A stretch of DNA of 64,000 bases from an uncultured Flavobacteriales bacterium. GTDB taxonomy: Bacteria > Bacteroidota > Bacteroidia > Flavobacteriales_G > Salibacteraceae. Position 1 is the stretch's first letter; the number at the start of each line of letters is the position of its first letter. The stretch lies in the NCBI GenBank assembly GCA_943788145.1, contig CALSPD010000001.1:1-64000 (forward strand), given 5' to 3'. Shown piece by piece: positions 1 to 64,000 of this stretch. The notes under the pieces are model-generated. The model was not told where the DNA came from and ran no database searches. It was given only the letters and a program-made list of their open reading frames with translations. Both the position numbers and the translations under genes were made by a program.

Positions 1-1919
1 GTATTCTAAAGGCTCCATGATTGATACTAGAGATCGGGTTCTTGCTACTGAGCAAACCAATAATTTACTTAAAAAAGAAAGTGCTACGATCTATGAAGCG
101 TCATTCCTATTTAAAGGATTAAACGTAAGAACAGATGTGGTTCAAAAGCAAGGAGACTTCCTCAAGTTAATTGAAGTAAAAGCCAAGTCATCGCGTTCAT
201 CTGAAAGTGTTGCCGATGAATTTTTAAGCGCTAAAAGAGATAAAATTAAAAGTGCTTGGGAGGCTTATTTCTGGGACATTGCCTTTCAGACTTACGTTGC
301 GCAAAGTCAACTCGAATCCGGAACTATGATGTTGGTGCTTTCCTTCTTATTAGTGGATAAAGATGCTAAGGCTTCGATTGATGGGTTTACATCAAAAGTT
401 TAAGATTACCAAGGGATGGTGCTGATCAAGCGCTTGCAAATATCAAGGTTGAAGCAGGGATTGATTACAATGCTTATCCCTAGGTAATGCAATTGCTCGT
501 TGAGAAAGAGGTTACTGAGATTAGTTTTAAAAATCATAGACTGGTGAGTTTCATTCATTCCAATGGTCTCAATTTTCATGAACAACCTAAGAATGCTTTT
601 ATCTGACAGCTATCGCTGCAGGATAACGAAATGCATTCTCCGATTGGAAGAAAATGCAAGGATTGTGAGTTCAGGCTAAACACTGATCATGAAGGAACGA
701 TCCAACATAAATTATCAGGATTTGATACGTTGCTGGCTTGCATGATGGAAGGGTATTAATAGCAAGCCAATTGTCAATTCTCCGAAAACTTATGACATAT
801 CTATTAGTTCCAGTTTTTCAGCCCCGTAAAGTTATGAGCTGAAGATGGCGTGCTTCTCGCTCAAGGACTTGGACGAAAGTCTCAATTAACCAAGCCATCA
901 GATAACGATGGTTTTAGGCTATAGTCGTTTTGATCGCCAATCTATGCAGCTAGCTGACATCAAAACTGATCAAATTCGCGAGTATGAAATTCAATCGTGA
1001 GGCCTTTAGCTGAAATATCTAGCAAAAATCAATCGTATTCCCACTGAATATGATTGACTTCGAAACCTGTGCAATGGCTCTGCCTTTCACTAAGAGGTAT
1101 GAGTCCGTATGAAACCATAGCTTTTCAGTTTTCACATCATATTGTTCACGAAGATGGTTAGCGTGTTGAACACGCTACGCAATCGCTGGAAAACGGATGC
1201 CATCATTCATTTCCCAATTTTGACTTTGTTCGTGCTCTTCGAGATGCTTTAGTGAAGAATCACTGGCAGCATATTTAGGTATCACAATCATGAGAATACT
1301 GTTCTGAATAAAATAAAGAGTCAATTACAAGTATCAAGTGAAAGCGATAAGAATGAGTTGATTGCATTTATTGAGTCTATTACCAGTTATGACGTTGAAG
1401 TCCTCAGGAAGTAAATCACAAAAAGCAAAGGGAGAACCGCTGCATGATAGACCTCCATAGACCTTATAAACGACTGTTTATTTCAATACCCACTTTGCTC
1501 ATTCGCTGTCATTGAAAGTGGTGTTGCCTGCCATTATCAAAATGGATCAGGAACTTCAAGTCGAAATACTGCAGAGAGATTGCAGAGAACAACGTTGGCT
1601 CGCTAAACTTCAGCCCTGATCATCGTTTGGTTAAAACCTGAGTTGGAAGACGGCTTAGATCCATATCGTCTATGCTACCAAGGCCTTTCAGTGGGTTTGA
1701 TGATGAGCAGCTTGCAGCATTCATGAATGATGCAGAAGATACGGTTAGCAATGGCGGCACAGCCATGATGGCTTATGCTCAAATGCAATTCACAGACATG
1801 GCTGCAAGATGAACGCGAAGGCTCTTGAATACGCGCTATTAATGTACTGTGAGACAGACACCCTAGCAATGGTTTTTGTTTGGGAGCATATTTCAAGACT
1901 AAAGGATAAGAAAAAATAA
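1..1919 (+). pseudogene. DUF2779-family protein, 5'-truncated by the window edge and heavily frameshifted
   Basis: The segment reads in all three forward frames as one DUF2779-type protein, a family of unknown function with nuclease-like motifs. Frame 17-403 carries KLIEVKAKSS and DIAFQTYV. Later pieces are a CEFRLNTDH cysteine motif (about 660), MIDFETCAMALPF (about 1048), IAFQFSHHIVHEDG (about 1118), FVRALRDAL (about 1222), HNHENTVLNKI (about 1282), and AMMAYAQMQF and YCETDTLAMVFVWEH (about 1760-1890), ending at a TAA at 1917-1919. The order matches the family from middle to end. The reading frame breaks many times, largely through extra bases. The gene abuts an IS1595 element 40 bp downstream. 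Family assignment is confident; whether the damage is biological or technical is open. Confidence 0.72.
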
Positions 1920-1958
1920 AACTAGATAGAATTAATTAAAAGGGACAGTTAAACAAAT

Positions 1959-2963
1959 CTGATTCCCCCGCAATTTACCACAACGTAAATAGATTACATT
2001 TTGAGATGGTTGATTCGTGCTTCTAAATAACAGAAAGTCCGATGAACATCTTAGAATTCACCAAACAATTTCCCACAGAGGTAAGCTGTAAAGAACATTT
2101 TCGTGCTCAGCGTGAAGCTGAAGGAGTCAAGTGTAAATGCTGTTCAAGCGAGCGTCATTATTGGCTCCGAGCTAAGTGGCAATGGCAGTGTGTTGAATGT
2201 GGTTTCCGCACCACATTGAAGAGCGGTAGTATTATGGAAGGCTCCAAAGTCAGCGTACGCACATGGTATCTAGCCATGGCCTTTATGACCTTCAGCAAAA
2301 AGAGTATATCAGCATCTGAACTACAACGTCAGCTGGATCATCCCAAATACGATACAGTATGGCGTCTGATGCATAAAATCCGCCAGGCGATGGGAAAGCG
2401 AGATGCCCTCTACCAGTTGGAGGGCGCAGTTGAATTTGACGAAGGCTACTTTGAAAAGGCCACTTCAAAACATGTGAAGCTCAAACGAGGAAGGGGAAGT
2501 CAACGACAGGCTCAGGTAGCAGTGATGGCAGAATCTACTCCATTGGAAGACATAGAAACTGGTGTACGTTCGAGACAGTGTCGCTACTTCAAAATGAAGG
2601 TTATTGAAGACCACAACTCAGATACGCTCACTGAGTTGGTGAAAGAGAACTTTAATCAGAAAAACATCGTCTTCTCCGACAAAAGCACAAGCTACGTAGA
2701 CATTGCTCAACACGTGGAAATGCACATTACTCAGAAATCAGATGCACACACCACTAAAACAACGTTAAAGTGGGTGCACATTGCCATAAGTAACGCTAAA
2801 CGCACTTTACTGGGTATATTCCACAAAATAAAGGGAAAGTACTTGCAGAACTATCTAAATGAATTTTGTTACAAACTCAACCGTAGACGATTCGGTGAAA
2901 GACTCTTTGATAGACTAACTTTAGCTGTAGCTAAATCTTACTGGTAAGTTCTGGGGGAATCAG
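1959..2963 (+). mobile_element. IS1595-family insertion sequence, copy A (1,005 bp)
   Basis: Bounded by perfect 11-bp terminal inverted repeats, ctgattccccc at 1959-1969 and gggggaatcag at 2953-2963; similarity between the ends extends imperfectly inward. It carries one full-length transposase gene. A second full-length copy of exactly the same length lies at 6653-7657 in the same orientation, and a deleted one at 12171-12503. The 8-bp flanks (aaacaaat on the left, aaatgata on the right) do not form a target duplication, which suggests rearrangement after insertion. The right end abuts a 243-bp repeat that recurs next to copy B. Confidence 0.93.
2042..2947 (+). CDS. IS1595-family transposase (ISXO2-like), copy A
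   Basis: This 301-aa protein catalyses movement of the element. The N-terminus has a zinc ribbon made of CX2C pairs (CKCC near residue 31, CVEC near residue 51). The ISXO2-like DDE nuclease domain follows, with acidic residues in EFDEGYF (about residue 134) and FSDKSTS (about residue 218). The C-terminal block YLNEFCYKLNRRRFGE is typical of the family. At the position where the third catalytic Glu is often found I read SNAKR, so the triad may be DDN, a variant I recall from IS1595 subgroups. The frame is intact and full length. It differs from copy B at about ten residues, with many synonymous changes. Confidence 0.92.
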   Translation: MNILEFTKQFPTEVSCKEHFRAQREAEGVKCKCCSSERHYWLRAKWQWQCVECGFRTTLKSGSIMEGSKVSVRTWYLAMAFMTFSKKSISASELQRQLDHPKYDTVWRLMHKIRQAMGKRDALYQLEGAVEFDEGYFEKATSKHVKLKRGRGSQRQAQVAVMAESTPLEDIETGVRSRQCRYFKMKVIEDHNSDTLTELVKENFNQKNIVFSDKSTSYVDIAQHVEMHITQKSDAHTTKTTLKWVHIAISNAKRTLLGIFHKIKGKYLQNYLNEFCYKLNRRRFGERLFDRLTLAVAKSYW

Positions 2964-3206
2964 AAATGATATTTTGAGTTCTCACATAGAACAACCCAAA
3001 TAGGATGGAAAAAGTGTTAAGACCCAAATAGGATACTTCCAAATCTGATCAACTTTTTGAAAAAACTCCTCTGGATCTTTTCCTGGAGAATCACCATCCC
3101 ACCATCCTTCTCCATTTTCGGGTTGTACCCAAATGTAATCTTCACCATCAATAGTTACCCAAATTTTGAAACTGTCATAAAAAATTTCCATATTAAAAAA
3201 TGTTTT
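2964..3206. repeat. 243-bp direct repeat, copy 1, flush against the right end of IS copy A
   Basis: The sequence from aaatgatatt to tgtttt recurs at 6411-6652 with a single 1-base difference (ggatactt here, ggatctt there). Its left edge coincides exactly with the IS copy A boundary, and the second copy's right edge coincides exactly with the left end of IS copy B. The repeat contains a small reverse-strand reading frame. Confidence 0.93.
2982..3191 (-). CDS. Small hypothetical protein in repeat copy 1
   Basis: A 69-aa acidic, tryptophan-rich protein starting at ATG 3191. It has a compact conserved-looking core (IWVTIDGEDYIWVQPENG, then GWWDGDSPGKDPEEFF) and no signal peptide or membrane segment. 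I do not recognise the family. In repeat copy 2 the same frame starts identically, but a 1-base deletion changes and shortens the C-terminus after QIWK. The strict preservation of the first 50 or so residues in both copies favours a real gene. Its original downstream sequence was probably cut by the IS, so the C-terminus here may not be native. Confidence 0.5.
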   Translation of the reverse strand: MEIFYDSFKIWVTIDGEDYIWVQPENGEGWWDGDSPGKDPEEFFQKVDQIWKYPIWVLTLFPSYLGCSM

Positions 3207-3243
3207 AATTAATTTGTTTTACCAAACCAAATTTAATGAAATT

Positions 3244-3396
3244 ATGAGATTAATCTATATACACCGTGATAGGATGATTAATGTTATGACTCTTCAGTAT
3301 AAATATGGAAGGATGGTTGGTTACTATGAAAGCAGTTTCGGAACTCAAATAAATGTAAAACAAATTGAGATTCTAAGGTTATTGAAGGGTGAATGA
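3244..3396 (+). CDS. Small hypothetical protein
   Basis: A 50-aa frame from ATG 3244; a TTG 30 bp upstream is also in frame. It is basic and hydrophobic, with no recognisable domain, and lies between the 243-bp repeat and the next gene inside the IS-bounded segment. It could be a remnant of a longer gene. Support is weak: only an open frame and a downstream gene in the same direction. Confidence 0.25.
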   Translation: MRLIYIHRDRMINVMTLQYKYGRMVGYYESSFGTQINVKQIEILRLLKGE

Positions 3397-3488
3397 TCTA
3401 ACTTTTGTTTAGGTTAACAGAAGATGGTATATTTGAACTAGAATCTAATTGGATTTAAAACTTATTCAAACAATTAAATATTAGGAAT

Positions 3489-4013
3489 ATGGAATTTTTA
3501 AAAGAAGAAGAACCTGACTACTACATTGAATCATACGAAATAAGAATAGAAGATGCTTCAACAGGAGAAGGTTATTTATTATTTCAACAGTATGATAGAG
3601 GTGACTGTGGTTTTATGAACTCAGATGAGCCACCAACTCCACTGCCTGAGACATTGGAGAAGAAGATTTATGGGCTTTGGCAATTAGCATTCAACGATCA
3701 AAGCGAAACAGTAAAACCTACATTTAAAGCTACAGGTAAATGGTTTCAAAATGAATCTGTAGGAGAAATGGAATTAGACCTCATGATAGAAAATGAAGTA
3801 ATATCAGGAAAAGGAGAAGACAAAGTAGGCCCTTTTGAAATTAACGGTTATGTTTTTGATAAATACATAACATTTAAGAAGGATTATATAAATAAGCATT
3901 CACTTGTTTACTTCGGAAATCGAAATTCACGGAATGGATTATTCGAAGGCGAGTGGTTTATTACGAACTCGGGTACTAAAGGTACTTTTGAATTACAGAT
4001 TCCAAATCATTAA
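3489..4013 (+). CDS. Hypothetical acidic protein with a C-terminal beta-rich domain
   Basis: A 174-aa protein starting at ATG 3489. The N-terminal 60 residues are acidic with no recognised fold. Residues 75-172 alternate hydrophobic and polar residues with GKGEDKVGPFEINGYV, ITFKKDYINKHSLVYFG and GLFEGEWFI. This looks like a small beta-barrel or beta-sandwich in which strands end in Gly-X-Gly turns. No signal peptide is visible, so it is probably cytoplasmic. It sits in the IS-bounded cargo. The following 245 bp hold no convincing gene, only a broken short frame around 4107-4208. Function unknown. Confidence 0.5.
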   Translation: MEFLKEEEPDYYIESYEIRIEDASTGEGYLLFQQYDRGDCGFMNSDEPPTPLPETLEKKIYGLWQLAFNDQSETVKPTFKATGKWFQNESVGEMELDLMIENEVISGKGEDKVGPFEINGYVFDKYITFKKDYINKHSLVYFGNRNSRNGLFEGEWFITNSGTKGTFELQIPNH

Positions 4014-4258
4014 TCTTTTGACGGAAATAAGTACTGTTACAATAATTTACACATCAACTAATTCTTAAAACAAAATGCAAATATTTGACTCATATCTAAA
4101 AGAATAAATACCGATGATGTGTATGGTAATTTGTCAGGACAATTAGAAGAACAAGACATTTACAGAGATAATGTGTATGAGTATGGTTGTTCTATAGGAA
4201 ATGAATGATTTCAACCTAACTGTTAACAAAGGGGGAAATCAGATATTAAATAATTCAA

Positions 4259-4879
4259 ATGAAACGGTATAAAGCCAAAGAGATATTTTCAGTAATTGAG
4301 AAAAAGGAAGCTTCGATAAAAAATGAAATTCGGCAATTGTCGTTTCCATTTAATCTCTCGTTTAAAATAATAAAGGATAAATCAGATGAGTTTCGAGGTC
4401 CCGGAATTTATGTCACTACTTTCAAAGATGAGGTTATTTACATTGGTTCTTATTCATCTACTAACATGAATATCATTCAGGATAGGTGGGTAAAACATAT
4501 TCAGACATTTACTAATCGAGGATACAGACTAGGGTTTAATTCGAAAACTAAAATCAAATTCATACCTGAAGATTTCAAACACTATTTTGAAAATGCACCA
4601 TATCGTTTCTGCGATACTGGAACCGTAACAAGCATTGAGCGACTGACTTTTGCCGCTGAATTTTTTGAATTTTTTAAAACGAATAATAATGGAATCTTAA
4701 ATGACTTTTACTTTCACTATCTGAGGCTCCCAGTAAATCAGAACGTAAAATACGTTGAATCTCAATTGATAAAAAGGTTTAGACCATTATGTAATAGCAA
4801 ATCAAAAAAGATGACGAATACAAGAGGGATAAAAATTAATACTATCAACGAAATTCTGTTGACTCTAACAACCGATTAA
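4259..4879 (+). CDS. GIY-YIG nuclease-superfamily protein
   Basis: A 206-aa protein. The GIY-YIG signature reads GPGIYVTTF then VIYIGSYSS (residues about 48-66). It is followed by RWVKHI (about residue 80), which supplies the conserved Arg and a His, and by YVESQLIKRFRPLCN (about residue 165), which supplies the Glu and Asn of the metal site. The order and spacing match single-domain GIY-YIG endonucleases, with a roughly 50-residue insertion between motifs. No partner DNA-binding domain is obvious. The start ATG is preceded by an AT-rich stretch. The gene belongs to the cargo between the two IS copies; a role in DNA cleavage is inferred from the family. Confidence 0.68.
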   Translation: MKRYKAKEIFSVIEKKEASIKNEIRQLSFPFNLSFKIIKDKSDEFRGPGIYVTTFKDEVIYIGSYSSTNMNIIQDRWVKHIQTFTNRGYRLGFNSKTKIKFIPEDFKHYFENAPYRFCDTGTVTSIERLTFAAEFFEFFKTNNNGILNDFYFHYLRLPVNQNVKYVESQLIKRFRPLCNSKSKKMTNTRGIKINTINEILLTLTTD

Positions 4880-5013
4880 GAACTCAAGTTTCTTTTACAT
4901 CTTCCAATATGCTCATGCATTTGATTCTTTATAGTGGCAACCGCATTTAAATTGTTTACCTCTTATTGTTTCGTAAAATTATTCATTGATTTTTAAATAG
5001 AATTAATCGAAAC

Positions 5014-5514
5014 CTAGAATGGGAAAATGGCCCTTCTATTGTCCTTATTTATCAATTTGTAAATCGTTACAAATGCCTCCTCTAATTTTTTATCATTAGG
5101 TTCTCCATGCCACTGGTCAATGTCAATCAAATCAACACCTGTAGAATCCCAGAGATCAATTCTGTCATCAAGAACTACATTCCTTTCTGTTTTTGAAATT
5201 CCTATTTTTTCAATTGACTTATAATAAAGTTGGCCATAATCAGTGTATTTCATTCTTGTATTTGAGCGGGTAAACAATCGATAATTTACATCAAGGTTAA
5301 AGCTTTGTACAACCCATCTTGCATAGTCAGCTTTTGCCGAAGTGTAAAAAACAAGATTGATGTTTTTCATCTTGATCACCTGCTTAAGAAATTCTTTGAG
5401 TCCGGGCCTATGATATAGAAATAAGTAACCCTTTTTATCAACTAAATCTAATCCCTCAATTTCAGAATAAGATGAATAAATTAGACAATGGTCTAAGTCC
5501 AAAATAACATTCAT
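5014..5514 (-). CDS. FCP1/NIF-like HAD-superfamily phosphatase
   Basis: A 166-aa protein of the HAD superfamily. The nucleophile motif at the N-terminus is ILDLDHCLIYSS, where the usual DxDxT/V becomes DLDHC. It is followed by YHRPGLKEFL (about residue 33), VFYTSAKADYARWVV (about residue 55), in which the Ser/Thr motif is expected, and VVLDDR (about residue 113) as the acidic metal-binding motif. This is the NIF/FCP1/CTDSP-like layout. The His-Cys in motif I is a departure from the canonical residues, so activity is uncertain. It lies 46 bp downstream of the AddB-like gene on the same strand and may be co-transcribed with it. Confidence 0.72.
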   Translation of the reverse strand: MNVILDLDHCLIYSSYSEIEGLDLVDKKGYLFLYHRPGLKEFLKQVIKMKNINLVFYTSAKADYARWVVQSFNLDVNYRLFTRSNTRMKYTDYGQLYYKSIEKIGISKTERNVVLDDRIDLWDSTGVDLIDIDQWHGEPNDKKLEEAFVTIYKLINKDNRRAIFPF

Positions 5515-5560
5515 GAAGTAATTTTATATCTTAAATAGAACATATTGTATAATTAGGAAC

Positions 5561-6394
5561 TCATGACAATGGTGTCGGAAGGTTATTATGAACATCACTT
5601 ATTATTTGTTTAATAAGAAGATCGAAACGTTGGCAGGATTCTGAACTAAATGGAACTAATATTCTATTTTGAACTGGTTCATCTGAATTTATAATGATAT
5701 AGTCAATTACTTCTTCAAATGAGGGAACCAATTTCCAGTACATCCAAGTGTTTAATCTAATTCCGAAACTAGGGTGAAGAACCACCTCTTTCAAACTCGT
5801 TAAATCTTCAAATTTTTGAATTTCGGTCCTTAAAAAAAACACGTTTGATCGATAATCCATTAATCTGGTTCTTCCAGACTTATATTCTATTCGGTCAACA
5901 AATGAATGAACATCGCATTCAGAACCTTGAATCGATAAAGTTAACTTCATCCTTGACTCTAACTCCATAATCTTTAATGATTCATCTTTTTGTAATGATT
6001 CAATATCACTTTCTAGTATGTTAGATACTTTTTTATGAATCTTACGTAGTGAATTTTGTATTTCCTCATCGTCACTACCTAAAAAGAACCGGTTGTCCTT
6101 TATAAAATCTATGTCGTAAACCAAATCCTCAACTTGATATGGTAAATGAACAATGTCATCCTTAAAAATATCTTTTCCAAGGAAAGGTTTATATAAATGT
6201 TCTAAGAAAGAATGGACTTGAGATCCAATTTCTTGGTCTAATTGTTCTTCGAATTGACTGAATTTCTTCTCTCTACCGATTATATATTCTTTGTAGTAAC
6301 TATGGGGATTACTATAATATCTAACCAGTTGGTTAGAAGAAATTCGTGAAAAGTGATTGAGTATTAATTTTAAACTGTTATCCATAATATTCAA
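5561..6394 (-). CDS. Orphan AddB/RecB-like PD-(D/E)XK nuclease domain with altered active site
   Basis: This 277-aa protein resembles the C-terminal nuclease domain of AddB/PD-(D/E)XK exonucleases without the helicase-like part. Visible motifs are ISSNQLVRYYSNPHSYYKEY (about residue 18), EIGSQVHSFLEHLY (about residue 55), VHSFVDRIEYKSG (about residue 163) and TRLMDYRSNVF (about residue 177). In active relatives the last motif is DYKTG; here the catalytic Lys is Arg and the following residue is Ser. No iron-sulfur cysteine cluster is evident. It therefore looks like a domesticated or inactive DNA-end-binding domain, or one using a displaced Lys. The start could be ATG 6394 or ATG 6385. Confidence 0.62.
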   Translation of the reverse strand: MNIMDNSLKLILNHFSRISSNQLVRYYSNPHSYYKEYIIGREKKFSQFEEQLDQEIGSQVHSFLEHLYKPFLGKDIFKDDIVHLPYQVEDLVYDIDFIKDNRFFLGSDDEEIQNSLRKIHKKVSNILESDIESLQKDESLKIMELESRMKLTLSIQGSECDVHSFVDRIEYKSGRTRLMDYRSNVFFLRTEIQKFEDLTSLKEVVLHPSFGIRLNTWMYWKLVPSFEEVIDYIIINSDEPVQNRILVPFSSESCQRFDLLIKQIISDVHNNLPTPLS

Positions 6395-6410
6395 ATCACA
6401 GAAAGTTGAT

Positions 6411-6652
6411 AAATGATATTTTGAGTTCTCACATAGAACAACCCAAATAGGATGGAAAAAGTGTTAAGACCCAAATAGGATCTTCCAAATCTGATCAACT
6501 TTTTGAAAAAACTCCTCTGGATCTTTTCCTGGAGAATCACCATCCCACCATCCTTCTCCATTTTCGGGTTGTACCCAAATGTAATCTTCACCATCAATAG
6601 TTACCCAAATTTTGAAACTGTCATAAAAAATTTCCATATTAAAAAATGTTTT
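6411..6652. repeat. 242-bp direct repeat, copy 2, flush against the left end of IS copy B
   Basis: Nearly identical to 2964-3206, with one deleted base. The right edge is the first base of the IS copy B inverted repeat. On the left it runs on from unique sequence (gttgat) at the 5' side of the AddB-like gene. The two repeats and the IS copies thus frame a 3.2-kb cargo. Confidence 0.93.
6464..6637 (-). CDS. Small hypothetical protein in repeat copy 2, altered C-terminus
   Basis: The second copy of the tryptophan-rich small protein, 57 aa from ATG 6637. An upstream in-frame start at 6667 would lie inside the IS. It is identical to the first copy up to QIWK and then ends ILFGS because of a 1-base deletion relative to the repeat at 2964. 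Which copy keeps the native end cannot be told from the window. Confidence 0.4.
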   Translation of the reverse strand: MEIFYDSFKIWVTIDGEDYIWVQPENGEGWWDGDSPGKDPEEFFQKVDQIWKILFGS

Positions 6653-7657
6653 CTGATTCCCCCGCAAATTACCACAACGTAAATAGATTACATTCTGATA
6701 TGGTTGATTCGTGCTTCTAAATAAACGAAAGCCCGATGAACATCTTAGAATTCACCAAACAATTTCCCACAGAAACAAGCTGTAAAGAACATTTTCGTGC
6801 TCAGCGCGAAACCGAAGGTGTTAAGTGTAAACACTGCTCGAGTGAGCGCCATTATTGGCTTCGGGCCAAATGGCAATGGCAGTGCATTGAATGTGGCTTC
6901 CGCACCACATTGAAAAGTGGTAGTATTATGGAAGGCTCGAAAGTCAGCGTGCGCACCTGGTATCTAGCCATGGCCTTTATGACCTTCAGTAAAAAGAGTA
7001 TCTCAGCATCGGAATTACAACGTCAGTTAGATCATCCAAAATACGATACAGTATGGCGTCTGATGCATAAAATTCGCCATGCGATGGGAAAGCGCGATGC
7101 CCTCTACCAGTTGGATGGTGCAGTGGAATTTGATGAAGGTTACTTTGAAAAGGCCACTTCAAAACATGTGAAGCTCAAGCGAGGAAGGGGAAGTCAACGA
7201 CAGGCTCAGGTGGCCGTAATGGCAGAGTCTACCCCGTTGGAAGACATAGAAACTGGTGTACGTTCGAGACAGTGCCGGTACTTCAAAATGAAGGTTATTG
7301 AAGACCACAACTCAGATACTCTCACTGAGTTGGTGAAAGAGAACTTTAATCAGAAAAACATCGTCTTCTCAGATAAAAGCACCAGTTATGTAGACATTGC
7401 AAAGCACGTGGAGATGCACATTACACAGAAATCGGATGCAAACACTACCAAAACAACATTGCAATGGGTACATATTGCTATAAGCAACGCTAAACGCACT
7501 TTACTGGGTATATTCCACAAGATAAAAGGGAAGTACTTGCAAAACTATCTAAATGAGTTTTGTTACAAACTCAACCGTAGACGTTTCGGTGAAAGGATTT
7601 TCGATAGACTTACTCTGGCGGTTGCTAAATCTTACTGGTAAGTTCTGGGGGAATCAG
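6653..7657 (+). mobile_element. IS1595-family insertion sequence, copy B (1,005 bp)
   Basis: Perfect 11-bp terminal inverted repeats at 6653-6663 and 7647-7657, the same length and orientation as copy A, with an intact transposase. The nucleotide sequence differs from copy A at many synonymous sites, so the two are not a fresh duplication. The flanks aatgtttt (left) and taaatctt (right) are not an 8-bp target duplication. Confidence 0.93.
6736..7641 (+). CDS. IS1595-family transposase (ISXO2-like), copy B
   Basis: A 301-aa transposase, full length, with the same zinc ribbon (CKHC and CIEC pairs), EFDEGYF and FSDKSTS acidic motifs and NRRRFGE end as copy A. Differences include Thr for Val at residue 15, Lys for Gln in the AKHVEMH segment, and Ile for Leu near the end. 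Both copies appear functional and could mobilise each other's ends or the deleted derivative at 12171-12503 in trans. Confidence 0.92.
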   Translation: MNILEFTKQFPTETSCKEHFRAQRETEGVKCKHCSSERHYWLRAKWQWQCIECGFRTTLKSGSIMEGSKVSVRTWYLAMAFMTFSKKSISASELQRQLDHPKYDTVWRLMHKIRHAMGKRDALYQLDGAVEFDEGYFEKATSKHVKLKRGRGSQRQAQVAVMAESTPLEDIETGVRSRQCRYFKMKVIEDHNSDTLTELVKENFNQKNIVFSDKSTSYVDIAKHVEMHITQKSDANTTKTTLQWVHIAISNAKRTLLGIFHKIKGKYLQNYLNEFCYKLNRRRFGERIFDRLTLAVAKSYW

Positions 7658-8079
7658 TAAATCTTTTATGGTTCGGTACAATTGTTTCAAGAGTCTAAAA
7701 CTCAATTCTTCAGATCTTGACAAAAAGGTAGATGGATTTTGTCTGCTAGGCCCATGACTAGATAGATGATTGGTCCAGCCTACATACGGCTCCAGTATTT
7801 CTATTTCAATGTGCCAGTCTTGGATTGATTCTACTCACTTAATAATTGCCGATCATATTAGTAATTGCAATCAATTCGATTGAAGTCAACTTTTTTTGTT
7901 TCCTCCAGAATAGTAATAGACAACTTTTAGCGGCTCGTCTATTTTATATAATAGTTAGTAGAATAAAATTGCGTTTTAATTTAAATAAGTATAATATTAT
8001 TCTGTTTAAAACGTATTAACAAAATAAAAAACAAGCATATTGAACGATTTATACTTAAAAATTTCTAAATCTAACAAGT
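7658..8079. other. 422-bp intergenic region without a gene
   Basis: No frame of credible length on either strand. The right half (about 7900-8079) is very AT-rich and directly precedes a secretory operon, so it presumably holds that operon's promoter. I do not see a convincing Bacteroidota -33/-7 pair that I would commit to. Confidence 0.4.
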
Positions 8080-9504
8080 ATGAACCGACTATTGCCTTTA
8101 CTATTATGCTGGGTATGCGTATCGATAGATACTCTGCAAGCGCAGCGCCTGACCGATCATTTAGATCAAAAGTGGTCTAGCTATATTGGACTTACAACCT
8201 TTCGCACAAATTTTAAGCTATACAATAATTGGATCATTATCGGATCAAACGGAGATCATGTGAATGACCCAATGTATATGGATGAAAATGCAGGGGTTAA
8301 AATCGTTGACCTTAAATCAGGTGAAATCGTAAAAACACTTGAAGAAGGCGAGTTTTGGGATACAGATGTGAATGGAATTGAAGTAGTTGGCGATAAGCTT
8401 TACTTTGGCAACGATAATGAAGAGTTTTTCTGCTATAACTTGAAAACCTTAACTGAAGAATGGAGTATACACACCAGTGGTGATATTGAGTGCGCACCTG
8501 CCTTGAGCGATATTAATGGTGATGGCATCAAAGAGCTAATCATTGCTACAGAAGCAGGCGAGATTTCTGCTTTAAATGCCAAAGACGGCAAGTATTTATG
8601 GACTTATCGTGTGCCAGGTTTTGAAGGCTACGCATCTAGTAACACTAATATTGTTGCTTTCAAGATTTTTACAACTTTCAGAACAGCTGGTACGCATTTC
8701 TATACAACACCCTTAATGGATGATGTAAATAATGATGGAATTAAAGATGCTATCATATCATCTGGCGATCATTATACCTATTGTGTTAACGGTAAAACAG
8801 GTGCTTTGATATGGAGAGTTGAGGGCGGAGAGTATACTCACGAAATCATTAAATATAACGGGAATTATCTTGTTCAAACCAACGAAAATATTTTCAATAA
8901 TGAGGAGACTGTACAATACAGTTCATGGGATTTTGATTACGTAAGAGTATTAGATAAAACCGGACGGAAGAATCAAACAGCTAACATTAGAATACCCAAC
9001 TATTATTCTGGCGGTGACTTTTTAGTGGAAGATGATAAGATTATAACACCCATAAGTGATGGTATAGCACAAGTTGATATTAAAACAGGAATGACAAGAA
9101 TCATCTATTTTCCTGATGTAGAAGAATACGAGCAGTTTTCAGACGGCAACATAAATTTTACTAAGCCAAAAACTTATAGCAAGGCACCTGCGGCATGGGA
9201 TAAGGCTCACATACCATATATCACTGTAAATACAACTTGGAAAAAGTGGACTAGACCAACAACTGTGTGTAAAGCAGAAGTTTTGCCTGAGTGGGAAGGC
9301 GAAGAGTACTGTTTTCATTACAGTGACCGTTTGGTAGTTGTTCGTCATGATTTTTCATCAATAAGAATCATGTCAATAGGTGAAAACGAACCTGGAACTA
9401 CAAAAACTACAGAGGCAGAGCCAATGTTTTTTAATAGAGGAGGGCAGAGCTATTACTTATCTGCTACTTCAGATGGAAAGTTGCACTTATTCGAAATGAA
9501 ATAA
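8080..9504 (+). CDS. Secreted PQQ-like/FG-GAP beta-propeller protein
   Basis: A 474-aa protein with an N-terminal signal peptide ending near LQAQ (residue 22). The body consists of propeller blades: repeated segments such as VKIVDLKSGEIVKTL and NGKTGALIWRVEGG are typical PQQ-like blades. Calcium-type FG-GAP loops appear in SDINGDGIKELIIATEAG and DVNNDGIKDAIISSG. There is no T9SS sorting domain or lipobox, so it is probably periplasmic. It is the first of four closely spaced genes (22 bp to the next). A binding or scaffold role is inferred from the fold; no substrate can be given. Confidence 0.7.
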   Translation: MNRLLPLLLCWVCVSIDTLQAQRLTDHLDQKWSSYIGLTTFRTNFKLYNNWIIIGSNGDHVNDPMYMDENAGVKIVDLKSGEIVKTLEEGEFWDTDVNGIEVVGDKLYFGNDNEEFFCYNLKTLTEEWSIHTSGDIECAPALSDINGDGIKELIIATEAGEISALNAKDGKYLWTYRVPGFEGYASSNTNIVAFKIFTTFRTAGTHFYTTPLMDDVNNDGIKDAIISSGDHYTYCVNGKTGALIWRVEGGEYTHEIIKYNGNYLVQTNENIFNNEETVQYSSWDFDYVRVLDKTGRKNQTANIRIPNYYSGGDFLVEDDKIITPISDGIAQVDIKTGMTRIIYFPDVEEYEQFSDGNINFTKPKTYSKAPAAWDKAHIPYITVNTTWKKWTRPTTVCKAEVLPEWEGEEYCFHYSDRLVVVRHDFSSIRIMSIGENEPGTTKTTEAEPMFFNRGGQSYYLSATSDGKLHLFEMK

Positions 9505-9526
9505 ATCACCCTAAAACAAAATAAAA

Positions 9527-10921
9527 ATGAAAGCTCTAAAATTGAAAAAATCAGCAACTGTGGTCATAGTTACCTTGATTGCTGCAGGTCTTGTTGGTCT
9601 CTTGTTCTCTTTATTCAACAAAAGCAAAAAACAATACAGCGTCAAGCCACCTATCGAAAACCTTGATGTTGCATATCAGGAGTTTACCTATCAGCCTAGT
9701 TCAGGCGCTAATTTTGTGGATCTGTGTTACGGTCATCAAGTTAATATAGCTCCGTACTCGCTGGTAGATCAAAATGGCAACCCAATAGACCGTGAGGTAA
9801 GTTTGAAATTTCGCACATTCAATAATGCAAAACAGATTTTTTTATCAGGCATACCAATGGACAGTCAATATGGTCAATTGCAAAGTGCAGGTATGTTTGA
9901 GCTAAAGCCAGCCGAAGAAGGTGTTTTTATTGCCAAGGATGGAGATGTAAGTGTAAATCTAGTTTCTAAGGTATCAGATCCTTCAGATTACAATTCATAC
10001 TTATTTGAAGAAGGCGAAGGCTGGATTGAAATTGAGCGATTTAAAACAGAAGAAAACGTATTGCGCAATGAATCAATCATTGAGTTAGATACCTTGATAG
10101 AGATAGGTGATCGTAAGTTGCGCAAGGATAAAGAGCGCAGAAAGCGAACAGAAAATTACTTTCAATTAGATTTTAAAGCAAATCAAGTAGATGGTTTTAA
10201 TGCCAATAATCTTGATAATTCATTGTGGGAGTATGTTGAGGTGAATGGACAAGACAACCCGCTTAATCGTAAAAATCAGCGCAGGCCTTGGTCTGATGTA
10301 CGTTTATCAAAAAACAGTGATGGTACCTATACCATTAGATTGTTAAGCCAAATGGCCGGTAAACGAGGAGGCGAAACCGAAATTACTTTCAAAGCTAGGC
10401 CGGTTACCACTTCAGATAATCCTGAAGAAGAATTGGCCAAATTGGATGCTACCATTCAAGAAATGGATCAATATTTTGCAGCACTAGAAGAGCAACGTGC
10501 AGCACTAGAAGAGCAACGTGCAGCACTAGAAGAGCAACGAAGGCTGTGGACCATGCAGAATAACATTTACAACACGTTTCAACTAGCACAATGGGGGATA
10601 TTTAACTGCGACAAAGTGTTTAATGAACCAACACTAGCAAGTGGAGAGGTAGATTTTAGGATTAATGGCGATGATCCGTTAAACGGGACGGTGTACATTT
10701 TGTATGATTCTATAAACTCTGTGGTAACTGCTTCGGTGCATAGCTACCAATCTGCTTATGACCTTTTGCTTACCCAAGACTATGATGGTGAAATAGAGTT
10801 GTTTGTGTTCACAGGAAATGGTGCGTTTTATAAAAATGAATTAAAATCAGGACAAGTTCCTTCTGTGGTAGATTTTAAGGAATTGGCATCAATCACAGAA
10901 TTAGAGTCATTTGTTTATTAA
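9527..10921 (+). CDS. Membrane-anchored protein with beta-rich ectodomain and coiled coil
   Basis: A 464-aa protein with one N-terminal transmembrane segment at about residues 10-30, then an extracytoplasmic region. Residues about 60-190 resemble a widespread Bacteroidota ectodomain: a segment starting NIAPYSLVDQNGNPIDREV, then IFLSGIPMD, then AGMFELKPAEEG. A charged helical stretch around 300-345 contains three identical AALEEQR heptads. The C-terminal 110 residues are beta-rich. No enzymatic motif is seen. Its place between a propeller protein and an LprI-like protein suggests an envelope role. Confidence 0.55.
   Translation: MKALKLKKSATVVIVTLIAAGLVGLLFSLFNKSKKQYSVKPPIENLDVAYQEFTYQPSSGANFVDLCYGHQVNIAPYSLVDQNGNPIDREVSLKFRTFNNAKQIFLSGIPMDSQYGQLQSAGMFELKPAEEGVFIAKDGDVSVNLVSKVSDPSDYNSYLFEEGEGWIEIERFKTEENVLRNESIIELDTLIEIGDRKLRKDKERRKRTENYFQLDFKANQVDGFNANNLDNSLWEYVEVNGQDNPLNRKNQRRPWSDVRLSKNSDGTYTIRLLSQMAGKRGGETEITFKARPVTTSDNPEEELAKLDATIQEMDQYFAALEEQRAALEEQRAALEEQRRLWTMQNNIYNTFQLAQWGIFNCDKVFNEPTLASGEVDFRINGDDPLNGTVYILYDSINSVVTASVHSYQSAYDLLLTQDYDGEIELFVFTGNGAFYKNELKSGQVPSVVDFKELASITELESFVY
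10478..10540 (+). repeat. Three tandem 21-bp repeats encoding AALEEQR
   Basis: Three near-perfect head-to-tail copies of gcagcactagaagagcaacg plus t or a (the last copy ends in a), encoding a heptad-register coiled coil. Near-identical 21-bp units are prone to slippage, so copy number may vary between strains and change coil length without breaking the frame. Confidence 0.92.
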
Positions 10922-10925
10922 GTGT

Positions 10926-11336
10926 ATGAAAAAGTTCATTGTTTTATTCCTGTTGCTTGTTACATGCACCATTAAGATGCGTGCTCAACAAACCTTTGAG
11001 ATAGATCAGAAATTAGAAGAGTGCATGAATGATTCGACAAACTTTACCACATATGGTATGTACGCCTGTATAGACAAAGCAATAGATGCTTGGGATGTTC
11101 GATTAAATAATTCGTATAAAAAACTAATAACCAAACTACCAAACCAAGATGCAGCGCGGCTTCGGGCAACGCAAAGAAAATGGATCGAACTACTTGAATT
11201 AGATAAAACGCTGCTACGTGAATTCACCAGTCATCAGCAAGGTACCATGTATGGTATATCGCATGGTTTGGTAGTGGTAGAATTGGTGAAATCTCGTGCG
11301 CTCATTTTAGAGATGCTAGAAAAAGAACTACTCTAA
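10926..11336 (+). CDS. LprI-like (DUF1311) secreted protein
   Basis: A 136-aa protein from ATG 10926, 4 bp after the previous stop. An upstream in-frame start at 10911 would overlap that gene and spoil the signal peptide, so I prefer 10926. A signal peptide covers residues 1-21 (ending MRAQ). The mature part has the DUF1311 pattern: cysteines in EECMND and YACIDKAID, then WDVRLNNSYKKL and LRATQRKWIELL. Members of this family include the mycobacterial lysozyme inhibitor LprI; inhibitor activity here is only inferred. Confidence 0.7.
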   Translation: MKKFIVLFLLLVTCTIKMRAQQTFEIDQKLEECMNDSTNFTTYGMYACIDKAIDAWDVRLNNSYKKLITKLPNQDAARLRATQRKWIELLELDKTLLREFTSHQQGTMYGISHGLVVVELVKSRALILEMLEKELL

Positions 11337-11379
11337 CATCTTACAAATCCAAATAAAAAAAATAAACTCAAACCAAATA

Positions 11380-12114
11380 ATGAAAAACATCATTGTAATT
11401 GCAGTAATTACCATTACTTCCATTCTAATCATTAGTCTTACGTATTTAAATCGTTACGCATTTATCACATCAACCTCAACCATTGAAACTACGGGTTTAG
11501 GCAGTGTAGATTTCGAATCTAACCACATTGTTTGGGAAGGTTCTTTCGTAAGAGAAAACTCAACTCTGGTAGATGCGTACGCTGCGCTAACAAAAGACAG
11601 AGAAATAGTGCTTAATTACTTAATGGAGCAAGGTATTTCAAAAGAAGAAATTGTTTTTGGATCAGTCTCAACTAGTGATTTAACAGAAAATGTTTATAAT
11701 GACGAAGGAAACAGAATAGGCGATAACTTTCTAGGATATCACTTGAGACAAGAAGTGAAGATTGAATCCGATAATATTGAATTAGTTGAATCCGCTTCTA
11801 GATTAATTACAGATGTCTTGAATAGCGGAGTAGAGTTCTACTCTTACGAACCACGCTACTATTTTACCAAGCTTAAGGACTTAAAACTTGATTTGCTCTC
11901 GAAAGCCACAGAAGACGCAAAAACGCGCGCAACCATTATTGCCAATGAAGCTGGTGCAGATATAGGAAAGCTCATATCTGCCGAAATGGGCATTCTTCAA
12001 ATAGTTGGGCAATATTCGGATGATGAGTATTCTTGGGGTGGTACCTTCAATACTACCTCGAAACTCAAAACTGCCTCCATTACGATTGACTTGAGGTATG
12101 AGATTGAGAATTGA
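11380..12114 (+). CDS. SIMPL domain-containing protein (DUF541)
   Basis: A 244-aa protein with an N-terminal hydrophobic anchor (residues 5-22) and a SIMPL/DUF541 domain. Family hallmarks are an N-terminal TTGLGSVDFESN strand, a helix with DREIVLNYLMEQGISKEEI, then SVSTSDLTENVYND, and a second half with SKATEDAKTRATIIANEAGA. SIMPL proteins sit in the periplasm or outer envelope; no reaction is known. It is the last gene of the 8080-12114 cluster, 43 bp after the LprI-like gene. Confidence 0.78.
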   Translation: MKNIIVIAVITITSILIISLTYLNRYAFITSTSTIETTGLGSVDFESNHIVWEGSFVRENSTLVDAYAALTKDREIVLNYLMEQGISKEEIVFGSVSTSDLTENVYNDEGNRIGDNFLGYHLRQEVKIESDNIELVESASRLITDVLNSGVEFYSYEPRYYFTKLKDLKLDLLSKATEDAKTRATIIANEAGADIGKLISAEMGILQIVGQYSDDEYSWGGTFNTTSKLKTASITIDLRYEIEN

Positions 12115-12170
12115 TAGATACTATTGTGAAACAGTATTGGAAATTTTTAAGCATGAAATGATTAATTATA

Positions 12171-12503
12171 CTGATTCCCCCAGAACTTACCAGTAAGATT
12201 TAGCTACAGCTAAAGTTAGTCTATCAAAGAGTCTTTCACCGTATCGTCTGAGGTTGAGTTTGTAACAAAACTCATTGAGATAGTTCTGTAAGTACCTTCC
12301 CTTTATCTTGTGGAAGATACCCAGTAGTGTGCGTTTGGCGTTACTTATAGCAATACGCACCCAGTGTTCTTTACAGTTTATCTATGTGGGAAATTGTTTG
12401 GTGAATTCTAAGATGTTCATCGGACTTTCTATTATTTAGAAGCACGAATCAACTATCTCAGAACATAATCTATTTACGCTGTGGTAAATTGCAGGGGAAT
12501 CAG
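12171..12503 (-). mobile_element. Internally deleted IS1595 derivative (MITE-like, 333 bp)
   Basis: Both ends match the full copies: ctgattccccc at 12171 and a slightly altered aggggaatcag ending at 12503. In reverse orientation it keeps the transposase start (MNILEFTKQFPT) and the last 60 or so residues (from VRIAISNAKRTLLG to the end), but everything between is deleted. It cannot encode a transposase, yet both termini are present, so the intact copies could move it. It lies 47 bp upstream of the retroelement target gene. No 8-bp target duplication is visible (taattata and aaaacaat). Confidence 0.9.
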
Positions 12504-12550
12504 AAAACAATAAATTTGACAGAGTAAAGAACCATTGATAAACAAAAAAA

Positions 12551-13183
12551 ATGAAAAAAGTAAGTCTGATTTTTATCCTTTTAGATGTCTTAAGTAGTAT
12601 GTCTTACACACAAACCGTAACCATTGGTACCCAAGTATGGATGACCAAGAATTTGGATGTTGCAACCTTTAGAAACGGGGACCCCATACCTCAAGCGAAA
12701 ACTGATGAAGAATGGGATAAAGCAAGATGAAAACGAACAACCAGCTTGGTGTTATTACGATAATGACCCAAGCGAATGGGGAAAAATATGGTAAGCTGTA
12801 TAATTGGTATGCAGTAAACGATCCGAGAGGTCTTGCACCAGATGGGTGGCATGTGCCTTCTGATGCTGAATGGACAATTCTAACCGACTATTTAGGTGGA
12901 GGAGATGTTGCAGGCACAAAAATGAAATCTACTGACTTTTGGGCTGATTATGAAGGCAATTCAGGCAATGGTACCAACGAAAGCGGTTTCTCAGGTCTTC
13001 CGGGCGGTTACCGTTACGACAATGGACGTTCAGCGACATTGGCAAGTACGGTTACTGGTGGAGTTCTACGGAGTACGGTACAGACATGCCTGGGGCCGCT
13101 ACCTGTATTACTACTATGGCATGTATACAGGGACAACTACAATAAGGAGAGATGGGTTCTCTGTCCGTTGCCTCAGGGATTAG
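12551..13183 (+). pseudogene. DGR target gene: secreted FISUMP-domain protein ending in the variable repeat (apparent frameshifts)
   Basis: A FISUMP-domain protein (Fibrobacter succinogenes major paralogous domain, C-type-lectin-like fold), about 210 aa once frames are joined. It has a signal peptide from ATG 12551, then QVWMTKNLDVATFRNGDPIP, YGKLYNWYAVNDPRGLAP, DGWHVPSDAEWTILTDYLGG and GFSGLPGGYR. The variable end follows, finishing GFSVRCLRD and TAG at 13181-13183. Frame breaks are extra bases near 12724 and 12774, and missing bases (relative to TR) near 13026, 13087 and 13121, with a compensating extra base near 13145. The first and last frames coincide. The 3' 191 bp are the VR, so this is the protein the retroelement diversifies. 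It is a pseudogene as read, but possibly intact if the indels are technical. Confidence 0.82.
12991..13181 (+). repeat. DGR variable repeat (VR)
   Basis: 191 bp at the 3' end of the FISUMP gene, aligning with 13738-13930. By hand I count about 20 substitutions opposite TR adenines (about 11 A-to-T, 9 A-to-G). Only about two differences fall elsewhere (G-to-A in the GCG/ACG codon, and one near 13145). The last 30 bases (13152-13181) are identical to TR, as expected for the initiation-of-mutagenic-homing segment. Most changed codons are AAC or AAT, many becoming Tyr. Three single-base gaps and one extra base also separate VR from TR. Confidence 0.92.
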
Positions 13184-13225
13184 AATTTATTTGATTCATT
13201 TGACAATTTGATTATTTGATAATTT

Positions 13226-13249
13226 CCGCGAAGCGGTCGAATTTTTTTT
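13226..13249 (+). terminator. Hairpin and T-tract downstream of VR
   Basis: ccgc-gaa-gcgg (13226-13236) is followed after five bases by eight T (13242-13249), 45 bp after the VR end. It could terminate the target gene. It could also play the part of the hairpin that lies just downstream of VR in the Bordetella phage DGR and aids retrohoming, although the short stem and larger distance make termination the simpler reading. Confidence 0.5.
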
Positions 13250-13256
13250 AAAAAAA

Positions 13257-13598
13257 ATGGCACTTTACAGTGATTTACCAGTTTATAAATCTACGTATGA
13301 CTTATTGCTTGCTATTTTTCGCTTTACGAAAGATTTTGGCAAGGAGTATAAGTACACTGTTGGTGAGAGTTTGAAAAAGGAGACGATAGAGCTGCTAACA
13401 TTGATTTACAGAGCCAATGTAAAACGCGATAAACAAGAGGTATTGCAGGAAGCTCGAGAGCGCATAGAAGTAATACGCTTGTTTATCCGTTTGATGAAAG
13501 ATATGCAGCAGATTAGCGTGAAACAGTTTGTTCAAATCAATGAGGTGGTTGAAAATGTATCTAAACAATTATCGGGATCGCAAAAAGCGATGGGCTAA
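13257..13598 (+). CDS. avd: DGR accessory variability determinant (Avd), four-helix-bundle protein
   Basis: A 113-aa, strongly helical, basic protein starting ATGGCACTTTACAG right after a T/A tract. It has the four-helix-bundle (bAvd/S23-like) pattern: LPVYKSTYDLLLAIFRFT, then FGKEYKYTVGESLKKE, then LIYRANVKRDKQEVLQEARE, then IRLFIRLMKDMQQISVKQF. Avd proteins bind the reverse transcriptase and the TR RNA and are needed for mutagenic cDNA synthesis in studied DGRs. The position between the target gene and TR/RT is the common Bacteroidota DGR order. Its frame is intact, unlike its neighbours. Confidence 0.87.
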   Translation: MALYSDLPVYKSTYDLLLAIFRFTKDFGKEYKYTVGESLKKETIELLTLIYRANVKRDKQEVLQEARERIEVIRLFIRLMKDMQQISVKQFVQINEVVENVSKQLSGSQKAMG

Positions 13599-13737
13599 AA
13601 ATAGTTTCCGGTCAGAGTTCTGAATGTTAAGGCAAACAGAAGCGTGCCAATTAAATCCGGTAACCCGCTGCATGAGTAAAGACCATACGTTGAATAAATG
13701 GTATTGTGTAGCTAAAACAACAGTGGTTACTATTACG

Positions 13738-13930
13738 TCAGGTCTTCCGGGCGGTAACCGTAACAACAATGGAACATTCAACAACATTGGCAAGAACGGT
13801 AACTGGTGGAGTTCTGCGGAGAACGATACAAACAATGCCTGGAACCGCAACCTGAATTACAACAATGGCAATGTAAACAGGAACAACAACAATAAGCAAA
13901 ATGGGTTCTCTGTCCGTTGCCTCAGGGATT
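13738..13930 (+). repeat. DGR template repeat (TR)
   Basis: 193 bp between avd and the reverse transcriptase, homologous to VR and conspicuously rich in AAC/AAT codons. In the frame matching VR it encodes runs of Asn where VR has Tyr, Asp, Ser or Gly. This is the signature of an adenine-mutagenised template: the copy is transcribed to RNA, and adenines are misread during cDNA synthesis. The final 30 bases (13901-13930) match VR exactly. A strong hairpin follows at 13941-13967. The overlapping open frame is a by-product and not a gene. Confidence 0.92.
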
Positions 13931-13940
13931 CAATGGAAAC

Positions 13941-13967
13941 AAGCCCTCGGTTCACACCCGGGGGCTT
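13941..13967 (+). other. Stable hairpin at the 3' side of TR, just before the RT gene
   Basis: aagccctcgg (13941-13950) pairs with ccgggggctt (13958-13967) through ten positions, one of them a T-G pair, with a 7-base loop, followed by a TA-rich stretch. It starts ten bases after TR and ends 12 bp before the RT start codon. It could end or structure the TR RNA, act as a partial terminator between TR RNA and RT mRNA, or be a recognition element. No equivalent follows VR at the same distance. Confidence 0.7.
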
Positions 13968-13978
13968 TATTTTACATT

Positions 13979-15214
13979 ATGCAACTTGATTTATTTAGTC
14001 ATATAGATTATCAGCAACTAACCGAGGAATTGTTTACTGCCTATTTTGATTGCCGAAAAAACAAACGAAACACCTTAAATGCCCTCAAATTCGAAAAGCA
14101 CTTAGAGCAAAATGTTTTTAAACTTATTGATGATATTTACAAAGGCAACTATCAGCTTGGCCGTAGCATCGCCTTTATCGTAAACAAACCCGCAAAACGA
14201 GAAATCTTTGCCGCTGATTTTAGGGACAGGGTGGTTCATCACTGGCTTATCAATAAACTCAATCCCCTTTTTGAGAATCTTTTTATTCAAGACAGCTATG
14301 CCTGCCGTGTGGGCAAAGGCACGCATTATGGCGTAAAACGTGCCGATTCTTTCATAAAAGCTTGTTCCGAAAATTACACCAAAGACTGCTACATCTTGAA
14401 GTTAGATGTGCAGGGCTTCTTTATGCACATTAATCGCAACTTACTTTTCACAATGCTTGAAAAGTTTATTCATCAATACTACACGCAACCGGATAAGGCA
14501 TTTGTTATAGAAATTACCCAAAAAATCATTTTCAACCAACCCACTCAAAATTGCATCATCAAAGGCAATAAAAAAGATTGGGTATGGTTTACCCAAAAAT
14601 AAGAGTCTGTTTCACAGTCCGCCCAGATTGTGGTTTGCCTATCGGTAATTTAACCTCACAGGTTTTTGCCAATTTCTACATGCACCAGTTTGATGCTTTT
14701 GTCAACAAAAGAATTGGGATTAAAATACTACGGGCGTTACGTAGATGATTTTGTACTCGTGCATCCCGACAAAGATTATTTGAAATCACTCATCCCCAAA
14801 CTTTCCGACTTTCTACTTTCAACCTTACAGCTCACGCTTCATCCAAAGAAAATATACCTGCAACATTACAGCAAAGGAGTAAAGTTTTTAGGCACTGTAA
14901 TAAAACCCAACAGAATTTACATTGCCAATCGCACCAAAGGGAATTTTTACAATGCGATAGAAAAGCAAAACAAAATCATTCAAGACCATAAACTCACCAA
15001 AGAAAACAAAGCGGCATTTTTAAGCAGTATGAACTCTTATTTGGGTATAATGAAACATTACAAAAGCTACAAACTGCGAAAGAAAATGATCTGCAACAGA
15101 CTTTCAGGCTATTGGTTTAATCACGTGTATTTGAGTGGGGGTATAGCTAAATTTGTTTTGAAAGTAAGACCAGTGAAAAAGAACCAACGAAACGCTAACA
15201 TGGGCTATACGTAA
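13979..15214 (+). pseudogene. DGR reverse transcriptase (three apparent 1-base insertions)
   Basis: About 410 aa when joined. RT motifs appear in order: KREIFAADFRDRVVHHWL and DSYACRVGKGTHYGVKRA, YILKLDVQGFFMHINR (catalytic Asp), GLPIGNLTSQVFANFYM (the SQ is the DGR-type motif 4), YGRYVDDFVLV (catalytic YVDD), and LTLHPKKIYL then GVKFLG. A stop at 14602 comes from extra bases at about 14583, 14625 and 14708. Their sum is three, so the C-terminal half (to TAA 15214) is in the same frame as the N-terminal half. As read it is broken between motifs 3 and 5. It is short, with no maturase or intron structure, so not a group II intron RT. The start ATG 13979 follows the TR hairpin. Confidence 0.88.
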
Positions 15215-15418
15215 TGCAGGTAAAAGTGCTGATATTAAAGTAATTACATTAAATAAACTAACTGCTAAACGGAAATTGAAGTATTTGAAAAACCCGCACT
15301 ACGCATAGCCGGGGCCGTTGGCATCAAGCCAAAATGAAAGAACATTTGATGAAAAATCAGTGCTTCGACATATATTGCCGGACTTTTCGCTTCATGGACA
15401 AAAACAATTAGAGGGTAA

Positions 15419-15964
15419 TTGCCCTCGGAAAATCACCTTTATTCCTTGACCAAAATATCTATTGAAAAAGCCGACCCTTCCGATGCATTAAGAATATCCG
15501 TGTTGTTGAAAACGGCTTACATCCAAGCCTATGCTTATGATGGAATCTCGTTCGAATATGCCAACTTCGTCACGAATCGATTCTCAGTCGAATACATCGA
15601 AAAAAGCATCCAAAAAAAATCCAGCTTATTCTTAGTTGCGTTCAACGAAGGCAACATAGTCGGTGTGGCAGAAATCATATACAACAGCCTTTGTCCGATT
15701 CGAAAAACCAACGTTGTCGAACTGAGTAAGTTGTATGTCCATCAGACATTTATTGGCAAAGGCATAGGTAAAGCGCTGATGAACGCTATAGAATCCGAGT
15801 TGCGGTCAATGGGAAAGGCACACATCAACCTCGAAGTTTACATCAAGAATCAAGAGGCCATCGCTTTTTATGAAAAACAAGGTTTTACCATCATAGGCAG
15901 TGTTGACTGCGTCATGGAAGAGAACAGCTATGAAGACTTGATTATGAACAAGGTGTTGACGTAA
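15419..15964 (+). CDS. GNAT-family N-acetyltransferase
   Basis: A 181-aa GNAT protein with the beta-4/alpha-3 acetyl-CoA site LYVHQTFIGKGIGKALM (about residues 104-120) and the closing EVYIKNQEAIAFYEKQGF motif. The substrate is unknown. There is no ATG start: TTG 15419 gives the longest frame, and TTG 15446 (reading LTKISIEKADPS) fits the usual GNAT N-terminus better. The 204 bp between the RT and this gene hold nothing I can identify. Confidence 0.8.
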   Translation: MPSENHLYSLTKISIEKADPSDALRISVLLKTAYIQAYAYDGISFEYANFVTNRFSVEYIEKSIQKKSSLFLVAFNEGNIVGVAEIIYNSLCPIRKTNVVELSKLYVHQTFIGKGIGKALMNAIESELRSMGKAHINLEVYIKNQEAIAFYEKQGFTIIGSVDCVMEENSYEDLIMNKVLT

Positions 15965-16042
15965 CGATCCTATAGAAAAATAGGTCGAATGCCTTATATG
16001 ATGGAATGGCTGTTTAGAATGATCTTCGTCAAAATTCAAATT

Positions 16043-17317
16043 ATGCGATTCATAACTACCCTATTGCTTCTATTCGTTTCAGCTATATCCGTCCAAGCAC
16101 AATGGAATAAAACCAATCTGGGTGGCAGCCGAGACATAGCAGTGCATGATGGAAAAGTGTATGCGTTGACCACAACATTGGGACTTCAAGTAAGTGCAGA
16201 CAATGGCGATACTTGGACGGAAGTTAATAACAGCGCCATTGCAGATCGGAAAGACTTTGTGGTTTCAAGCGGTAATCGTCTGTACATTGCTACATACGGG
16301 GTTAGTAACGCCCACGGCACGCTTTATTACACCACCGATGAAGGAGCAAACTGGACAACAGATACTGTTGGCTTGCCTGACGCTCTTTTTCAACCTCCTG
16401 GTAAAGGTGATGTGCGTTCCATTCACGCCTTTGATAATGGAGAAATTATTGGAACTTTTGGAGGTCAGGATGCCTATTACCACAAAAACAACGCAGATGC
16501 TTCTTGGTCCATTATTCCGGACTTAGCTGATCTGGATCCAGACAATTACGCGAGTTCTGGAGATACAGTCATCGCCTTTGGGTCTTCACCGATTATAAAA
16601 TACAGCACCGACCATTGCGAGAGCTTTCAATCCATTACAGCAACGGGGCTTCCAAGCTATTTTGTCACTTCTGATGTTTATTGGGACAAGGGTGGCCGCA
16701 TTTACCTTGGAGTCAATGCTTCGATTATAAGTAAAACGTAACTCTATTATTCGGATGATTTTTGCGCAACTTGGGATAGCTTGAACATCGCTCCATTTGT
16801 TGGGGTCAACTTCACCAGCACGCGCCAATTGATCACTTCTGTTTTCGCCATGGACAACCATGTTTATTTTGCGCTAAACAACGATGCCGGCAACACCACG
16901 GCAGACATCTTCAGTTCTTCTGATGGGGGTCAATCTTTCATCAAAGACACGGCAGGCTTAACAGTCGATAATTTCTTCACGGAAAATGTTTTGAAATTCG
17001 TCTGGAACGACAATCGACTCTTTAACGTTTGTTCGAACACCGATGTTCACTACACCGATTTGGATGGAATCGTGGGAATCAACTCATCAGTAAGCGATCA
17101 GCAGATTAGCATATATCCAAATCCGAGTTCAGGACTCATCCATTTTTCGCAGTCCGTTCGATTATTACAGCTTGTGAGCGCAGATGGCCGACTTCTCGCA
17201 TCGCCAAACAAACCAGTGAACAACATCGATCTTTCTCCTTATCCAAAAGGAATTTACTTCGTTCGAATTGAAGATACCAAAGGCCTTATTCAACATCAAA
17301 AAATTGTTCTCGAATGA
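16043..17317 (+). pseudogene. T9SS-secreted BNR/photosystem-repeat-like propeller protein interrupted by one stop
   Basis: A signal peptide from ATG 16043 (cleaved near VQAQ) leads into Asp-box-like blades, for example GLQVSADNGDTWTEV and LYYTTDEGANWTTD. The frame stops at TAA 16739-16741 and continues without a shift as LYYSDDFCATWDSL and SSSDGGQSFIKDTAG to 17317. The last 75 residues are a type A T9SS sorting domain (SIYPNPSSGLIHF, GIYFVRIEDTKG). It was therefore a secreted, surface-delivered beta-propeller of about 424 aa. One substitution or a small local error would restore it. Confidence 0.72.
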
Positions 17318-17448
17318 GTTTAGAGCGAAGGCAGCAACTGCGTTTCTAGGAATTTAATTCAATTGAACATTTAAAGCTAAGTCCGCCCCGCGATAAACAA
17401 GTTCGGCCAATTCCTGTTGTTTCAGTTAGAAACTAAAGACATGGAACA

Positions 17449-17922
17449 ATGGAAAACTTAAATCGAATTGGACTTGGAACGAAAAAAAGTGAGGAACTTG
17501 CCGAATTGCTGAACGACTTACTTTCAAATTATTCCACCTTTTATCAAAACACCAGAGGCTATCATTGGAACATACAAGGCGATAAATTCTTTGAATTGCA
17601 CTTGAAATTCGAAGAATTATACAATGACCTATTTCTGAAAATTGATGAAATAGCTGAGCGTATCCTCACTCTTGGTTTCACTCCAGAGCATAAATTCTCC
17701 AATTACTTGGTCGATTCATCCATTCCAGAGAGCAAGGAGGTGAACGGTGGTCAAAAATCTGTTGAGGAAGTGTTATCTGCATTTAAAGTGCTTTTAACCA
17801 AACAAAGACATATCCTTGATTTGTCTGGAGAAATCAACGATGAAGGAACCAATGCACTTATGAGCGATTATATCAGAGCACAGGAAAAATTGGTTTGGAT
17901 GTATTCTGCGTATTTAAAATAA
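17449..17922 (+). CDS. dps: Dps-family DNA-binding ferritin-like protein
   Basis: A 157-aa protein that would form a dodecamer, store iron and protect DNA from peroxide. The ferroxidase-centre signature is complete: YHWNIQGDKFFELH (His about residue 40, Asp) followed by FEELYNDLFLKIDEIAERIL (Asp and Glu). The length is typical. The N-terminal tail (MENLNRIGLGTKKSEE) is short with few lysines, so DNA binding may be weak. It stands alone between a propeller gene and an SDR gene. Confidence 0.9.
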   Translation: MENLNRIGLGTKKSEELAELLNDLLSNYSTFYQNTRGYHWNIQGDKFFELHLKFEELYNDLFLKIDEIAERILTLGFTPEHKFSNYLVDSSIPESKEVNGGQKSVEEVLSAFKVLLTKQRHILDLSGEINDEGTNALMSDYIRAQEKLVWMYSAYLK

Positions 17923-18015
17923 CTAATCTTTCCAACTTCAATACTGACGCTGCAATAGACCATTTAGATCAGTCTAACGCTAAACCACGAATCTCACATC
18001 ATGAATCAACCCTAA

Positions 18016-19449
18016 ATGAGAATACTGCTCACTGGATCATCTGGATACATTGGAAAACGGCTCCTTCCCATTTTGGTGGAAAATGGCCATGATGTAATCT
18101 GTTGCGTGCGTGACAAAAAACGATTCAATCCACCTGAATCATTAAAGTCAAGAATTCAAATAATCGAAGTGGATCTTTTGGATGAGACTACCTTGGCCAA
18201 CGTGCCCCTCGACATCGATGCCGCTTATTATTTGGTTCATTCCATGTCCTCATCTTCAGATTATCAGTCGCTTGAACTTCAGTCTGCAGTTAATTTCAGA
18301 AAGGCCATCGATAAAACTGATGTAAAACATGTTGTTTACCTCAGCGGAATTGTGAACGAATCGGCACTATCACAACACCTTTCTTCTCGAAAAAACGTGG
18401 AAACGGAACTAGGCAAAGGAAGTTATCACCTGACCACCTTGAGAGCAGGAATCATCATAGGTTCGGGAAGTGCATCCTTCGAAATTATGCGCGATTTGGT
18501 AGAAAAACTACCAATAATGATTACGCCCAAATGGTTGAATACGAGGTGTCAACCAATCGGGATTTCAGATGTACTGGCCATGCTCTCGAAAACCATCTTA
18601 AATCCAAAAACCTACGATAGAGATTTTGACATTGGCGGCCCAGACATTTTGACCTATAAGGAAATGCTCTTGGAATTTGGCCGGATTAGGAACTTAAAAC
18701 GATACATCCTAACCGTTCCCGTTATGACGCCCAAAATATCATCTTACTGGCTCTATTTTGTTACATCAACTTCCTATAAACTCGCCATTGCCTTAGTCAA
18801 TAGCATGAAGATTGAAGTGATTTGCCGCAATGATGAAATCAATCACCTACTCAACATCGAGCCGGTGAGTTATCAATTGGCTTTAAAAAAGGCCTTTAGT
18901 AAAATCGAACGAAACGAAGTCGTTTCGAGTTGGAAAGATGCCTTCATAAGCAGTGGATCAACATTCAATATTTCCGAGTTTCTGGAAGTGCCAACTTTTG
19001 GCTGTTTTAAAGACAGACGGGAAAAAATAGTTGAAAACCGAGCCGATTGCATTGAAAATATTTGGAGCATAGGAGGAGAAAATGGTTGGTATTTCGGAGA
19101 CTGGCTTTGGCAAATTCGGGGCTTTTTAGATAAAGTGGTGGGTGGCGTTGGACTGCGAAGAGGCAGAACATCCGAAAATTCTTTAAACGCTGGAGATGCC
19201 TTAGATTTTTGGAGGGTTTTGTATGCGAATAAGGAAGAGGGAAGGTTATTGCTCTATGCAGAAATGAGACTACCTGGTGATGCTTGGCTCGAATTTCGGA
19301 TCGATAAAAACAAGCTGGTTCAAAACGCCACCTTTCGACCTTTAGGTCTAATGGGAAGGCTGTATTGGTTTTCTGTTTTACCCTTCCATGGGATGATATT
19401 CAAGGGTATGATTCAAAACTTGGCTAAAAAGAAAGTCTCCTCGGGATAG
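18016..19449 (+). CDS. NmrA/SDR-type NAD(P)-binding protein with C-terminal DUF2867
   Basis: A 477-aa fusion common in bacteria. Residues 1-290 form an atypical extended short-chain dehydrogenase fold with the Rossmann motif TGSSGYIGKRLLP at the start, VDLLDETTL as the adenine-side Asp, and AYYLVHSMSS. Residues about 320-470 match DUF2867 (NGWYFGDWLWQIRGFLDKVV, LRRGRT, PLGLMGRLYWFSVLPFH). No classical YxxxK is apparent, so it may bind rather than turn over cofactor. Substrate unknown. Confidence 0.8.
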   Translation: MRILLTGSSGYIGKRLLPILVENGHDVICCVRDKKRFNPPESLKSRIQIIEVDLLDETTLANVPLDIDAAYYLVHSMSSSSDYQSLELQSAVNFRKAIDKTDVKHVVYLSGIVNESALSQHLSSRKNVETELGKGSYHLTTLRAGIIIGSGSASFEIMRDLVEKLPIMITPKWLNTRCQPIGISDVLAMLSKTILNPKTYDRDFDIGGPDILTYKEMLLEFGRIRNLKRYILTVPVMTPKISSYWLYFVTSTSYKLAIALVNSMKIEVICRNDEINHLLNIEPVSYQLALKKAFSKIERNEVVSSWKDAFISSGSTFNISEFLEVPTFGCFKDRREKIVENRADCIENIWSIGGENGWYFGDWLWQIRGFLDKVVGGVGLRRGRTSENSLNAGDALDFWRVLYANKEEGRLLLYAEMRLPGDAWLEFRIDKNKLVQNATFRPLGLMGRLYWFSVLPFHGMIFKGMIQNLAKKKVSSG

Positions 19450-19496
19450 AATTCAAAAGAAGCAGAATCATTGATTCCTCAAATGAACTTTTACAC

Positions 19497-20684
19497 CTAT
19501 CCCTTCCTTCGCTTTGTCTCTTTCAGGATCATGGTCAACTCTTTTCCCATTTGACCAGCAATGGCCGTGTTTTCCTTTGCTCGTCTGATTAAATAGGGAA
19601 GCGTGAACTTGACGGGGCCATAGGGCAAATATTTGCTGACGTTGTAGCCAGCAGCAGCGAGATTAAAGCTCATGTAGTCGCTCATACCGTAAAGCTGCGA
19701 GAAGTAAATGTGTGGATGGTTGTTTTGTAGTCCTCTTTCCTGCATAAACTGCGCGAGGTATTTACTGCTGTATTCATTGTGGGTTCCAGCGCACACTTCT
19801 ACCCAATCGATGTTTTCCACGCTCAGTTTTAGCGCTGCATTGTAGTCGTCATCCGTAGCGGCCTTGTTTGGCTGAATTGGGGTTGCGTAGTTTTTTTCTT
19901 TCGCTCTAGCATTCTCCTTATCCAAGTAAGCTCCGCGTACGATTTTCATTCCGACTTTAAAGCCCGACCTACGCGCTTTTTCCATCAGCGATTGATAATA
20001 GGCGAGTCTGTCATGGCGAAACATTTGAATGGTCTGAAAAACTATAGCTTTTTCGGTGTTGTATTTTGCCATCATCGACTCAACCAATCGATCGATGGCC
20101 GGTTGAAGCCAGCTTTCTTCTGCATCGACATAAACGGGAACGCCCGCATCAAAATTTGCCTTGCAAATTCGCTCAAAGCGTTGATGAAGCTGAGCAGACA
20201 AGGTGCGTTCGGTATCCGTCAAATCACCGCCAGAAGATAGTTTTTCCAACAGTTTATTGGAAGCGATTCCGCTAACCTTCATACAAGTGACGGGAATGTT
20301 TGGGTTGTTTTTCGCGATGTCAACAATGCGAATAAGTTCTTGTTCCGTTTTCGCAAATTCCGTTTCCGATTCTTGCCCTTCCACTGAATAATCGAGGATA
20401 GCTCCTACATTGCTCGCGCCCAATTTTTTAACCGCTTCCAAGCTCTCCGTGATGGTTTCACCGCCACAAAAAACCCGAAAAATGGTTGGTTTCGCGGCCC
20501 AACTTACCGGAAGCTTTAAATTGACTGCAGTCTCTGCCAATGATGTCGAAAAGCTCGTCAATGTTGGGCTGTTCATCAGTTTGAAAATCCAATAGTTGAA
20601 TTTTAAATCGGCATCGCTTAGATGCGCGAATGCCTTTGAGGTGTCGTCAAAACTGACGGGCGAAGTTTGTGTAGGGTCGCTCAT
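19497..20684 (-). CDS. Proline dehydrogenase
   Basis: A 395-aa FAD enzyme oxidising L-proline to pyrroline-5-carboxylate, the first step in using proline as a carbon and nitrogen source. Diagnostic sequence includes VYVDAEESWLQPAID, KVGMKIVRGAYLDKE, and the substrate-binding tail YLPYGPVKFTLPYLIRRA with EN following. The length fits monofunctional PRODH (PutA N-domain). The start ATG lies 2 bp after the stop of the upstream M1 peptidase gene, so the two are co-transcribed, linking peptide breakdown to proline use. Confidence 0.92.
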   Translation of the reverse strand: MSDPTQTSPVSFDDTSKAFAHLSDADLKFNYWIFKLMNSPTLTSFSTSLAETAVNLKLPVSWAAKPTIFRVFCGGETITESLEAVKKLGASNVGAILDYSVEGQESETEFAKTEQELIRIVDIAKNNPNIPVTCMKVSGIASNKLLEKLSSGGDLTDTERTLSAQLHQRFERICKANFDAGVPVYVDAEESWLQPAIDRLVESMMAKYNTEKAIVFQTIQMFRHDRLAYYQSLMEKARRSGFKVGMKIVRGAYLDKENARAKEKNYATPIQPNKAATDDDYNAALKLSVENIDWVEVCAGTHNEYSSKYLAQFMQERGLQNNHPHIYFSQLYGMSDYMSFNLAAAGYNVSKYLPYGPVKFTLPYLIRRAKENTAIAGQMGKELTMILKETKRRKG

Positions 20685-20686
20685 GA

Positions 20687-22570
20687 TTACAACTCTATTT
20701 GTAAAAGTTCATCTAAGGTATTTGTTGAAACCGAATGGTAGTTAGGTCTTGCCTTTTCATAAATCATTCGGGCGCGCTCCATCGTTGGATCGGCCTTTAT
20801 GAGGGCTGAGTATAAAGGCGTCAAGAACTTACGTCTTCCCACACGAATCAAAAACTGTTCGATGGCCGGATCGGCCGCTTTGTAACCTCGATCGATGGCC
20901 AACTCATACCAAACAGCAGCAATCTCACTGTTTCCTGTGGAGGTAAAAAGATAAGCCTTATCTAAAGTTGACATTTGTTCTAAAGTAACGTCAGCGGGTA
21001 TTTTCCTCAAGAAATGCAACCATTGATGAGTCGTCCAATTAGCCGTATCAATGGCAGTGACATCATTTGAAGACATGAAAGCATCGAGTTGGCCCTCAAC
21101 TTGAGCAAACAAAGACGACCCAACATTCACCACATTTGATGGCAACCCCGGTTCATAAACCCATTGATGGATTTTGTAACCCGCATATTTTTCTTCGCTA
21201 TCATCCAATAAATCTCGCTTCAGATTTTCGAGGAAGCGCTCCGTGTCCATGGTTTTAAAGGCATTATCTGTGAAGTGCTTTAGCAAGAAGGCATCGAACT
21301 TTTCTCGACCAACCTGTTCTTCCAAGGTTCGAAGAAAAAAGTATCCTTTTTCGTAAGCAATGTCGCTCATGCCATCATCCGGGTCTCTACCCATTAAATC
21401 GAGCTTCAGTTTCGTGTCGTTTGGTGTGTCTTTAAATTCTTCCAGCGTATGCTCAAGGTCTTGCCAGCCTAGGATGGCTAACATATTGGCATAGTCTTCT
21501 CCGTAAACGGCTTCCATTATTCTGCGTTCGAAATAGACAGTAAAGCCTTCGTTCAACCAGAAGTCATTCCACGTACTGTTCGTTACTAAGTTACCACTCC
21601 AACTGTGAGCTAATTCATGTGCAACTAAGGCTGTAAGCGAACGGTCGCCAGCCAAAATAGTGGGTGTAGCGAAGGTCAATCTCGGATTTTCCATTCCTCC
21701 AAAAGGGAAACTTGGCGGCAACACAATGACATCGTAGCGTTCCCATGCGTACGGTCCGTAAAGCTTTTCGGCAGCCTCCAACATTTTCTGCATATCGGCA
21801 AATTCATAGGTAGCGGTTGCCAAAATGCTTGGTTCTGCATATACGCCCGTTCGGTCGCCAACGCTTTCAAATTCCAAATTTCCCACCGACAGCGCCATCA
21901 AATAACTTGGAATAGGCTGATCCATTCGGAAATGATATACACCTGAAGTGTCCAATTGAGTTGGATTCGTAGCACTCATAAGCGCCATTAAATCCTTTGG
22001 AACATGGACGGTGGCTTCATAGGTGTATCGAATGCCTGGACTATCTTGACAAGGCAACCAAGTACGCGCTAAAATGGCTTGCGATTGAGTAAACAAGAAT
22101 GGATGCTCCTTCCCTGCTGTTTGTTGTGGCGAAAGCCATTGCAAAGCCTCAGCTCCGGAAGTGGTTGCATAACTGATCGAGACTTGCTTGGAAGAATCAG
22201 TGACTTCGACTTCCAATGGAACGCCCATAAACGGTTGCTCTGGGCCTAACCACCAGTTTTTGGTTTCAACACCATCCACTGATACGGATTTAATTTCCAG
22301 ATTTCTCGTATCGAAGATGATGCGGTTTTCTCCGGTTGTTACACGAATATCATAAGTGGCCGAACCGCTAATCTTTTTGGACTCAAAATCGACATGGATA
22401 TCGAGATTTAAATGATCGACAACGGCCTGATTTGGGCGTGAAAAGCTGTGAATTGGTGTACTAAATTTTGGAGGCTCAGTTGCCTCAGTTGCCGGCTTTT
22501 TCTCTTCAGAGCAGCTGGATAGAACGGAAAGAAAAACAAGAAAACAAAAGCTTAAAACACGCATAGTCAA
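20687..22570 (-). CDS. M1-family aminopeptidase lipoprotein (leukotriene A4 hydrolase-like)
   Basis: A 627-aa protein with a lipoprotein signal (lipobox LSSC, Cys about residue 21), so it is probably membrane-anchored in the periplasm or at the outer membrane. The zinc site is VAHELAHSWSGNLVT with NEGFTVYFERRI downstream, and the substrate-binding loop GGMENPRLTFATPT is present. The C-terminal region resembles the LTA4H helical domain. It would trim N-terminal residues from peptides. Two starts are possible (ATG 22570 or 22564). It is followed directly by proline dehydrogenase. Confidence 0.92.
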   Translation of the reverse strand: MTMRVLSFCFLVFLSVLSSCSEEKKPATEATEPPKFSTPIHSFSRPNQAVVDHLNLDIHVDFESKKISGSATYDIRVTTGENRIIFDTRNLEIKSVSVDGVETKNWWLGPEQPFMGVPLEVEVTDSSKQVSISYATTSGAEALQWLSPQQTAGKEHPFLFTQSQAILARTWLPCQDSPGIRYTYEATVHVPKDLMALMSATNPTQLDTSGVYHFRMDQPIPSYLMALSVGNLEFESVGDRTGVYAEPSILATATYEFADMQKMLEAAEKLYGPYAWERYDVIVLPPSFPFGGMENPRLTFATPTILAGDRSLTALVAHELAHSWSGNLVTNSTWNDFWLNEGFTVYFERRIMEAVYGEDYANMLAILGWQDLEHTLEEFKDTPNDTKLKLDLMGRDPDDGMSDIAYEKGYFFLRTLEEQVGREKFDAFLLKHFTDNAFKTMDTERFLENLKRDLLDDSEEKYAGYKIHQWVYEPGLPSNVVNVGSSLFAQVEGQLDAFMSSNDVTAIDTANWTTHQWLHFLRKIPADVTLEQMSTLDKAYLFTSTGNSEIAAVWYELAIDRGYKAADPAIEQFLIRVGRRKFLTPLYSALIKADPTMERARMIYEKARPNYHSVSTNTLDELLQIEL

Positions 22571-22683
22571 GGATTCAATTTATTGACCGCGAAAGTAATG
22601 TTCGATCATCATTTTGAAGTAAGGCTTCTGCGCTTTATCGCCCTTTACCTCAGTGTTAAAAACCCGAACTATGAATCCTCTTA

Positions 22684-23076
22684 TTATTTCGCTTTGGGCG
22701 TCCGACACGCTTCATCTTCCTTGACTCTCACTCTATTGGAGGCAGCAACCAATTCTTTCAAATCGGCTTTGAGTTTAGCTTTTGAATCCACTGTCATTCC
22801 AGCTAAATCGAAACAAAAATCTACTTCGCCTTCTCGTCCCCATCGAACTCTATTATAGTTCACCGTTGGGTAATTCGTTTTTAAAAACTCAACAACTTGA
22901 TCTAACATATTCTTATCAATGCCATTGCCTGGACTAAAAAAGGATAGGATTAATTCTGATTGCTCCGTCTTGGCTGAGTCTTCGGTGGCCTGATCTGACT
23001 GACCTTTGGATGATTTGCAAGAAAAGGAAAGGAGCATAACGCTTAGGAACATCATGGGAAAAATAAGTGATCTCAT
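22684..23076 (-). CDS. Small lipoprotein of unknown function
   Basis: A 130-aa protein from ATG 23076. The lipobox is LLSFSCKSSKG, giving a lipidated Cys near residue 19. The mature part is an acidic linker and a small mixed fold (FLKTNYPTVNYNRVRWGREG) with no recognised family. The start overlaps the stop of the upstream M43 protease gene (ATGA), implying coupled translation. An in-frame start further upstream would destroy the signal peptide, so I rejected it. Confidence 0.6.
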   Translation of the reverse strand: MRSLIFPMMFLSVMLLSFSCKSSKGQSDQATEDSAKTEQSELILSFFSPGNGIDKNMLDQVVEFLKTNYPTVNYNRVRWGREGEVDFCFDLAGMTVDSKAKLKADLKELVAASNRVRVKEDEACRTPKAK

Positions 23077-24335
23077 CGCACAAAGAGTTTTACGGTTTTC
23101 ACCCCTTGATCGCTGGCGATCTCTACCAAATAGCACCCCGAAGTCAATGCATTTACAGGCAATTGAATGCTCGATCCTGTTTTCTGGTTTATGCGCATCT
23201 GAAGCGTTCCAGAAAGCGAATAAACGCTGGCGCTGATATTTTGCTGCGAGGCCCCAAAATCGACCATAACCATGTCATCTGCAGGGTTTGGATAAAGATT
23301 AAACGGTATACTTTCGGTCGCTCTGATTCCCACAGAACTCGATTCGCATCCAGCTGAAGTTTTCAATGCGGATCGCGCTCCGTCAATTGCCGCGTGCATT
23401 CTGAGCTTCTGTCCTCCTGTAAACATCTTCATACAGTCATCATCCACATAATCCATGTAGTTCATATACATCTCCCCATTCTGATCGCTTCCGCAGGAAT
23501 TATTTGGCCGATTCGGGAATGACGGACAATCATAATTCTCCTCTTCATGCTCGGGTGTGTCGTTTACTAAATCGTCTCCACAAATATCATCGCCCCAAAT
23601 GTGAAATAGATTTAACCAATGTCCTACTTCATGTGTTGCCGTGCGGCCATTATCATTGACACCAAATCCGTTGCTTCCAGCAGTACCAACAGTTCCAAAA
23701 ACTTCGTGACGAAAGACAATTCCATCCAACTCGGGATCGGACGAAAGTTCTGAAGGAAAGGCTGCAAATCCTAAGGTTAACGAGTCATTGTGAAATCCAA
23801 CCACCCACATATTTAAATAGGAAGTTGGATCCCAATTATCAACTCCACCAGTGGCGGAGCTTTTCATATCCTCAGAATAATCGTCAAAATATGGAACGGA
23901 AGTTTGGGTTCGAGTAATTCCCGTTGTAGCAAAACCGTCTGGATCTTGTTGTGCCAAACAGAACTCAATTTCAGCATCGGCCACATAGGGCCAAAAGGCA
24001 TGACTGCTGGACAGTGAATCTGCATTCATCAATCGAAAATCTTCGTTCAATCGATCGATTTGTGAATTAATTTGAGCCGTAGATATGTTTTGTGTCGAGT
24101 TGTTATAAAGCACGTGAACCACGACTGGAATGGTAACTTTTAGCGCACGGCTTGAGCTGTTATCTTGATAAATCTCTGTGAAATTTTGGAGTTGTTCTCT
24201 GCGCAATAACGCCTGTGGGTCTTGTTCTACCTTTTCTTCCCAATTTGCATGAGAACGACATTTTTGAGCCGATAGGGTTGGCGTTAGCATAGGAAAAATC
24301 ATTGCTATTAGCAACAAACACAAGCTTGGTTTCAT
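23073..24335 (-). CDS. M43-family zinc metalloprotease (cytophagalysin-like) with T9SS sorting domain
   Basis: A 420-aa secreted protease. It has a signal peptide (ending LSAQ), a propeptide-like region with IPVVVHVLYN, then the zinc motif ATHEVGHWLNLFHIWG (HExxHxxGxxH type) around residue 232. Paired cysteines (DDICGDD, NYDCPS, NSCGSDQ) and the Met-turn YMNYMDYVDDDCMKMFT follow. The last 75 residues are a T9SS type A domain (FNLYPNPADDMVMVDF to TVKLFVR), so it is exported across the outer membrane. Its stop overlaps the start of the small lipoprotein gene. Confidence 0.92.
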   Translation of the reverse strand: MKPSLCLLLIAMIFPMLTPTLSAQKCRSHANWEEKVEQDPQALLRREQLQNFTEIYQDNSSSRALKVTIPVVVHVLYNNSTQNISTAQINSQIDRLNEDFRLMNADSLSSSHAFWPYVADAEIEFCLAQQDPDGFATTGITRTQTSVPYFDDYSEDMKSSATGGVDNWDPTSYLNMWVVGFHNDSLTLGFAAFPSELSSDPELDGIVFRHEVFGTVGTAGSNGFGVNDNGRTATHEVGHWLNLFHIWGDDICGDDLVNDTPEHEEENYDCPSFPNRPNNSCGSDQNGEMYMNYMDYVDDDCMKMFTGGQKLRMHAAIDGARSALKTSAGCESSSVGIRATESIPFNLYPNPADDMVMVDFGASQQNISASVYSLSGTLQMRINQKTGSSIQLPVNALTSGCYLVEIASDQGVKTVKLFVR

Positions 24336-24379
24336 AAAGTTAGGTTTGGATCAAAATAAAAGACAAATCCCATTCGATA

Positions 24380-25792
24380 CTAAAAAATCTTCCCCGGATT
24401 TAAAATTCCCTTTGGATCAAACACGCGCTTGATCGATCGCATGAGTTCGAGGTGACTTTCACTAAACATAATGTCCATGTAATCTCGTTGCACCAAGCCG
24501 ATTCCATGCTCACCCGATATTGTTCCTCCAAGAGCTTTCACCCGTTCAAATAAGAGTCGAATACCCACTTTAGTGGTTTTATTCCAATCTTCCTCACACA
24601 TTTCATCCCGAAGAATATTCACATGGAGGTTTCCATCGCCAGCATGGCCGTAGCAAACGCTTCGAAAGCCATAGAGCTTCCCTACTTCTTTCACGACCTT
24701 TAACAGCGCTGGAAGTTGAAAGCGCGGAACAACGGTATCTTCTTCCTTATATATACTCTGAGCTTTCACCGCCTCGCCCACTCTTCTTCGCAATTTCCAG
24801 AGTTGATCTTTCTTGGCTTGATCTTCCGCAAATAGCACTTCACCGCAGTCAAATGCTTCAATGACTTCCGCAATTCTTTCACAATCTGACATGAGTGCTT
24901 CTAAATCATTTCCATCCACTTCGATAAGCAAGTGGGCCTGATCTTCAGGTAATAACGGGACGGGCTCCTCGCCAATAAAGTCCATGGCATAGACAATGGC
25001 ATCGCGCTCCATAAACTCCATTCCCGATGGGGTAATTCCGGCTCTGAAAATGGCGCTCACTGCTTCGCATGCTTTCTCTGCCGATTTGAATGGAACCAAC
25101 ATCAATAAATCGTGTTTTGGGTGAGGAATCAAGCGCATGACAATTTTGGTAATGATTCCTAGGGTGCCTTCACTGCCAATCATCAGTTGAGTAAGGTTAT
25201 ATCCTGTACTGTTTTTGAGCGTATTCGCTCCAGTCCAAATAACTTCACCACTGATTAAAACAACTTGTAAATTCAGCACATAATCCTTGGTGACCCCATA
25301 TTTAACCGCCTTTGGTCCGCCAGAATTTTCACTAACATTTCCGCCAATAAAACAACTGCCTCGACTCGCTGGATCGGGCGGATACATCAATCCTTTGGCC
25401 TTAACGGCATCTTGAAAAACTTGGGTGATTACCCCGGGTTCAAGAGTGCATTGCAAATTACGTTCGTCAATATCGATGATGGCGTTGAATTTTTCCATAC
25501 TCAAGCCAATCCCTCCATGTAGGGATAATGCGCCACCGCTAAGTCCTGTTCGCGCGCCTATGGGGGTAACAGGAATTACATACTCGGAGGCTATTTTCAT
25601 AATGGCCGAAACCTCATCCACCGTTTTTGGTTTGAGCACAACAGCTGGAGGAAAGTTCAAATCTTCCGTTTCATCATGGCCGTAAATTGACCGGGTTTCC
25701 TGATCCAAAAACAAAGCATCCGGTCCAACAATCGCCTTTAAAGCGGCTATAACATCTGGAGAAAGATCAGAATGAAATTCGAATTGACTCAT
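24380..25792 (-). CDS. glcD: FAD-linked oxidase, glycolate oxidase GlcD / D-lactate dehydrogenase-like
   Basis: A 470-aa flavoenzyme of the VAO/PCMH family oxidising a 2-hydroxyacid such as glycolate or D-lactate. The FAD-binding half contains VTPIGARTGLSGGALSLHGG and RGSCFIGGNVSENSGG. The C-terminal FAD-oxidase domain ends with YGHAGDGNLHVNILRDE and SGEHGIGLVQRDY. The length is typical of GlcD. No glcE/glcF neighbours are present, so a stand-alone D-lactate or glycolate dehydrogenase is likely. The 163 bp upstream separate it from the divergent S9 peptidase gene. Confidence 0.86.
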   Translation of the reverse strand: MSQFEFHSDLSPDVIAALKAIVGPDALFLDQETRSIYGHDETEDLNFPPAVVLKPKTVDEVSAIMKIASEYVIPVTPIGARTGLSGGALSLHGGIGLSMEKFNAIIDIDERNLQCTLEPGVITQVFQDAVKAKGLMYPPDPASRGSCFIGGNVSENSGGPKAVKYGVTKDYVLNLQVVLISGEVIWTGANTLKNSTGYNLTQLMIGSEGTLGIITKIVMRLIPHPKHDLLMLVPFKSAEKACEAVSAIFRAGITPSGMEFMERDAIVYAMDFIGEEPVPLLPEDQAHLLIEVDGNDLEALMSDCERIAEVIEAFDCGEVLFAEDQAKKDQLWKLRRRVGEAVKAQSIYKEEDTVVPRFQLPALLKVVKEVGKLYGFRSVCYGHAGDGNLHVNILRDEMCEEDWNKTTKVGIRLLFERVKALGGTISGEHGIGLVQRDYMDIMFSESHLELMRSIKRVFDPKGILNPGKIF

Positions 25793-25955
25793 AACATCAA
25801 AGTAGCGACAAATATTTCATCCGCTCGATTCCAAAAGCTGTGATTCTTCAACATCGACTTTCAACAATTTCACGATTAATCCCAAAATTGCTCGATCGAG
25901 TCAAGCATGTGCTGCCAATTATTGCAATTCCATACTTTCGGCAACACAACAAACT

Positions 25956-28146
25956 TTGAATATGAACTTTCGAAATCTATTCGTTGCATGCCTCGTGCTG
26001 CTTTCTTCCGCCATAATTGCGCAGGACATTACTCTTGAAGACATTTGGAAAAATGGAACGTTTCGGCAAAAATCGGTTTACGGCCTGCGTTCGATGAACG
26101 ATGGTGTGCACTACACAGCCACGGACCGATCGGAAGATAAAGGCACGACCATCAATAAATACAGCTATGAAACGGGCGAGAAAGTATCGGAAATTCTTTC
26201 CGCATCGGAATTAAAAACCCTTACAGGAAATGAGGAAGTAGGTATTGAAGACTATCGCTTTTCGGATGACGAAAAATTTCTATTGATTTCCTTCGATGTA
26301 GAATCGATCTACCGCCACTCAACCGTTGAAAAATACTACGTAGTTGATTTGGAAAACAAGTCAGCCAGATTGCTTGAGGCAGAGGGCAAGCAACGCCACG
26401 CGACATTTTCGCCCGATGGTTCAAAGATCGCTTATGTAGTAGGCAACGATATCTTCTACCAAGACTACAAATCAGGAAAAGTTGTGCAAGTCACAAATGA
26501 CGGAGTGTATAACAGCATTATTAATGGCTATGCCGACTGGGTTTATGAGGAAGAATTCTCCATGTCTCAAGCTTTCTTTTGGTCGCCTGACGGTAAGAAA
26601 ATCGCCTTTTACCGAACGGATGAATCAGCTGTGGTAGAATACAACATGCAAAAGTTCACCGGCTTATATCCTGAAGATTATTTATTCAAGTACCCAAAGG
26701 CCGGAGAAGATAATTCCAAGGTCGAAATACGCATATTCGATCTTCCAACAGCAAAAACATCGCCCCTGGCTTTAGGGGCATATGAATACATACCGCGCAT
26801 CAAATGGACGGAATCGGCCCAATTTCTGGCGGTAATGAAAATGCCAAAGACTTCAGAATGAACTTGAAATTGTATTGGTTGAAACGACTACGCTTTCCAC
26901 AAAATCTATTTATAAAGAGTTTAGCAAAACCTACATCGAGATCAGTGATGATCTTACCTTTTTTGGCAACAACAAAGGCTTCATTTGGAAGACGGAAAAA
27001 AACGGTTACTTCCATCTATACAAATATGACTTAGCAGGGAAAAACGAAGTTGCTCTGACAAAAGGAAACTGGGAAGTGCGTGAATTTCAAGGATATGACC
27101 CTAATACTGAACGCCTTTATTTTACGGCTAGCAAAAAACAGGCCGATGGATACCGAGTTATATTCCGTTTCCATAAAAGGTGGTGAAACAAAGCTCCTGA
27201 GTCCAACAACAGGAAGCTCAAATGTTGCTTTTAGTAAAACATTCAAGTATTACATTCTCTATCACAACGATGCCAATTCACCCAATCGCGTGAGTTTACA
27301 CAGCAATGACGGAAAGGAAATCCGGGTTTTGGAGGGAAAACGATGCATTAAAGGAAAAGATGGCTTCAATGTCGCTTTCAGCGGTTGAGTTTTTTGATTT
27401 CAAAACAAGTGAAGGCATTACCCTGAATGCTTGGATGATGAAACCTAAAGACTTCGATGCAACGAAGAAATACCCGGTTTTAATGTTTGTTTATGGCGGC
27501 CCAGGCTCTCAAACGGTAACCAACGCCATGAGCGGAAACTATTGGTGGCATCAATATTTATGTCAGCAGGGTTATATGGTTGTTTCTGTTGACAACAGAG
27601 GAACTGGTGCTCGAGGTCGTGATTTCCGAACCCAAACCTACGGCCAGCTTGGAAACTTAGAAACAAAAGATCAAATTGAAGGAGCAAAATGGTTGGCGAA
27701 GCAATCCTACGTTGATGCTGACCGGATCGGCATTTGGGGTTGGAGTTATGGAGGTTATATGTCCAGCCTGTGTTTGAGCAAGGGAGCCGATGTGTTTAAG
27801 ACAGCCATAGCGGTAGCGCCTGTAAACCAACTGGCGATTCTACGACAGCATTTACACCGAGCGATACATGGGATTGCCCAAAGACAATGGAGCTGGATAC
27901 GATGACAATTCGCCCATCAATCATGTGGAGGAAAATGAAGGGTAATTACCTATTGGTTCATGGTTCTGGCGATGACAATGTTCATTTTCAGAATTCGGTT
28001 GAAATGATTGACGCATTGGTAGATGCAGACGTTGCAGTTTGATTTTGCCATGTATCCCGAAAGAAACCACGGCATCTATGGCGGCAATGCGCGTTTCCAC
28101 CTGTTTACACTATTAGCTGAGCTTCTTTGTATTGACCAACCTCTAA
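25956..28146 (+). pseudogene. Dipeptidyl peptidase IV (S9) gene with several 1-base insertions
   Basis: A signal peptide (ending IAQD), a DPPIV N-terminal propeller and an S9 hydrolase domain are readable across frames. Intact pieces are 25956-26836, then 26875-27175, 27110-27340 and 27360-27840, then short stretches. The catalytic residues are all visible: Ser in GWSYGGYM, Asp in GSGDDNVHFQN (about 27965) and His in ERNHGIYGG (about 28057). By hand the breaks near 26840, 27170, 27340, 27830, 27933 and 28036 are each best explained by one extra base. It would cleave X-Pro dipeptides for uptake by the adjacent POT transporter. A pseudogene as read. Confidence 0.8.
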
Positions 28147-28284
28147 ACTCAGGTGCAATAACAACCATCAATTAAATACATTTCTATATTCGCCCCATAC
28201 ACCTCGAATGGTGGTCAATCCAAATGTGGCGAAGCCATTTCCAACTTAAATCTAACACTTAAAAACTCACTAACAATCACCTCT

Positions 28285-30395
28285 ATGAGCGCAAGTTAAA
28301 ACTGGTCACCCTCAGGGCACTGTAATGACCCTGCTCTTTATGGCGGAAATGTGGGAGCGTTTCTGCTATTATGGCATGCGTGCGCTGCTCATCGTTGTAT
28401 CTAGTTAAGTCGCTTCTGAAGGGCGATGCGGAAGCCTCGCTTGGATTCTATGGCGCTTATACCGCGCTGGTCTATGCGGCGCCCGTTTTAGGCGGGCGGA
28501 TGGCGGACCAACTATTTAGGCTATCGGATACGCGGTAATTCCTTGGAGCCATATTGATGGCCATTGGCGAATTCATTAATCCTAGGAAACCACATTGTTC
28601 CGAGTATTTCAGCTGACTCATGGCTTTGTTATTAGGAATGGGGGCCTTCATCGTTGGTAATGGATACTTCAAGGCAAACATCTCTTCCATTGTTGGTAAC
28701 ACTTTACGACGACTGGCGGATCCAAGAAGGGATGCCGGATTCACGATTTTCTACATTGGTATTAACATTGGAGCCCTCCTGGCCACCACACTGGTTTGCG
28801 CCGACGTTGGAGAACACGTATGGGTGCTGACATAGGGTTTTGCTTTAGCAGGATTCGGTATGATCGCGGGTATGCTTTCGTTTCAATTCTTAGGCCGATT
28901 CATTGGTGGTCGAGAAGAAATTGATAGCAATGCCGCGCCAAAGGATCCTCGAAAAATCACGGAATGCAGCCGTGGATAGGCCCAAGGTACTCGACCACTT
29001 AATCATGGCTGCATATTGTTGGCTCTTGGATCTCTGGCGTTAATTCCACTGCTGCTATACCTTGCTTGATCTTAACTACTGAATGCGTTAGGCCTGATTT
29101 TCTTGGGGACTATGTAGCTTCATAGCCTACTGCTCGGTTCGGCAAGGTATTAGGCACGGCCTTTAAGGAAGCTGGAACAATGTATCTGGACGCGACCGAA
29201 TGTTTTCCCTCTGATCATATCTTATGTTCTTTAACATCACCTTCTGGGCTTGCTTTGAACAGGCGGGAACGTCGCTGACGCTGTTTGCGGACAGAAACGT
29301 GGACCGCGATGTCTTCGGGATGTTGGATAATGGGCGCAGCTTCGATGACGCAGTTCTTCAACCCCTTGTTCATCATTGTTTTTCGGTTCCATCTTCCGTC
29401 GGCTGATGTGGGTGGCGCTCTGACTAAGATCGGCACGCAACCCTAGTATTCCATTGAAATTCGCATTTGGCCTAATTACAACTTGCCCTATTGGTTTCTT
29501 AATGCTTACATAGTCGGTGGCTGGTATCATGCTACGGAAAACATATCTAGTTCCTCTTTGCATCGTTATCCTTCGTCTACATGTTCCACACTACGGGTGA
29601 GCTTTGTCTTTCTCTCCGATTGGGACTCTCCATGGTGACCAAACTATGGCCCCCAAGTCAATGGCGGGCACTGCTATGGGTGCGTGGTTTTTAAGTCCTT
29701 CGCGGGATTGCCAACTTATTAGGTGGCAGGCAGATCAGCTGCTCAACTTAACAGGTGGCGAAGACATCGGCTGGCGGTGGAGGCTCAGTAGAGAAAGGTA
29801 GTTTTACTTCCGAAACCACTGTAGAAGAAGGTCTAGAATTAGTCGGAAGTGACCAATTCGCAACGTGGCCTTCGTTTTATGTTGTGCCAGAGGGTATTGA
29901 TGTATCTTCAAAGGTGCGCAGAGAAGTTGAGGTTGCAAAGAACATCACGCTTGCAAAATTCAATGACATTAGAGATTGGGTTTTACTTAGAAACAGTCTT
30001 GATAACGGTGTTAGCTTAAATGAGTTTTTGGATAGCCGAACAAGTAGTCCTGCTATTGCCACTGCCGATGAATGGCTGCAAATTGAGCAATGGGATCAGT
30101 TAAGAAAAAGCTACGGAGAGATTATAAATAAGGATCTGCAGTTTGATGATGAGAATAGACCGCTAGGACTTGCTGATTGGAAGTATTATAGAGGGGACTT
30201 CGAAGTTCAATCGTCAAAATATGGGGATCAACCTTTGGAAAGTGCACTTAAAGTGCAAATGGACAGCGTGCAGGGAATGCGGCTGAACAAATATGTTGAT
30301 GTATTCACTACTATTGGATTGTGCTTCTGATAATTGCATTGATTATCATTGTTCTGAATAAACCGCTTGAAAAATTAATGCACGGAGTCAAGTAG
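28285..30395 (+). pseudogene. POT/PTR2-family peptide transporter, densely frameshifted
   Basis: It starts at ATG 28285. Fragments spell a proton-coupled oligopeptide transporter: [15 protein letters not shown] (PTR2 signature, about 28340), LLGMGAFIVGNGYFKANISS (about 28630), GFTIFYIGINIGALLATT (about 28735), AGFGMIAGMLSFQFLGRF (about 28850), MAGTAMGAWFLS (about 29659) and the tail NKPLEKLMHGVK (about 30360). A 190-residue soluble stretch (29755-30330) lies before the last helix. Frames change every 30-100 bp, mainly through extra bases. Adjacency to a DPP IV gene is a familiar Bacteroidota peptide-use pair. Confidence 0.78.
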
Positions 30396-30420
30396 TTAAG
30401 AATCCTATTATCATAAAAAA

Positions 30421-30454
30421 GGCGGATGTTAATTAATAGTAACATCCGCCTTTT
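30421..30454 (+). terminator. Strong intrinsic terminator after the POT gene
   Basis: ggcggatgtta (30421-30431) and taacatccgcc (30440-30450) form a perfect 11-bp stem with an 8-base loop, flanked by A and T runs on the two sides. It can therefore stop transcription on either strand. It separates the peptide-uptake genes from the thioredoxin-like gene. Confidence 0.9.
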
Positions 30455-30491
30455 CCATTTGACAGCCTATCAGAATTTCTATTTTCACGCC

Positions 30492-31016
30492 ATGAAAGCA
30501 ATTTTCCTATCTCTTTTTATTGCCCTTTTAAGTGTTTCAAGTTTTGCTCAGGATAAAATTCAATGGATGACTTGGAATGAGGCCGTTGAAAAAAATGCCG
30601 TAGAGCAAAAGGTTATTTTTGTTGATGTTTACACCGATTGGTGTGGATGGTGCAAAAAAATGGACGCTACAACCTTTAAGAATGAAAAGGTGGTTGACTA
30701 CATGAATGAGCATTATTATGCGGTAAAATTCAATGCCGAAACACATGATACGATCAGATTTAATAATCAAGAGTTTATTAACGAAAGCAATACAAAAAAA
30801 GGACCGCATCAATTGGCCGTAGCTTTACTTGATGGAAGAATGTCGTATCCAAGTTATGCCTTCATCGGTCAGCCTTGGGACAAAACTGTAGCTCCAGGCT
30901 ACATGGGTGCCAAAGATTTTCAGTGCGTCATTAAATATTTTGTGGAAGGCGCCCCACAGGGTCAAACTTTTGATCAGTTTAAGATTGAAGGCTGTCCTGT
31001 CGCTGCAGCCGATTAG
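30492..31016 (+). CDS. Secreted thioredoxin-like protein
   Basis: A 174-aa protein from ATG 30492, with a signal peptide ending SSFAQ. An upstream in-frame start at 30426 would fall inside the terminator stem and is rejected. The thioredoxin fold shows IFVDVYTDWCGWCKKM, a CxxC redox pair near residues 53-56, and the cis-Pro region YPSYAFIG. Such periplasmic proteins reduce or rearrange disulfides in the envelope. The last 4 bases overlap the convergent DUF1684 gene. Confidence 0.85.
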   Translation: MKAIFLSLFIALLSVSSFAQDKIQWMTWNEAVEKNAVEQKVIFVDVYTDWCGWCKKMDATTFKNEKVVDYMNEHYYAVKFNAETHDTIRFNNQEFINESNTKKGPHQLAVALLDGRMSYPSYAFIGQPWDKTVAPGYMGAKDFQCVIKYFVEGAPQGQTFDQFKIEGCPVAAAD

Positions 31017-31627
31017 TGCGATGGATAAGCTTTCTCTCCTGCGGTTACCTCAGCTTTAATGTAATTCGAGTTCGGAGGAATAGGACAAGCGAAACCACCT
31101 CCATAGGCACAATATGGACTGTAGCATAGGTTAAAGTCAATCACAGCCATTTCGCCATCTTTAGGAATTTCAAGATCTAAATAACGTCCACCTCCATAGG
31201 TTGACTCACCTGTCGTGTTGTCTTTAAAGGGTAGAAACAGCGATTCATGTTCAGGACTGGGTTGACCTTCTTTAATAACCCGCTTGTAGGCAATAAGTGG
31301 AAAATAATTATCGTCAATCATCACTTCGAATCGACCATAAGCCTGAAAGGTTTTTGAATAACCTGCTGATGTAGGAATCTCGATAATCTCTGCTGATTCA
31401 CTTTTCACGAATTTGGCCTCAAGGCGCCAAGCCGGATCAATATCAAAATAGGGTAAGTTTTGAAAGGTTTTTCGATCTTCTTTTTGCAGTGGTGAAGTTT
31501 TTCGAGATTGCAATTCGACATCCTTTTCATTCCGTGCTTTCTCAATCGCTAATTGATAATCATCTTGAGCAATAAGTGAAACGGAAAGGAGTATTATGCC
31601 GAGAAAAATTAGAATTGACTTCACCAT
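31013..31627 (-). CDS. DUF1684 domain-containing secreted protein
   Basis: A 204-aa protein with a signal peptide (ending LIAQ). The family signature is clear: ESLFLPFKDNTTGESTYGGG, RYLDLEIP, VIDFNLCYSPYCAYGGG, CPIPPNSNYIKAEV and AGEK at the C-terminus. DUF1684 proteins are widespread, conserved and of unknown function. The gene ends 4 bp into the convergent thioredoxin-like gene and starts 48 bp from the divergent CPBP gene. Confidence 0.88.
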   Translation of the reverse strand: MVKSILIFLGIILLSVSLIAQDDYQLAIEKARNEKDVELQSRKTSPLQKEDRKTFQNLPYFDIDPAWRLEAKFVKSESAEIIEIPTSAGYSKTFQAYGRFEVMIDDNYFPLIAYKRVIKEGQPSPEHESLFLPFKDNTTGESTYGGGRYLDLEIPKDGEMAVIDFNLCYSPYCAYGGGFACPIPPNSNYIKAEVTAGEKAYPSH

Positions 31628-31675
31628 GGTTCATATTATTGTTGCGAATATAGTTCGAGCAAAACCTCTGTACGA

Positions 31676-32590
31676 TTGAAACAAATTATAGCCGATTTAA
31701 GAAATCACATTAAAACCGATTTTGAACTAAAATCATACGGGGCTATTTTCCTCTTCTTAATTGTCCTGATTACCATTAATTATGGGCTTGGCATCGAATC
31801 GAACCTCCTAGCTAAGCTCAGCAGTTTTCAGTATTTAGTTTACTTCTTCGTTCTATATCCTTTCGTTTTTTATGCTGCCGTTTTCATCAAAAGTGGCTCT
31901 GTTGTATTCAAACGAAATTTCATTGTCATCAGTGGACTCTACATGGCCATATTGGCGGTAAGTAGCGGACTGATTTATTATCGAGAATGGACGCTTGGCT
32001 TTCCCATTTTTGAGCAATTCTATCTCCGAAACATCATATCAAATGCCCAAGGAGTCATTATTGTTTTCCTTCCCTTGACTTTAATTTATTTCTTTTCCGA
32101 ACGCAGTCATCTAGGTAACTTCTATGGCCTAAGCCTTAGAAATCACAACTTCAAACCATACGTTTTCCTCTTGCTGTTTATGGTACCGCTCATAGCTGTC
32201 GCCACCCAATTACCTGGGTTTTTAGAAACCTATCCGACAATGAAAATCTGGCATTATCAATCGGTTTTCGGGTTAAGTACGGATCAAATGTTGGCGATTT
32301 ATGAAACGGTCTATCTGAGCGATTTCATCCGTGTCGAAACCATATTTCGAGGCGCATTGGTTATTGGAATGGTCCGATTCTTAGGCAAGGATTCCATCAT
32401 TATTATGGCCACTTTATATTGCGTGTTGCACTTCAATAAACCCTTGGGCGAAACCATTAGCTCCTTTTTTGGCGGATATTTATTGGGAACGATCGCCTAT
32501 TATCAAAAAAACATAGTTGGCGGTTGTTTGGTTCACGCTGGGATTGCGGGACTTATGGAACTCTTTGCCTATATAGTACACACGACTTAA
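31676..32590 (+). CDS. CPBP-family intramembrane metalloprotease-like protein
   Basis: A 304-aa polytopic membrane protein with about eight hydrophobic segments. The CPBP (CAAX/Abi) region shows RVETIFRGALVIG, LYCVLHFNKPLGET and SSFFGGYLLGTIAY. The first motif reads VExxxR rather than EExxxR, so one metal-site Glu is missing, and the second motif keeps its His. It may be a substrate-binding relative rather than an active protease. The start is TTG 31676, with no ATG nearby in frame. Confidence 0.72.
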   Translation: MKQIIADLRNHIKTDFELKSYGAIFLFLIVLITINYGLGIESNLLAKLSSFQYLVYFFVLYPFVFYAAVFIKSGSVVFKRNFIVISGLYMAILAVSSGLIYYREWTLGFPIFEQFYLRNIISNAQGVIIVFLPLTLIYFFSERSHLGNFYGLSLRNHNFKPYVFLLLFMVPLIAVATQLPGFLETYPTMKIWHYQSVFGLSTDQMLAIYETVYLSDFIRVETIFRGALVIGMVRFLGKDSIIIMATLYCVLHFNKPLGETISSFFGGYLLGTIAYYQKNIVGGCLVHAGIAGLMELFAYIVHTT

Positions 32591-32650
32591 ATTTAATCTC
32601 AACGTCTTCAACAAGATTGCTCTATGCACCTTATTCAAAATATAAGCCTT

Positions 32651-33283
32651 ATGAAATCACTCTTTGTCCTTTCCTTTCTGATCATACCCATTGTATTGGT
32701 TTCACAAGAAATTAGCAAGCCGCGTGAAATTTACTTTCAAACTTCAGGTCTTTACCTACTGAATAGCGGTCTAGAATATAAGATCGGGTTAAGCGAAAAG
32801 TATTATTTACGGGCTACTGTAAACAATGTAAATGCTTACTTCAATTCACGAAACAGCTCATCAACAACCGCTTATCCGTACACCCAAAATGGAGGTAGTA
32901 TAAATACATCGATAGGCGTGGAAAAACGAAAATCAATTTCGGAGCGACTCAAACTCATTAGTGGGGTTAACATATTATTCGGAGCGGGTTACTACGAATC
33001 GGTTTGGAACGATCCTAATTTTTCACCCAGCGAACAGAAAAGCTACTCTATAAACTTCAATCCTGGTATTTCTTTACACGGTGGCGTCTTGATCTATGTG
33101 AGCGACCACATTACCATTGGTGCAACTTACGAACCCCGTGTTTATTACAATATCAGCAAAAGTGTTTCGCCTATTCCAGGCGGAGGTAAATCCACTACCA
33201 CCTACACGGGACTTTCGGCCGGACTGAGTCCTGATATGTTACGATTACTGGTTGGTTTTCGTTGGTCGAAGTTGAAGGACTAG
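32651..33283 (+). CDS. Probable outer-membrane beta-barrel protein
   Basis: A 210-aa protein from ATG 32651 with a signal peptide (ending VSQ). The mature part consists of alternating strands with aromatic girdles (YYLRATVNNVNAYF, SINFNPGISLHGGVLIYV, TIGATYEPRVYYNIS) and finishes LRLLVGFRWSKLKD. Eight to ten strands could fit. No family is recognised beyond the OmpA/OprF-like barrel pattern. The stop lies 3 bp from the end of the convergent ABC gene. Confidence 0.6.
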   Translation: MKSLFVLSFLIIPIVLVSQEISKPREIYFQTSGLYLLNSGLEYKIGLSEKYYLRATVNNVNAYFNSRNSSSTTAYPYTQNGGSINTSIGVEKRKSISERLKLISGVNILFGAGYYESVWNDPNFSPSEQKSYSINFNPGISLHGGVLIYVSDHITIGATYEPRVYYNISKSVSPIPGGGKSTTTYTGLSAGLSPDMLRLLVGFRWSKLKD

Positions 33284-33286
33284 TAA

Positions 33287-34012
33287 TTATTCCGAGTGAG
33301 ACCTAGAGGCTGAAACATTGGCGAAATAATCCTCCAGCTCCTTTAGTGTTGCGGCCGAGGTTCGAATATCATTGATTACTTGTCCTTTTTCTAGCAACAC
33401 AATGCGCTCACAGACATCGGTCACATGACTCAAGTCGTGGCTGCTGATTAACATGGTAACTCCTCTATCCGTTTTTAGGTGTTTCAACAAATCCTTGAGT
33501 CTAATTTGCGTGGAAGGGTCTAGATTGGCAAAAGGCTCGTCCAACACCAACACTTTCGGATCGAACAATAAGGCGGCAGCGATTCCAACTTTCTTTTGAT
33601 TGCCCTTGCTTAAGTCCCGTATCAATTTTTTACCCCCAATTATTTCGCCATTGAACAGGTTTTCGTATTCCTCAAGTTTGGCTTTTAAGTCAGCCTCAGA
33701 CATTCCGTGTAACGAAGCAATAAAGTCAAAGTATTCTTCCGGTAAAAGATGACCAATGAGAAAATTTTCATCCAAATAACTGCCCGTTATTGCTTTCCAC
33801 ACTTCCGATTTATTCGTGGCCTTATCATCGATATAAACAGCGCCTGTGTTAGGCTCAATCAGATCGAGCATGGCGCGAAAAAGCGTGGTTTTACCTGCAC
33901 CATTATTACCGACTAAACCGAAACTTTCGCCCGATGCAATCGTCAAAGCCGGAACGTTGACAGCCGTATATGAACCATATTCCTTAGTAAGATTCTCTAT
34001 CCTAATCTCCAT
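33287..34012 (-). CDS. ABC transporter ATP-binding protein
   Basis: A 241-aa ATPase with Walker A GLVGNNGAGKTTLFRAML (about residue 34), signature RDLSKGNQKKVG, Walker B KVLVLDEPFANLDP and the switch His in LISSHDLSHV. The signature LSKGNQ in place of LSGGQ is typical of ABC-2-type exporters. Its start lies 2 bp after the stop of the DUF5687 permease gene, so the two form one exporter. Substrate unknown. Confidence 0.92.
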   Translation of the reverse strand: MEIRIENLTKEYGSYTAVNVPALTIASGESFGLVGNNGAGKTTLFRAMLDLIEPNTGAVYIDDKATNKSEVWKAITGSYLDENFLIGHLLPEEYFDFIASLHGMSEADLKAKLEEYENLFNGEIIGGKKLIRDLSKGNQKKVGIAAALLFDPKVLVLDEPFANLDPSTQIRLKDLLKHLKTDRGVTMLISSHDLSHVTDVCERIVLLEKGQVINDIRTSAATLKELEDYFANVSASRSHSE

Positions 34013-34014
34013 AA

Positions 34015-35520
34015 TTATTGATTTCTAAAATCATTTGATATTTCGTAGCGTTGGCTCTCTAGCCATTTTGCAAGCAGTCCAATCCAGATTTGCGTTCCCG
34101 CCAACCCAAGAAAGCCAATGGTTCCTATTAACAGCATGGCACCGGTCGTTCCCCAAAAGAATACACCAATGCCGTAAAGCGCTAAAGGCAGTCCCAGTAC
34201 TGGGAAAATGATAAGGAATTGTGCAGCACCTACTCCTTGCCAGTTAAGCATAGTCCCTTTACTTAAGTCGATTTTTTTAGGATTCATTGAACCAAAAAAC
34301 ATGATAAAATGACTACCGATACCGAGGTTGAATAAAAAGACACAAAAGAGTACCAACAACACTTCCCAACCGAAATAAGCATATGGAATGCTCAATATCA
34401 TGGCTCCAGCACTCACTATGGCGAATAGCAAATACTTACTCCAGTAATAATCTTTAAACGAAACATTTCGGGTCAAAATGTGATCAAAGTGATTTCCCTC
34501 CCACCCAAGCAAGTATTGTCCATAATTGAGCATAAACATGCCCGTGATTATGATGCTGAACAACACATACATTAAATAATTACCCGCGTATTCTTCATTC
34601 GGAAACACAAGTAAACCATATCCTAGGAACAGTATGGTGATGAGTAATACTGATTTCGGGCGCTTGTTTCTCCAAATAAACTTGAATTCCATTTCCGTCA
34701 GCCTACCAATCAAACCAAATCTCGATAAGATTCCAGATCCAACATAGGATACTTCATTTCTCGTAGTTTTCGATAAACGGCTCATATACATATTAGCCTT
34801 CAGGTATCGAAAGTTCAACCAGTAACAAAAAGACATTAGGAGGATCGTGACAAGGACTGAAATGGGATGTAAAAAGAAGGTATTAAACACGCTTCCCGAA
34901 ATGCTTTGAAAATCAACGACACCAAACCAATCTAAGGCGATAACGACAATAAGTGTGGCGAGCATTCCCAGATAAACTCGCGTATCAACATCGGAAGTGC
35001 GTTTTAAGAAAACTAAGAAAAAATTAACGAGGTAAATCACGCTTAAAAAGCCGAGTGTCCAGCCGAAGGCAGGTATAAAATCTAGGTTGTCAAATAGCTC
35101 TAAAACGAAGGGGGTGAAAATGAGTAAGTGCAGCAGATTAAAGGGACTCCAAAGGGTTTTCAATAACATGAAATGAACCAGTTTTGATCGCTTCAACGGC
35201 AAGTGTAAATATGCCTGAACGGACATTGCTGGCAGCTTTTGCATAAAATATCGAATGATGATATCGGCAAAAAAGTAGTAGAGCATGAATTGATTCAACC
35301 TACGCAGCACAAAGCTCCCACCGTAGGTATTATAATCAATCCCTTCCATTGGGATTTTGATTAAGATGTCATCTAAAACAATTCCTAGAATCAAGAACAT
35401 GGAGGCCAAATAGAGAAACGTAAGGCCAAGAAAAAGATTCACCAGAAGCTTTCTGTGCCACAATGGAGAGCGCAAGGCTTGCTTCCAGTCAAGACGAATA
35501 ATGGAAATTAGATTTTTCAT
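34015..35520 (-). CDS. DUF5687-family ABC transporter permease
   Basis: A 501-aa integral membrane protein with roughly twelve hydrophobic segments, typical of the Bacteroidota DUF5687 permeases (N-terminal IIRLDWKQALRSPLWHRK and the segment FMQKLPAMSVQAYLHLPLKR). It pairs with the adjacent ATPase. The 188 bp upstream, shared with the divergent carB, contain the promoters for both directions, but I see no motif I would mark. Confidence 0.85.
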   Translation of the reverse strand: MKNLISIIRLDWKQALRSPLWHRKLLVNLFLGLTFLYLASMFLILGIVLDDILIKIPMEGIDYNTYGGSFVLRRLNQFMLYYFFADIIIRYFMQKLPAMSVQAYLHLPLKRSKLVHFMLLKTLWSPFNLLHLLIFTPFVLELFDNLDFIPAFGWTLGFLSVIYLVNFFLVFLKRTSDVDTRVYLGMLATLIVVIALDWFGVVDFQSISGSVFNTFFLHPISVLVTILLMSFCYWLNFRYLKANMYMSRLSKTTRNEVSYVGSGILSRFGLIGRLTEMEFKFIWRNKRPKSVLLITILFLGYGLLVFPNEEYAGNYLMYVLFSIIITGMFMLNYGQYLLGWEGNHFDHILTRNVSFKDYYWSKYLLFAIVSAGAMILSIPYAYFGWEVLLVLFCVFLFNLGIGSHFIMFFGSMNPKKIDLSKGTMLNWQGVGAAQFLIIFPVLGLPLALYGIGVFFWGTTGAMLLIGTIGFLGLAGTQIWIGLLAKWLESQRYEISNDFRNQ

Positions 35521-35708
35521 TGATAGAACGAATTACGCTCAAATTGAACCGAACTTAACTCAAAATTGGATAAACGGTTGAGGACATAGATAGGCGACTT
35601 ATGAACACATTTCCCGATTAATCCACAGGTTATCAAAATAGGGGAATTATAGCGTTTCAGCGTTTACCTTCGCGCACGATTTGACGAATTGTAATTTTTC
35701 CCCAGACC

Positions 35709-38528
35709 ATGCCCAAAGACACCAACATTAAATCCATTCTCATAATCGGGAGTGGGCCTATCATTATTGGACAAGCTTGTGAGTTCGACTATAGCGGTTC
35801 GCAGGCGTCAAAATCACTTCGAGAAGAAGGTATTGAAGTGACCTTGATCAACAGTAATCCGGCTACCATAATGACTGACCCGGTCACTGCAGACAATGTT
35901 TATTTGTTGCCTCTTGATCCAAAATCGATTCGAAAGATCTTAGAAGAGCAGCCTCAGATTGACGCTGTATTGTCAACTATGGGTGGACAAACAGCATTAA
36001 ATCTAGCTATTGAATGCGATAAACTTGGCCTTTGGGATGAGTTCAACGTTAAGATGATCGGAGTTGACATTGACGCCATTGAAATTACCGAAGACCGTGA
36101 AAAATTCCGCTTACTTCTCGATAAAATAGGCATTGGATATGCCCCTTCAGGCATTGCTCGATCCTTCTTAGAAGGCAAGGAATTAGCTCAAAAATTCGGC
36201 TTTCCGTTGGTTATTCGTCCATCATTCACCCTTGGCGGAAACGGTGCTTCATTCGTACATAAAAAAGAAGATTTCGACAAACTTTTGGAGCGCGGCTTAC
36301 ACGCTTCACCCATTCACGAAGTTTTAATCGATAAAGCCGTAATTGGTTGGAAGGAATTTGAGTTAGAACTTTTAAGAGACAACAACAACAATGTTGTCAT
36401 CATCTGTTCTGTTGAAAACATGGATCCAATGGGAATTCACACAGGCGACTCTATTACAGTAGCGCCTGCAATGACCCTTTCCGACAGAACCTATCAGCGC
36501 ATGCGCGATATGGCCATCAAAATGATGCGATCTATTGGAGATTTTGCCGGTGGCTGTAATGTTCAGTTTGCCGTAAGTCCCGATAACGCAGAAGATATCA
36601 TTGCCATTGAAATTAACCCAAGAGTAAGTCGCTCTTCTGCCCTAGCCTCAAAGGCTACTGGTTATCCAATTGCCAAGATTGCAGCCAAACTAGCCATTGG
36701 ATATAATCTCGATGAACTCAAAAACCAAATCACAGGGAATACATCGGCCTTTTTTGAGCCTACCTTGGATTATGTAATTGTGAAAATCCCGCGATGGAAT
36801 TTTGACAAATTCAAGGGTTCTGATCGCCAACTCGGCCTTCAAATGAAATCTGTTGGTGAAGTAATGGGCATTGGACGTTCGTTTCAAGAAGCATTGCAAA
36901 AAGCTTGTCAATCCTTGGAAATTCGCAGAAACGGACTCGGAGCTGACGGGAAAGAATTAAAAGATCAAGATCATATTCTAGACAGCCTAGCGCATCCGAG
37001 TTGGAATCGACTTTTTCACATTTACGATGCAGTTAAACTCGGCATTCCATTCAAAACGATTTACGAAAAAACCAAAATCGACCCCTGGTTCTTGCATCAA
37101 ATAGATGAATTGATCAGCATTGAGCGCCAAATTGAAAAAACATCTTTAGCAAACATTTCCCGCGAATTGCTGTGGGATGCGAAGCAACGAGGTTATGCCG
37201 ATCGGCAAATTGCTCATCTGATGAATTGCCTGGAAAGTCAGGTTCGCGCTAAGCGCATGGAGCTAGGCGTTAAGCGCGTTTACAAAATTGTTGATACGTG
37301 CGCTGCAGAGTTTCCAGCACAAACTCCATATTACTATTCATCATTTGAAGGAGAAAACGAAAGTGTTAAGTCAGATAAAAAGAAGGTAATTGTCCTTGGT
37401 TCTGGCCCTAATCGAATCGGCCAAGGAATAGAATTCGACTATTGCTGTGTGCATGGTGTACTAGCTGCTAAAGAATGCGGGTATGAAACCATCATGATCA
37501 ACTGCAATCCAGAAACGGTTTCCACTGATTTTGACACAGCCGATAAGCTCTATTTCGAGCCTGTTTTCTGGGAGCACATCTATGACATAATAGAACATGA
37601 ACAGCCCGTTGGTGTTATCGTTCAACTCGGTGGTCAGACTGCCCTCAAACTGGCTGAGAAGCTGGAGCGATTTGGCATAAAAATAATCGGAACGAGCTAC
37701 GAAGCTCTTGACTTAGCTGAAGACAGAGGTCGATTTTCCGATAAGTTGAAGGCACTTGGAATTCCTTACCCAGAATATGGAGCTGTCGAAACAGCTCAAG
37801 AAGCAATCGAATTGAGTCGTGAATTAGGTTATCCGTTACTCGTTCGACCTAGTTACGTTTTAGGAGGCCAAGGGATGAAAATTGTGATCAACGAAGAAGA
37901 GTTAGAAAAACATGTCGTGAATATTTTCCGTGATATGCCGGACAACAACGTCCTTCTTGACCACTTCTTAGAAGGGGCCATTGAGGCCGAGGCTGATGCG
38001 ATCTGTGATGGAGAAGATGTTTATATAATCGGTATTATGGAACATATTGAACCCGCAGGAATCCATTCTGGCGATTCTAGCGCTGTGTTGCCCGCGTTTG
38101 ACTTAAGTGAAAATGTCTTGAATCAGATAAAAGAATACACCAACAAAATAGCTGTTGAGTTAAAAACGGTTGGACTGATCAACATTCAGTACGCAATTAA
38201 AGATGAGAAAGTATATGTGATTGAAGCGAATCCACGGGCTTCGAGAACGGTACCATTTATTGCAAAAGCATACGGAGAACCCTATGTTAACTACGCGACA
38301 AAAGTCATGCTCGGAGAAAAGAAGGTGAAGGATTTCAATTTCCAACCCAAAATGGACGGATATGCTATAAAGCTTCCGGTCTTCTCTTTCGATAAATTCC
38401 CTGATGTTTCAAAGGAATTAGGTCCTGAAATGAAATCGACAGGCGAAGCCATCTATTTCATAAAAGATTTGAAAGACGAATATTTTAAGAAGGTCTATTC
38501 AGAGAGAAACTTATACTTGTCTCGATAA
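35709..38528 (+). CDS. carB: Carbamoyl-phosphate synthase large subunit, short form
   Basis: A 939-aa protein that makes carbamoyl phosphate for pyrimidine and arginine synthesis, with CarA encoded elsewhere. Two ATP-grasp halves are evident: SGPIIIGQACEFDYSGSQA and RPSFTLGGNGASF in the first, SGPNRIGQGIEFDYCCVH and RPSYVLGGQGMKIV in the second. It ends at about the point where the E. coli enzyme's allosteric MGS domain would begin, so UMP/ornithine control through that domain is absent. From memory this shortened form is usual in Flavobacteriia. Frame intact. Confidence 0.95.
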   Translation: MPKDTNIKSILIIGSGPIIIGQACEFDYSGSQASKSLREEGIEVTLINSNPATIMTDPVTADNVYLLPLDPKSIRKILEEQPQIDAVLSTMGGQTALNLAIECDKLGLWDEFNVKMIGVDIDAIEITEDREKFRLLLDKIGIGYAPSGIARSFLEGKELAQKFGFPLVIRPSFTLGGNGASFVHKKEDFDKLLERGLHASPIHEVLIDKAVIGWKEFELELLRDNNNNVVIICSVENMDPMGIHTGDSITVAPAMTLSDRTYQRMRDMAIKMMRSIGDFAGGCNVQFAVSPDNAEDIIAIEINPRVSRSSALASKATGYPIAKIAAKLAIGYNLDELKNQITGNTSAFFEPTLDYVIVKIPRWNFDKFKGSDRQLGLQMKSVGEVMGIGRSFQEALQKACQSLEIRRNGLGADGKELKDQDHILDSLAHPSWNRLFHIYDAVKLGIPFKTIYEKTKIDPWFLHQIDELISIERQIEKTSLANISRELLWDAKQRGYADRQIAHLMNCLESQVRAKRMELGVKRVYKIVDTCAAEFPAQTPYYYSSFEGENESVKSDKKKVIVLGSGPNRIGQGIEFDYCCVHGVLAAKECGYETIMINCNPETVSTDFDTADKLYFEPVFWEHIYDIIEHEQPVGVIVQLGGQTALKLAEKLERFGIKIIGTSYEALDLAEDRGRFSDKLKALGIPYPEYGAVETAQEAIELSRELGYPLLVRPSYVLGGQGMKIVINEEELEKHVVNIFRDMPDNNVLLDHFLEGAIEAEADAICDGEDVYIIGIMEHIEPAGIHSGDSSAVLPAFDLSENVLNQIKEYTNKIAVELKTVGLINIQYAIKDEKVYVIEANPRASRTVPFIAKAYGEPYVNYATKVMLGEKKVKDFNFQPKMDGYAIKLPVFSFDKFPDVSKELGPEMKSTGEAIYFIKDLKDEYFKKVYSERNLYLSR

Positions 38529-38531
38529 TTT

Positions 38532-38786
38532 GTGCTAAGATTTCTCGCCATATTGCTGCTTGTCGTTTTAGTCTTTCGACTATTAATGCGATTTCTGCTT
38601 CCCATCCTCGGTAAATATGCTGTTAAGAAGGCAACCGAGTCGATGCAAGAGAAAACCAAGCAACAAACGGAAGGGCAAAAAATTTATCAGCACGGTGACA
38701 TTACTATTCGGAAACCAACATCAAGCAACAATCGAAACGCTTCAAATAACGAGGAAGATTTTGTGGACTACCAAGAAGTAGAATGA
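38532..38786 (+). CDS. DUF4834 family small membrane protein
   Basis: An 84-aa protein with one N-terminal transmembrane helix (LAILLLVVLVFRLLMRFLLP) and a polar tail. DUF4834 is a small Bacteroidota family without known function. It starts with GTG 3 bp after the carB stop, so it is probably translated from the carB transcript. Confidence 0.72.
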   Translation: MLRFLAILLLVVLVFRLLMRFLLPILGKYAVKKATESMQEKTKQQTEGQKIYQHGDITIRKPTSSNNRNASNNEEDFVDYQEVE

Positions 38787-38849
38787 CTTTTTAAGTGATC
38801 CGCCTTAGCTTTCAATTTTGATTAAATTGCCTCAAATCTGAACTTAAAC

Positions 38850-41345
38850 ATGAAGTCAATAAACCTTAAAGCTCTCTTCCCTCATTTGATCGCCATTTTC
38901 GCCATCATTATGAGTGCATTTTTGTACTGTTCACCAGTGTTGGAAGGCAAAACATTGGTTCAGAGCGATATTATCAAACACAAAGCTCAATCAAAAGAAA
39001 TTGCAGATTATCGAGAAAAAGGGGAAGACATTCTGTGGACCTCGCGTGTTTTTAGCGGAATGACAACATTCAATATTGGCGCTAATTTCAAGACCAATAT
39101 CATGATGCTTATTAAAAGCCCAACGCACCTTTTCCCACAAGGGGTCGGCTTGATTATTCTGACTTGTTTTGGCTTTTACATTCTCTTAATATTAATGGGC
39201 GTCAGTCCCTGGCTTGCCTTGATAGCCGCTATTGCCTACGGCCTGTCTTCCAATTTGCTATCCTCATTAAATGCTGGACACAACACCAAAATTCAAAGCA
39301 TTGCCTTCATGGCGCCCGCAATTGGTGGAGTTGCGCTAGCTTTTCGCGGAAGGCTTATAATTGGATCTATTATGACTGCTTTGTTTGTGGGTCTAATGGT
39401 CAGCGCAAATCACTTTCAAATTGTATACTACTTCCTTCTGGTCTGTGTACTGGGAGGCATTGTTTATTTGATCTATGCATTGCGCGAAAAAACCCTGAAT
39501 CAATACTTAAAAACGGTCGGTTTTCTCATAGCGGCTGGCATTATCGGCTTTCTTCCAAATTTCAGCAAAGCATACAATGTTTACGAACACAACCACGACA
39601 CGATTCGAGGGGGTAAAAAACTCATTTCATCAAAATCAAAGAAGGAAGAAGGCGGATTAGATAAAAGCTACGCCATGTCATGGTCGTACGGTTTGATGGA
39701 ATCATTTTCTGTCATTGTTCCAAGTGTAAAAGGCGGTTCAAGTGCCGAAGACCTTCCGGCCAACGGGGCCGTGGCCGAATTGGTAGGTCCAAATAGAGGA
39801 GATCAACCACTAAAAGGTCCAACTTATATTGGAGATCAACCATTTTTACAAGGTGTAGTCTATTTTGGCGCGGCCTTCATTTTCTTGTTTTTTCTTTCGC
39901 TGTTTTTAGTTGAAGACAAAATTCGTGTATGGTTCATTTCCATCATTGTTCTATCCTTTTTCATTGCTTGGGGACGTCATTTTTCCATTTTCACAGACCT
40001 GCTCTTCAATTACTTCCCACTCTTTAATAAGTTTAGAACACCAAGCATGGCGCTAGCTATGGCAGGTATTGCCGTTCCTGCGCTGGCAATGATTGGCTTA
40101 GCCAAGGCATTATCTAAAGACTTAGACCCAGATAAATTCAAGCGAGCATTTCGGCTTACCCTATATACCACGGGAGGCGTGATGACCATCCTTCTACTTT
40201 ATGGATTGACCAATGACTGGATGGGACCAAACGATGTGAACCTTCAATCCAAAGCACCTTGGAATAACCCTCAATTATTTGAAGCATTAGTGGCAGATAG
40301 AAAATCGCTTTACATGCGCGATTGGATGATTTCCTTAGTCATTATGGCTATTTGCGGAGGATTGATTTGGATATATCAAAAAGGTAAACTGAGTATGACC
40401 ATTGTCCTAGTTGTATTAGCGGCAGTGACTATTGGCGATACATGGCGAGTGAGCAAACGCTATTTAAACAACGATTCTTTTGTTGCCGAACGTCAATACG
40501 ATGGTCAATTTGCGATGAGTGGCGCGGATAAGGCGATTCTTCAAGACAAAGACCCACATTATAGAGTCATCAATTTAACAGGAAACCCTTGGACCGATGG
40601 ATTGACATGTTATTACCATAAAAACATTGGAGGCCACCACGCTGCTAAAATTCAACGCTATCAAGATTTGATTGAAAACCAATTAGGATCGCAGATTCAA
40701 CTCATCAACAAAGGCGTCTTGCAAGGTCCTCAAGGTCTTGTGTTCAACCCTGAAGTGAGTCGGCAAATGACGGTTTACAACATGCTAAATACAAAGTATT
40801 TTATCGTCAAAAAGAACGCTGAGGGAGTGATCAAAAACCCAACAGCGTGTGGCAATGCATGGTTTGTAGAAAACATTAAAAAGGTCAGTACAAATGACGA
40901 AGAAATGGATGCGCTTTCGAGCATCAACCCACTTAACACGGCCATCATTCATGCTGAATTTGAAACCGGACTGTACAATTACAATTTCGGAAAATCAGCC
41001 GATGCCGAAATCAAGTTAACGTATTTCGCTCCTGATGCATTGACTTATACTTCAAGCAACACTCAAGATGGATTGGCTTTGTTTTCTGAAGTTATTTATC
41101 CAAATGGATGGAAGGCATATATAGATGGTGAGCCAGCAGAAATTTTCAGAGCAAACTACATTCTAAGAGCCATTAAAATTCCTGCAGGTGAGCGTCAAAT
41201 CGAAATGCGATTCGAACCATCAACTTATGGTTTCGGAGAAGGCGTTTCCATGGCCGGATCCATTCTTTTCATATTGTTTGCCGGAGGTATGGCCTTCTTT
41301 TTAATCAAAAAGAATAAGTCCGAAGACTCAACCGAAACGACTTGA
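38850..41345 (+). CDS. YfhO-family membrane protein (GT-C-like)
   Basis: An 831-aa protein with about twelve transmembrane segments and a large extracytoplasmic C-terminal region, like YfhO/GT-C proteins thought to glycosylate cell-surface polymers using lipid-linked sugars. Visible family traits are the early acidic loop (LVQSDIIKHKAQSKEIADYR), the GHNTKIQSIAFMAP segment and a late LFSEVIYPNGWKAYIDG motif before the last helix. The next gene starts inside its stop codon (TTGA), heading a coupled glycan gene run. Confidence 0.85.
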   Translation: MKSINLKALFPHLIAIFAIIMSAFLYCSPVLEGKTLVQSDIIKHKAQSKEIADYREKGEDILWTSRVFSGMTTFNIGANFKTNIMMLIKSPTHLFPQGVGLIILTCFGFYILLILMGVSPWLALIAAIAYGLSSNLLSSLNAGHNTKIQSIAFMAPAIGGVALAFRGRLIIGSIMTALFVGLMVSANHFQIVYYFLLVCVLGGIVYLIYALREKTLNQYLKTVGFLIAAGIIGFLPNFSKAYNVYEHNHDTIRGGKKLISSKSKKEEGGLDKSYAMSWSYGLMESFSVIVPSVKGGSSAEDLPANGAVAELVGPNRGDQPLKGPTYIGDQPFLQGVVYFGAAFIFLFFLSLFLVEDKIRVWFISIIVLSFFIAWGRHFSIFTDLLFNYFPLFNKFRTPSMALAMAGIAVPALAMIGLAKALSKDLDPDKFKRAFRLTLYTTGGVMTILLLYGLTNDWMGPNDVNLQSKAPWNNPQLFEALVADRKSLYMRDWMISLVIMAICGGLIWIYQKGKLSMTIVLVVLAAVTIGDTWRVSKRYLNNDSFVAERQYDGQFAMSGADKAILQDKDPHYRVINLTGNPWTDGLTCYYHKNIGGHHAAKIQRYQDLIENQLGSQIQLINKGVLQGPQGLVFNPEVSRQMTVYNMLNTKYFIVKKNAEGVIKNPTACGNAWFVENIKKVSTNDEEMDALSSINPLNTAIIHAEFETGLYNYNFGKSADAEIKLTYFAPDALTYTSSNTQDGLALFSEVIYPNGWKAYIDGEPAEIFRANYILRAIKIPAGERQIEMRFEPSTYGFGEGVSMAGSILFILFAGGMAFFLIKKNKSEDSTETT

Positions 41346-42637
41346 AAAAAGTCCTCATATTAAGCTATTATTGGCCGCCTGGTTCAGGACCGGGAGTTCA
41401 GCGTTGGCTGAAATTTTGCAAATATTTACCCGAGTTTGGTTGGCAGCCTACTATCATCACCGTAGCAAACGGTAGTTACCCCAACCTAGACGAAACGCTG
41501 CTCGAAGATGTTCCGTCAGATTTGGAGGTGATTAAAACAGACACCTTTGAGCCATTTGCCATTTATAACTTGCTTAGAGGCAAGAGTGGTAAAGCAGTTG
41601 AAGTTGGAATGGGAAATATCAAGGGGAAAACAGGGCTACTCTCGAGTATGGCGAAATATATTCGAGCGAATCTTTTTATTCCCGATGCTCGACTTGGTTG
41701 GAATCGATATAGCTACCCCAAGGCCATCAAATGGATTAAAGACAACAATCCCCATCTAATCATTACCACTGGCCCGCCACATAGTACGCACTTGGTAGGC
41801 CAACGTTTGAAATCAGACTTTAATATTCCTTGGATTGCAGATTTCCGCGACCCTTGGACAACCATTTATTACAATCGATTTCTAAACCGAACGGAGCGAA
41901 GCGAACAAAAGGACAAAACCTTGGAAGATTCAGTACTTTCCTCTGCGAACGCCATTTTAACGGCTACACCGGGATTGAAAGCTGAATTTGAGGCACGAGC
42001 AAAAACCATCAAGTTCATCCCGAACGGCTTTGATGAGGAAGACTTTAACCGCGTGGATTCAGCAGCCTCAAAATCATTCAAATTGAGTTACATAGGCAAT
42101 TTCAAAGCAGTTCAAAACATTGAAGGCCTTTGGATTGCAATTAGCCGTATTGCAAAAGATTCGGAACTTAAAGAAGCATTTCAATTCGAAATCACAGGGA
42201 ATTTGGATGAATCCATTCAAAGCGCCTTTCGTTCGCACGGAATTGAACACCTTGTATCAGTCAAACCATTTGTGCCACATAAAGCGGCCATAATTCGAAT
42301 GTTTGAGGCAAACATGCTTCTACTTCCAATTCCTCAGGATGCGAGCAACAAAACTATTTTGACTGGAAAAATCTTCGAATATCTAGCAAGCAGAAGGCCA
42401 ATCCTGTCCATCGGGCCATCTGATGGAAATGCTTCAGAAATTTTGCAATCTTGCGGCAAATCGAAAATGATCGACTATGATGATACCGATGAAATGGAAA
42501 GGCAAATCAGAATAGCCATTGCTGATTTTCAAAACCATAAGCAATTGACACAAGACGGTAACGACCAGTATTTGCAATACAGTAGAAAAGGTACGGCAAA
42601 GCAATTGGCTCACTTTTTAGATGAACAAACGTTATGA
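41342..42637 (+). CDS. Family 4-like glycosyltransferase
   Basis: A 431-aa GT-B fold enzyme. The N-terminal YYWPPGSGPGVQRWLKFCKY is typical of GT4 enzymes that begin YxPP, and the C-terminal half has IPNGFDEEDF, KLSYIGNF and GKIFEYLASRRPILSIGP, the nucleotide-sugar site. It would transfer a sugar to a surface-glycan intermediate at the cytoplasmic face. It starts with TTG overlapping the YfhO stop and ends overlapping the next start by 4 bp. Confidence 0.85.
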   Translation: MKKVLILSYYWPPGSGPGVQRWLKFCKYLPEFGWQPTIITVANGSYPNLDETLLEDVPSDLEVIKTDTFEPFAIYNLLRGKSGKAVEVGMGNIKGKTGLLSSMAKYIRANLFIPDARLGWNRYSYPKAIKWIKDNNPHLIITTGPPHSTHLVGQRLKSDFNIPWIADFRDPWTTIYYNRFLNRTERSEQKDKTLEDSVLSSANAILTATPGLKAEFEARAKTIKFIPNGFDEEDFNRVDSAASKSFKLSYIGNFKAVQNIEGLWIAISRIAKDSELKEAFQFEITGNLDESIQSAFRSHGIEHLVSVKPFVPHKAAIIRMFEANMLLLPIPQDASNKTILTGKIFEYLASRRPILSIGPSDGNASEILQSCGKSKMIDYDDTDEMERQIRIAIADFQNHKQLTQDGNDQYLQYSRKGTAKQLAHFLDEQTL

Positions 42638-44271
42638 GGGTATTTCTAATCGGCAGTAAAAGCCTTAGCTGCAACATCCTTACGGAGTTAATTGACCAAG
42701 GGCATCAGGTGCTGGGTGTTTATAGCCGTGACGATGAACCCGGAATGAAAACATGGCATGAACTCGGGCAAAATTCATTAGCCGAATTGTCCAAATCTCA
42801 CGGCATTCCTGTGCATTTCGGAATGAAAGTGAATAGTCCTGAATCGCTCGAACTATTAACCTCACTCAATCTGGACATTATTCTTTCCTGTTTTTGGAGC
42901 GAAATTTTTAAGGAGTCGATACTTAACATCCCAAAACTGGGCGTCTATAATTTCCACACGGCATTTCTTCCAAAAAACAGAGGTTCGCGCCCTATTCCAT
43001 GGGCAATAATCAAAGGTGAAAAACACTGTGGAATTACGGTTCACCGCATGATGACCGGAGTAGACAACGGTCCGATTGTGGCGCAAAGCAAGGTCGATAT
43101 ACTTTCTTCAGATAATGCCAAAACACTTTATGAAAAAGTGGTTGATGCAGGCAGTTTACTCGCAAAAAAGGTGATCGCTGATTTTGCCACTAACGCATTC
43201 ACATTGACTTTACAAGACGAGCAACAGGCGACCTACCATCCGCGCGGTGAGCCATTTGGACGACAGATTAATCCATTTTGGAATCAAGAACAAAAAGCGC
43301 TTTTCAGACGTGCATTTGACTATCCTCCTTTTAAAGGAGCTGCTGAAGCACCTGCCAAGGCAATGGATGGGCTTGCACCGAAAGTCTATGTTATGCTCGG
43401 ATTCGACTGCGATCGCCCGAGGGGTATTTATGCTTTTTCTGAAACAGGGAGCGCAGTAGCTGAACGAAAGTTTAAGTCGTTAATTGAAACCAAAAAAGAC
43501 CTAGATATCTTGAACATCAAAAGAAGCTATTTCATTGCCGGGCAGTTTCTTGAATCAATGGCCACCATGTTTGGCAAGGCCGAAATGGTGGATGTATTTA
43601 GCGGTAAGGATGGACTAGTTGAACTGGGCGATCACACCTATCATCACGATATATTAAAACCACTACCCTCTCGCCCTGACAAGAAAGCTTTAACACATAT
43701 TCAACTTCGAAAAGAAATAAGGTTAAACGATGGCGCATTTGATCGAATTTTCGGTAACGAACTGAAAGGTCGAGGATTGCGATCGCCTCTAGGCTATCAT
43801 AAAGGTATGCATGGGCAATACAAGTCTTTGGATGTATTACAGCGCGCAGGTATTAGCTACATCAGCACCGACCTTAGGGACGAGAAGAGTTCTTTGCATC
43901 CGAAGCTTTATGACGAAAATGGATTAATTCGTCAGCCTTATCGATATGAAAACGGCTTACTAGAAATTCCAGCAATTGGATGGCAAGACACGGTGTTTAC
44001 TGGAAAGTCAAAAACACCTCTATTCGAAACCCACCCTAAGTCGTTCATAGAAATCATATCCTATTATCATTCGCTTTTTGTCGAAGCTCATGAGGCATGC
44101 AAGAAATACGATAGAGACATTTTCATAGGTCTAACCTTGCACCCACTTGACAATAGTTATTACAATGAAAACCGCCAGTTTTTCCCTCGGATTAAGGAAG
44201 TTTTAGACGAGGTGGGTGGCGACTTTACTACTTATGGCGAAGTTTGCACGCATTATAATTCTACTTTATGA
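42634..44271 (+). CDS. Fusion: formyltransferase domain plus NodB-type polysaccharide deacetylase
   Basis: A 545-aa two-domain protein. Residues 1-230 resemble sugar N-formyltransferases/Fmt: YNFHTAFLPKNRGSRPIPWA and CGITVHRMMTGVDNGPIV supply the Asn-His-Asp triad expected for 10-formyl-THF chemistry. Residues about 250-545 form a polysaccharide-deacetylase-like domain: VMLGFDCDR (catalytic Asp), ELGDHTYHHD (metal His), LRSPLGYHKG and FIGLTLHPLD. One protein could remove an N-acetyl group and put on a formyl group, or the reverse, as ArnA/ArnD-type steps do. Coupled by 4-bp overlaps to both neighbours. Confidence 0.82.
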   Translation: MRVFLIGSKSLSCNILTELIDQGHQVLGVYSRDDEPGMKTWHELGQNSLAELSKSHGIPVHFGMKVNSPESLELLTSLNLDIILSCFWSEIFKESILNIPKLGVYNFHTAFLPKNRGSRPIPWAIIKGEKHCGITVHRMMTGVDNGPIVAQSKVDILSSDNAKTLYEKVVDAGSLLAKKVIADFATNAFTLTLQDEQQATYHPRGEPFGRQINPFWNQEQKALFRRAFDYPPFKGAAEAPAKAMDGLAPKVYVMLGFDCDRPRGIYAFSETGSAVAERKFKSLIETKKDLDILNIKRSYFIAGQFLESMATMFGKAEMVDVFSGKDGLVELGDHTYHHDILKPLPSRPDKKALTHIQLRKEIRLNDGAFDRIFGNELKGRGLRSPLGYHKGMHGQYKSLDVLQRAGISYISTDLRDEKSSLHPKLYDENGLIRQPYRYENGLLEIPAIGWQDTVFTGKSKTPLFETHPKSFIEIISYYHSLFVEAHEACKKYDRDIFIGLTLHPLDNSYYNENRQFFPRIKEVLDEVGGDFTTYGEVCTHYNSTL

Positions 44272-44918
44272 GTATATCCGCACTAGATTCCTTCCAAAAA
44301 ATTCTTGTATTAGCTCCGCACACGGATGATGGCGAACTGGGCTGTGGTGGAACAATCAACCGCTTGATAAAAGCCGGTAAAGAAGTTCATTACGTTGCCT
44401 TCTCTACGTGCGAAGAATCTGTACCTGAAGGTTTTGAACCGGATATACTCACCAAAGAAGTGAAGGCAGCCACTGCAACGCTTGGTATTGCGCCTGAAAA
44501 CTTGCATATTCTAGATTATAAAGTGCGTCATTTTCCGGCAAATCGACAGGAAATCCTTGAAGACATGGTTCGATTGAATCGATCACTAAAACCAGATTTG
44601 GTGTTTTGCCCTTCAACCTTTGACATTCACCAAGACCATCAAACCATCAGTCAAGAAGCTAGGCGGGCCTATAAGAACACTACGCTTTTGGGCTACGAAT
44701 TCATTTGGAACAATTATCAATTCGCAACTTCTTGTTTTGTTACCTTATCTGAAGATGACATCCAAAAGAAGGTTGATGCCATGGAATGTTATAAATCTCA
44801 GTCTAAGCGGCTGTACGCAAAGGACAAATTGATTAGAGGTATTGCGAATTATCGAGGTCTCCAAGTCCAGGTTGAATTTGCAGAAGCATTTGAAGCGATA
44901 AGATGGATCATCAAATAG
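44268..44918 (+). CDS. PIG-L family N-acetylglucosaminyl deacetylase
   Basis: A 216-aa LmbE/PIG-L protein. The zinc motif APHTDDGELGCGGTI (about residues 15-30) and FDIHQDHQTISQEA (His, about residue 125) are intact. It would deacetylate a GlcNAc-type residue on a small or lipid-linked substrate. It overlaps the fusion gene by 4 bp and the following sulfotransferase gene by 16 bp, so it belongs to one coupled pathway with two possible deacetylation steps. Confidence 0.88.
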   Translation: MSISALDSFQKILVLAPHTDDGELGCGGTINRLIKAGKEVHYVAFSTCEESVPEGFEPDILTKEVKAATATLGIAPENLHILDYKVRHFPANRQEILEDMVRLNRSLKPDLVFCPSTFDIHQDHQTISQEARRAYKNTTLLGYEFIWNNYQFATSCFVTLSEDDIQKKVDAMECYKSQSKRLYAKDKLIRGIANYRGLQVQVEFAEAFEAIRWIIK

Positions 44919-45898
44919 ACCAGCCTTCTCGAGTTTTGTTTGTTTCGGGTACCGGCCGTTCTGGAACCAATATCACAAAGAAGATTTTTTCGTCATCTCC
45001 CCAAGTCGCAACACTTCCTTTTGAATATCGATTTACGATAGATCCTCGGGGAGTCGTTGACTTTTTAAATGCTTATCCACAAGGCTGGTCGCCATTTTGG
45101 CCCGACCAAAAGATTAACGACTTCATCGGTTTTCTGACCTCCTTGGGTTATCAAACTGAAGAAAAAAAGGCAGCTGTTGAACACGCTGTTCATATAGATC
45201 CAAAAGGATTGGAAGTAAGTCATCCCGCGTATGCTGGATGGGAATTGGAGCAATGGATTCCAGGATATTTGACCTTTGTGGCTGAGCTTAGGAAAGAGCT
45301 TGTGTCCTTCGAATATGAGGCGGTTTGGCCAGGTACAGAGGGCGGTCAGATTAACAATAAAATGCTGTTGGGAAAGCATAAATCCCGATTGGAGCTCTTG
45401 CCTATTTTAGGAAGATTTTTAGAAAAAATCACCCGTTCGATCTTGTCATACACTGGGAAAGCTGTCTTTTTAGAAGACAACACCTATAACATTCTATTCG
45501 CCAAAGATCTATTCGATCTATATCCAAACTCACAAATGCTGCACGTAATCCGCGATCCGCGAGACGTGTTATCGTCCGTAATGGAACAACGGTGGACACC
45601 CTCTAGTTTGGACCAAATGATCGTGTGGTACAAGGAAATCATGAAACGATGGGACACGCAACGCGAGCAGATTGAACACAATCGCTACCGGGAAGTGCGC
45701 TTTGAGGATATCGTGAGTAATCCTGAAAAAAAGCTTCAGGAGATTGCGTCATTTTTCCGCATTAATCTAACTGATGATATGATGCAAACCGACTTGTCGC
45801 AGGCACATATTGGTCGTTACAAAGAAACGTTCAGTCAACCCGAATTGAAGCTCATTGAAAAGGAGCTTGCAACTTATCTTAACCGCTACAATTATTAA
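44903..45898 (+). CDS. Sulfotransferase
   Basis: A 331-aa PAPS-dependent sulfotransferase. The 5'-phosphosulfate loop is VSGTGRSGTNITKKIF (residues about 13-28) and the 3'-phosphate motif is LHVIRDPRDVLSSVMEQRW (about residue 213). The C-terminal YREVRFEDIVSNPEKKL is typical of the family. It probably sulfates a glycan made by the neighbouring enzymes. Confidence 0.85.
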   Translation: MDHQIDQPSRVLFVSGTGRSGTNITKKIFSSSPQVATLPFEYRFTIDPRGVVDFLNAYPQGWSPFWPDQKINDFIGFLTSLGYQTEEKKAAVEHAVHIDPKGLEVSHPAYAGWELEQWIPGYLTFVAELRKELVSFEYEAVWPGTEGGQINNKMLLGKHKSRLELLPILGRFLEKITRSILSYTGKAVFLEDNTYNILFAKDLFDLYPNSQMLHVIRDPRDVLSSVMEQRWTPSSLDQMIVWYKEIMKRWDTQREQIEHNRYREVRFEDIVSNPEKKLQEIASFFRINLTDDMMQTDLSQAHIGRYKETFSQPELKLIEKELATYLNRYNY

Positions 45899-45966
45899 GC
45901 GTTTGGCATACAAGGTTTGTAATTTCAAAGACTCTACTTTCGCCAACCGAAAAGAAAGGTATTCGA

Positions 45967-46812
45967 GTGAGAGTTAAAATCATTGGTAAAAACACGGGAT
46001 TGGGAAACCAGATTCAGTTTATTCCGTTCATTAATGAACTGAAGAAAACCCATGAGGTCATTAGCGATTCTCCCGTATTTAATGAACTAGGAGTACTCGA
46101 CAAACCATCGAAGGAATCAGCTGATATCAACATCGTGCTTTTTGGATACAGCTACAAGAAATTCTGGAAAGAGCGAAAAGCTGGAAAAGGCAAATTTGTT
46201 GGGTTTAAATATCGAATTAAAAAGAAGCACATTGGTCTAGGATACCATACAGCACTCACTTTTAATGAAAACTTATCTGAAGTTGAAAACAATCGTTTGC
46301 TCTTTAATAAGGTCTTTTCAGCAAACGTGGAAAAGGTTGATTTTAGCATAGCTGGTAAGGCGAGTGTGGAGAAACGTGTTGTAATCGGTATTTCACCGAA
46401 GGAGGAGAAAACGTTGCAATTCGACTTGTGGAAAGCCGTTATTGAGCGCTTGAAGAGCAAAGGTTTCGAAGTGCAAGTGGTTGACCATAACATTGGTGTG
46501 GATGAATATGTCTCTACAAAAAAGCTTCGAGATTTAAAAAGCACCATCGGGTCAGCACAGTATTATCTGGGAACAGACAGCGGCCCTATGCATCTTGCCG
46601 ATATTTTAGGTATTCCTTCACTTGTACTTTTCGGAAGCACAGACATCCTTAAAAACGGACCTCAGCTAGCGCAGAGCATTACTTATTCGAGAAATTTAGC
46701 TTGCTCCCCGTGTTTCGACTGGGGTAGAGTGAATTGCCCCATAAATTTTAAGTGTATGGACTTTTCCATAGACGATATAATGATGAAATTTGACCAACTA
46801 TGTACCCAATAA
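45967..46812 (+). CDS. Glycosyltransferase family 9-like protein
   Basis: A 281-aa heptosyltransferase-like (GT9) protein. The N-terminal GLGNQIQFIPFINELKK and the nucleotide-sugar motif YLGTDSGPMHLADILGIPSL with VLFGSTD are characteristic. At the C-terminus there is a cysteine cluster (ACSPCFDWGRVNCPINFKC) also common in GT9 enzymes. It is shorter than the usual 340 aa, with the N-terminal domain reduced. The start is GTG 45967 after a 68-bp gap. It overlaps the next gene by 13 bp. Confidence 0.8.
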   Translation: MRVKIIGKNTGLGNQIQFIPFINELKKTHEVISDSPVFNELGVLDKPSKESADINIVLFGYSYKKFWKERKAGKGKFVGFKYRIKKKHIGLGYHTALTFNENLSEVENNRLLFNKVFSANVEKVDFSIAGKASVEKRVVIGISPKEEKTLQFDLWKAVIERLKSKGFEVQVVDHNIGVDEYVSTKKLRDLKSTIGSAQYYLGTDSGPMHLADILGIPSLVLFGSTDILKNGPQLAQSITYSRNLACSPCFDWGRVNCPINFKCMDFSIDDIMMKFDQLCTQ

Positions 46813-47465
46813 TTTTAACCTGCGGAACGCCTCATTCCTATACTTCCATGACCAGCAAATTCTTGCAGGACAATGGTGGATATTGCGATGACAATTGGGA
46901 CAATCCAAAGTTTCATTTGCCCTATAGCCGATTTGAGAGTAAAGAGATTCAGGAGTTTGTATATGCACGTAAGAATTTCAAAAAACACGATCTGACCGAG
47001 TTTTTTAAAGGTTTACCAACAGATAAAATCGTTACCATCAAAGCGCCACTTCTCATCAATTTTGTCAATGAACTTTCAGAGTTTACGGATAGAGAAATAA
47101 AGGTGGTGTTCGTTTTCAGAAATCCTCAAGACATTATTTTGAGCTCTATTGATAAGAAAAACAAAGGATTCATTTACTACTTCGAGCGCTTGGCATTTAA
47201 CTACCAAGCAATGGTCGATTGTAAATTCCCTGTCTTTCCTTTGGTAGCTGAAAAACTCCTTTTGAAGGACGAGCATGTTGCCAAGTCATTGTTAGAATAT
47301 TGCGGACTTTATAAGGGCGAAATCAATTTTTCAAGCATTAAAACAAAAGAGGTTAAGAAAAGAAATACGAGTTTCCTCGACTTCAGATTTTCAAATTTCT
47401 TTTGGAAACGACTCGCTCGATTCTTCATGGTATATGAAGTCGAGGACGAAGCGAAAAACAAATAA
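46800..47465 (+). CDS. Small sulfotransferase-like protein
   Basis: A 221-aa protein with a phosphosulfate-loop-like start, LTCGTPHSYTSMTSKFLQDN, where His-Ser-Tyr replaces the usual Arg-Ser-Gly. The 3'-phosphate motif is VVFVFRNPQDIILSSI. It ends short of full-length sulfotransferases. It is probably a divergent sulfotransferase of the same glycan pathway; catalytic competence is uncertain. Confidence 0.66.
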   Translation: MYPIILTCGTPHSYTSMTSKFLQDNGGYCDDNWDNPKFHLPYSRFESKEIQEFVYARKNFKKHDLTEFFKGLPTDKIVTIKAPLLINFVNELSEFTDREIKVVFVFRNPQDIILSSIDKKNKGFIYYFERLAFNYQAMVDCKFPVFPLVAEKLLLKDEHVAKSLLEYCGLYKGEINFSSIKTKEVKKRNTSFLDFRFSNFFWKRLARFFMVYEVEDEAKNK

Positions 47466-47466
47466 G

Positions 47467-47493
47467 AGCCACTAGGGCTCAAAGAAAGTGGCT
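47467..47493 (+). promoter_or_regulatory. Hairpin covering the GTG start of the flippase gene
   Basis: agccact (47467-47473) and agtggct (47487-47493) form a 7-bp stem with a 13-base loop. The GTG start codon at 47488-47490 lies inside the right arm. It could reduce flippase translation or act as a weak attenuator. The short stem and weak T-tract make this tentative. Confidence 0.3.
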
Positions 47494-48963
47494 TTAATAC
47501 GCAAACACGCAGCTCGCAATACCGTGGTTGCATATTTCGGGGTAATTCTCGGGTATGTCAATCTCACCATTATTTTTCCGAAGCTACTTGAACAATCCGT
47601 TTTCGGATTGACTCAAGTTTTGATTGCAGCCATGTTATTCATTTCAAATTTTGGCTCGCTCGGACTTAAAATGTCCACGATTCGCTTCAGGCCTGTTTTT
47701 GAATCTAAACAAGAAATTGCTACCAATTTCTTTGCTTTCATGCTCACTATTTGCCTCATTGGCATTGCACTTTCTTTAGTGAGTCTTTATGTTTTTCAAG
47801 ATTTCATTACCGATCGATTCAGTAAAAACTCCCCCCTTTTTGTCGATTATTATCGCCTGGTATATTGGCTGGCCATTTTTGGCGTAACCAACATGTTTTT
47901 AGATAGTTACTGCCAATCCATCTTCCAATCGATTGTGGCGGCATTTTATCGTGAAGTCGTAATGCGCTTGCTTCAACTGGCCGCAGTCTTGCTTTATTGG
48001 TTTGGATTCTTGGATTTAAATGGCTTCTTAGTCACCTTCGTAATGGTTCAAGCGCTGTACAGCATCCTCATAGGAGCGACTCTCATCTTAGGAAAGCACA
48101 TTGTCTGGAATTGGAATTTCGAAAACATTTCAAAATCATTAAGAATTGACATTGCTAAGTTTTCCATAATCGCAATTATTGGCGGCAATGCCTTACTTAC
48201 CAATGTCGATGTGCTCTTTGTTGGTTCAATGATAGGTTTAGAGGCAACAGCTATTTATGCCGTTGCAGTAGCAATTGGTAACATACTATTAATACCATCA
48301 CGATCAATGCTTAGAGTTGCGAATGCAGTAGCGGCAGACGCCTGGGTACAAAACGATCTTCCTAAACTCAATCGAGTCTATAAAAAATCAGCCATTACCA
48401 ACCTAATAATTGGAGGAGTAGTATTTCTGATTATCGCCCATTGTATTCCGGAAATATTGAGCTATTTGCCGAAAAATTTTGAAGCTGGCACAGCTACCAT
48501 TATCGTGTTAGCACTTTCGAAACTGATACATCTTTCTACGGGTATCAATTCAGGAATTATTGCCACATCAAAAGATTATGCGATGAACCTTGTGTTCAAC
48601 GTAATGAGCGCTTTTGGCTTATGGGGCTTTATGTATTTTTTGATCCCTATGTATGGAATAATGGGCGCAGCAATGGCCATGCTATATGTTGCCCTTCTTC
48701 AAAACACAGCGAAAGTTGTCTTTCTGCAAGCCAAGTATGAGTTGCAACCATACAATCGATCCTATTTTGTCGTTATCTTAATTGGATTGTTCACTTACTT
48801 GGTGATTGGATTAATTCCTGAATTTTGGACGAATCCTATCATTGGATTGGGAGTTAAAGCCTCATTAACTACTGCTCTATTTCTCGGACCAATCTACTTT
48901 TTCAAGCTTTCCAATGATTTCAACCTTTTGGTAGGCGATGTATTCAAAAAGTTAAAATTCTAG
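47488..48963 (+). CDS. Wzx-like polysaccharide flippase (MOP superfamily)
   Basis: A 491-aa protein with 12-14 hydrophobic segments of the polysaccharide-transport (PST) type. The N-terminal RNTVVAYFGVILGYVNLTII and the pattern of paired helices match O-antigen flippases. It would move lipid-linked glycan units across the inner membrane. The start is GTG. The 3' end overlaps the convergent FkbM gene by 4 bp. Confidence 0.85.
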   Translation: MALIRKHAARNTVVAYFGVILGYVNLTIIFPKLLEQSVFGLTQVLIAAMLFISNFGSLGLKMSTIRFRPVFESKQEIATNFFAFMLTICLIGIALSLVSLYVFQDFITDRFSKNSPLFVDYYRLVYWLAIFGVTNMFLDSYCQSIFQSIVAAFYREVVMRLLQLAAVLLYWFGFLDLNGFLVTFVMVQALYSILIGATLILGKHIVWNWNFENISKSLRIDIAKFSIIAIIGGNALLTNVDVLFVGSMIGLEATAIYAVAVAIGNILLIPSRSMLRVANAVAADAWVQNDLPKLNRVYKKSAITNLIIGGVVFLIIAHCIPEILSYLPKNFEAGTATIIVLALSKLIHLSTGINSGIIATSKDYAMNLVFNVMSAFGLWGFMYFLIPMYGIMGAAMAMLYVALLQNTAKVVFLQAKYELQPYNRSYFVVILIGLFTYLVIGLIPEFWTNPIIGLGVKASLTTALFLGPIYFFKLSNDFNLLVGDVFKKLKF

Positions 48964-49829
48964 GTCCTTCGAGCAATAACCATCGTGTTTAATAACAGCG
49001 GTGGTTGGCTTTTCAGCAAAGGACTTACGATCGCGTTCAAATCTCTATGATCGGGTAGAATTGACAAACTAAATCGCTTGCTCCGAAGAAAATTCAAGAC
49101 GTCAATCGATTTAAACCCAAACGATTTTAATTTCTCCGGGTGAATCTCTACGAAAAGGGTCATGGCCTTGGGCCCATCAAGCATTTTTTCCATTCCTTTT
49201 AAAACACCCATTTCAGCACCTTCTACATCAATTTTAGCTACATCGATCTCTAGACTTCGGTCCTCGCAAAAAGTGGAAAGCGAGACTTGATCAAAATCTT
49301 GCGAACTAAATTTAGCTACAGATGATGTTATGCTCAGCCCACTATTTGGGGTTAATAGTTTCGGTCCATTAATATGGTTCTCATTTTCACCAACGGCAAC
49401 TGTATTGATGGAAACGTTGTTGAGCTTATTGAGTTTCACACTCTGACCTTGCAGATCAGCGTACTTTTTATGCATTTCAAAGGATTCGATGTGCGCTGTC
49501 GAATTTGTACAACCGACTACACAAGTATAATAGCCCAAGTTCGACCCCACGTCAAAGAAAACTGGACTAACGCCATGTTCCGTCATTTCCTGAACCAAGG
49601 CCTTGGTCATATTCGGTTCGTGCATTTGCCCCTTTCCATATCTTGGATAAAACCACTTTTTCGCAAACCAATCTTTCGTAACAAATTTCACATCCTCACC
49701 CCCCACTTCAATGTCGCATTGATCGCGCTTGTCAAATTTCAAAAAGTAGCTCCGTTGCTGCACTTTTAACTTAAAGTTGAATTTGAAAAGTCGATATACT
49801 TCGTAGGCCTTTGCGATTAAAAACTGCAT
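48960..49829 (-). CDS. FkbM-family methyltransferase
   Basis: A 289-aa SAM-dependent methyltransferase. The SAM loop is VFFDVGSNLGYYTCVVG (about residue 90) and the family's second motif is VAKIDVEGAEMGVLKGMEKM (about residue 198). FkbM enzymes O-methylate sugars or secondary metabolites; here the glycan cluster suggests a sugar hydroxyl. It is the only gene of the cluster on the reverse strand. Confidence 0.87.
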   Translation of the reverse strand: MQFLIAKAYEVYRLFKFNFKLKVQQRSYFLKFDKRDQCDIEVGGEDVKFVTKDWFAKKWFYPRYGKGQMHEPNMTKALVQEMTEHGVSPVFFDVGSNLGYYTCVVGCTNSTAHIESFEMHKKYADLQGQSVKLNKLNNVSINTVAVGENENHINGPKLLTPNSGLSITSSVAKFSSQDFDQVSLSTFCEDRSLEIDVAKIDVEGAEMGVLKGMEKMLDGPKAMTLFVEIHPEKLKSFGFKSIDVLNFLRSKRFSLSILPDHRDLNAIVSPLLKSQPPLLLNTMVIARRT

Positions 49830-49970
49830 TAAATATGGATTAGGCAGCCAAATATGGTCTTTCTATATTGGTACATATGAATATTGGCCTCCGATTCCCA
49901 ATTCTTTCATTAATCAATGTTCCAATAAAAAAAATATGGTTGGTTAATCGAACCGTATTTACTTTGCTTA

Positions 49971-51383
49971 ATGTCAGAAACTGCAATCATGAGCTTAGAA
50001 GAAATTATCACCACAGGCGGAGATGAACGAATAGAATTAAAATCAAATGGTAGAAATAAGTATTTGGTCGATCCTAGATCATCTGTAGGGCATTTTAATC
50101 GTGGCTCAAGCACTTGTTCTCCGCTCTCTGAAGATGTTATCACGAAGGTCAAGACGGTTTATAATCGTCTGACAACGGGCGAGGTGACGGTTGAAGATAT
50201 TCGAATCAAGCAACGCTATCGCATTAAGGCATTACTTCAAGATTCTGACACAAACGATTTCAATATTTTCTTTGCTCCATCTGGAAGCGATCTTTGTTTT
50301 TATCCTCTTATGTATTGTCGGATCAAGAATCTAGAACAACCAATCCTATCATTAATCACATGCCCCGAAGAACTTGGAACAGGTTCCATTTTGGCCAATA
50401 CAGGTCATTTTTTTTCTGATAAAACGCAGATTGAAGCATCGGTTCAAAAAGGTAATCGCATCACGGATGGCCTTAAAGTAGAGCACATTCTATTTCCCGC
50501 ACGAGATGCTGACGGAACAATAAAAGACAATAAGCAGGCAATCTATTCGGCCATTGAAAAATACCGGTCTACACATCAAATTATGGTGAATTTGGTAATT
50601 GGCAGTAAGAGCGGAATAGAAGACAACATTTCCATCATTGAAGATGGACCAAAAGATGTTACTTGGGTGGTAGACTTATGCCAAATGAGAGCTACACCTA
50701 AATTGTTCAACGACCTGCTTTCAAAAAACTGCCTTTTAATGATAACCGGCTCGAAGTTTTATCAAAGCCCGCCCTTTTGCGGAGCCTTGCTCGTTCCCGA
50801 AAAATATGGAAATGAGTTTAACATCAGCCAGATCGAGGATGCTTCTCTTGAAGGATTTACTAGTATTTATTCTAAATATGATATTCCACCATCGTATAAG
50901 GTACTTCGAAATAAATTTAAGGCATTTGAAAACATAGGCCTCACCTTAAGATGGGAAGCGGCTATTTGCGAGTCTGAATTGTTGACCAACTACAGCGAAC
51001 GAGAGGTGACCTTTGCCATTCATTCTTGGAACAAGCATGTCAAAGAATACCTAAAAGGAAAAGAATTGTTTCACCTCATGGTTGATCAAGATGTGACGAA
51101 TAAATCCATAATCGCATTTAACTTGATTAAAAATGGTCGCTATTTAAGCAATGATGAACTGAAAGCTATTTATGATCACATGTGTCTTAACGGTCATAAA
51201 TATTTCCCGAAGTATGATCGCATTTCAACGGGTCAACCAGTAGCTTATGATGCCCATTCCTTTTTAAGGTTGGCGCTTGGATCACTCAATGTACGTGGGC
51301 TTATCGATTCAGGATTCGACATGTCTGATGACTATAAACTCATTGACGTTATTGAAGAAGTGGCCAACGAAATTTTTCCTTAA
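49971..51383 (+). CDS. Probable PLP-dependent aminotransferase-fold protein of unknown function
   Basis: A 470-aa protein with a fold-type-I-like arrangement. The candidate catalytic pair is the Asp in TWVVDLCQMRATP (about residue 228) and the Lys in LMITGSKFYQSPP (about residue 261), and a substrate-side Ser/Gly patch FFAPSGSDLCFYPL precedes them. The C-terminal small domain is plausible. It is not a recognised named enzyme; kynureninase-like or group V-like enzymes are possible. It is preceded by the divergent FkbM gene with a 141-bp gap. Confidence 0.5.
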   Translation: MSETAIMSLEEIITTGGDERIELKSNGRNKYLVDPRSSVGHFNRGSSTCSPLSEDVITKVKTVYNRLTTGEVTVEDIRIKQRYRIKALLQDSDTNDFNIFFAPSGSDLCFYPLMYCRIKNLEQPILSLITCPEELGTGSILANTGHFFSDKTQIEASVQKGNRITDGLKVEHILFPARDADGTIKDNKQAIYSAIEKYRSTHQIMVNLVIGSKSGIEDNISIIEDGPKDVTWVVDLCQMRATPKLFNDLLSKNCLLMITGSKFYQSPPFCGALLVPEKYGNEFNISQIEDASLEGFTSIYSKYDIPPSYKVLRNKFKAFENIGLTLRWEAAICESELLTNYSEREVTFAIHSWNKHVKEYLKGKELFHLMVDQDVTNKSIIAFNLIKNGRYLSNDELKAIYDHMCLNGHKYFPKYDRISTGQPVAYDAHSFLRLALGSLNVRGLIDSGFDMSDDYKLIDVIEEVANEIFP

Positions 51384-51428
51384 TTCCTCTCTGCGATAGG
51401 ATTATCCAACACAATTTCACTTTCGAAA

Positions 51429-54400
51429 TTAAAACGCGCGATCTATACCGACTAGCCACCTGAAAGCGAAATAACCATCACCGGCTGGTGGACGGTTCAT
51501 GAAAAGTGGGAAATCAAATCGAAGGGTCAAAGGGCGCAATTCGCTGAATCGACCCCATTTCTTAATCTCCAAGGCTCCACCCACTCCTGCATCCATTCGC
51601 AGCTTGGAGAAAGCCAATGATTCATTCGACTTATTCGTATTGATGATACCTGCATCGGCAAAGAGGTAAGTTTTCAATTCAATGAACGATCGAGATTTGG
51701 GAAGTATGCGAATGAGGTTATCAAATTCGAATTCTGTGTTAAAAGAAGCACCCGACATTCCGGCAAAAGCGAATCGAACCAAACTGTCCGAGGTCAACTC
51801 AGGCAGTAAATAGTTATTATATCCCCGCAGATTTAATCCTCCACCTGATTGGAACCAGCTTGTCGAAGCACCATAATCAAAGGTGTTTCCAGGAATAAAA
51901 CCGTAGGAGCGGATAAACGGATTGTTCATTGTTTCTTCCGGGTTAGCACCTGCCGCATATAGCCTAGACTCGGGGGCCCAAGACGAACCTGTTCCGAATT
52001 GTCCGAAAATTCTTGTTCGCCAATTGAATTTAGAAAAGCGGTTTTCATTTATCGATTCTGAACGCAAGTAACCATAATTATAATCGCTACCTAAAAAAGG
52101 TGTACGAAGTGTTACCGATACTTTACCTGAACTATTACGCGCGTAACCATATCGATGGATTAATCTAGAGTCTATAAAATTATTCCAACTGTCACCATTC
52201 CATAAATCAGGGTAGATCAGGTAGTTTAGTGCGACAGCATTTGGGCGATATAAGCTGTGAATGTGCTGACCCAATTCAGTCTTTCCATTGGACAATCGTT
52301 TCGACCATCCGAGTTTTTGCCTAAGCAGTCCATCTAGCCATGACGTATAAGCCTCCAACTCCAAACCTTTTGAAACTTTCTTTAATGGAGTGGCGTAATT
52401 CAATTTATAATTGAACCGAAAGAATTCATTCTTTAAGCTAGTATTTTCAAGGCCTTTTGCTTGTTGTATAACTCCAGAATTAAACCAAAGCCCAGATTCT
52501 ATTCGATGGAATTTATTGAAAAATCTACCCTTCGCTTCGATACCAAATTTCAATCCATCGTATCCATTATACCAAATGCTTGGGTTCCATTCCACCTCAT
52601 AATTCCGAGTTGGATTAGTCCAACTAAAATCATTCAATTCAATATTTACCGGAAGAGGTAACTTATTGTCTAACGCATAAACATCGGCTATCGTTTCGCT
52701 CGCATCGATGGCAACTTGCTTAATATTCAAAACTGAATCTAATAATACTGTGTAAGTCGAGTTAACATCATTCCAACCCAGCCACTTAGGTAAGATAACA
52801 GCGTCAGTATTCTTCACAAAATCTGAATTTGGAATCCAATACTCATACGCTTTTCCTTCTCCATCGAACAGACTGATCGATAACGGCATTTGCATTGCCC
52901 CTCTGCGCTCAATTTTCAATTCATATTGACCTTCGCCTGTTTTATTAAAGCCCGAAATCGCATAGTCGATTTCCTTATCCGTTTCGAGCCATTGATCAAA
53001 AAACCAGTTTAAATCAACCTCTGTATATTGAATAATTGATGTTCTAAAATCATCGAAATAAGGATGACAAAACTTCCATTGATTGAAGTAATGTTGAAGG
53101 GCCTCTTCGAATAAACCCTCACCCAAAACATATTCAAGATTATAAAGCATAGTGGCGGTTTTGTAATAAACCTGCCCATAATCACGATGGTGCAAAAACT
53201 GATCGCTATGTGTATTCAACTGCGGATCTCGATCGGCCGTGATTACCGATCTGAAATAACCATTATATACTTGTTGATCACGCGTTCTTTGCGGCTCAAA
53301 AAAGAATTTATCTAAGCCTGTTCTATTGGTGTTCAAATCCATGGAGTCACCTTCTAAATGTTCCATGCATCTACTCGTTAAAAATTGGGTGAAGCCTTCA
53401 TCGAGTGCTGCTCTATAGGTCTCATTATTACCCACCATTCCGTAAAACCAATTGTGCGCTATTTCATGCGCCAAGAGGTCTCTATAACCAGGATCGCGAC
53501 CGCCATCTAGTGTCAACATCGGATATTCCATTCCATCACGGGCATCGGCCACTACCATTTTCGGGTAGGCATATTCACCAATTTCAGAAGAATAAAACTC
53601 AATAACTTGAGCTGTATAATCCGCAGCATTTTGCCAACCGCTTGCATGTTGTTCTTGGGCCACAGCGATGCATTCTACGGTTCGGCCACCGGGCAATTTG
53701 GCCACCGATCGACCAATACGATAGGTTGGATCACAAGTCCACGCAAAATCATGCACATGGTCGGCATGATAAATCCAAGTTTTGCTTCCTTCTAATCCGA
53801 GCGTAATATCAGAAGGTGGCTGATTCCAAGCTTTTTCCTTGAAATTTTGAATGTTCAGCTTTTGCTTTAAAGCTTCAGGCATGACCGTTTCGCTATTTTG
53901 CAATTCACCAGTTGCTTCAACCACATATTTTGCTGGTAATGTCAACTCAACTTCGAAGCGTCCAAAATCACCGTAAAACTCCTTGCCTAAATGTTGGTCG
54001 GTTGTCCAACCAAATTTCCGATCATAAACGGATATACGGGGATACCAGTGCACCACGTTAAAGTGCTTGAAACCATATTGCTGATATGCCTTCATGCGCC
54101 CATGATTTGGCCCAAAGAAGGTTTTAAAATCACATTCAATCTGAATGGTTTCGTTTGGCTCCAGTGCTTTTGTCAAATTCACTTTCAAAATAGTGTTATC
54201 CTTGACGAATTCAACCTTTTTCCCGCTGATGGTCAAAGAAGTCACTTCAGTATGCTGAAACTGGCCCGAATCAGTTGAATCATTCCCTTCAAATTTGTTA
54301 TGGTAGGAATTAGGTTCAAACATGTTTTGATACAAATGAAAATATAGCTCATCCAGTGCATAAGGGCTATTGTTTCGATAGTCAAGTTGAACGTGTCCGA

Positions 54401-54575
54401 CAATTACCTCGGCTTCATCGTCCAACTCGGCTTTTATGCGATAGAAAACATCTTGTTGCCAATAAGCCGCATCGGGCTTACGATTTCCCCAATAATTCGG
54501 ATCCTCACTTGAGTATTGAGAATTTGCGCCTATCGATAAGCACAAAAAGAGTATAAGGATAAGTCCTGACCTCAC
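51429..54575 (-). CDS. Giant M1-family metallopeptidase with probable C-terminal outer-membrane barrel
   Basis: A 1,048-aa protein with a signal peptide (ending GANSQ). Residues about 35-560 form an M1 gluzincin: DLLAHEIAHNWFYGMVG (zinc His pair, Glu) and RAALDEGFTQFLTSRCM (third zinc ligand). Residues about 560-640 are a beta-sandwich linker. Residues about 640-1048 consist of repeated amphipathic strands (RFNYKLNYATPLKK, GLELEAYTSWLDGLL, GYFAFRWLVGIDRAF) ending in Phe, like a surface barrel. The enzyme would thus be tethered in the outer membrane. It lies 4 bp downstream of nadC. Confidence 0.8.
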   Translation of the reverse strand: MRSGLILILFLCLSIGANSQYSSEDPNYWGNRKPDAAYWQQDVFYRIKAELDDEAEVIVGHVQLDYRNNSPYALDELYFHLYQNMFEPNSYHNKFEGNDSTDSGQFQHTEVTSLTISGKKVEFVKDNTILKVNLTKALEPNETIQIECDFKTFFGPNHGRMKAYQQYGFKHFNVVHWYPRISVYDRKFGWTTDQHLGKEFYGDFGRFEVELTLPAKYVVEATGELQNSETVMPEALKQKLNIQNFKEKAWNQPPSDITLGLEGSKTWIYHADHVHDFAWTCDPTYRIGRSVAKLPGGRTVECIAVAQEQHASGWQNAADYTAQVIEFYSSEIGEYAYPKMVVADARDGMEYPMLTLDGGRDPGYRDLLAHEIAHNWFYGMVGNNETYRAALDEGFTQFLTSRCMEHLEGDSMDLNTNRTGLDKFFFEPQRTRDQQVYNGYFRSVITADRDPQLNTHSDQFLHHRDYGQVYYKTATMLYNLEYVLGEGLFEEALQHYFNQWKFCHPYFDDFRTSIIQYTEVDLNWFFDQWLETDKEIDYAISGFNKTGEGQYELKIERRGAMQMPLSISLFDGEGKAYEYWIPNSDFVKNTDAVILPKWLGWNDVNSTYTVLLDSVLNIKQVAIDASETIADVYALDNKLPLPVNIELNDFSWTNPTRNYEVEWNPSIWYNGYDGLKFGIEAKGRFFNKFHRIESGLWFNSGVIQQAKGLENTSLKNEFFRFNYKLNYATPLKKVSKGLELEAYTSWLDGLLRQKLGWSKRLSNGKTELGQHIHSLYRPNAVALNYLIYPDLWNGDSWNNFIDSRLIHRYGYARNSSGKVSVTLRTPFLGSDYNYGYLRSESINENRFSKFNWRTRIFGQFGTGSSWAPESRLYAAGANPEETMNNPFIRSYGFIPGNTFDYGASTSWFQSGGGLNLRGYNNYLLPELTSDSLVRFAFAGMSGASFNTEFEFDNLIRILPKSRSFIELKTYLFADAGIINTNKSNESLAFSKLRMDAGVGGALEIKKWGRFSELRPLTLRFDFPLFMNRPPAGDGYFAFRWLVGIDRAF

Positions 54576-54579
54576 AGCA

Positions 54580-55431
54580 TCAACTAATTTTCAAACTTAA
54601 GTCAAGCGATTTCACTGAATGAGTGAGCGCTCCAACTGAGATAAAATCAACGCCTGCCTCGGCATATCCTTGAATTGTATCTAAAGTAATACCACCTGAA
54701 GATTCAAGCTTTGATCTGCCTTCTACAAATCGTACCGCCTCTTCAGTTCCCAAAACACTAAAATTATCCAGCATGATACGATCGGCAATTCCAGTGGATA
54801 ATGCTTCTTCTAATTCTTTCATTGATCGGACTTCAATCTCAATTTCTATATCCAGCTTTTTTGTTTGAACATAGTTTTGAGCGCGTTTTAAGGCATTGGT
54901 TATACCGCCACTCGCGTCAACATGATTGTCTTTGATGAGAATCATATCATAAAGTCCAAACCGATGGTTTTGTCCACCACCTATTCTTACCGCCTCTTTT
55001 TCAAACCACCGAAGGCCAGGCGTAGTTTTTCGTGTATCTAATACTTTTGCTTTTGTATGTGCAATACGTTCCGCATATCGTGATGTGGTCGTTGCTATTC
55101 CACTCATGCGTTGCATTAGATTTAAAACGAGACGTTCGGTTGTAAGTATAGAGTTTACCGATCCAAACACAGAAAAAGCAATTTGCCCTTCTTTGATTTT
55201 CGCCCCATCTTCAATGAATGTTTCTATTTGAAGATCTTTATCATAATGATTGAATATCAGCTGAGCTACATCACTACCGGCAAGTACTCCATCTTCCTTG
55301 ATTTTCAGCTGAGCCGAACCCTTTTCATCTGAAGTAATGCACGCTGCCGTTGTGTGATCTCCCGATCCAATATCCTCTGCAAAGGCATTTTGGATAAATT
55401 CAAGCAATTTATTTGTACTATTTTCCTTCAA
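54580..55431 (-). CDS. nadC: Nicotinate-nucleotide pyrophosphorylase (carboxylating)
   Basis: A 283-aa quinolinate phosphoribosyltransferase making nicotinate mononucleotide from quinolinate and PRPP in NAD synthesis. Signature segments are LNLMQRMSGIATTTSRYAER, LDTRKTTPGLRWFEKEAV, GGGQNHRFGLYDMILIKDNH and EVRSMKELEEAL with VDFISVGALTHS at the end. Its 5' end overlaps the DUF4783 gene by 14 bp. Confidence 0.95.
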   Translation of the reverse strand: MKENSTNKLLEFIQNAFAEDIGSGDHTTAACITSDEKGSAQLKIKEDGVLAGSDVAQLIFNHYDKDLQIETFIEDGAKIKEGQIAFSVFGSVNSILTTERLVLNLMQRMSGIATTTSRYAERIAHTKAKVLDTRKTTPGLRWFEKEAVRIGGGQNHRFGLYDMILIKDNHVDASGGITNALKRAQNYVQTKKLDIEIEIEVRSMKELEEALSTGIADRIMLDNFSVLGTEEAVRFVEGRSKLESSGGITLDTIQGYAEAGVDFISVGALTHSVKSLDLSLKIS

Positions 55432-55795
55432 TTTCTAAACTTTGAATGAGATAGTTTTCTCCTGACTTGGCCAAGTAAATGGTCGTACGAAACACCCCGC
55501 TTGTTGTGAGTAGTTCGCCAATCATATAATGCACGTCATTTTTAGAAACTCCGCTATGTACTTGATTGAACGATCTTGGCGAGTTTGACATGAAAAAGGA
55601 TCGCAATTTATTTTCAGCATCGCTACGACCTATGGTTTCTTCCTTTCCTTCAAAAGTAAATTCAACTGTCGCATCGAGAGATTTGGCTATGGTAGATATA
55701 TCCGCTGATGCAAATGCATCCCCAATTTTATCAAAATCTTGGGCGAACAAGTTCAATGGAAGTATGAACGCTATACCGATCAGTAATTTCTTCAT
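55418..55795 (-). CDS. DUF4783 family secreted protein
   Basis: A 125-aa protein with a signal peptide (ending LFAQ) and an NTF2-like fold: FDKIGDAFASADISTIAKSL, VEFTFEGKEETIGRSDAENK and FRTTIYLAKSGENYLIQSLE. DUF4783 genes in Bacteroidota sit next to nadC, as here. Function unknown; probably periplasmic. Confidence 0.83.
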   Translation of the reverse strand: MKKLLIGIAFILPLNLFAQDFDKIGDAFASADISTIAKSLDATVEFTFEGKEETIGRSDAENKLRSFFMSNSPRSFNQVHSGVSKNDVHYMIGELLTTSGVFRTTIYLAKSGENYLIQSLEIEGK

Positions 55796-55836
55796 TTGAT
55801 ATAGGTTTACAATTTACATCAAAGATAACCCGCATT

Positions 55837-56313
55837 ATGAGGATAAGAGTCTTGTCTATTGGAAAAACGAACATGCCTTTTGTTAAAGAGGGTATGAACG
55901 AATACTTGAAGCGCATTGGCCATTACATTAAATTCAATTGGGAAGAACTCCCCGATATTAAGAATGGTGGTAAAATGAATCAAGACCTACTCAAAAAGGA
56001 AGAAGGAAAACGAATCTTAGGCAAACTCCTTTCGAGTGATCTTTTGATACTTCTAGATGAAAATGGAAAGAACCTTTCTAGTGTCGCCTTTGCGGAGTGG
56101 ATTGATCATAAACTGAATTATGAAAGCGGTCGAGACATGTGCTTTGTTGTTGGCGGAGCCTTTGGCTTCTCTGACGAAGTTTATGAACGGGCTGATTTCA
56201 AACTTTCATTATCTAAAATGACTTTTAGTCATCAAATTATCCGCGTAATCTTTGCTGAACAATTGTACCGAGTGCTTACGATCATTAAAGGTGAACAGTA
56301 TCACCATGTTTAG
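55837..56313 (+). CDS. rlmH: 23S rRNA (pseudouridine(1915)-N(3))-methyltransferase
   Basis: A 158-aa SPOUT methyltransferase acting on helix 69 of 23S rRNA. Motifs are CFVVGGAFGFSDEVYERAD (SAM knot) and SHQIIRVIFAEQLYRVLTII with GEQYHH at the end. The length matches the family. The 3' end overlaps the convergent galE gene by 29 bp. Confidence 0.95.
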   Translation: MRIRVLSIGKTNMPFVKEGMNEYLKRIGHYIKFNWEELPDIKNGGKMNQDLLKKEEGKRILGKLLSSDLLILLDENGKNLSSVAFAEWIDHKLNYESGRDMCFVVGGAFGFSDEVYERADFKLSLSKMTFSHQIIRVIFAEQLYRVLTIIKGEQYHHV

Positions 56314-57343
56314 CCTTGTTCAGCTGTTCTTGCCATTGCCAAGCTGTCAGCATCGCATCATCAATCGTGTATTTTGGATCCCAATGAAGGCTATTTCTTG
56401 CTTTACTATTATTCGCATATATACAGGCTACGTCTCCTGATCTCCGTTTTCCGATTTGATAGTCAAGATTCATCCCCGTAGCCTTAATAAAGGAATTCAA
56501 TACTTCTAGAACCGTGACCCCGATGCCCGTACCGAGATTAAACACTTCATAGGGTTTTGATTCAATTTGGTTTTCCAAGTATTCCAAAGCCAACACGTGG
56601 GCATGAGCGATATCCATAACATGGATGTAATCGCGAATGGCTGTACCGTCACGGGTTTCATAGTCATCCCCATAAACGGTTAAATCCTCTATCCAACCAG
56701 AGGCATATTGGGTAACAATTGGAACTAGATTATTTGGTCTTCCCTTAGGTAATTCCCCATTCAAGCCAGAACTATGGGCACCAACAGGGTTGAAATATCT
56801 AAGCGAAATAGCACTGAATCCGGCTTTTGTTTTAGAAAAATCTCGGAGAATGTTTTCTCCAATTAATTTAGTGTAGCCATAAGGAGACTCGGGCAATTTT
56901 GTGGGTGTTTCTTCTGTTACCGGCTGCATATCCGCATTTCCGTAAACGGTGCAAGAAGAAGAAAAAATAAAATGCTTGACCTTATATTTCTGAACACATT
57001 TTAAGAGGTTAAGCATTCCATTCAAGTTGTTGTGATAATACTCGACTGGTTTTTCTACCGATTCGCCCACCGCTTTCAAAGCGGCAAAGTGAATAATCCC
57101 GTCAATCGGTCCTTCCTTTTCAAAAAAGAGTTCTTTCAAGGAATTGTACGCGGTAAGATCGATGTCGTAGTTTTTTACTCGCTTTCCTGTAATCTGCTCA
57201 ATGCGCTCAAAAGTTTCAGGTTCGGAATTGGAAAAATTGTCAATTGAAACAACTTCATGATTTGTATTCTCCACAATATCAATGATCGTATGTGATCCTA
57301 TATATCCCGCTCCACCCGTAACCAATATCTTCATTCTGCTCAA
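56285..57343 (-). CDS. galE: UDP-glucose 4-epimerase
   Basis: A 352-aa extended SDR interconverting UDP-glucose and UDP-galactose for surface glycans. It has the NAD motif GGAGYIGSHTIID, the catalytic SSSCTVYG and YGYTKLIGE (Tyr, Lys), RYFNPVGAHSSG and RDYIHVMDIAHAHV. The start may be ATG 57343 or, more like its relatives, ATG 57334 (MKILVTGG). It overlaps rlmH tail to tail. Confidence 0.95.
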   Translation of the reverse strand: MSRMKILVTGGAGYIGSHTIIDIVENTNHEVVSIDNFSNSEPETFERIEQITGKRVKNYDIDLTAYNSLKELFFEKEGPIDGIIHFAALKAVGESVEKPVEYYHNNLNGMLNLLKCVQKYKVKHFIFSSSCTVYGNADMQPVTEETPTKLPESPYGYTKLIGENILRDFSKTKAGFSAISLRYFNPVGAHSSGLNGELPKGRPNNLVPIVTQYASGWIEDLTVYGDDYETRDGTAIRDYIHVMDIAHAHVLALEYLENQIESKPYEVFNLGTGIGVTVLEVLNSFIKATGMNLDYQIGKRRSGDVACIYANNSKARNSLHWDPKYTIDDAMLTAWQWQEQLNKAKHGDTVHL

Positions 57344-57485
57344 TTCTAATTCGAAAGTATAACTGATACCTTTTTTGCACTTAAAATGTTGCGTTATCTT
57401 TCAACATTCGCCTTTCGGTTATTTCATAAACGGCACCTTTGTTCGATTAAAATGTACCAATCCGTTCAAAACAAATTAACCTAAA

Positions 57486-58847
57486 TTGATATCCAATCAA
57501 ATAGCCGGCTGGGAGATTGCACTTGTTCCTATCTATCTTATTGTCATTTTCGGGTTACTCTATCTATACCCACCTAAGGAAGACAAAAAGCTGTTTATGC
57601 TCGGACTAGGTGCTAAGATATTAGGATCACTAGGCTATGTTTTTATTTACCTATTCTATTACGGAGGAGGCGATACGATTTCCTATTATAACAGCGCGAT
57701 TCCCTTTTTAAACCTTATTCAACAAAGTCCTTTCATTGGTATCGAGGTTTTTTTCGATGGATACTCTCCCGAAAACTTCTCCTTTTTCAGCGAAAAAACT
57801 GGCTACCCATTAATGTACATCTATATTGAACGGAACACAGCCCTTGTTTCTAAAATCGTTGTCCCTTTTCTGTTTCTCTCGTTCAAAAGTTACCTGCTTT
57901 CTTCCATATTAATCGCATCAACCGCATATCTCTGTTCCTGGAAATTATTTCAATTATTCCGGAATTTGGTCCCAAGTGGTGAAAGAATTGCCGCATTTTC
58001 AACTTTATTTTTCCCCAGCGCCCTTTTCTGGGGGAGTGGAATTTCGAAAGACACGGTGACATATGCATCCATGTGCTATGTGGCATACGGAATTTATTGG
58101 CTCGTCATAAAACGCAGGATTACTCCTGTCGTTCTTTTCTTTTCCATAGTCACTGCATATTTCATTTTAACCATTAAGGCATACATTTTTATCGTACTAA
58201 TCCCAGGTGCGCTGCTTTGGATCTTCAATGCTTCGATTAGTGAAATTCGAAACCGGTTTATTCGATTGGCGCTGGTGCCATTTACCCTAATCGTAACCAT
58301 CTTGCTTATTTCCTTTGTATTTACTTCCCTGTCCGATGTTTTAGGTGATTATTCAAGCGATAAAATCATTCAGAAAGCGATTGTTACACAGGAGGATTTA
58401 AAAAGGGATTATTATGGAGGAAACTCCTTTGATATCGGAACTATTGAGCCGAGTACTATAGGCGTACTTTCAAAACTTCCGATAGCTCTTTTTTATGGAT
58501 TTTTTGGCCCTACGTTGGTCCATGTGAAAAACGTTGTTATGCTGCTATCTGCCTTTGAAAACACCTTCTTTTTAGTATTAACCTTACTCATATTTGTGTT
58601 TCGCAATCCACTAAGGTCAATCAAACGCATCTTAGATAGCCCTTTATTGACTTTTTGCCTGATGTTTAGCGTCTTACTTGGATTCGGAATTGGACTCACT
58701 ACAGCAAATTTTGGGGCGCTTGTGCGGTTCAAGATTCCCTTGCTCCCATTCTTTAGTATGTTGCTATTGACCGTCTATTTCAAAAAAGAAACATTGGATA
58801 AACCCAAAACGAAACACTCATCAAAACCCTCTGAAAACAGGCCATGA
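57486..58847 (+). CDS. Polytopic membrane protein, possibly a polysaccharide polymerase or GT-C-like enzyme
   Basis: A 453-aa protein with ten or more hydrophobic segments. An early motif YYGGGDTISYYN and the loop SALFWGSGISKDTVTYASMC resemble EpsG/Wzy-type or GT-C proteins. No named family is certain. It begins at TTG 57486 (no ATG nearby in frame), follows galE divergently and overlaps rdgB by 4 bp. A glycan role is inferred. Confidence 0.58.
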   Translation: MISNQIAGWEIALVPIYLIVIFGLLYLYPPKEDKKLFMLGLGAKILGSLGYVFIYLFYYGGGDTISYYNSAIPFLNLIQQSPFIGIEVFFDGYSPENFSFFSEKTGYPLMYIYIERNTALVSKIVVPFLFLSFKSYLLSSILIASTAYLCSWKLFQLFRNLVPSGERIAAFSTLFFPSALFWGSGISKDTVTYASMCYVAYGIYWLVIKRRITPVVLFFSIVTAYFILTIKAYIFIVLIPGALLWIFNASISEIRNRFIRLALVPFTLIVTILLISFVFTSLSDVLGDYSSDKIIQKAIVTQEDLKRDYYGGNSFDIGTIEPSTIGVLSKLPIALFYGFFGPTLVHVKNVVMLLSAFENTFFLVLTLLIFVFRNPLRSIKRILDSPLLTFCLMFSVLLGFGIGLTTANFGALVRFKIPLLPFFSMLLLTVYFKKETLDKPKTKHSSKPSENRP

Positions 58848-59422
58848 AACTGATTTTCGCCTCAGGCAATAAACATAAAGTTGGAGAAATTAAAAGCAAA
58901 ATTCCTACTGGAATAGAAATCTTCTCGATGAAGGAAATGGGCTTTGAGGGAGACATTGACGAAACCGGCCAAACATTGGAGGTAAACGCCAAAATAAAAT
59001 CCGACTTTATTTACTCTCTTTTCCATGAAAATTGTTTTGCCGATGACACAGGGTTGGAAATAAAAGGCCTTAATGGAGCTCCAGGTGTGTATTCTGCTCG
59101 ATATGCAGGAGCCAATTGCTCATTCCAGGACAATGTCGATTTAGTGCTTAAAAACCTAAAAGGAACGAATGAAAGATCTGCCAGATTCAGAACCGTCATT
59201 CATCTTCATTGGAAAAACCAAGAGTTTCAATTCGAAGGAATCGTAAATGGTACAATTACGGAATCACCTATTGGGGAAGCTGGGTTTGGTTATGACCCAA
59301 TTTTCCTACCTCGTGGTTTTAAGAAAACCTTCGCAGAGATGAACCTTTCCGAAAAGAACGAAATAAGTCATCGGGCAATTGCCGTGAATAAAATGATTGA
59401 TTTTTTAAGGTCAGAAGTCTAA
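58844..59422 (+). CDS. rdgB: XTP/dITP diphosphatase (RdgB/HAM1)
   Basis: A 192-aa house-cleaning pyrophosphatase removing dITP/XTP. It has FASGNKHKVGEI at the start, FADDTGLEIKGLNGAPGVYS (catalytic Asp), GEAGFGYDPIFLPRG and the ending ISHRAIAVNKM. Length and motifs are complete. It overlaps the upstream gene by 4 bp and the convergent ddl gene by 4 bp. Confidence 0.95.
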   Translation: MKLIFASGNKHKVGEIKSKIPTGIEIFSMKEMGFEGDIDETGQTLEVNAKIKSDFIYSLFHENCFADDTGLEIKGLNGAPGVYSARYAGANCSFQDNVDLVLKNLKGTNERSARFRTVIHLHWKNQEFQFEGIVNGTITESPIGEAGFGYDPIFLPRGFKKTFAEMNLSEKNEISHRAIAVNKMIDFLRSEV

Positions 59423-60400
59423 TCACGAAACATCTCTGTCAGCGACAATTCAAAGAATTCTTCCAAAGTATAACCTGAGTGTTTAGCTTGTTGTGGAATT
59501 ATGCTGGCTTCGCTTAAACCCGGTGTTGTGTTCACTTCGATCAAATAGATACCCGTTTCGCAAATCATATAATCGACTCGGATCATTCCTTTACAATGCA
59601 GCCAGCCATAGATGTTCTCAGTTAAGGACGTCACTTCAGCATAAACGCTTGGGTCAATACGAGCTGGTGTAATTTCTTGCGTCTCCTGGTTCAAATACTT
59701 AGAGTCAAAATCAAAAAATTCGTTGGCCGGCACAATTTCAGTTACTCCAGTTGATTTTGGAACCCCGCCTTTACTAACACATCCACATGAAACCTCAGTT
59801 CCGACCAAAAGGCTTTCGATTAGGGCATCAACTCCTTCAGCTTGGGCATTTTTAATTGCCTCAGTCAATTGTTCTACATGTTTAACCTTCGTAACTCCAA
59901 TACTTGATCCCCCATCGTTGGGTTTCACAAAACAGGGAAGGCCAACCTTTTCAATGATTTCTACTTCATTAAATGAATGTCCGAGTCGAGCTATGTAAGA
60001 TATAGCCACATTTACTCCGGATGCCTTCAGATACCTGTTGCACGCTGCTTTATTGAAGGTGATGGCTGAAGCCAAAACCCCACAATTATTATATGGAATT
60101 CCAATGATGTCGAAATATCCTTGGATGACGCCATCTTCGCCAGGTGTGCCATGAATAGCGCAGAATACCCCGTCAAATTTTATAGTTTGTTGATTTAAAG
60201 AGAGACTAAATTCATTCTTATTGATTGCTACTCGCCCCCCTGCTTCATCTTTAAACCACCATCCATCTCGATCTATGTCAACGAGATACGCTGCAAATTT
60301 TTCGCCTTCGATGTATTTACGAACTACTTGAGCACTCTTTTCAGAAATGACTCGTTCACCCTGAAAATCCCCCGTAAATAATTGCAATATTCCTTCGCAT
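59419..60400 (-). pseudogene. ddl: D-alanine-D-alanine ligase with one apparent +1 frameshift near the start
   Basis: An ATP-grasp ligase making D-Ala-D-Ala for peptidoglycan. The main frame (about 325 aa) has AIHGTPGEDGVIQGYFD, VGLPCFVKPNDGGSSIGVTK, IRVDYMICETGIYLIEVNTT and PGLSEASI. The canonical beginning is in another frame: from ATG 60400 it reads MRRNIAIIYGGFSG and then a stop, whereas the main frame continues GERVISEKSAQVV. Removing one G at about 60357-60363 joins them. An unbroken frame from a TTG at 60444 exists but replaces the glycine-loop strand with an unrelated sequence. As ddl is normally essential, a sequencing error is the likely cause. Confidence 0.88.
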
Positions 60401-60483
60401 GTCAATTTGATCTTATTTCTCAAATTTACCAAGGGTTCGAGCAAAGAGAAACGCTCTATTGCAAGATTATCAACATTCAGAAT

Positions 60484-61416
60484 TTAGTTGGACATGGAAT
60501 CGAGAATCACTTTCAATCCTTCGTCTAATCCGGTAGACGGCTTATAGCCTACATGATTCAACAATTTGGCGCTGCTTCCGTATCGCCTTCCAATTTCATA
60601 GTCATAGCGCTTGCTTGGTGCATCGATGTGGTGAATTTCAGAATTAGAATTAGTAATAGCCTTGATACGCTCGGCAACTGTTCCAATGGTAGCCTCCTTT
60701 TCATTCGCCACGTTAAAAATCTCAAAGCCATGCGCCTTTTGAGCTAATAGAATCGTTGCTTTTACAGCGTCATCTACGTAGGTGAAATCTCGAGTTTGCT
60801 CTCCTGTACCATAGACGGTAATTGGTTCATTGTTTAAGGCTTGTTCGAAAAACCTAGGTATGACCATTCTGTTATCTTGTCTGATACCGAAAATATTGAA
60901 GAATCGAAGAGCTACAGAGCTTATGCCTTTTTCTTCATAGAGCGAGGCTAAGTAAATCTCATTATATCTTTTCGCCATTGAATAACTGGTTCTAGGATCC
61001 ACTAGAATTTCTTCATCTACACTTTTCTCAAGCGCCAAATGACCATAAACTCCACTTGTCGAAGCATAAACAACTTTAGAAATACCATTTTGAATCGCGG
61101 CTTGAGCAACGCTTTGCATACCGTTGACTTCAGTTTCCATCGTTTCAATCGGATTGTCAGCAACAATATCTACACCCAATATTGCCGCGAAATGGAAGAT
61201 GATATCCGCTCCTTTGGTTAACTCTATCACCTTGGCCTTATCGGCAACATCCACTTTATGGAATTCAATTTTCGCAAGAACATCTTTTGGGATTTTATTT
61301 CCACGAATCAAGGTATCAATTACCACAACGTCATTGCCCATTTCAACCAATTTAGAGGTCAAGTGCGAACCAATGAATCCTGCTCCCCCTGTTATTACAA
61401 TCCGCTTATCTATCAT
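60484..61416 (-). CDS. NAD-dependent epimerase/dehydratase (extended SDR)
   Basis: A 310-aa sugar-nucleotide enzyme. It has the Rossmann motif ITGGAGFIGSHLTSKL, FHFAAILGV, the catalytic YSMAKRYNE (Tyr, Lys) and the substrate site VALRFFNIFGIRQ with TRDFTYVDDAV. It resembles UDP-glucuronate or UDP-glucose epimerases (WbpP/GalE type); the precise substrate cannot be set. It would supply activated sugars to the glycan genes. Confidence 0.85.
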   Translation of the reverse strand: MIDKRIVITGGAGFIGSHLTSKLVEMGNDVVVIDTLIRGNKIPKDVLAKIEFHKVDVADKAKVIELTKGADIIFHFAAILGVDIVADNPIETMETEVNGMQSVAQAAIQNGISKVVYASTSGVYGHLALEKSVDEEILVDPRTSYSMAKRYNEIYLASLYEEKGISSVALRFFNIFGIRQDNRMVIPRFFEQALNNEPITVYGTGEQTRDFTYVDDAVKATILLAQKAHGFEIFNVANEKEATIGTVAERIKAITNSNSEIHHIDAPSKRYDYEIGRRYGSSAKLLNHVGYKPSTGLDEGLKVILDSMSN

Positions 61417-61510
61417 ATCCTTAACATTTCGGGCAAATGTGTGAATTATTGGTCAATTCGAAGGTGTTCGAATCTCCTTACATTCGACCTTCCAATTATC
61501 TTTGGCGTTT

Positions 61511-62317
61511 ATGATAAAGTTTTTACGCTCAAGAATCTTTTTGATTCAAATATGTCTCGCACTTGTTTTTACTTGTCTTTGCGTTTACGGGGCTTATCTT
61601 TTTCTAAACAATTACGCTAAAACAGGAGAGGCTATTGAAGTGCCAAATCTTGAAGGGCTGGATATAATAGAGGCCGAAGCTGCGTTAAAATCCGAAGGTC
61701 TATATGCTGAAATAATTGATTCACTTTATCAGCAAGGTGATCGCGGTGGACTTGTTTTGGACCAAGAACCGAGGGCCACCTCACTGGTAAAAAAAGACAG
61801 AAAAATATATTTAACCATATCGCGTTATCAAACTCCAACTGTCATTGTACCAAACGTGTTAAACCAATCTATAGCTATCGCAATCAACAAACTAACTAGA
61901 AGAGGATTCCTAATTGGTCAACAAATTCCAAAACCAGACCCCTGCAACGGTTGTCCGATTGGTTTGGAAATTCGAGGCAAAAAACTCTTAGAGGGAACAA
62001 AGCTTCCTAAAGGAACTAAAATCGATTTGATTATTGGCATGAGTGATGATGAAGGAGAAGTTTTGGCGCCAGCCTTATACGGATTAACCCCAGACGAAGC
62101 TAAGCTATTGTTAACTTCCTATGGATTGAATGTAGGCGCGCTCGTCATTACCGATGCAATGAACAATGGCGACAGTCTTGCAGCAAAGGTTTACGATCAA
62201 TCTGAAAAACCAGGCACTTTCCTTAAAACAGGGTCTGCAATTGGTGTTTTTGCCTCACCAGATATTTTGAAATTACCAAATGTGAATCTTGATTCTGTAA
62301 AAGCTTCCATTCAATGA
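61511..62317 (+). CDS. PASTA domain-containing membrane-anchored protein
   Basis: A 268-aa protein from ATG 61511, with one N-terminal transmembrane segment (about residues 9-30) and three PASTA domains: IEVPNLEGLDIIEAEAALKS, VIVPNVLNQSIAIAINKL and APALYGLTPDEAKLLLTSYG. A partial tail KLPNVNLDSVKAS follows. PASTA domains bind muropeptides or beta-lactams in kinases; here no kinase domain is attached, a stand-alone form common in Bacteroidota. It overlaps the next start by 4 bp (ATGA). Confidence 0.88.
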   Translation: MIKFLRSRIFLIQICLALVFTCLCVYGAYLFLNNYAKTGEAIEVPNLEGLDIIEAEAALKSEGLYAEIIDSLYQQGDRGGLVLDQEPRATSLVKKDRKIYLTISRYQTPTVIVPNVLNQSIAIAINKLTRRGFLIGQQIPKPDPCNGCPIGLEIRGKKLLEGTKLPKGTKIDLIIGMSDDEGEVLAPALYGLTPDEAKLLLTSYGLNVGALVITDAMNNGDSLAAKVYDQSEKPGTFLKTGSAIGVFASPDILKLPNVNLDSVKASIQ

Positions 62318-64000
62318 TCGTTCGCTTACTAATAGCCTTCATTTTTTGCTTTGTTGCCTCAATGTTTGATGGTCGATCACAAGAAGTGCTTGAAGACTTG
62401 CGATACAATCAAGCGCTACAATCTCAGGCGACTGAGTCGAATGATGCTAGTAGAGAAGTAATTAGGAAGCCATTTATATACGCCATTGACACCATCGACC
62501 TACCATTTTTTGACGACTTCACCAAAAACCGGATTAAAACATACAATGCCAATAAAGACGGCAATAACATCTCTTTGAAGGTAATTTTTGGGTTTACCGT
62601 AAATGGCGATCACCCGACCAAACTTTCTATAAAGCGGGAACCAACTTTCTCTGTGCTTAAACCCATTTCAGGGCCTCCTCAATATGAGGAAAACCCAGTA
62701 TTATACGTCACCTTTTATGATGCCGAAGGTGAGGAAATTGCCTATGATACCGGATGGACAAATATCATTACCGAATTTAATCAGAGCAGCGGTTTGGTCA
62801 CCTACGATACGATTGAAGCCGAAACAACATTTGTGAACACCTTCGACACGCTCTATGTCGTAGATGATGATAATTCACTTTGGATCACTCCAACAAACGA
62901 AGCACGAAGAGGAGGTGCATTTATTAACAACTCCTTTGCCATCAATCCTATTACTCAGGGTGTGGCAACCTTTGATGGAACCGATTCTAGAGGTTTCCCT
63001 TACGATATTACTTCAGAAACAGCCCAAGGGCCAGCCGACACGCTTGAATCAAAGCCAATCGCTTTAGATGCAGCAATGCAAAACATTTTTCTTTCATTCT
63101 TTTATCAAGCTGGCGGTCATGGGAATGAACCTGAAGAAGAAGACACTTTAGTCTTGGAGTTTTATGACGTAACGAATGACCTTTGGCGACATGTCTGGAG
63201 TAGATCAGGAGGACTGGATGAGCCAGATGAATGGAGTGAACAAGTTTGGATAAGGGTGTTAGGACCAGACTACCAACAACCCGGATTTAAATTTAGATTT
63301 AGAAATTACGCAACTCTAAGTGCTAGCATGGATCATTGGAACATTGATTACGTGCGATTAGGTTCAGAGCGCGATAGCATTGCCGAAGACACCATAAGTG
63401 ATGTGGCATTTGTTTCTTCCTTGTCGTCATTTACAGGCTTATATACCAGCGTTCCATACAAGCATTACCTAGAAAGCTTTGATTCTTTTCAAGAAGACAC
63501 CGTTTTTGCATCGATCCGAAACCTAGGCTACAGCGATGTTAACGTATTAACGCTTGAGTTTAGGGTAACGGACCCAAGTAATAGCCTAGTTCAATCCTTT
63601 AGCACTTCTGACCCAAACTTAGCGGCAAGCTCAACTAAAAACTACGGTTTCTTGCAACCTGCTACTCAAATATTTCCAGACCTTGGAACTGAAATTGGCA
63701 TTTTCGATATCAACACATGGTTTTCTATTTCAGGTGGAAACGATCAATTTGAAAATGACACCGTTTATTCAAAGCAAGAATTTTACAATTACTATGCTTA
63801 TGATGACGGGTCTGCCGAAAAGGCCTACGCCTTAACTGGAGCTGGATTGAAGCTTGCTTACGAGTATTATACGCACGTTGGCGATTCGCTTCAGGCAGTT
63901 TTAATCAATTTCCCAATGACTCTTAAGAATAATGCAGAAGATTTGGGCATTGAAATCATGATTTGGGAAGACACCAATTCTGCGCCAATTTATGAATCAA
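62314..64000 (+). CDS. Large secreted protein, probably T9SS-exported, truncated by the window end
   Basis: The frame opens at ATG 62314 (overlapping the PASTA stop) and stays open for 562 codons to the last base. A signal peptide ends near DGRSQ (residue 23). Residues about 245-350 look like a MAM/jelly-roll domain (FLSFFYQAGG, DVTNDLWRHVWSRSGG, MDHWNIDYVRLGS). Later repeats resemble Ig-like adhesin modules. The C-terminus, where a sorting domain would be, is outside the window. The PASTA plus secreted-protein pair forms one transcription unit. Confidence 0.75.
   Translation, partial: MIVRLLIAFIFCFVASMFDGRSQEVLEDLRYNQALQSQATESNDASREVIRKPFIYAIDTIDLPFFDDFTKNRIKTYNANKDGNNISLKVIFGFTVNGDHPTKLSIKREPTFSVLKPISGPPQYEENPVLYVTFYDAEGEEIAYDTGWTNIITEFNQSSGLVTYDTIEAETTFVNTFDTLYVVDDDNSLWITPTNEARRGGAFINNSFAINPITQGVATFDGTDSRGFPYDITSETAQGPADTLESKPIALDAAMQNIFLSFFYQAGGHGNEPEEEDTLVLEFYDVTNDLWRHVWSRSGGLDEPDEWSEQVWIRVLGPDYQQPGFKFRFRNYATLSASMDHWNIDYVRLGSERDSIAEDTISDVAFVSSLSSFTGLYTSVPYKHYLESFDSFQEDTVFASIRNLGYSDVNVLTLEFRVTDPSNSLVQSFSTSDPNLAASSTKNYGFLQPATQIFPDLGTEIGIFDINTWFSISGGNDQFENDTVYSKQEFYNYYAYDDGSAEKAYALTGAGLKLAYEYYTHVGDSLQAVLINFPMTLKNNAEDLGIEIMIWEDTNSAPIYES

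What the first reader, a model, noticed from the sequence alone, without database searches (positions are those of the whole stretch)
12551..15214. Complete diversity-generating retroelement (FISUMP target, VR, avd, TR, RT)
Seen directly: a 193-bp A-rich repeat (13738-13930) between a helical Avd-like gene and a reverse transcriptase with the DGR-type GLPIGNLTSQ motif and YVDD; and a 191-bp copy of that repeat at the 3' end of a secreted FISUMP gene, differing almost only opposite TR adenines. Known from Bordetella phage BPP-1 and relatives: such systems rewrite the 3' end of a target gene through adenine-specific mutagenic reverse transcription. Inference: a Bacteroidota surface protein undergoing accelerated evolution, which I cannot match to a described element from memory.
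Basis: partly seen in the sequence, partly recalled or inferred. Interest (0 to 1): 0.92.

Follow-up and report, generated by a model that had tools for sequence, protein, structure and literature searches.

The report
Hypermutation element with periodic target tag
A bacterial gene-diversifying element of a known type is present, though two of its genes read as broken in this assembly, and its target site carries a repeated 8-letter DNA tag that recurs beside the targets of many such elements and that I could not find described.

Summary
In detail: a diversity-generating retroelement (DGR) of a known kind (FISUMP target, VR, avd, TR, RT). 21 of 23 VR substitutions face TR adenines. It is not intact as sequenced: base shifts break RT and target, and VR has four single-base indels. 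Intact colinear copies exist in other Bacteroidota. Two other genes of the window carry dense shifts, 21 of 22 of them extra bases, so assembly error is likelier than decay.

Unexpected: between VR and the recognition hairpin lies an 8-nt-periodic array (window 13185-13225). Over 81 non-redundant VR sites the lag-8 score is 18.0 (37 of 81 above 2), against -0.1 (7 of 300) after other genes and -2.2 (3 of 81) after TRs. It follows separate VRs within one genome and is absent in BPP-1, the phage where target recognition was worked out. A search of viral contigs with an array pattern found lectin-type targets in 10 of 36 contigs (six distinct groups); the reversed pattern 0 of 16. In the papers I could search I found no description of it. 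Most likely it is an extended target-recognition element; what reads it is unknown.

The parts
12551..13183 (+). Target gene: signal-peptide-like N-terminus (by eye) plus FISUMP (Fib_succ_major) domain; reading frame changes within 12.71-12.78 kb and inside VR
   Evidence: intact homologues in L023 and L024
12991..13181 (+). VR (variable repeat)
   Evidence: 21 of 23 substitutions at TR adenines, 4 single-base indels
13185..13225 (+). 8-nt-periodic array directly after VR, five cores (TTTGA x4, TTTCC) spaced 9, 8, 8 and 8 nt
   Evidence: 43 of 43 nt identical to L023 over 13183-13225; only exact match of a three-unit pattern in the genome
13226..13236 (+). Target-site hairpin CCGC-GAA-GCGG followed by a T run; 4-bp stem, too short to pass the threshold of the hairpin count
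   Evidence: like loops in relatives
13257..13598 (+). avd (bAvd-like, 113 aa), intact
   Evidence: PF22296 1.1e-13; dN/dS 0.024 against L023
13611..13737 (+). RT-7-like structured RNA, ending at the base before TR
   Evidence: RF03028 64.3 bits, E 6.6e-14, below the 116.8-bit gathering score; also in 6 of 10 relatives searched
13738..13930 (+). TR (template repeat)
13942..13966 (+). Terminator-like hairpin plus T run between TR and RT
   Evidence: 17 of 33 loci with TR within 300 nt upstream of RT; 2.0 expected from shuffles
13979..15214 (+). DGR reverse transcriptase; open from 13979 to 14599 and in the same frame again at the C-terminal part to 15211, shifted frames in between
12190..12375 (-). 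Remnant of an IS1595 (ISXO2-like) transposase upstream of the target; a neighbour, not part of the DGR
   Evidence: PF12762 2.7e-8

Best explanation
A horizontally mobile DGR cassette of the large branch that does not hold BPP-1. Shown by sequence: adenine-specific TR-to-VR differences, an Avd, a DGR-type RT (broken here), a lectin-family target, an RT-7-like RNA just 5' of TR, a terminator-like hairpin just 3' of TR, and an 8-nt-periodic array plus hairpin just 3' of VR. Inferred mechanism: a transcript of RT-7 leader, TR and terminator hairpin is reverse transcribed by RT-Avd with errors at adenines, and the cDNA replaces the 3' end of the FISUMP gene. TR and VR share an identical 30-nt 3' end, so the flank (array plus hairpin, present after VR and absent after TR) is the likely mark of VR as recipient. 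The array probably acts as an extended target-recognition element, read by the retrohoming complex as an iterated site. The frame breaks in RT and target are most likely assembly errors.
Confidence: 0.8

Rival explanations
1. A DGR in real decay: RT and target have been inactivated by frameshifts in this lineage, the island is mosaic, and only Avd and TR still look intact.
For: RT, target and VR all carry frame breaks. An IS1595 remnant lies directly upstream. The four genes just upstream have no frameshift against sibling G003.
Against: dN/dS stays low in both RT pieces and in Avd; frame shifts, nearly all extra bases, occur in two further genes of the window that are intact in siblings; leader and TR are 95-97% identical to L023.
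Confidence: 0.22
2. The post-VR array only helps the DNA to open: an AT-rich repeat that favours extrusion of the adjacent hairpin as a cruciform, with no sequence-specific reader.
For: It lies between VR and the hairpin; 33 of the 51 hairpins found start 24-45 nt after VR; many arrays are AT-rich. BPP-1 homing needs the hairpin/cruciform (PMC3240598, passages and section 10).
Against: AT-richness does not predict a fixed 8-nt period with a shared MTTY core; pyrimidine-rich arrays of mixed composition (L053, L057, L095) keep the period.
Confidence: 0.25
3. The array is a frame-independent stop cassette: units of 8 nt place TAA or TGA in all three frames behind a hypervariable 3' end.
For: Three-frame stops in 27 of 81 sites, 10.7 expected from shuffles.
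Against: The lag-8 score is still 13.5 in the 54 sites without three-frame stops.
Confidence: 0.08
4. The array is a by-product of homing: slippage or repeated strand transfer at the VR edge duplicates 8-nt units.
For: Units within one locus are often alike (by eye, for example L031).
Against: Several loci share little more than the core between units (by eye, L116, L103), unrelated loci share the core, and the array is 43 of 43 nt identical between window and L023 while VR is 80% identical.
Confidence: 0.12

Closest known systems
Bordetella phage BPP-1 DGR
   Same: Order target-VR-avd-TR-RT, adenine-biased VR changes (18 of 22), Avd, DGR RT, hairpin after VR
   Different: BPP-1 has the hairpin 4 nt after VR, an 8-bp stem, a GAAA loop and no array; its Rfam-matched RNA (Phage_DGR) lies 3' of TR, whereas here an RT-7-like RNA lies 5' of TR
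DGRs of other Bacteroidota MAGs (L023, L024, L025, L030)
   Same: Same gene order where read (L023, L024, L025), RT-7 leader (L023, L024, L030; not matched in L025), TR-RT hairpin, GNA hairpin loop, array; RT N-part 92, 80, 79 and 69% identical
   Different: RT and target frames are open in L023, L024 and L025; flanks and target N-termini differ (L023 lies beside a 2-oxo acid dehydrogenase E2-like gene, named by eye)
Bacteroides uniformis phage (Bacuni F1/F2) DGR
   Same: DUF1566/Fib_succ_major target with bAvd (PMC8143477, passages; records)
   Different: Phage-borne; post-VR repeat at lag 7 rather than 8 (L114)
Archaeal DUSEL4 DGRs
   Same: Three-nucleotide GRA hairpin loops (PMC4372165, passages)
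   Different: Hairpin lies inside the target gene; no array in the passages seen

Membership tests
Diversity-generating retroelement | TR and VR near-repeats that differ at TR adenines | tested here: met
   21 of 23 substitutions at A
Diversity-generating retroelement | Reverse transcriptase of the DGR group | tested here: met
   Pieces match phrog_1423; nearest neighbours are DGR RTs; intact homologue L023 hits 8ub7 at 5.7e-35, group II RTs 8e-9 or weaker. No group II outgroup was put in the tree
Diversity-generating retroelement | Open RT reading frame in the element itself | tested here: not met
   Stop and frame changes within 14.58-14.71 kb; probably assembly error
Diversity-generating retroelement | Accessory protein Avd | tested here: met
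   PF22296 over its cut-off; NCBIfam model below its cut-off
Diversity-generating retroelement | VR at the 3' end of a C-type-lectin-fold target | tested here: met
   FISUMP family by Pfam and NCBIfam; the fold itself was not modelled
Diversity-generating retroelement | Mutagenic homing activity | not testable with these tools
   Needs reads or cells
BPP-1-type target site | 7-10 bp GC-rich hairpin with 4-nt GRNA loop, 4-34 bp after VR (PMC3240598 section 10) | tested here: not met
   4-bp stem, 3-nt GAA loop, 44 nt after VR, with an array in between
RT-7 RNA (RF03028) | Score at or above Rfam gathering | tested here: not met
   64.3 bits against 116.8, but E 6.6e-14 and the match ends directly at TR

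The most novel reading that the evidence does not exclude
Most DGRs outside the BPP-1 branch mark their recipient site with an iterated array of period 8 (7 in some) between VR and the hairpin. The array is read by the retrohoming complex (perhaps one unit per subunit of the Avd ring), gives homing its TR-to-VR direction, and is a second, undescribed mode of target recognition that can reveal remote targets without a TR nearby.
Probability: 0.4. Interest if true: 0.78.

Novelty: new variant of a known kind. Interest (0 to 1): 0.6.

Why it matters
How a DGR finds its recipient repeat, and why VR and not TR is overwritten, was dissected in BPP-1 (PMC3240598), which lacks the array. If the array is a recognition element, that model is atypical of the diversity sampled here, directionality becomes directly testable, and remote targets can be found from DNA alone, as the four tandem lectin-type targets of L232 suggest.

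Full report
What was checked. The near-repeats are real and at the stated coordinates. Global alignment of VR (12991-13181) with TR (13738-13930) gives 23 substitutions, 21 of them opposite the 67 TR adenines and 2 opposite the other 126 TR bases (Fisher p 3e-9), plus four single-base indels. The last 30 nt are identical. No other copy of TR exists in the 2.89 Mb, 31-contig genome, whose completeness is given as 86.6%. Avd, FISUMP and RT are confirmed by profile.

The element is not intact as sequenced. The RT opens at 13979, meets a stop at 14600, passes through shifted frames that hold GLPIGNLTSQ, and returns to the first frame for YVDD. The target changes frame between 12.71 and 12.78 kb. 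Intact colinear cassettes exist: L023 (Flavobacteriales MAG, 88% nt over 12617-15220) and L024 (a MAG labelled Algoriphagus, 82%). The shifts in RT and in the target ahead of VR are extra bases in the window relative to L024, and net extra bases relative to L023. Between window and L023, dN/dS is 0.024 for Avd, 0.23 for the RT N-part and 0.12 for the RT C-part, so coding constraint lasted until recently at least.

Decay or assembly error? I took 22 window genes that had a protein in the stretches fetched from siblings G003 and G004 and aligned them with frameshifts allowed. 19 of 22 have no shift, one has a single shift at its very edge, and two neighbours, a DPP-IV-type peptidase (domain) and a POT-type transporter (named by eye), have 6 and 16, of which 21 of 22 are extra bases (five of them two-base). 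The peptidase has no in-frame stop in that alignment; the transporter, compared at 63% identity, has 8, so its count is rough. Such a patch looks like unpolished long-read sequence (inference; the sequencing method is unknown). I therefore favour assembly error for the DGR breaks, but cannot prove it. Against it, the three missing bases in VR are of the other sign.

Mobility. The RT N-part was not found in any of 12 same-genus genomes. Its nearest neighbours sit in MAGs labelled Flavobacteriales, Chitinophagaceae and Algoriphagus; flanks and target N-termini differ. Window 8080-12111 is 91-98% identical in protein to a 4.3 kb contig of G003, while the parts of 16001-56000 that matched G003 and G004 are 63-86% identical in DNA. 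The surroundings of the cassette are mosaic. The host is Bacteroidota by a T9SS-type sorting domain (PF18962) and by the DGR's kin (inference); I could not name it more closely.

RNA anatomy. An RT-7-like RNA (RF03028, 64.3 bits, E 6.6e-14, below the gathering score of 116.8) ends at 13737, and TR begins at 13738; 6 of 10 relatives searched also match. Between TR and RT lies a hairpin with a T run (13942-13966). Of 49 loci that I listed by hand, 33 have TR within 300 nt upstream of the RT start; 17 of these 33 have such a hairpin, 2.0 being expected from dinucleotide shuffles. Stems differ in sequence; most of the 17 belong to the window's close clade, and the 33 were not clustered. In the other 16 TR overlaps the RT start or lies elsewhere.

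Prospective test. The pattern AACNMTTTAACNMTTTAWCNMTTT was sought in the viral contigs, with its reversal as control. Of 36 contigs with the pattern, 6 have it directly after a VR with its TR in the same stretch; of 16 with the reversal, 0. Reading the open frame that ends at the match for a lectin-type W[ST]S motif, in the same way for both, gives 10 of 36 (the 6 included) and 0 of 16; Fisher p 0.022. None of the ten overlaps a locus fetched before at 90% identity, but they fall into six groups of alike contigs (L231/L232/L235; L240/L246/L248; and four single), and alike contigs occur in the control too, so p is only a guide. L232 holds four tandem targets 344 bp apart. 26 of 36 hits are other things, simple repeats among them: the pattern alone is not specific.

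Hairpin. A GC-rich hairpin within 110 nt occurs at 51 of 81 VR sites against 91 of 392 control sites; its loop is GNA or GNNA in 28 of 51 against 6 of 91. The window's own 4-bp hairpin is below that threshold and not among the 51. This extends the GRNA rule of Guo et al. (PMC3240598); three-base GRA loops are known from archaeal DGRs (PMC4372165).

Interpretation. That the array is a real, recurrent feature of many DGR target sites is well supported by these counts. That it works in target recognition is inference from its place (after VR, not after TR, between VR and hairpin) and from the identical TR and VR 3' ends here, which leave the flank as the natural mark of direction. Which factor reads it is open; an iterated site for the Avd ring (pentamer: recalled, no call) is a guess. 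It is not explained by stop codons alone or by pairing to the DGR RNA flanks.

Noticed in passing
window 25960-30330: A DPP-IV-type peptidase gene and a POT-type transporter gene, open in siblings G003/G004, carry 6 and 16 frame shifts, 21 of 22 extra bases: probably an unpolished patch of the assembly.
   Followed up: partly
window 8080-12111: Four genes are 91-98% identical in protein to a 4.3 kb contig of sibling G003, far above the rest compared: recently shared stretch next to the DGR.
   Followed up: partly
window 12190-12375: Remnant of an IS1595 transposase directly upstream of the DGR target.
   Followed up: no
window 15989-17317: Two open stretches in one frame, Sortilin-Vps10-like and with a T9SS sorting tail, are separated by a stop near 16740 and may be one broken gene.
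   Followed up: no
L232 5398-6430: Four tandem lectin-type variable targets 344 bp apart, each followed by the 8-nt array, with no RT found in the 10 kb held; found by the array pattern alone.
   Followed up: partly
L121 2088-2133 (Faecalibacterium phage FP_Lagaffe): Array of the same period but another unit (GGNAATCT) after VR.
   Followed up: partly
window 13942-13966 and relatives: Terminator-like hairpin between TR and RT with differing stems in close relatives (17 of 33, 2.0 expected), suggesting that RT is expressed by read-through.
   Followed up: partly
L036 3982-4057: A group II intron match lies near a Flavobacteriales DGR.
   Followed up: no
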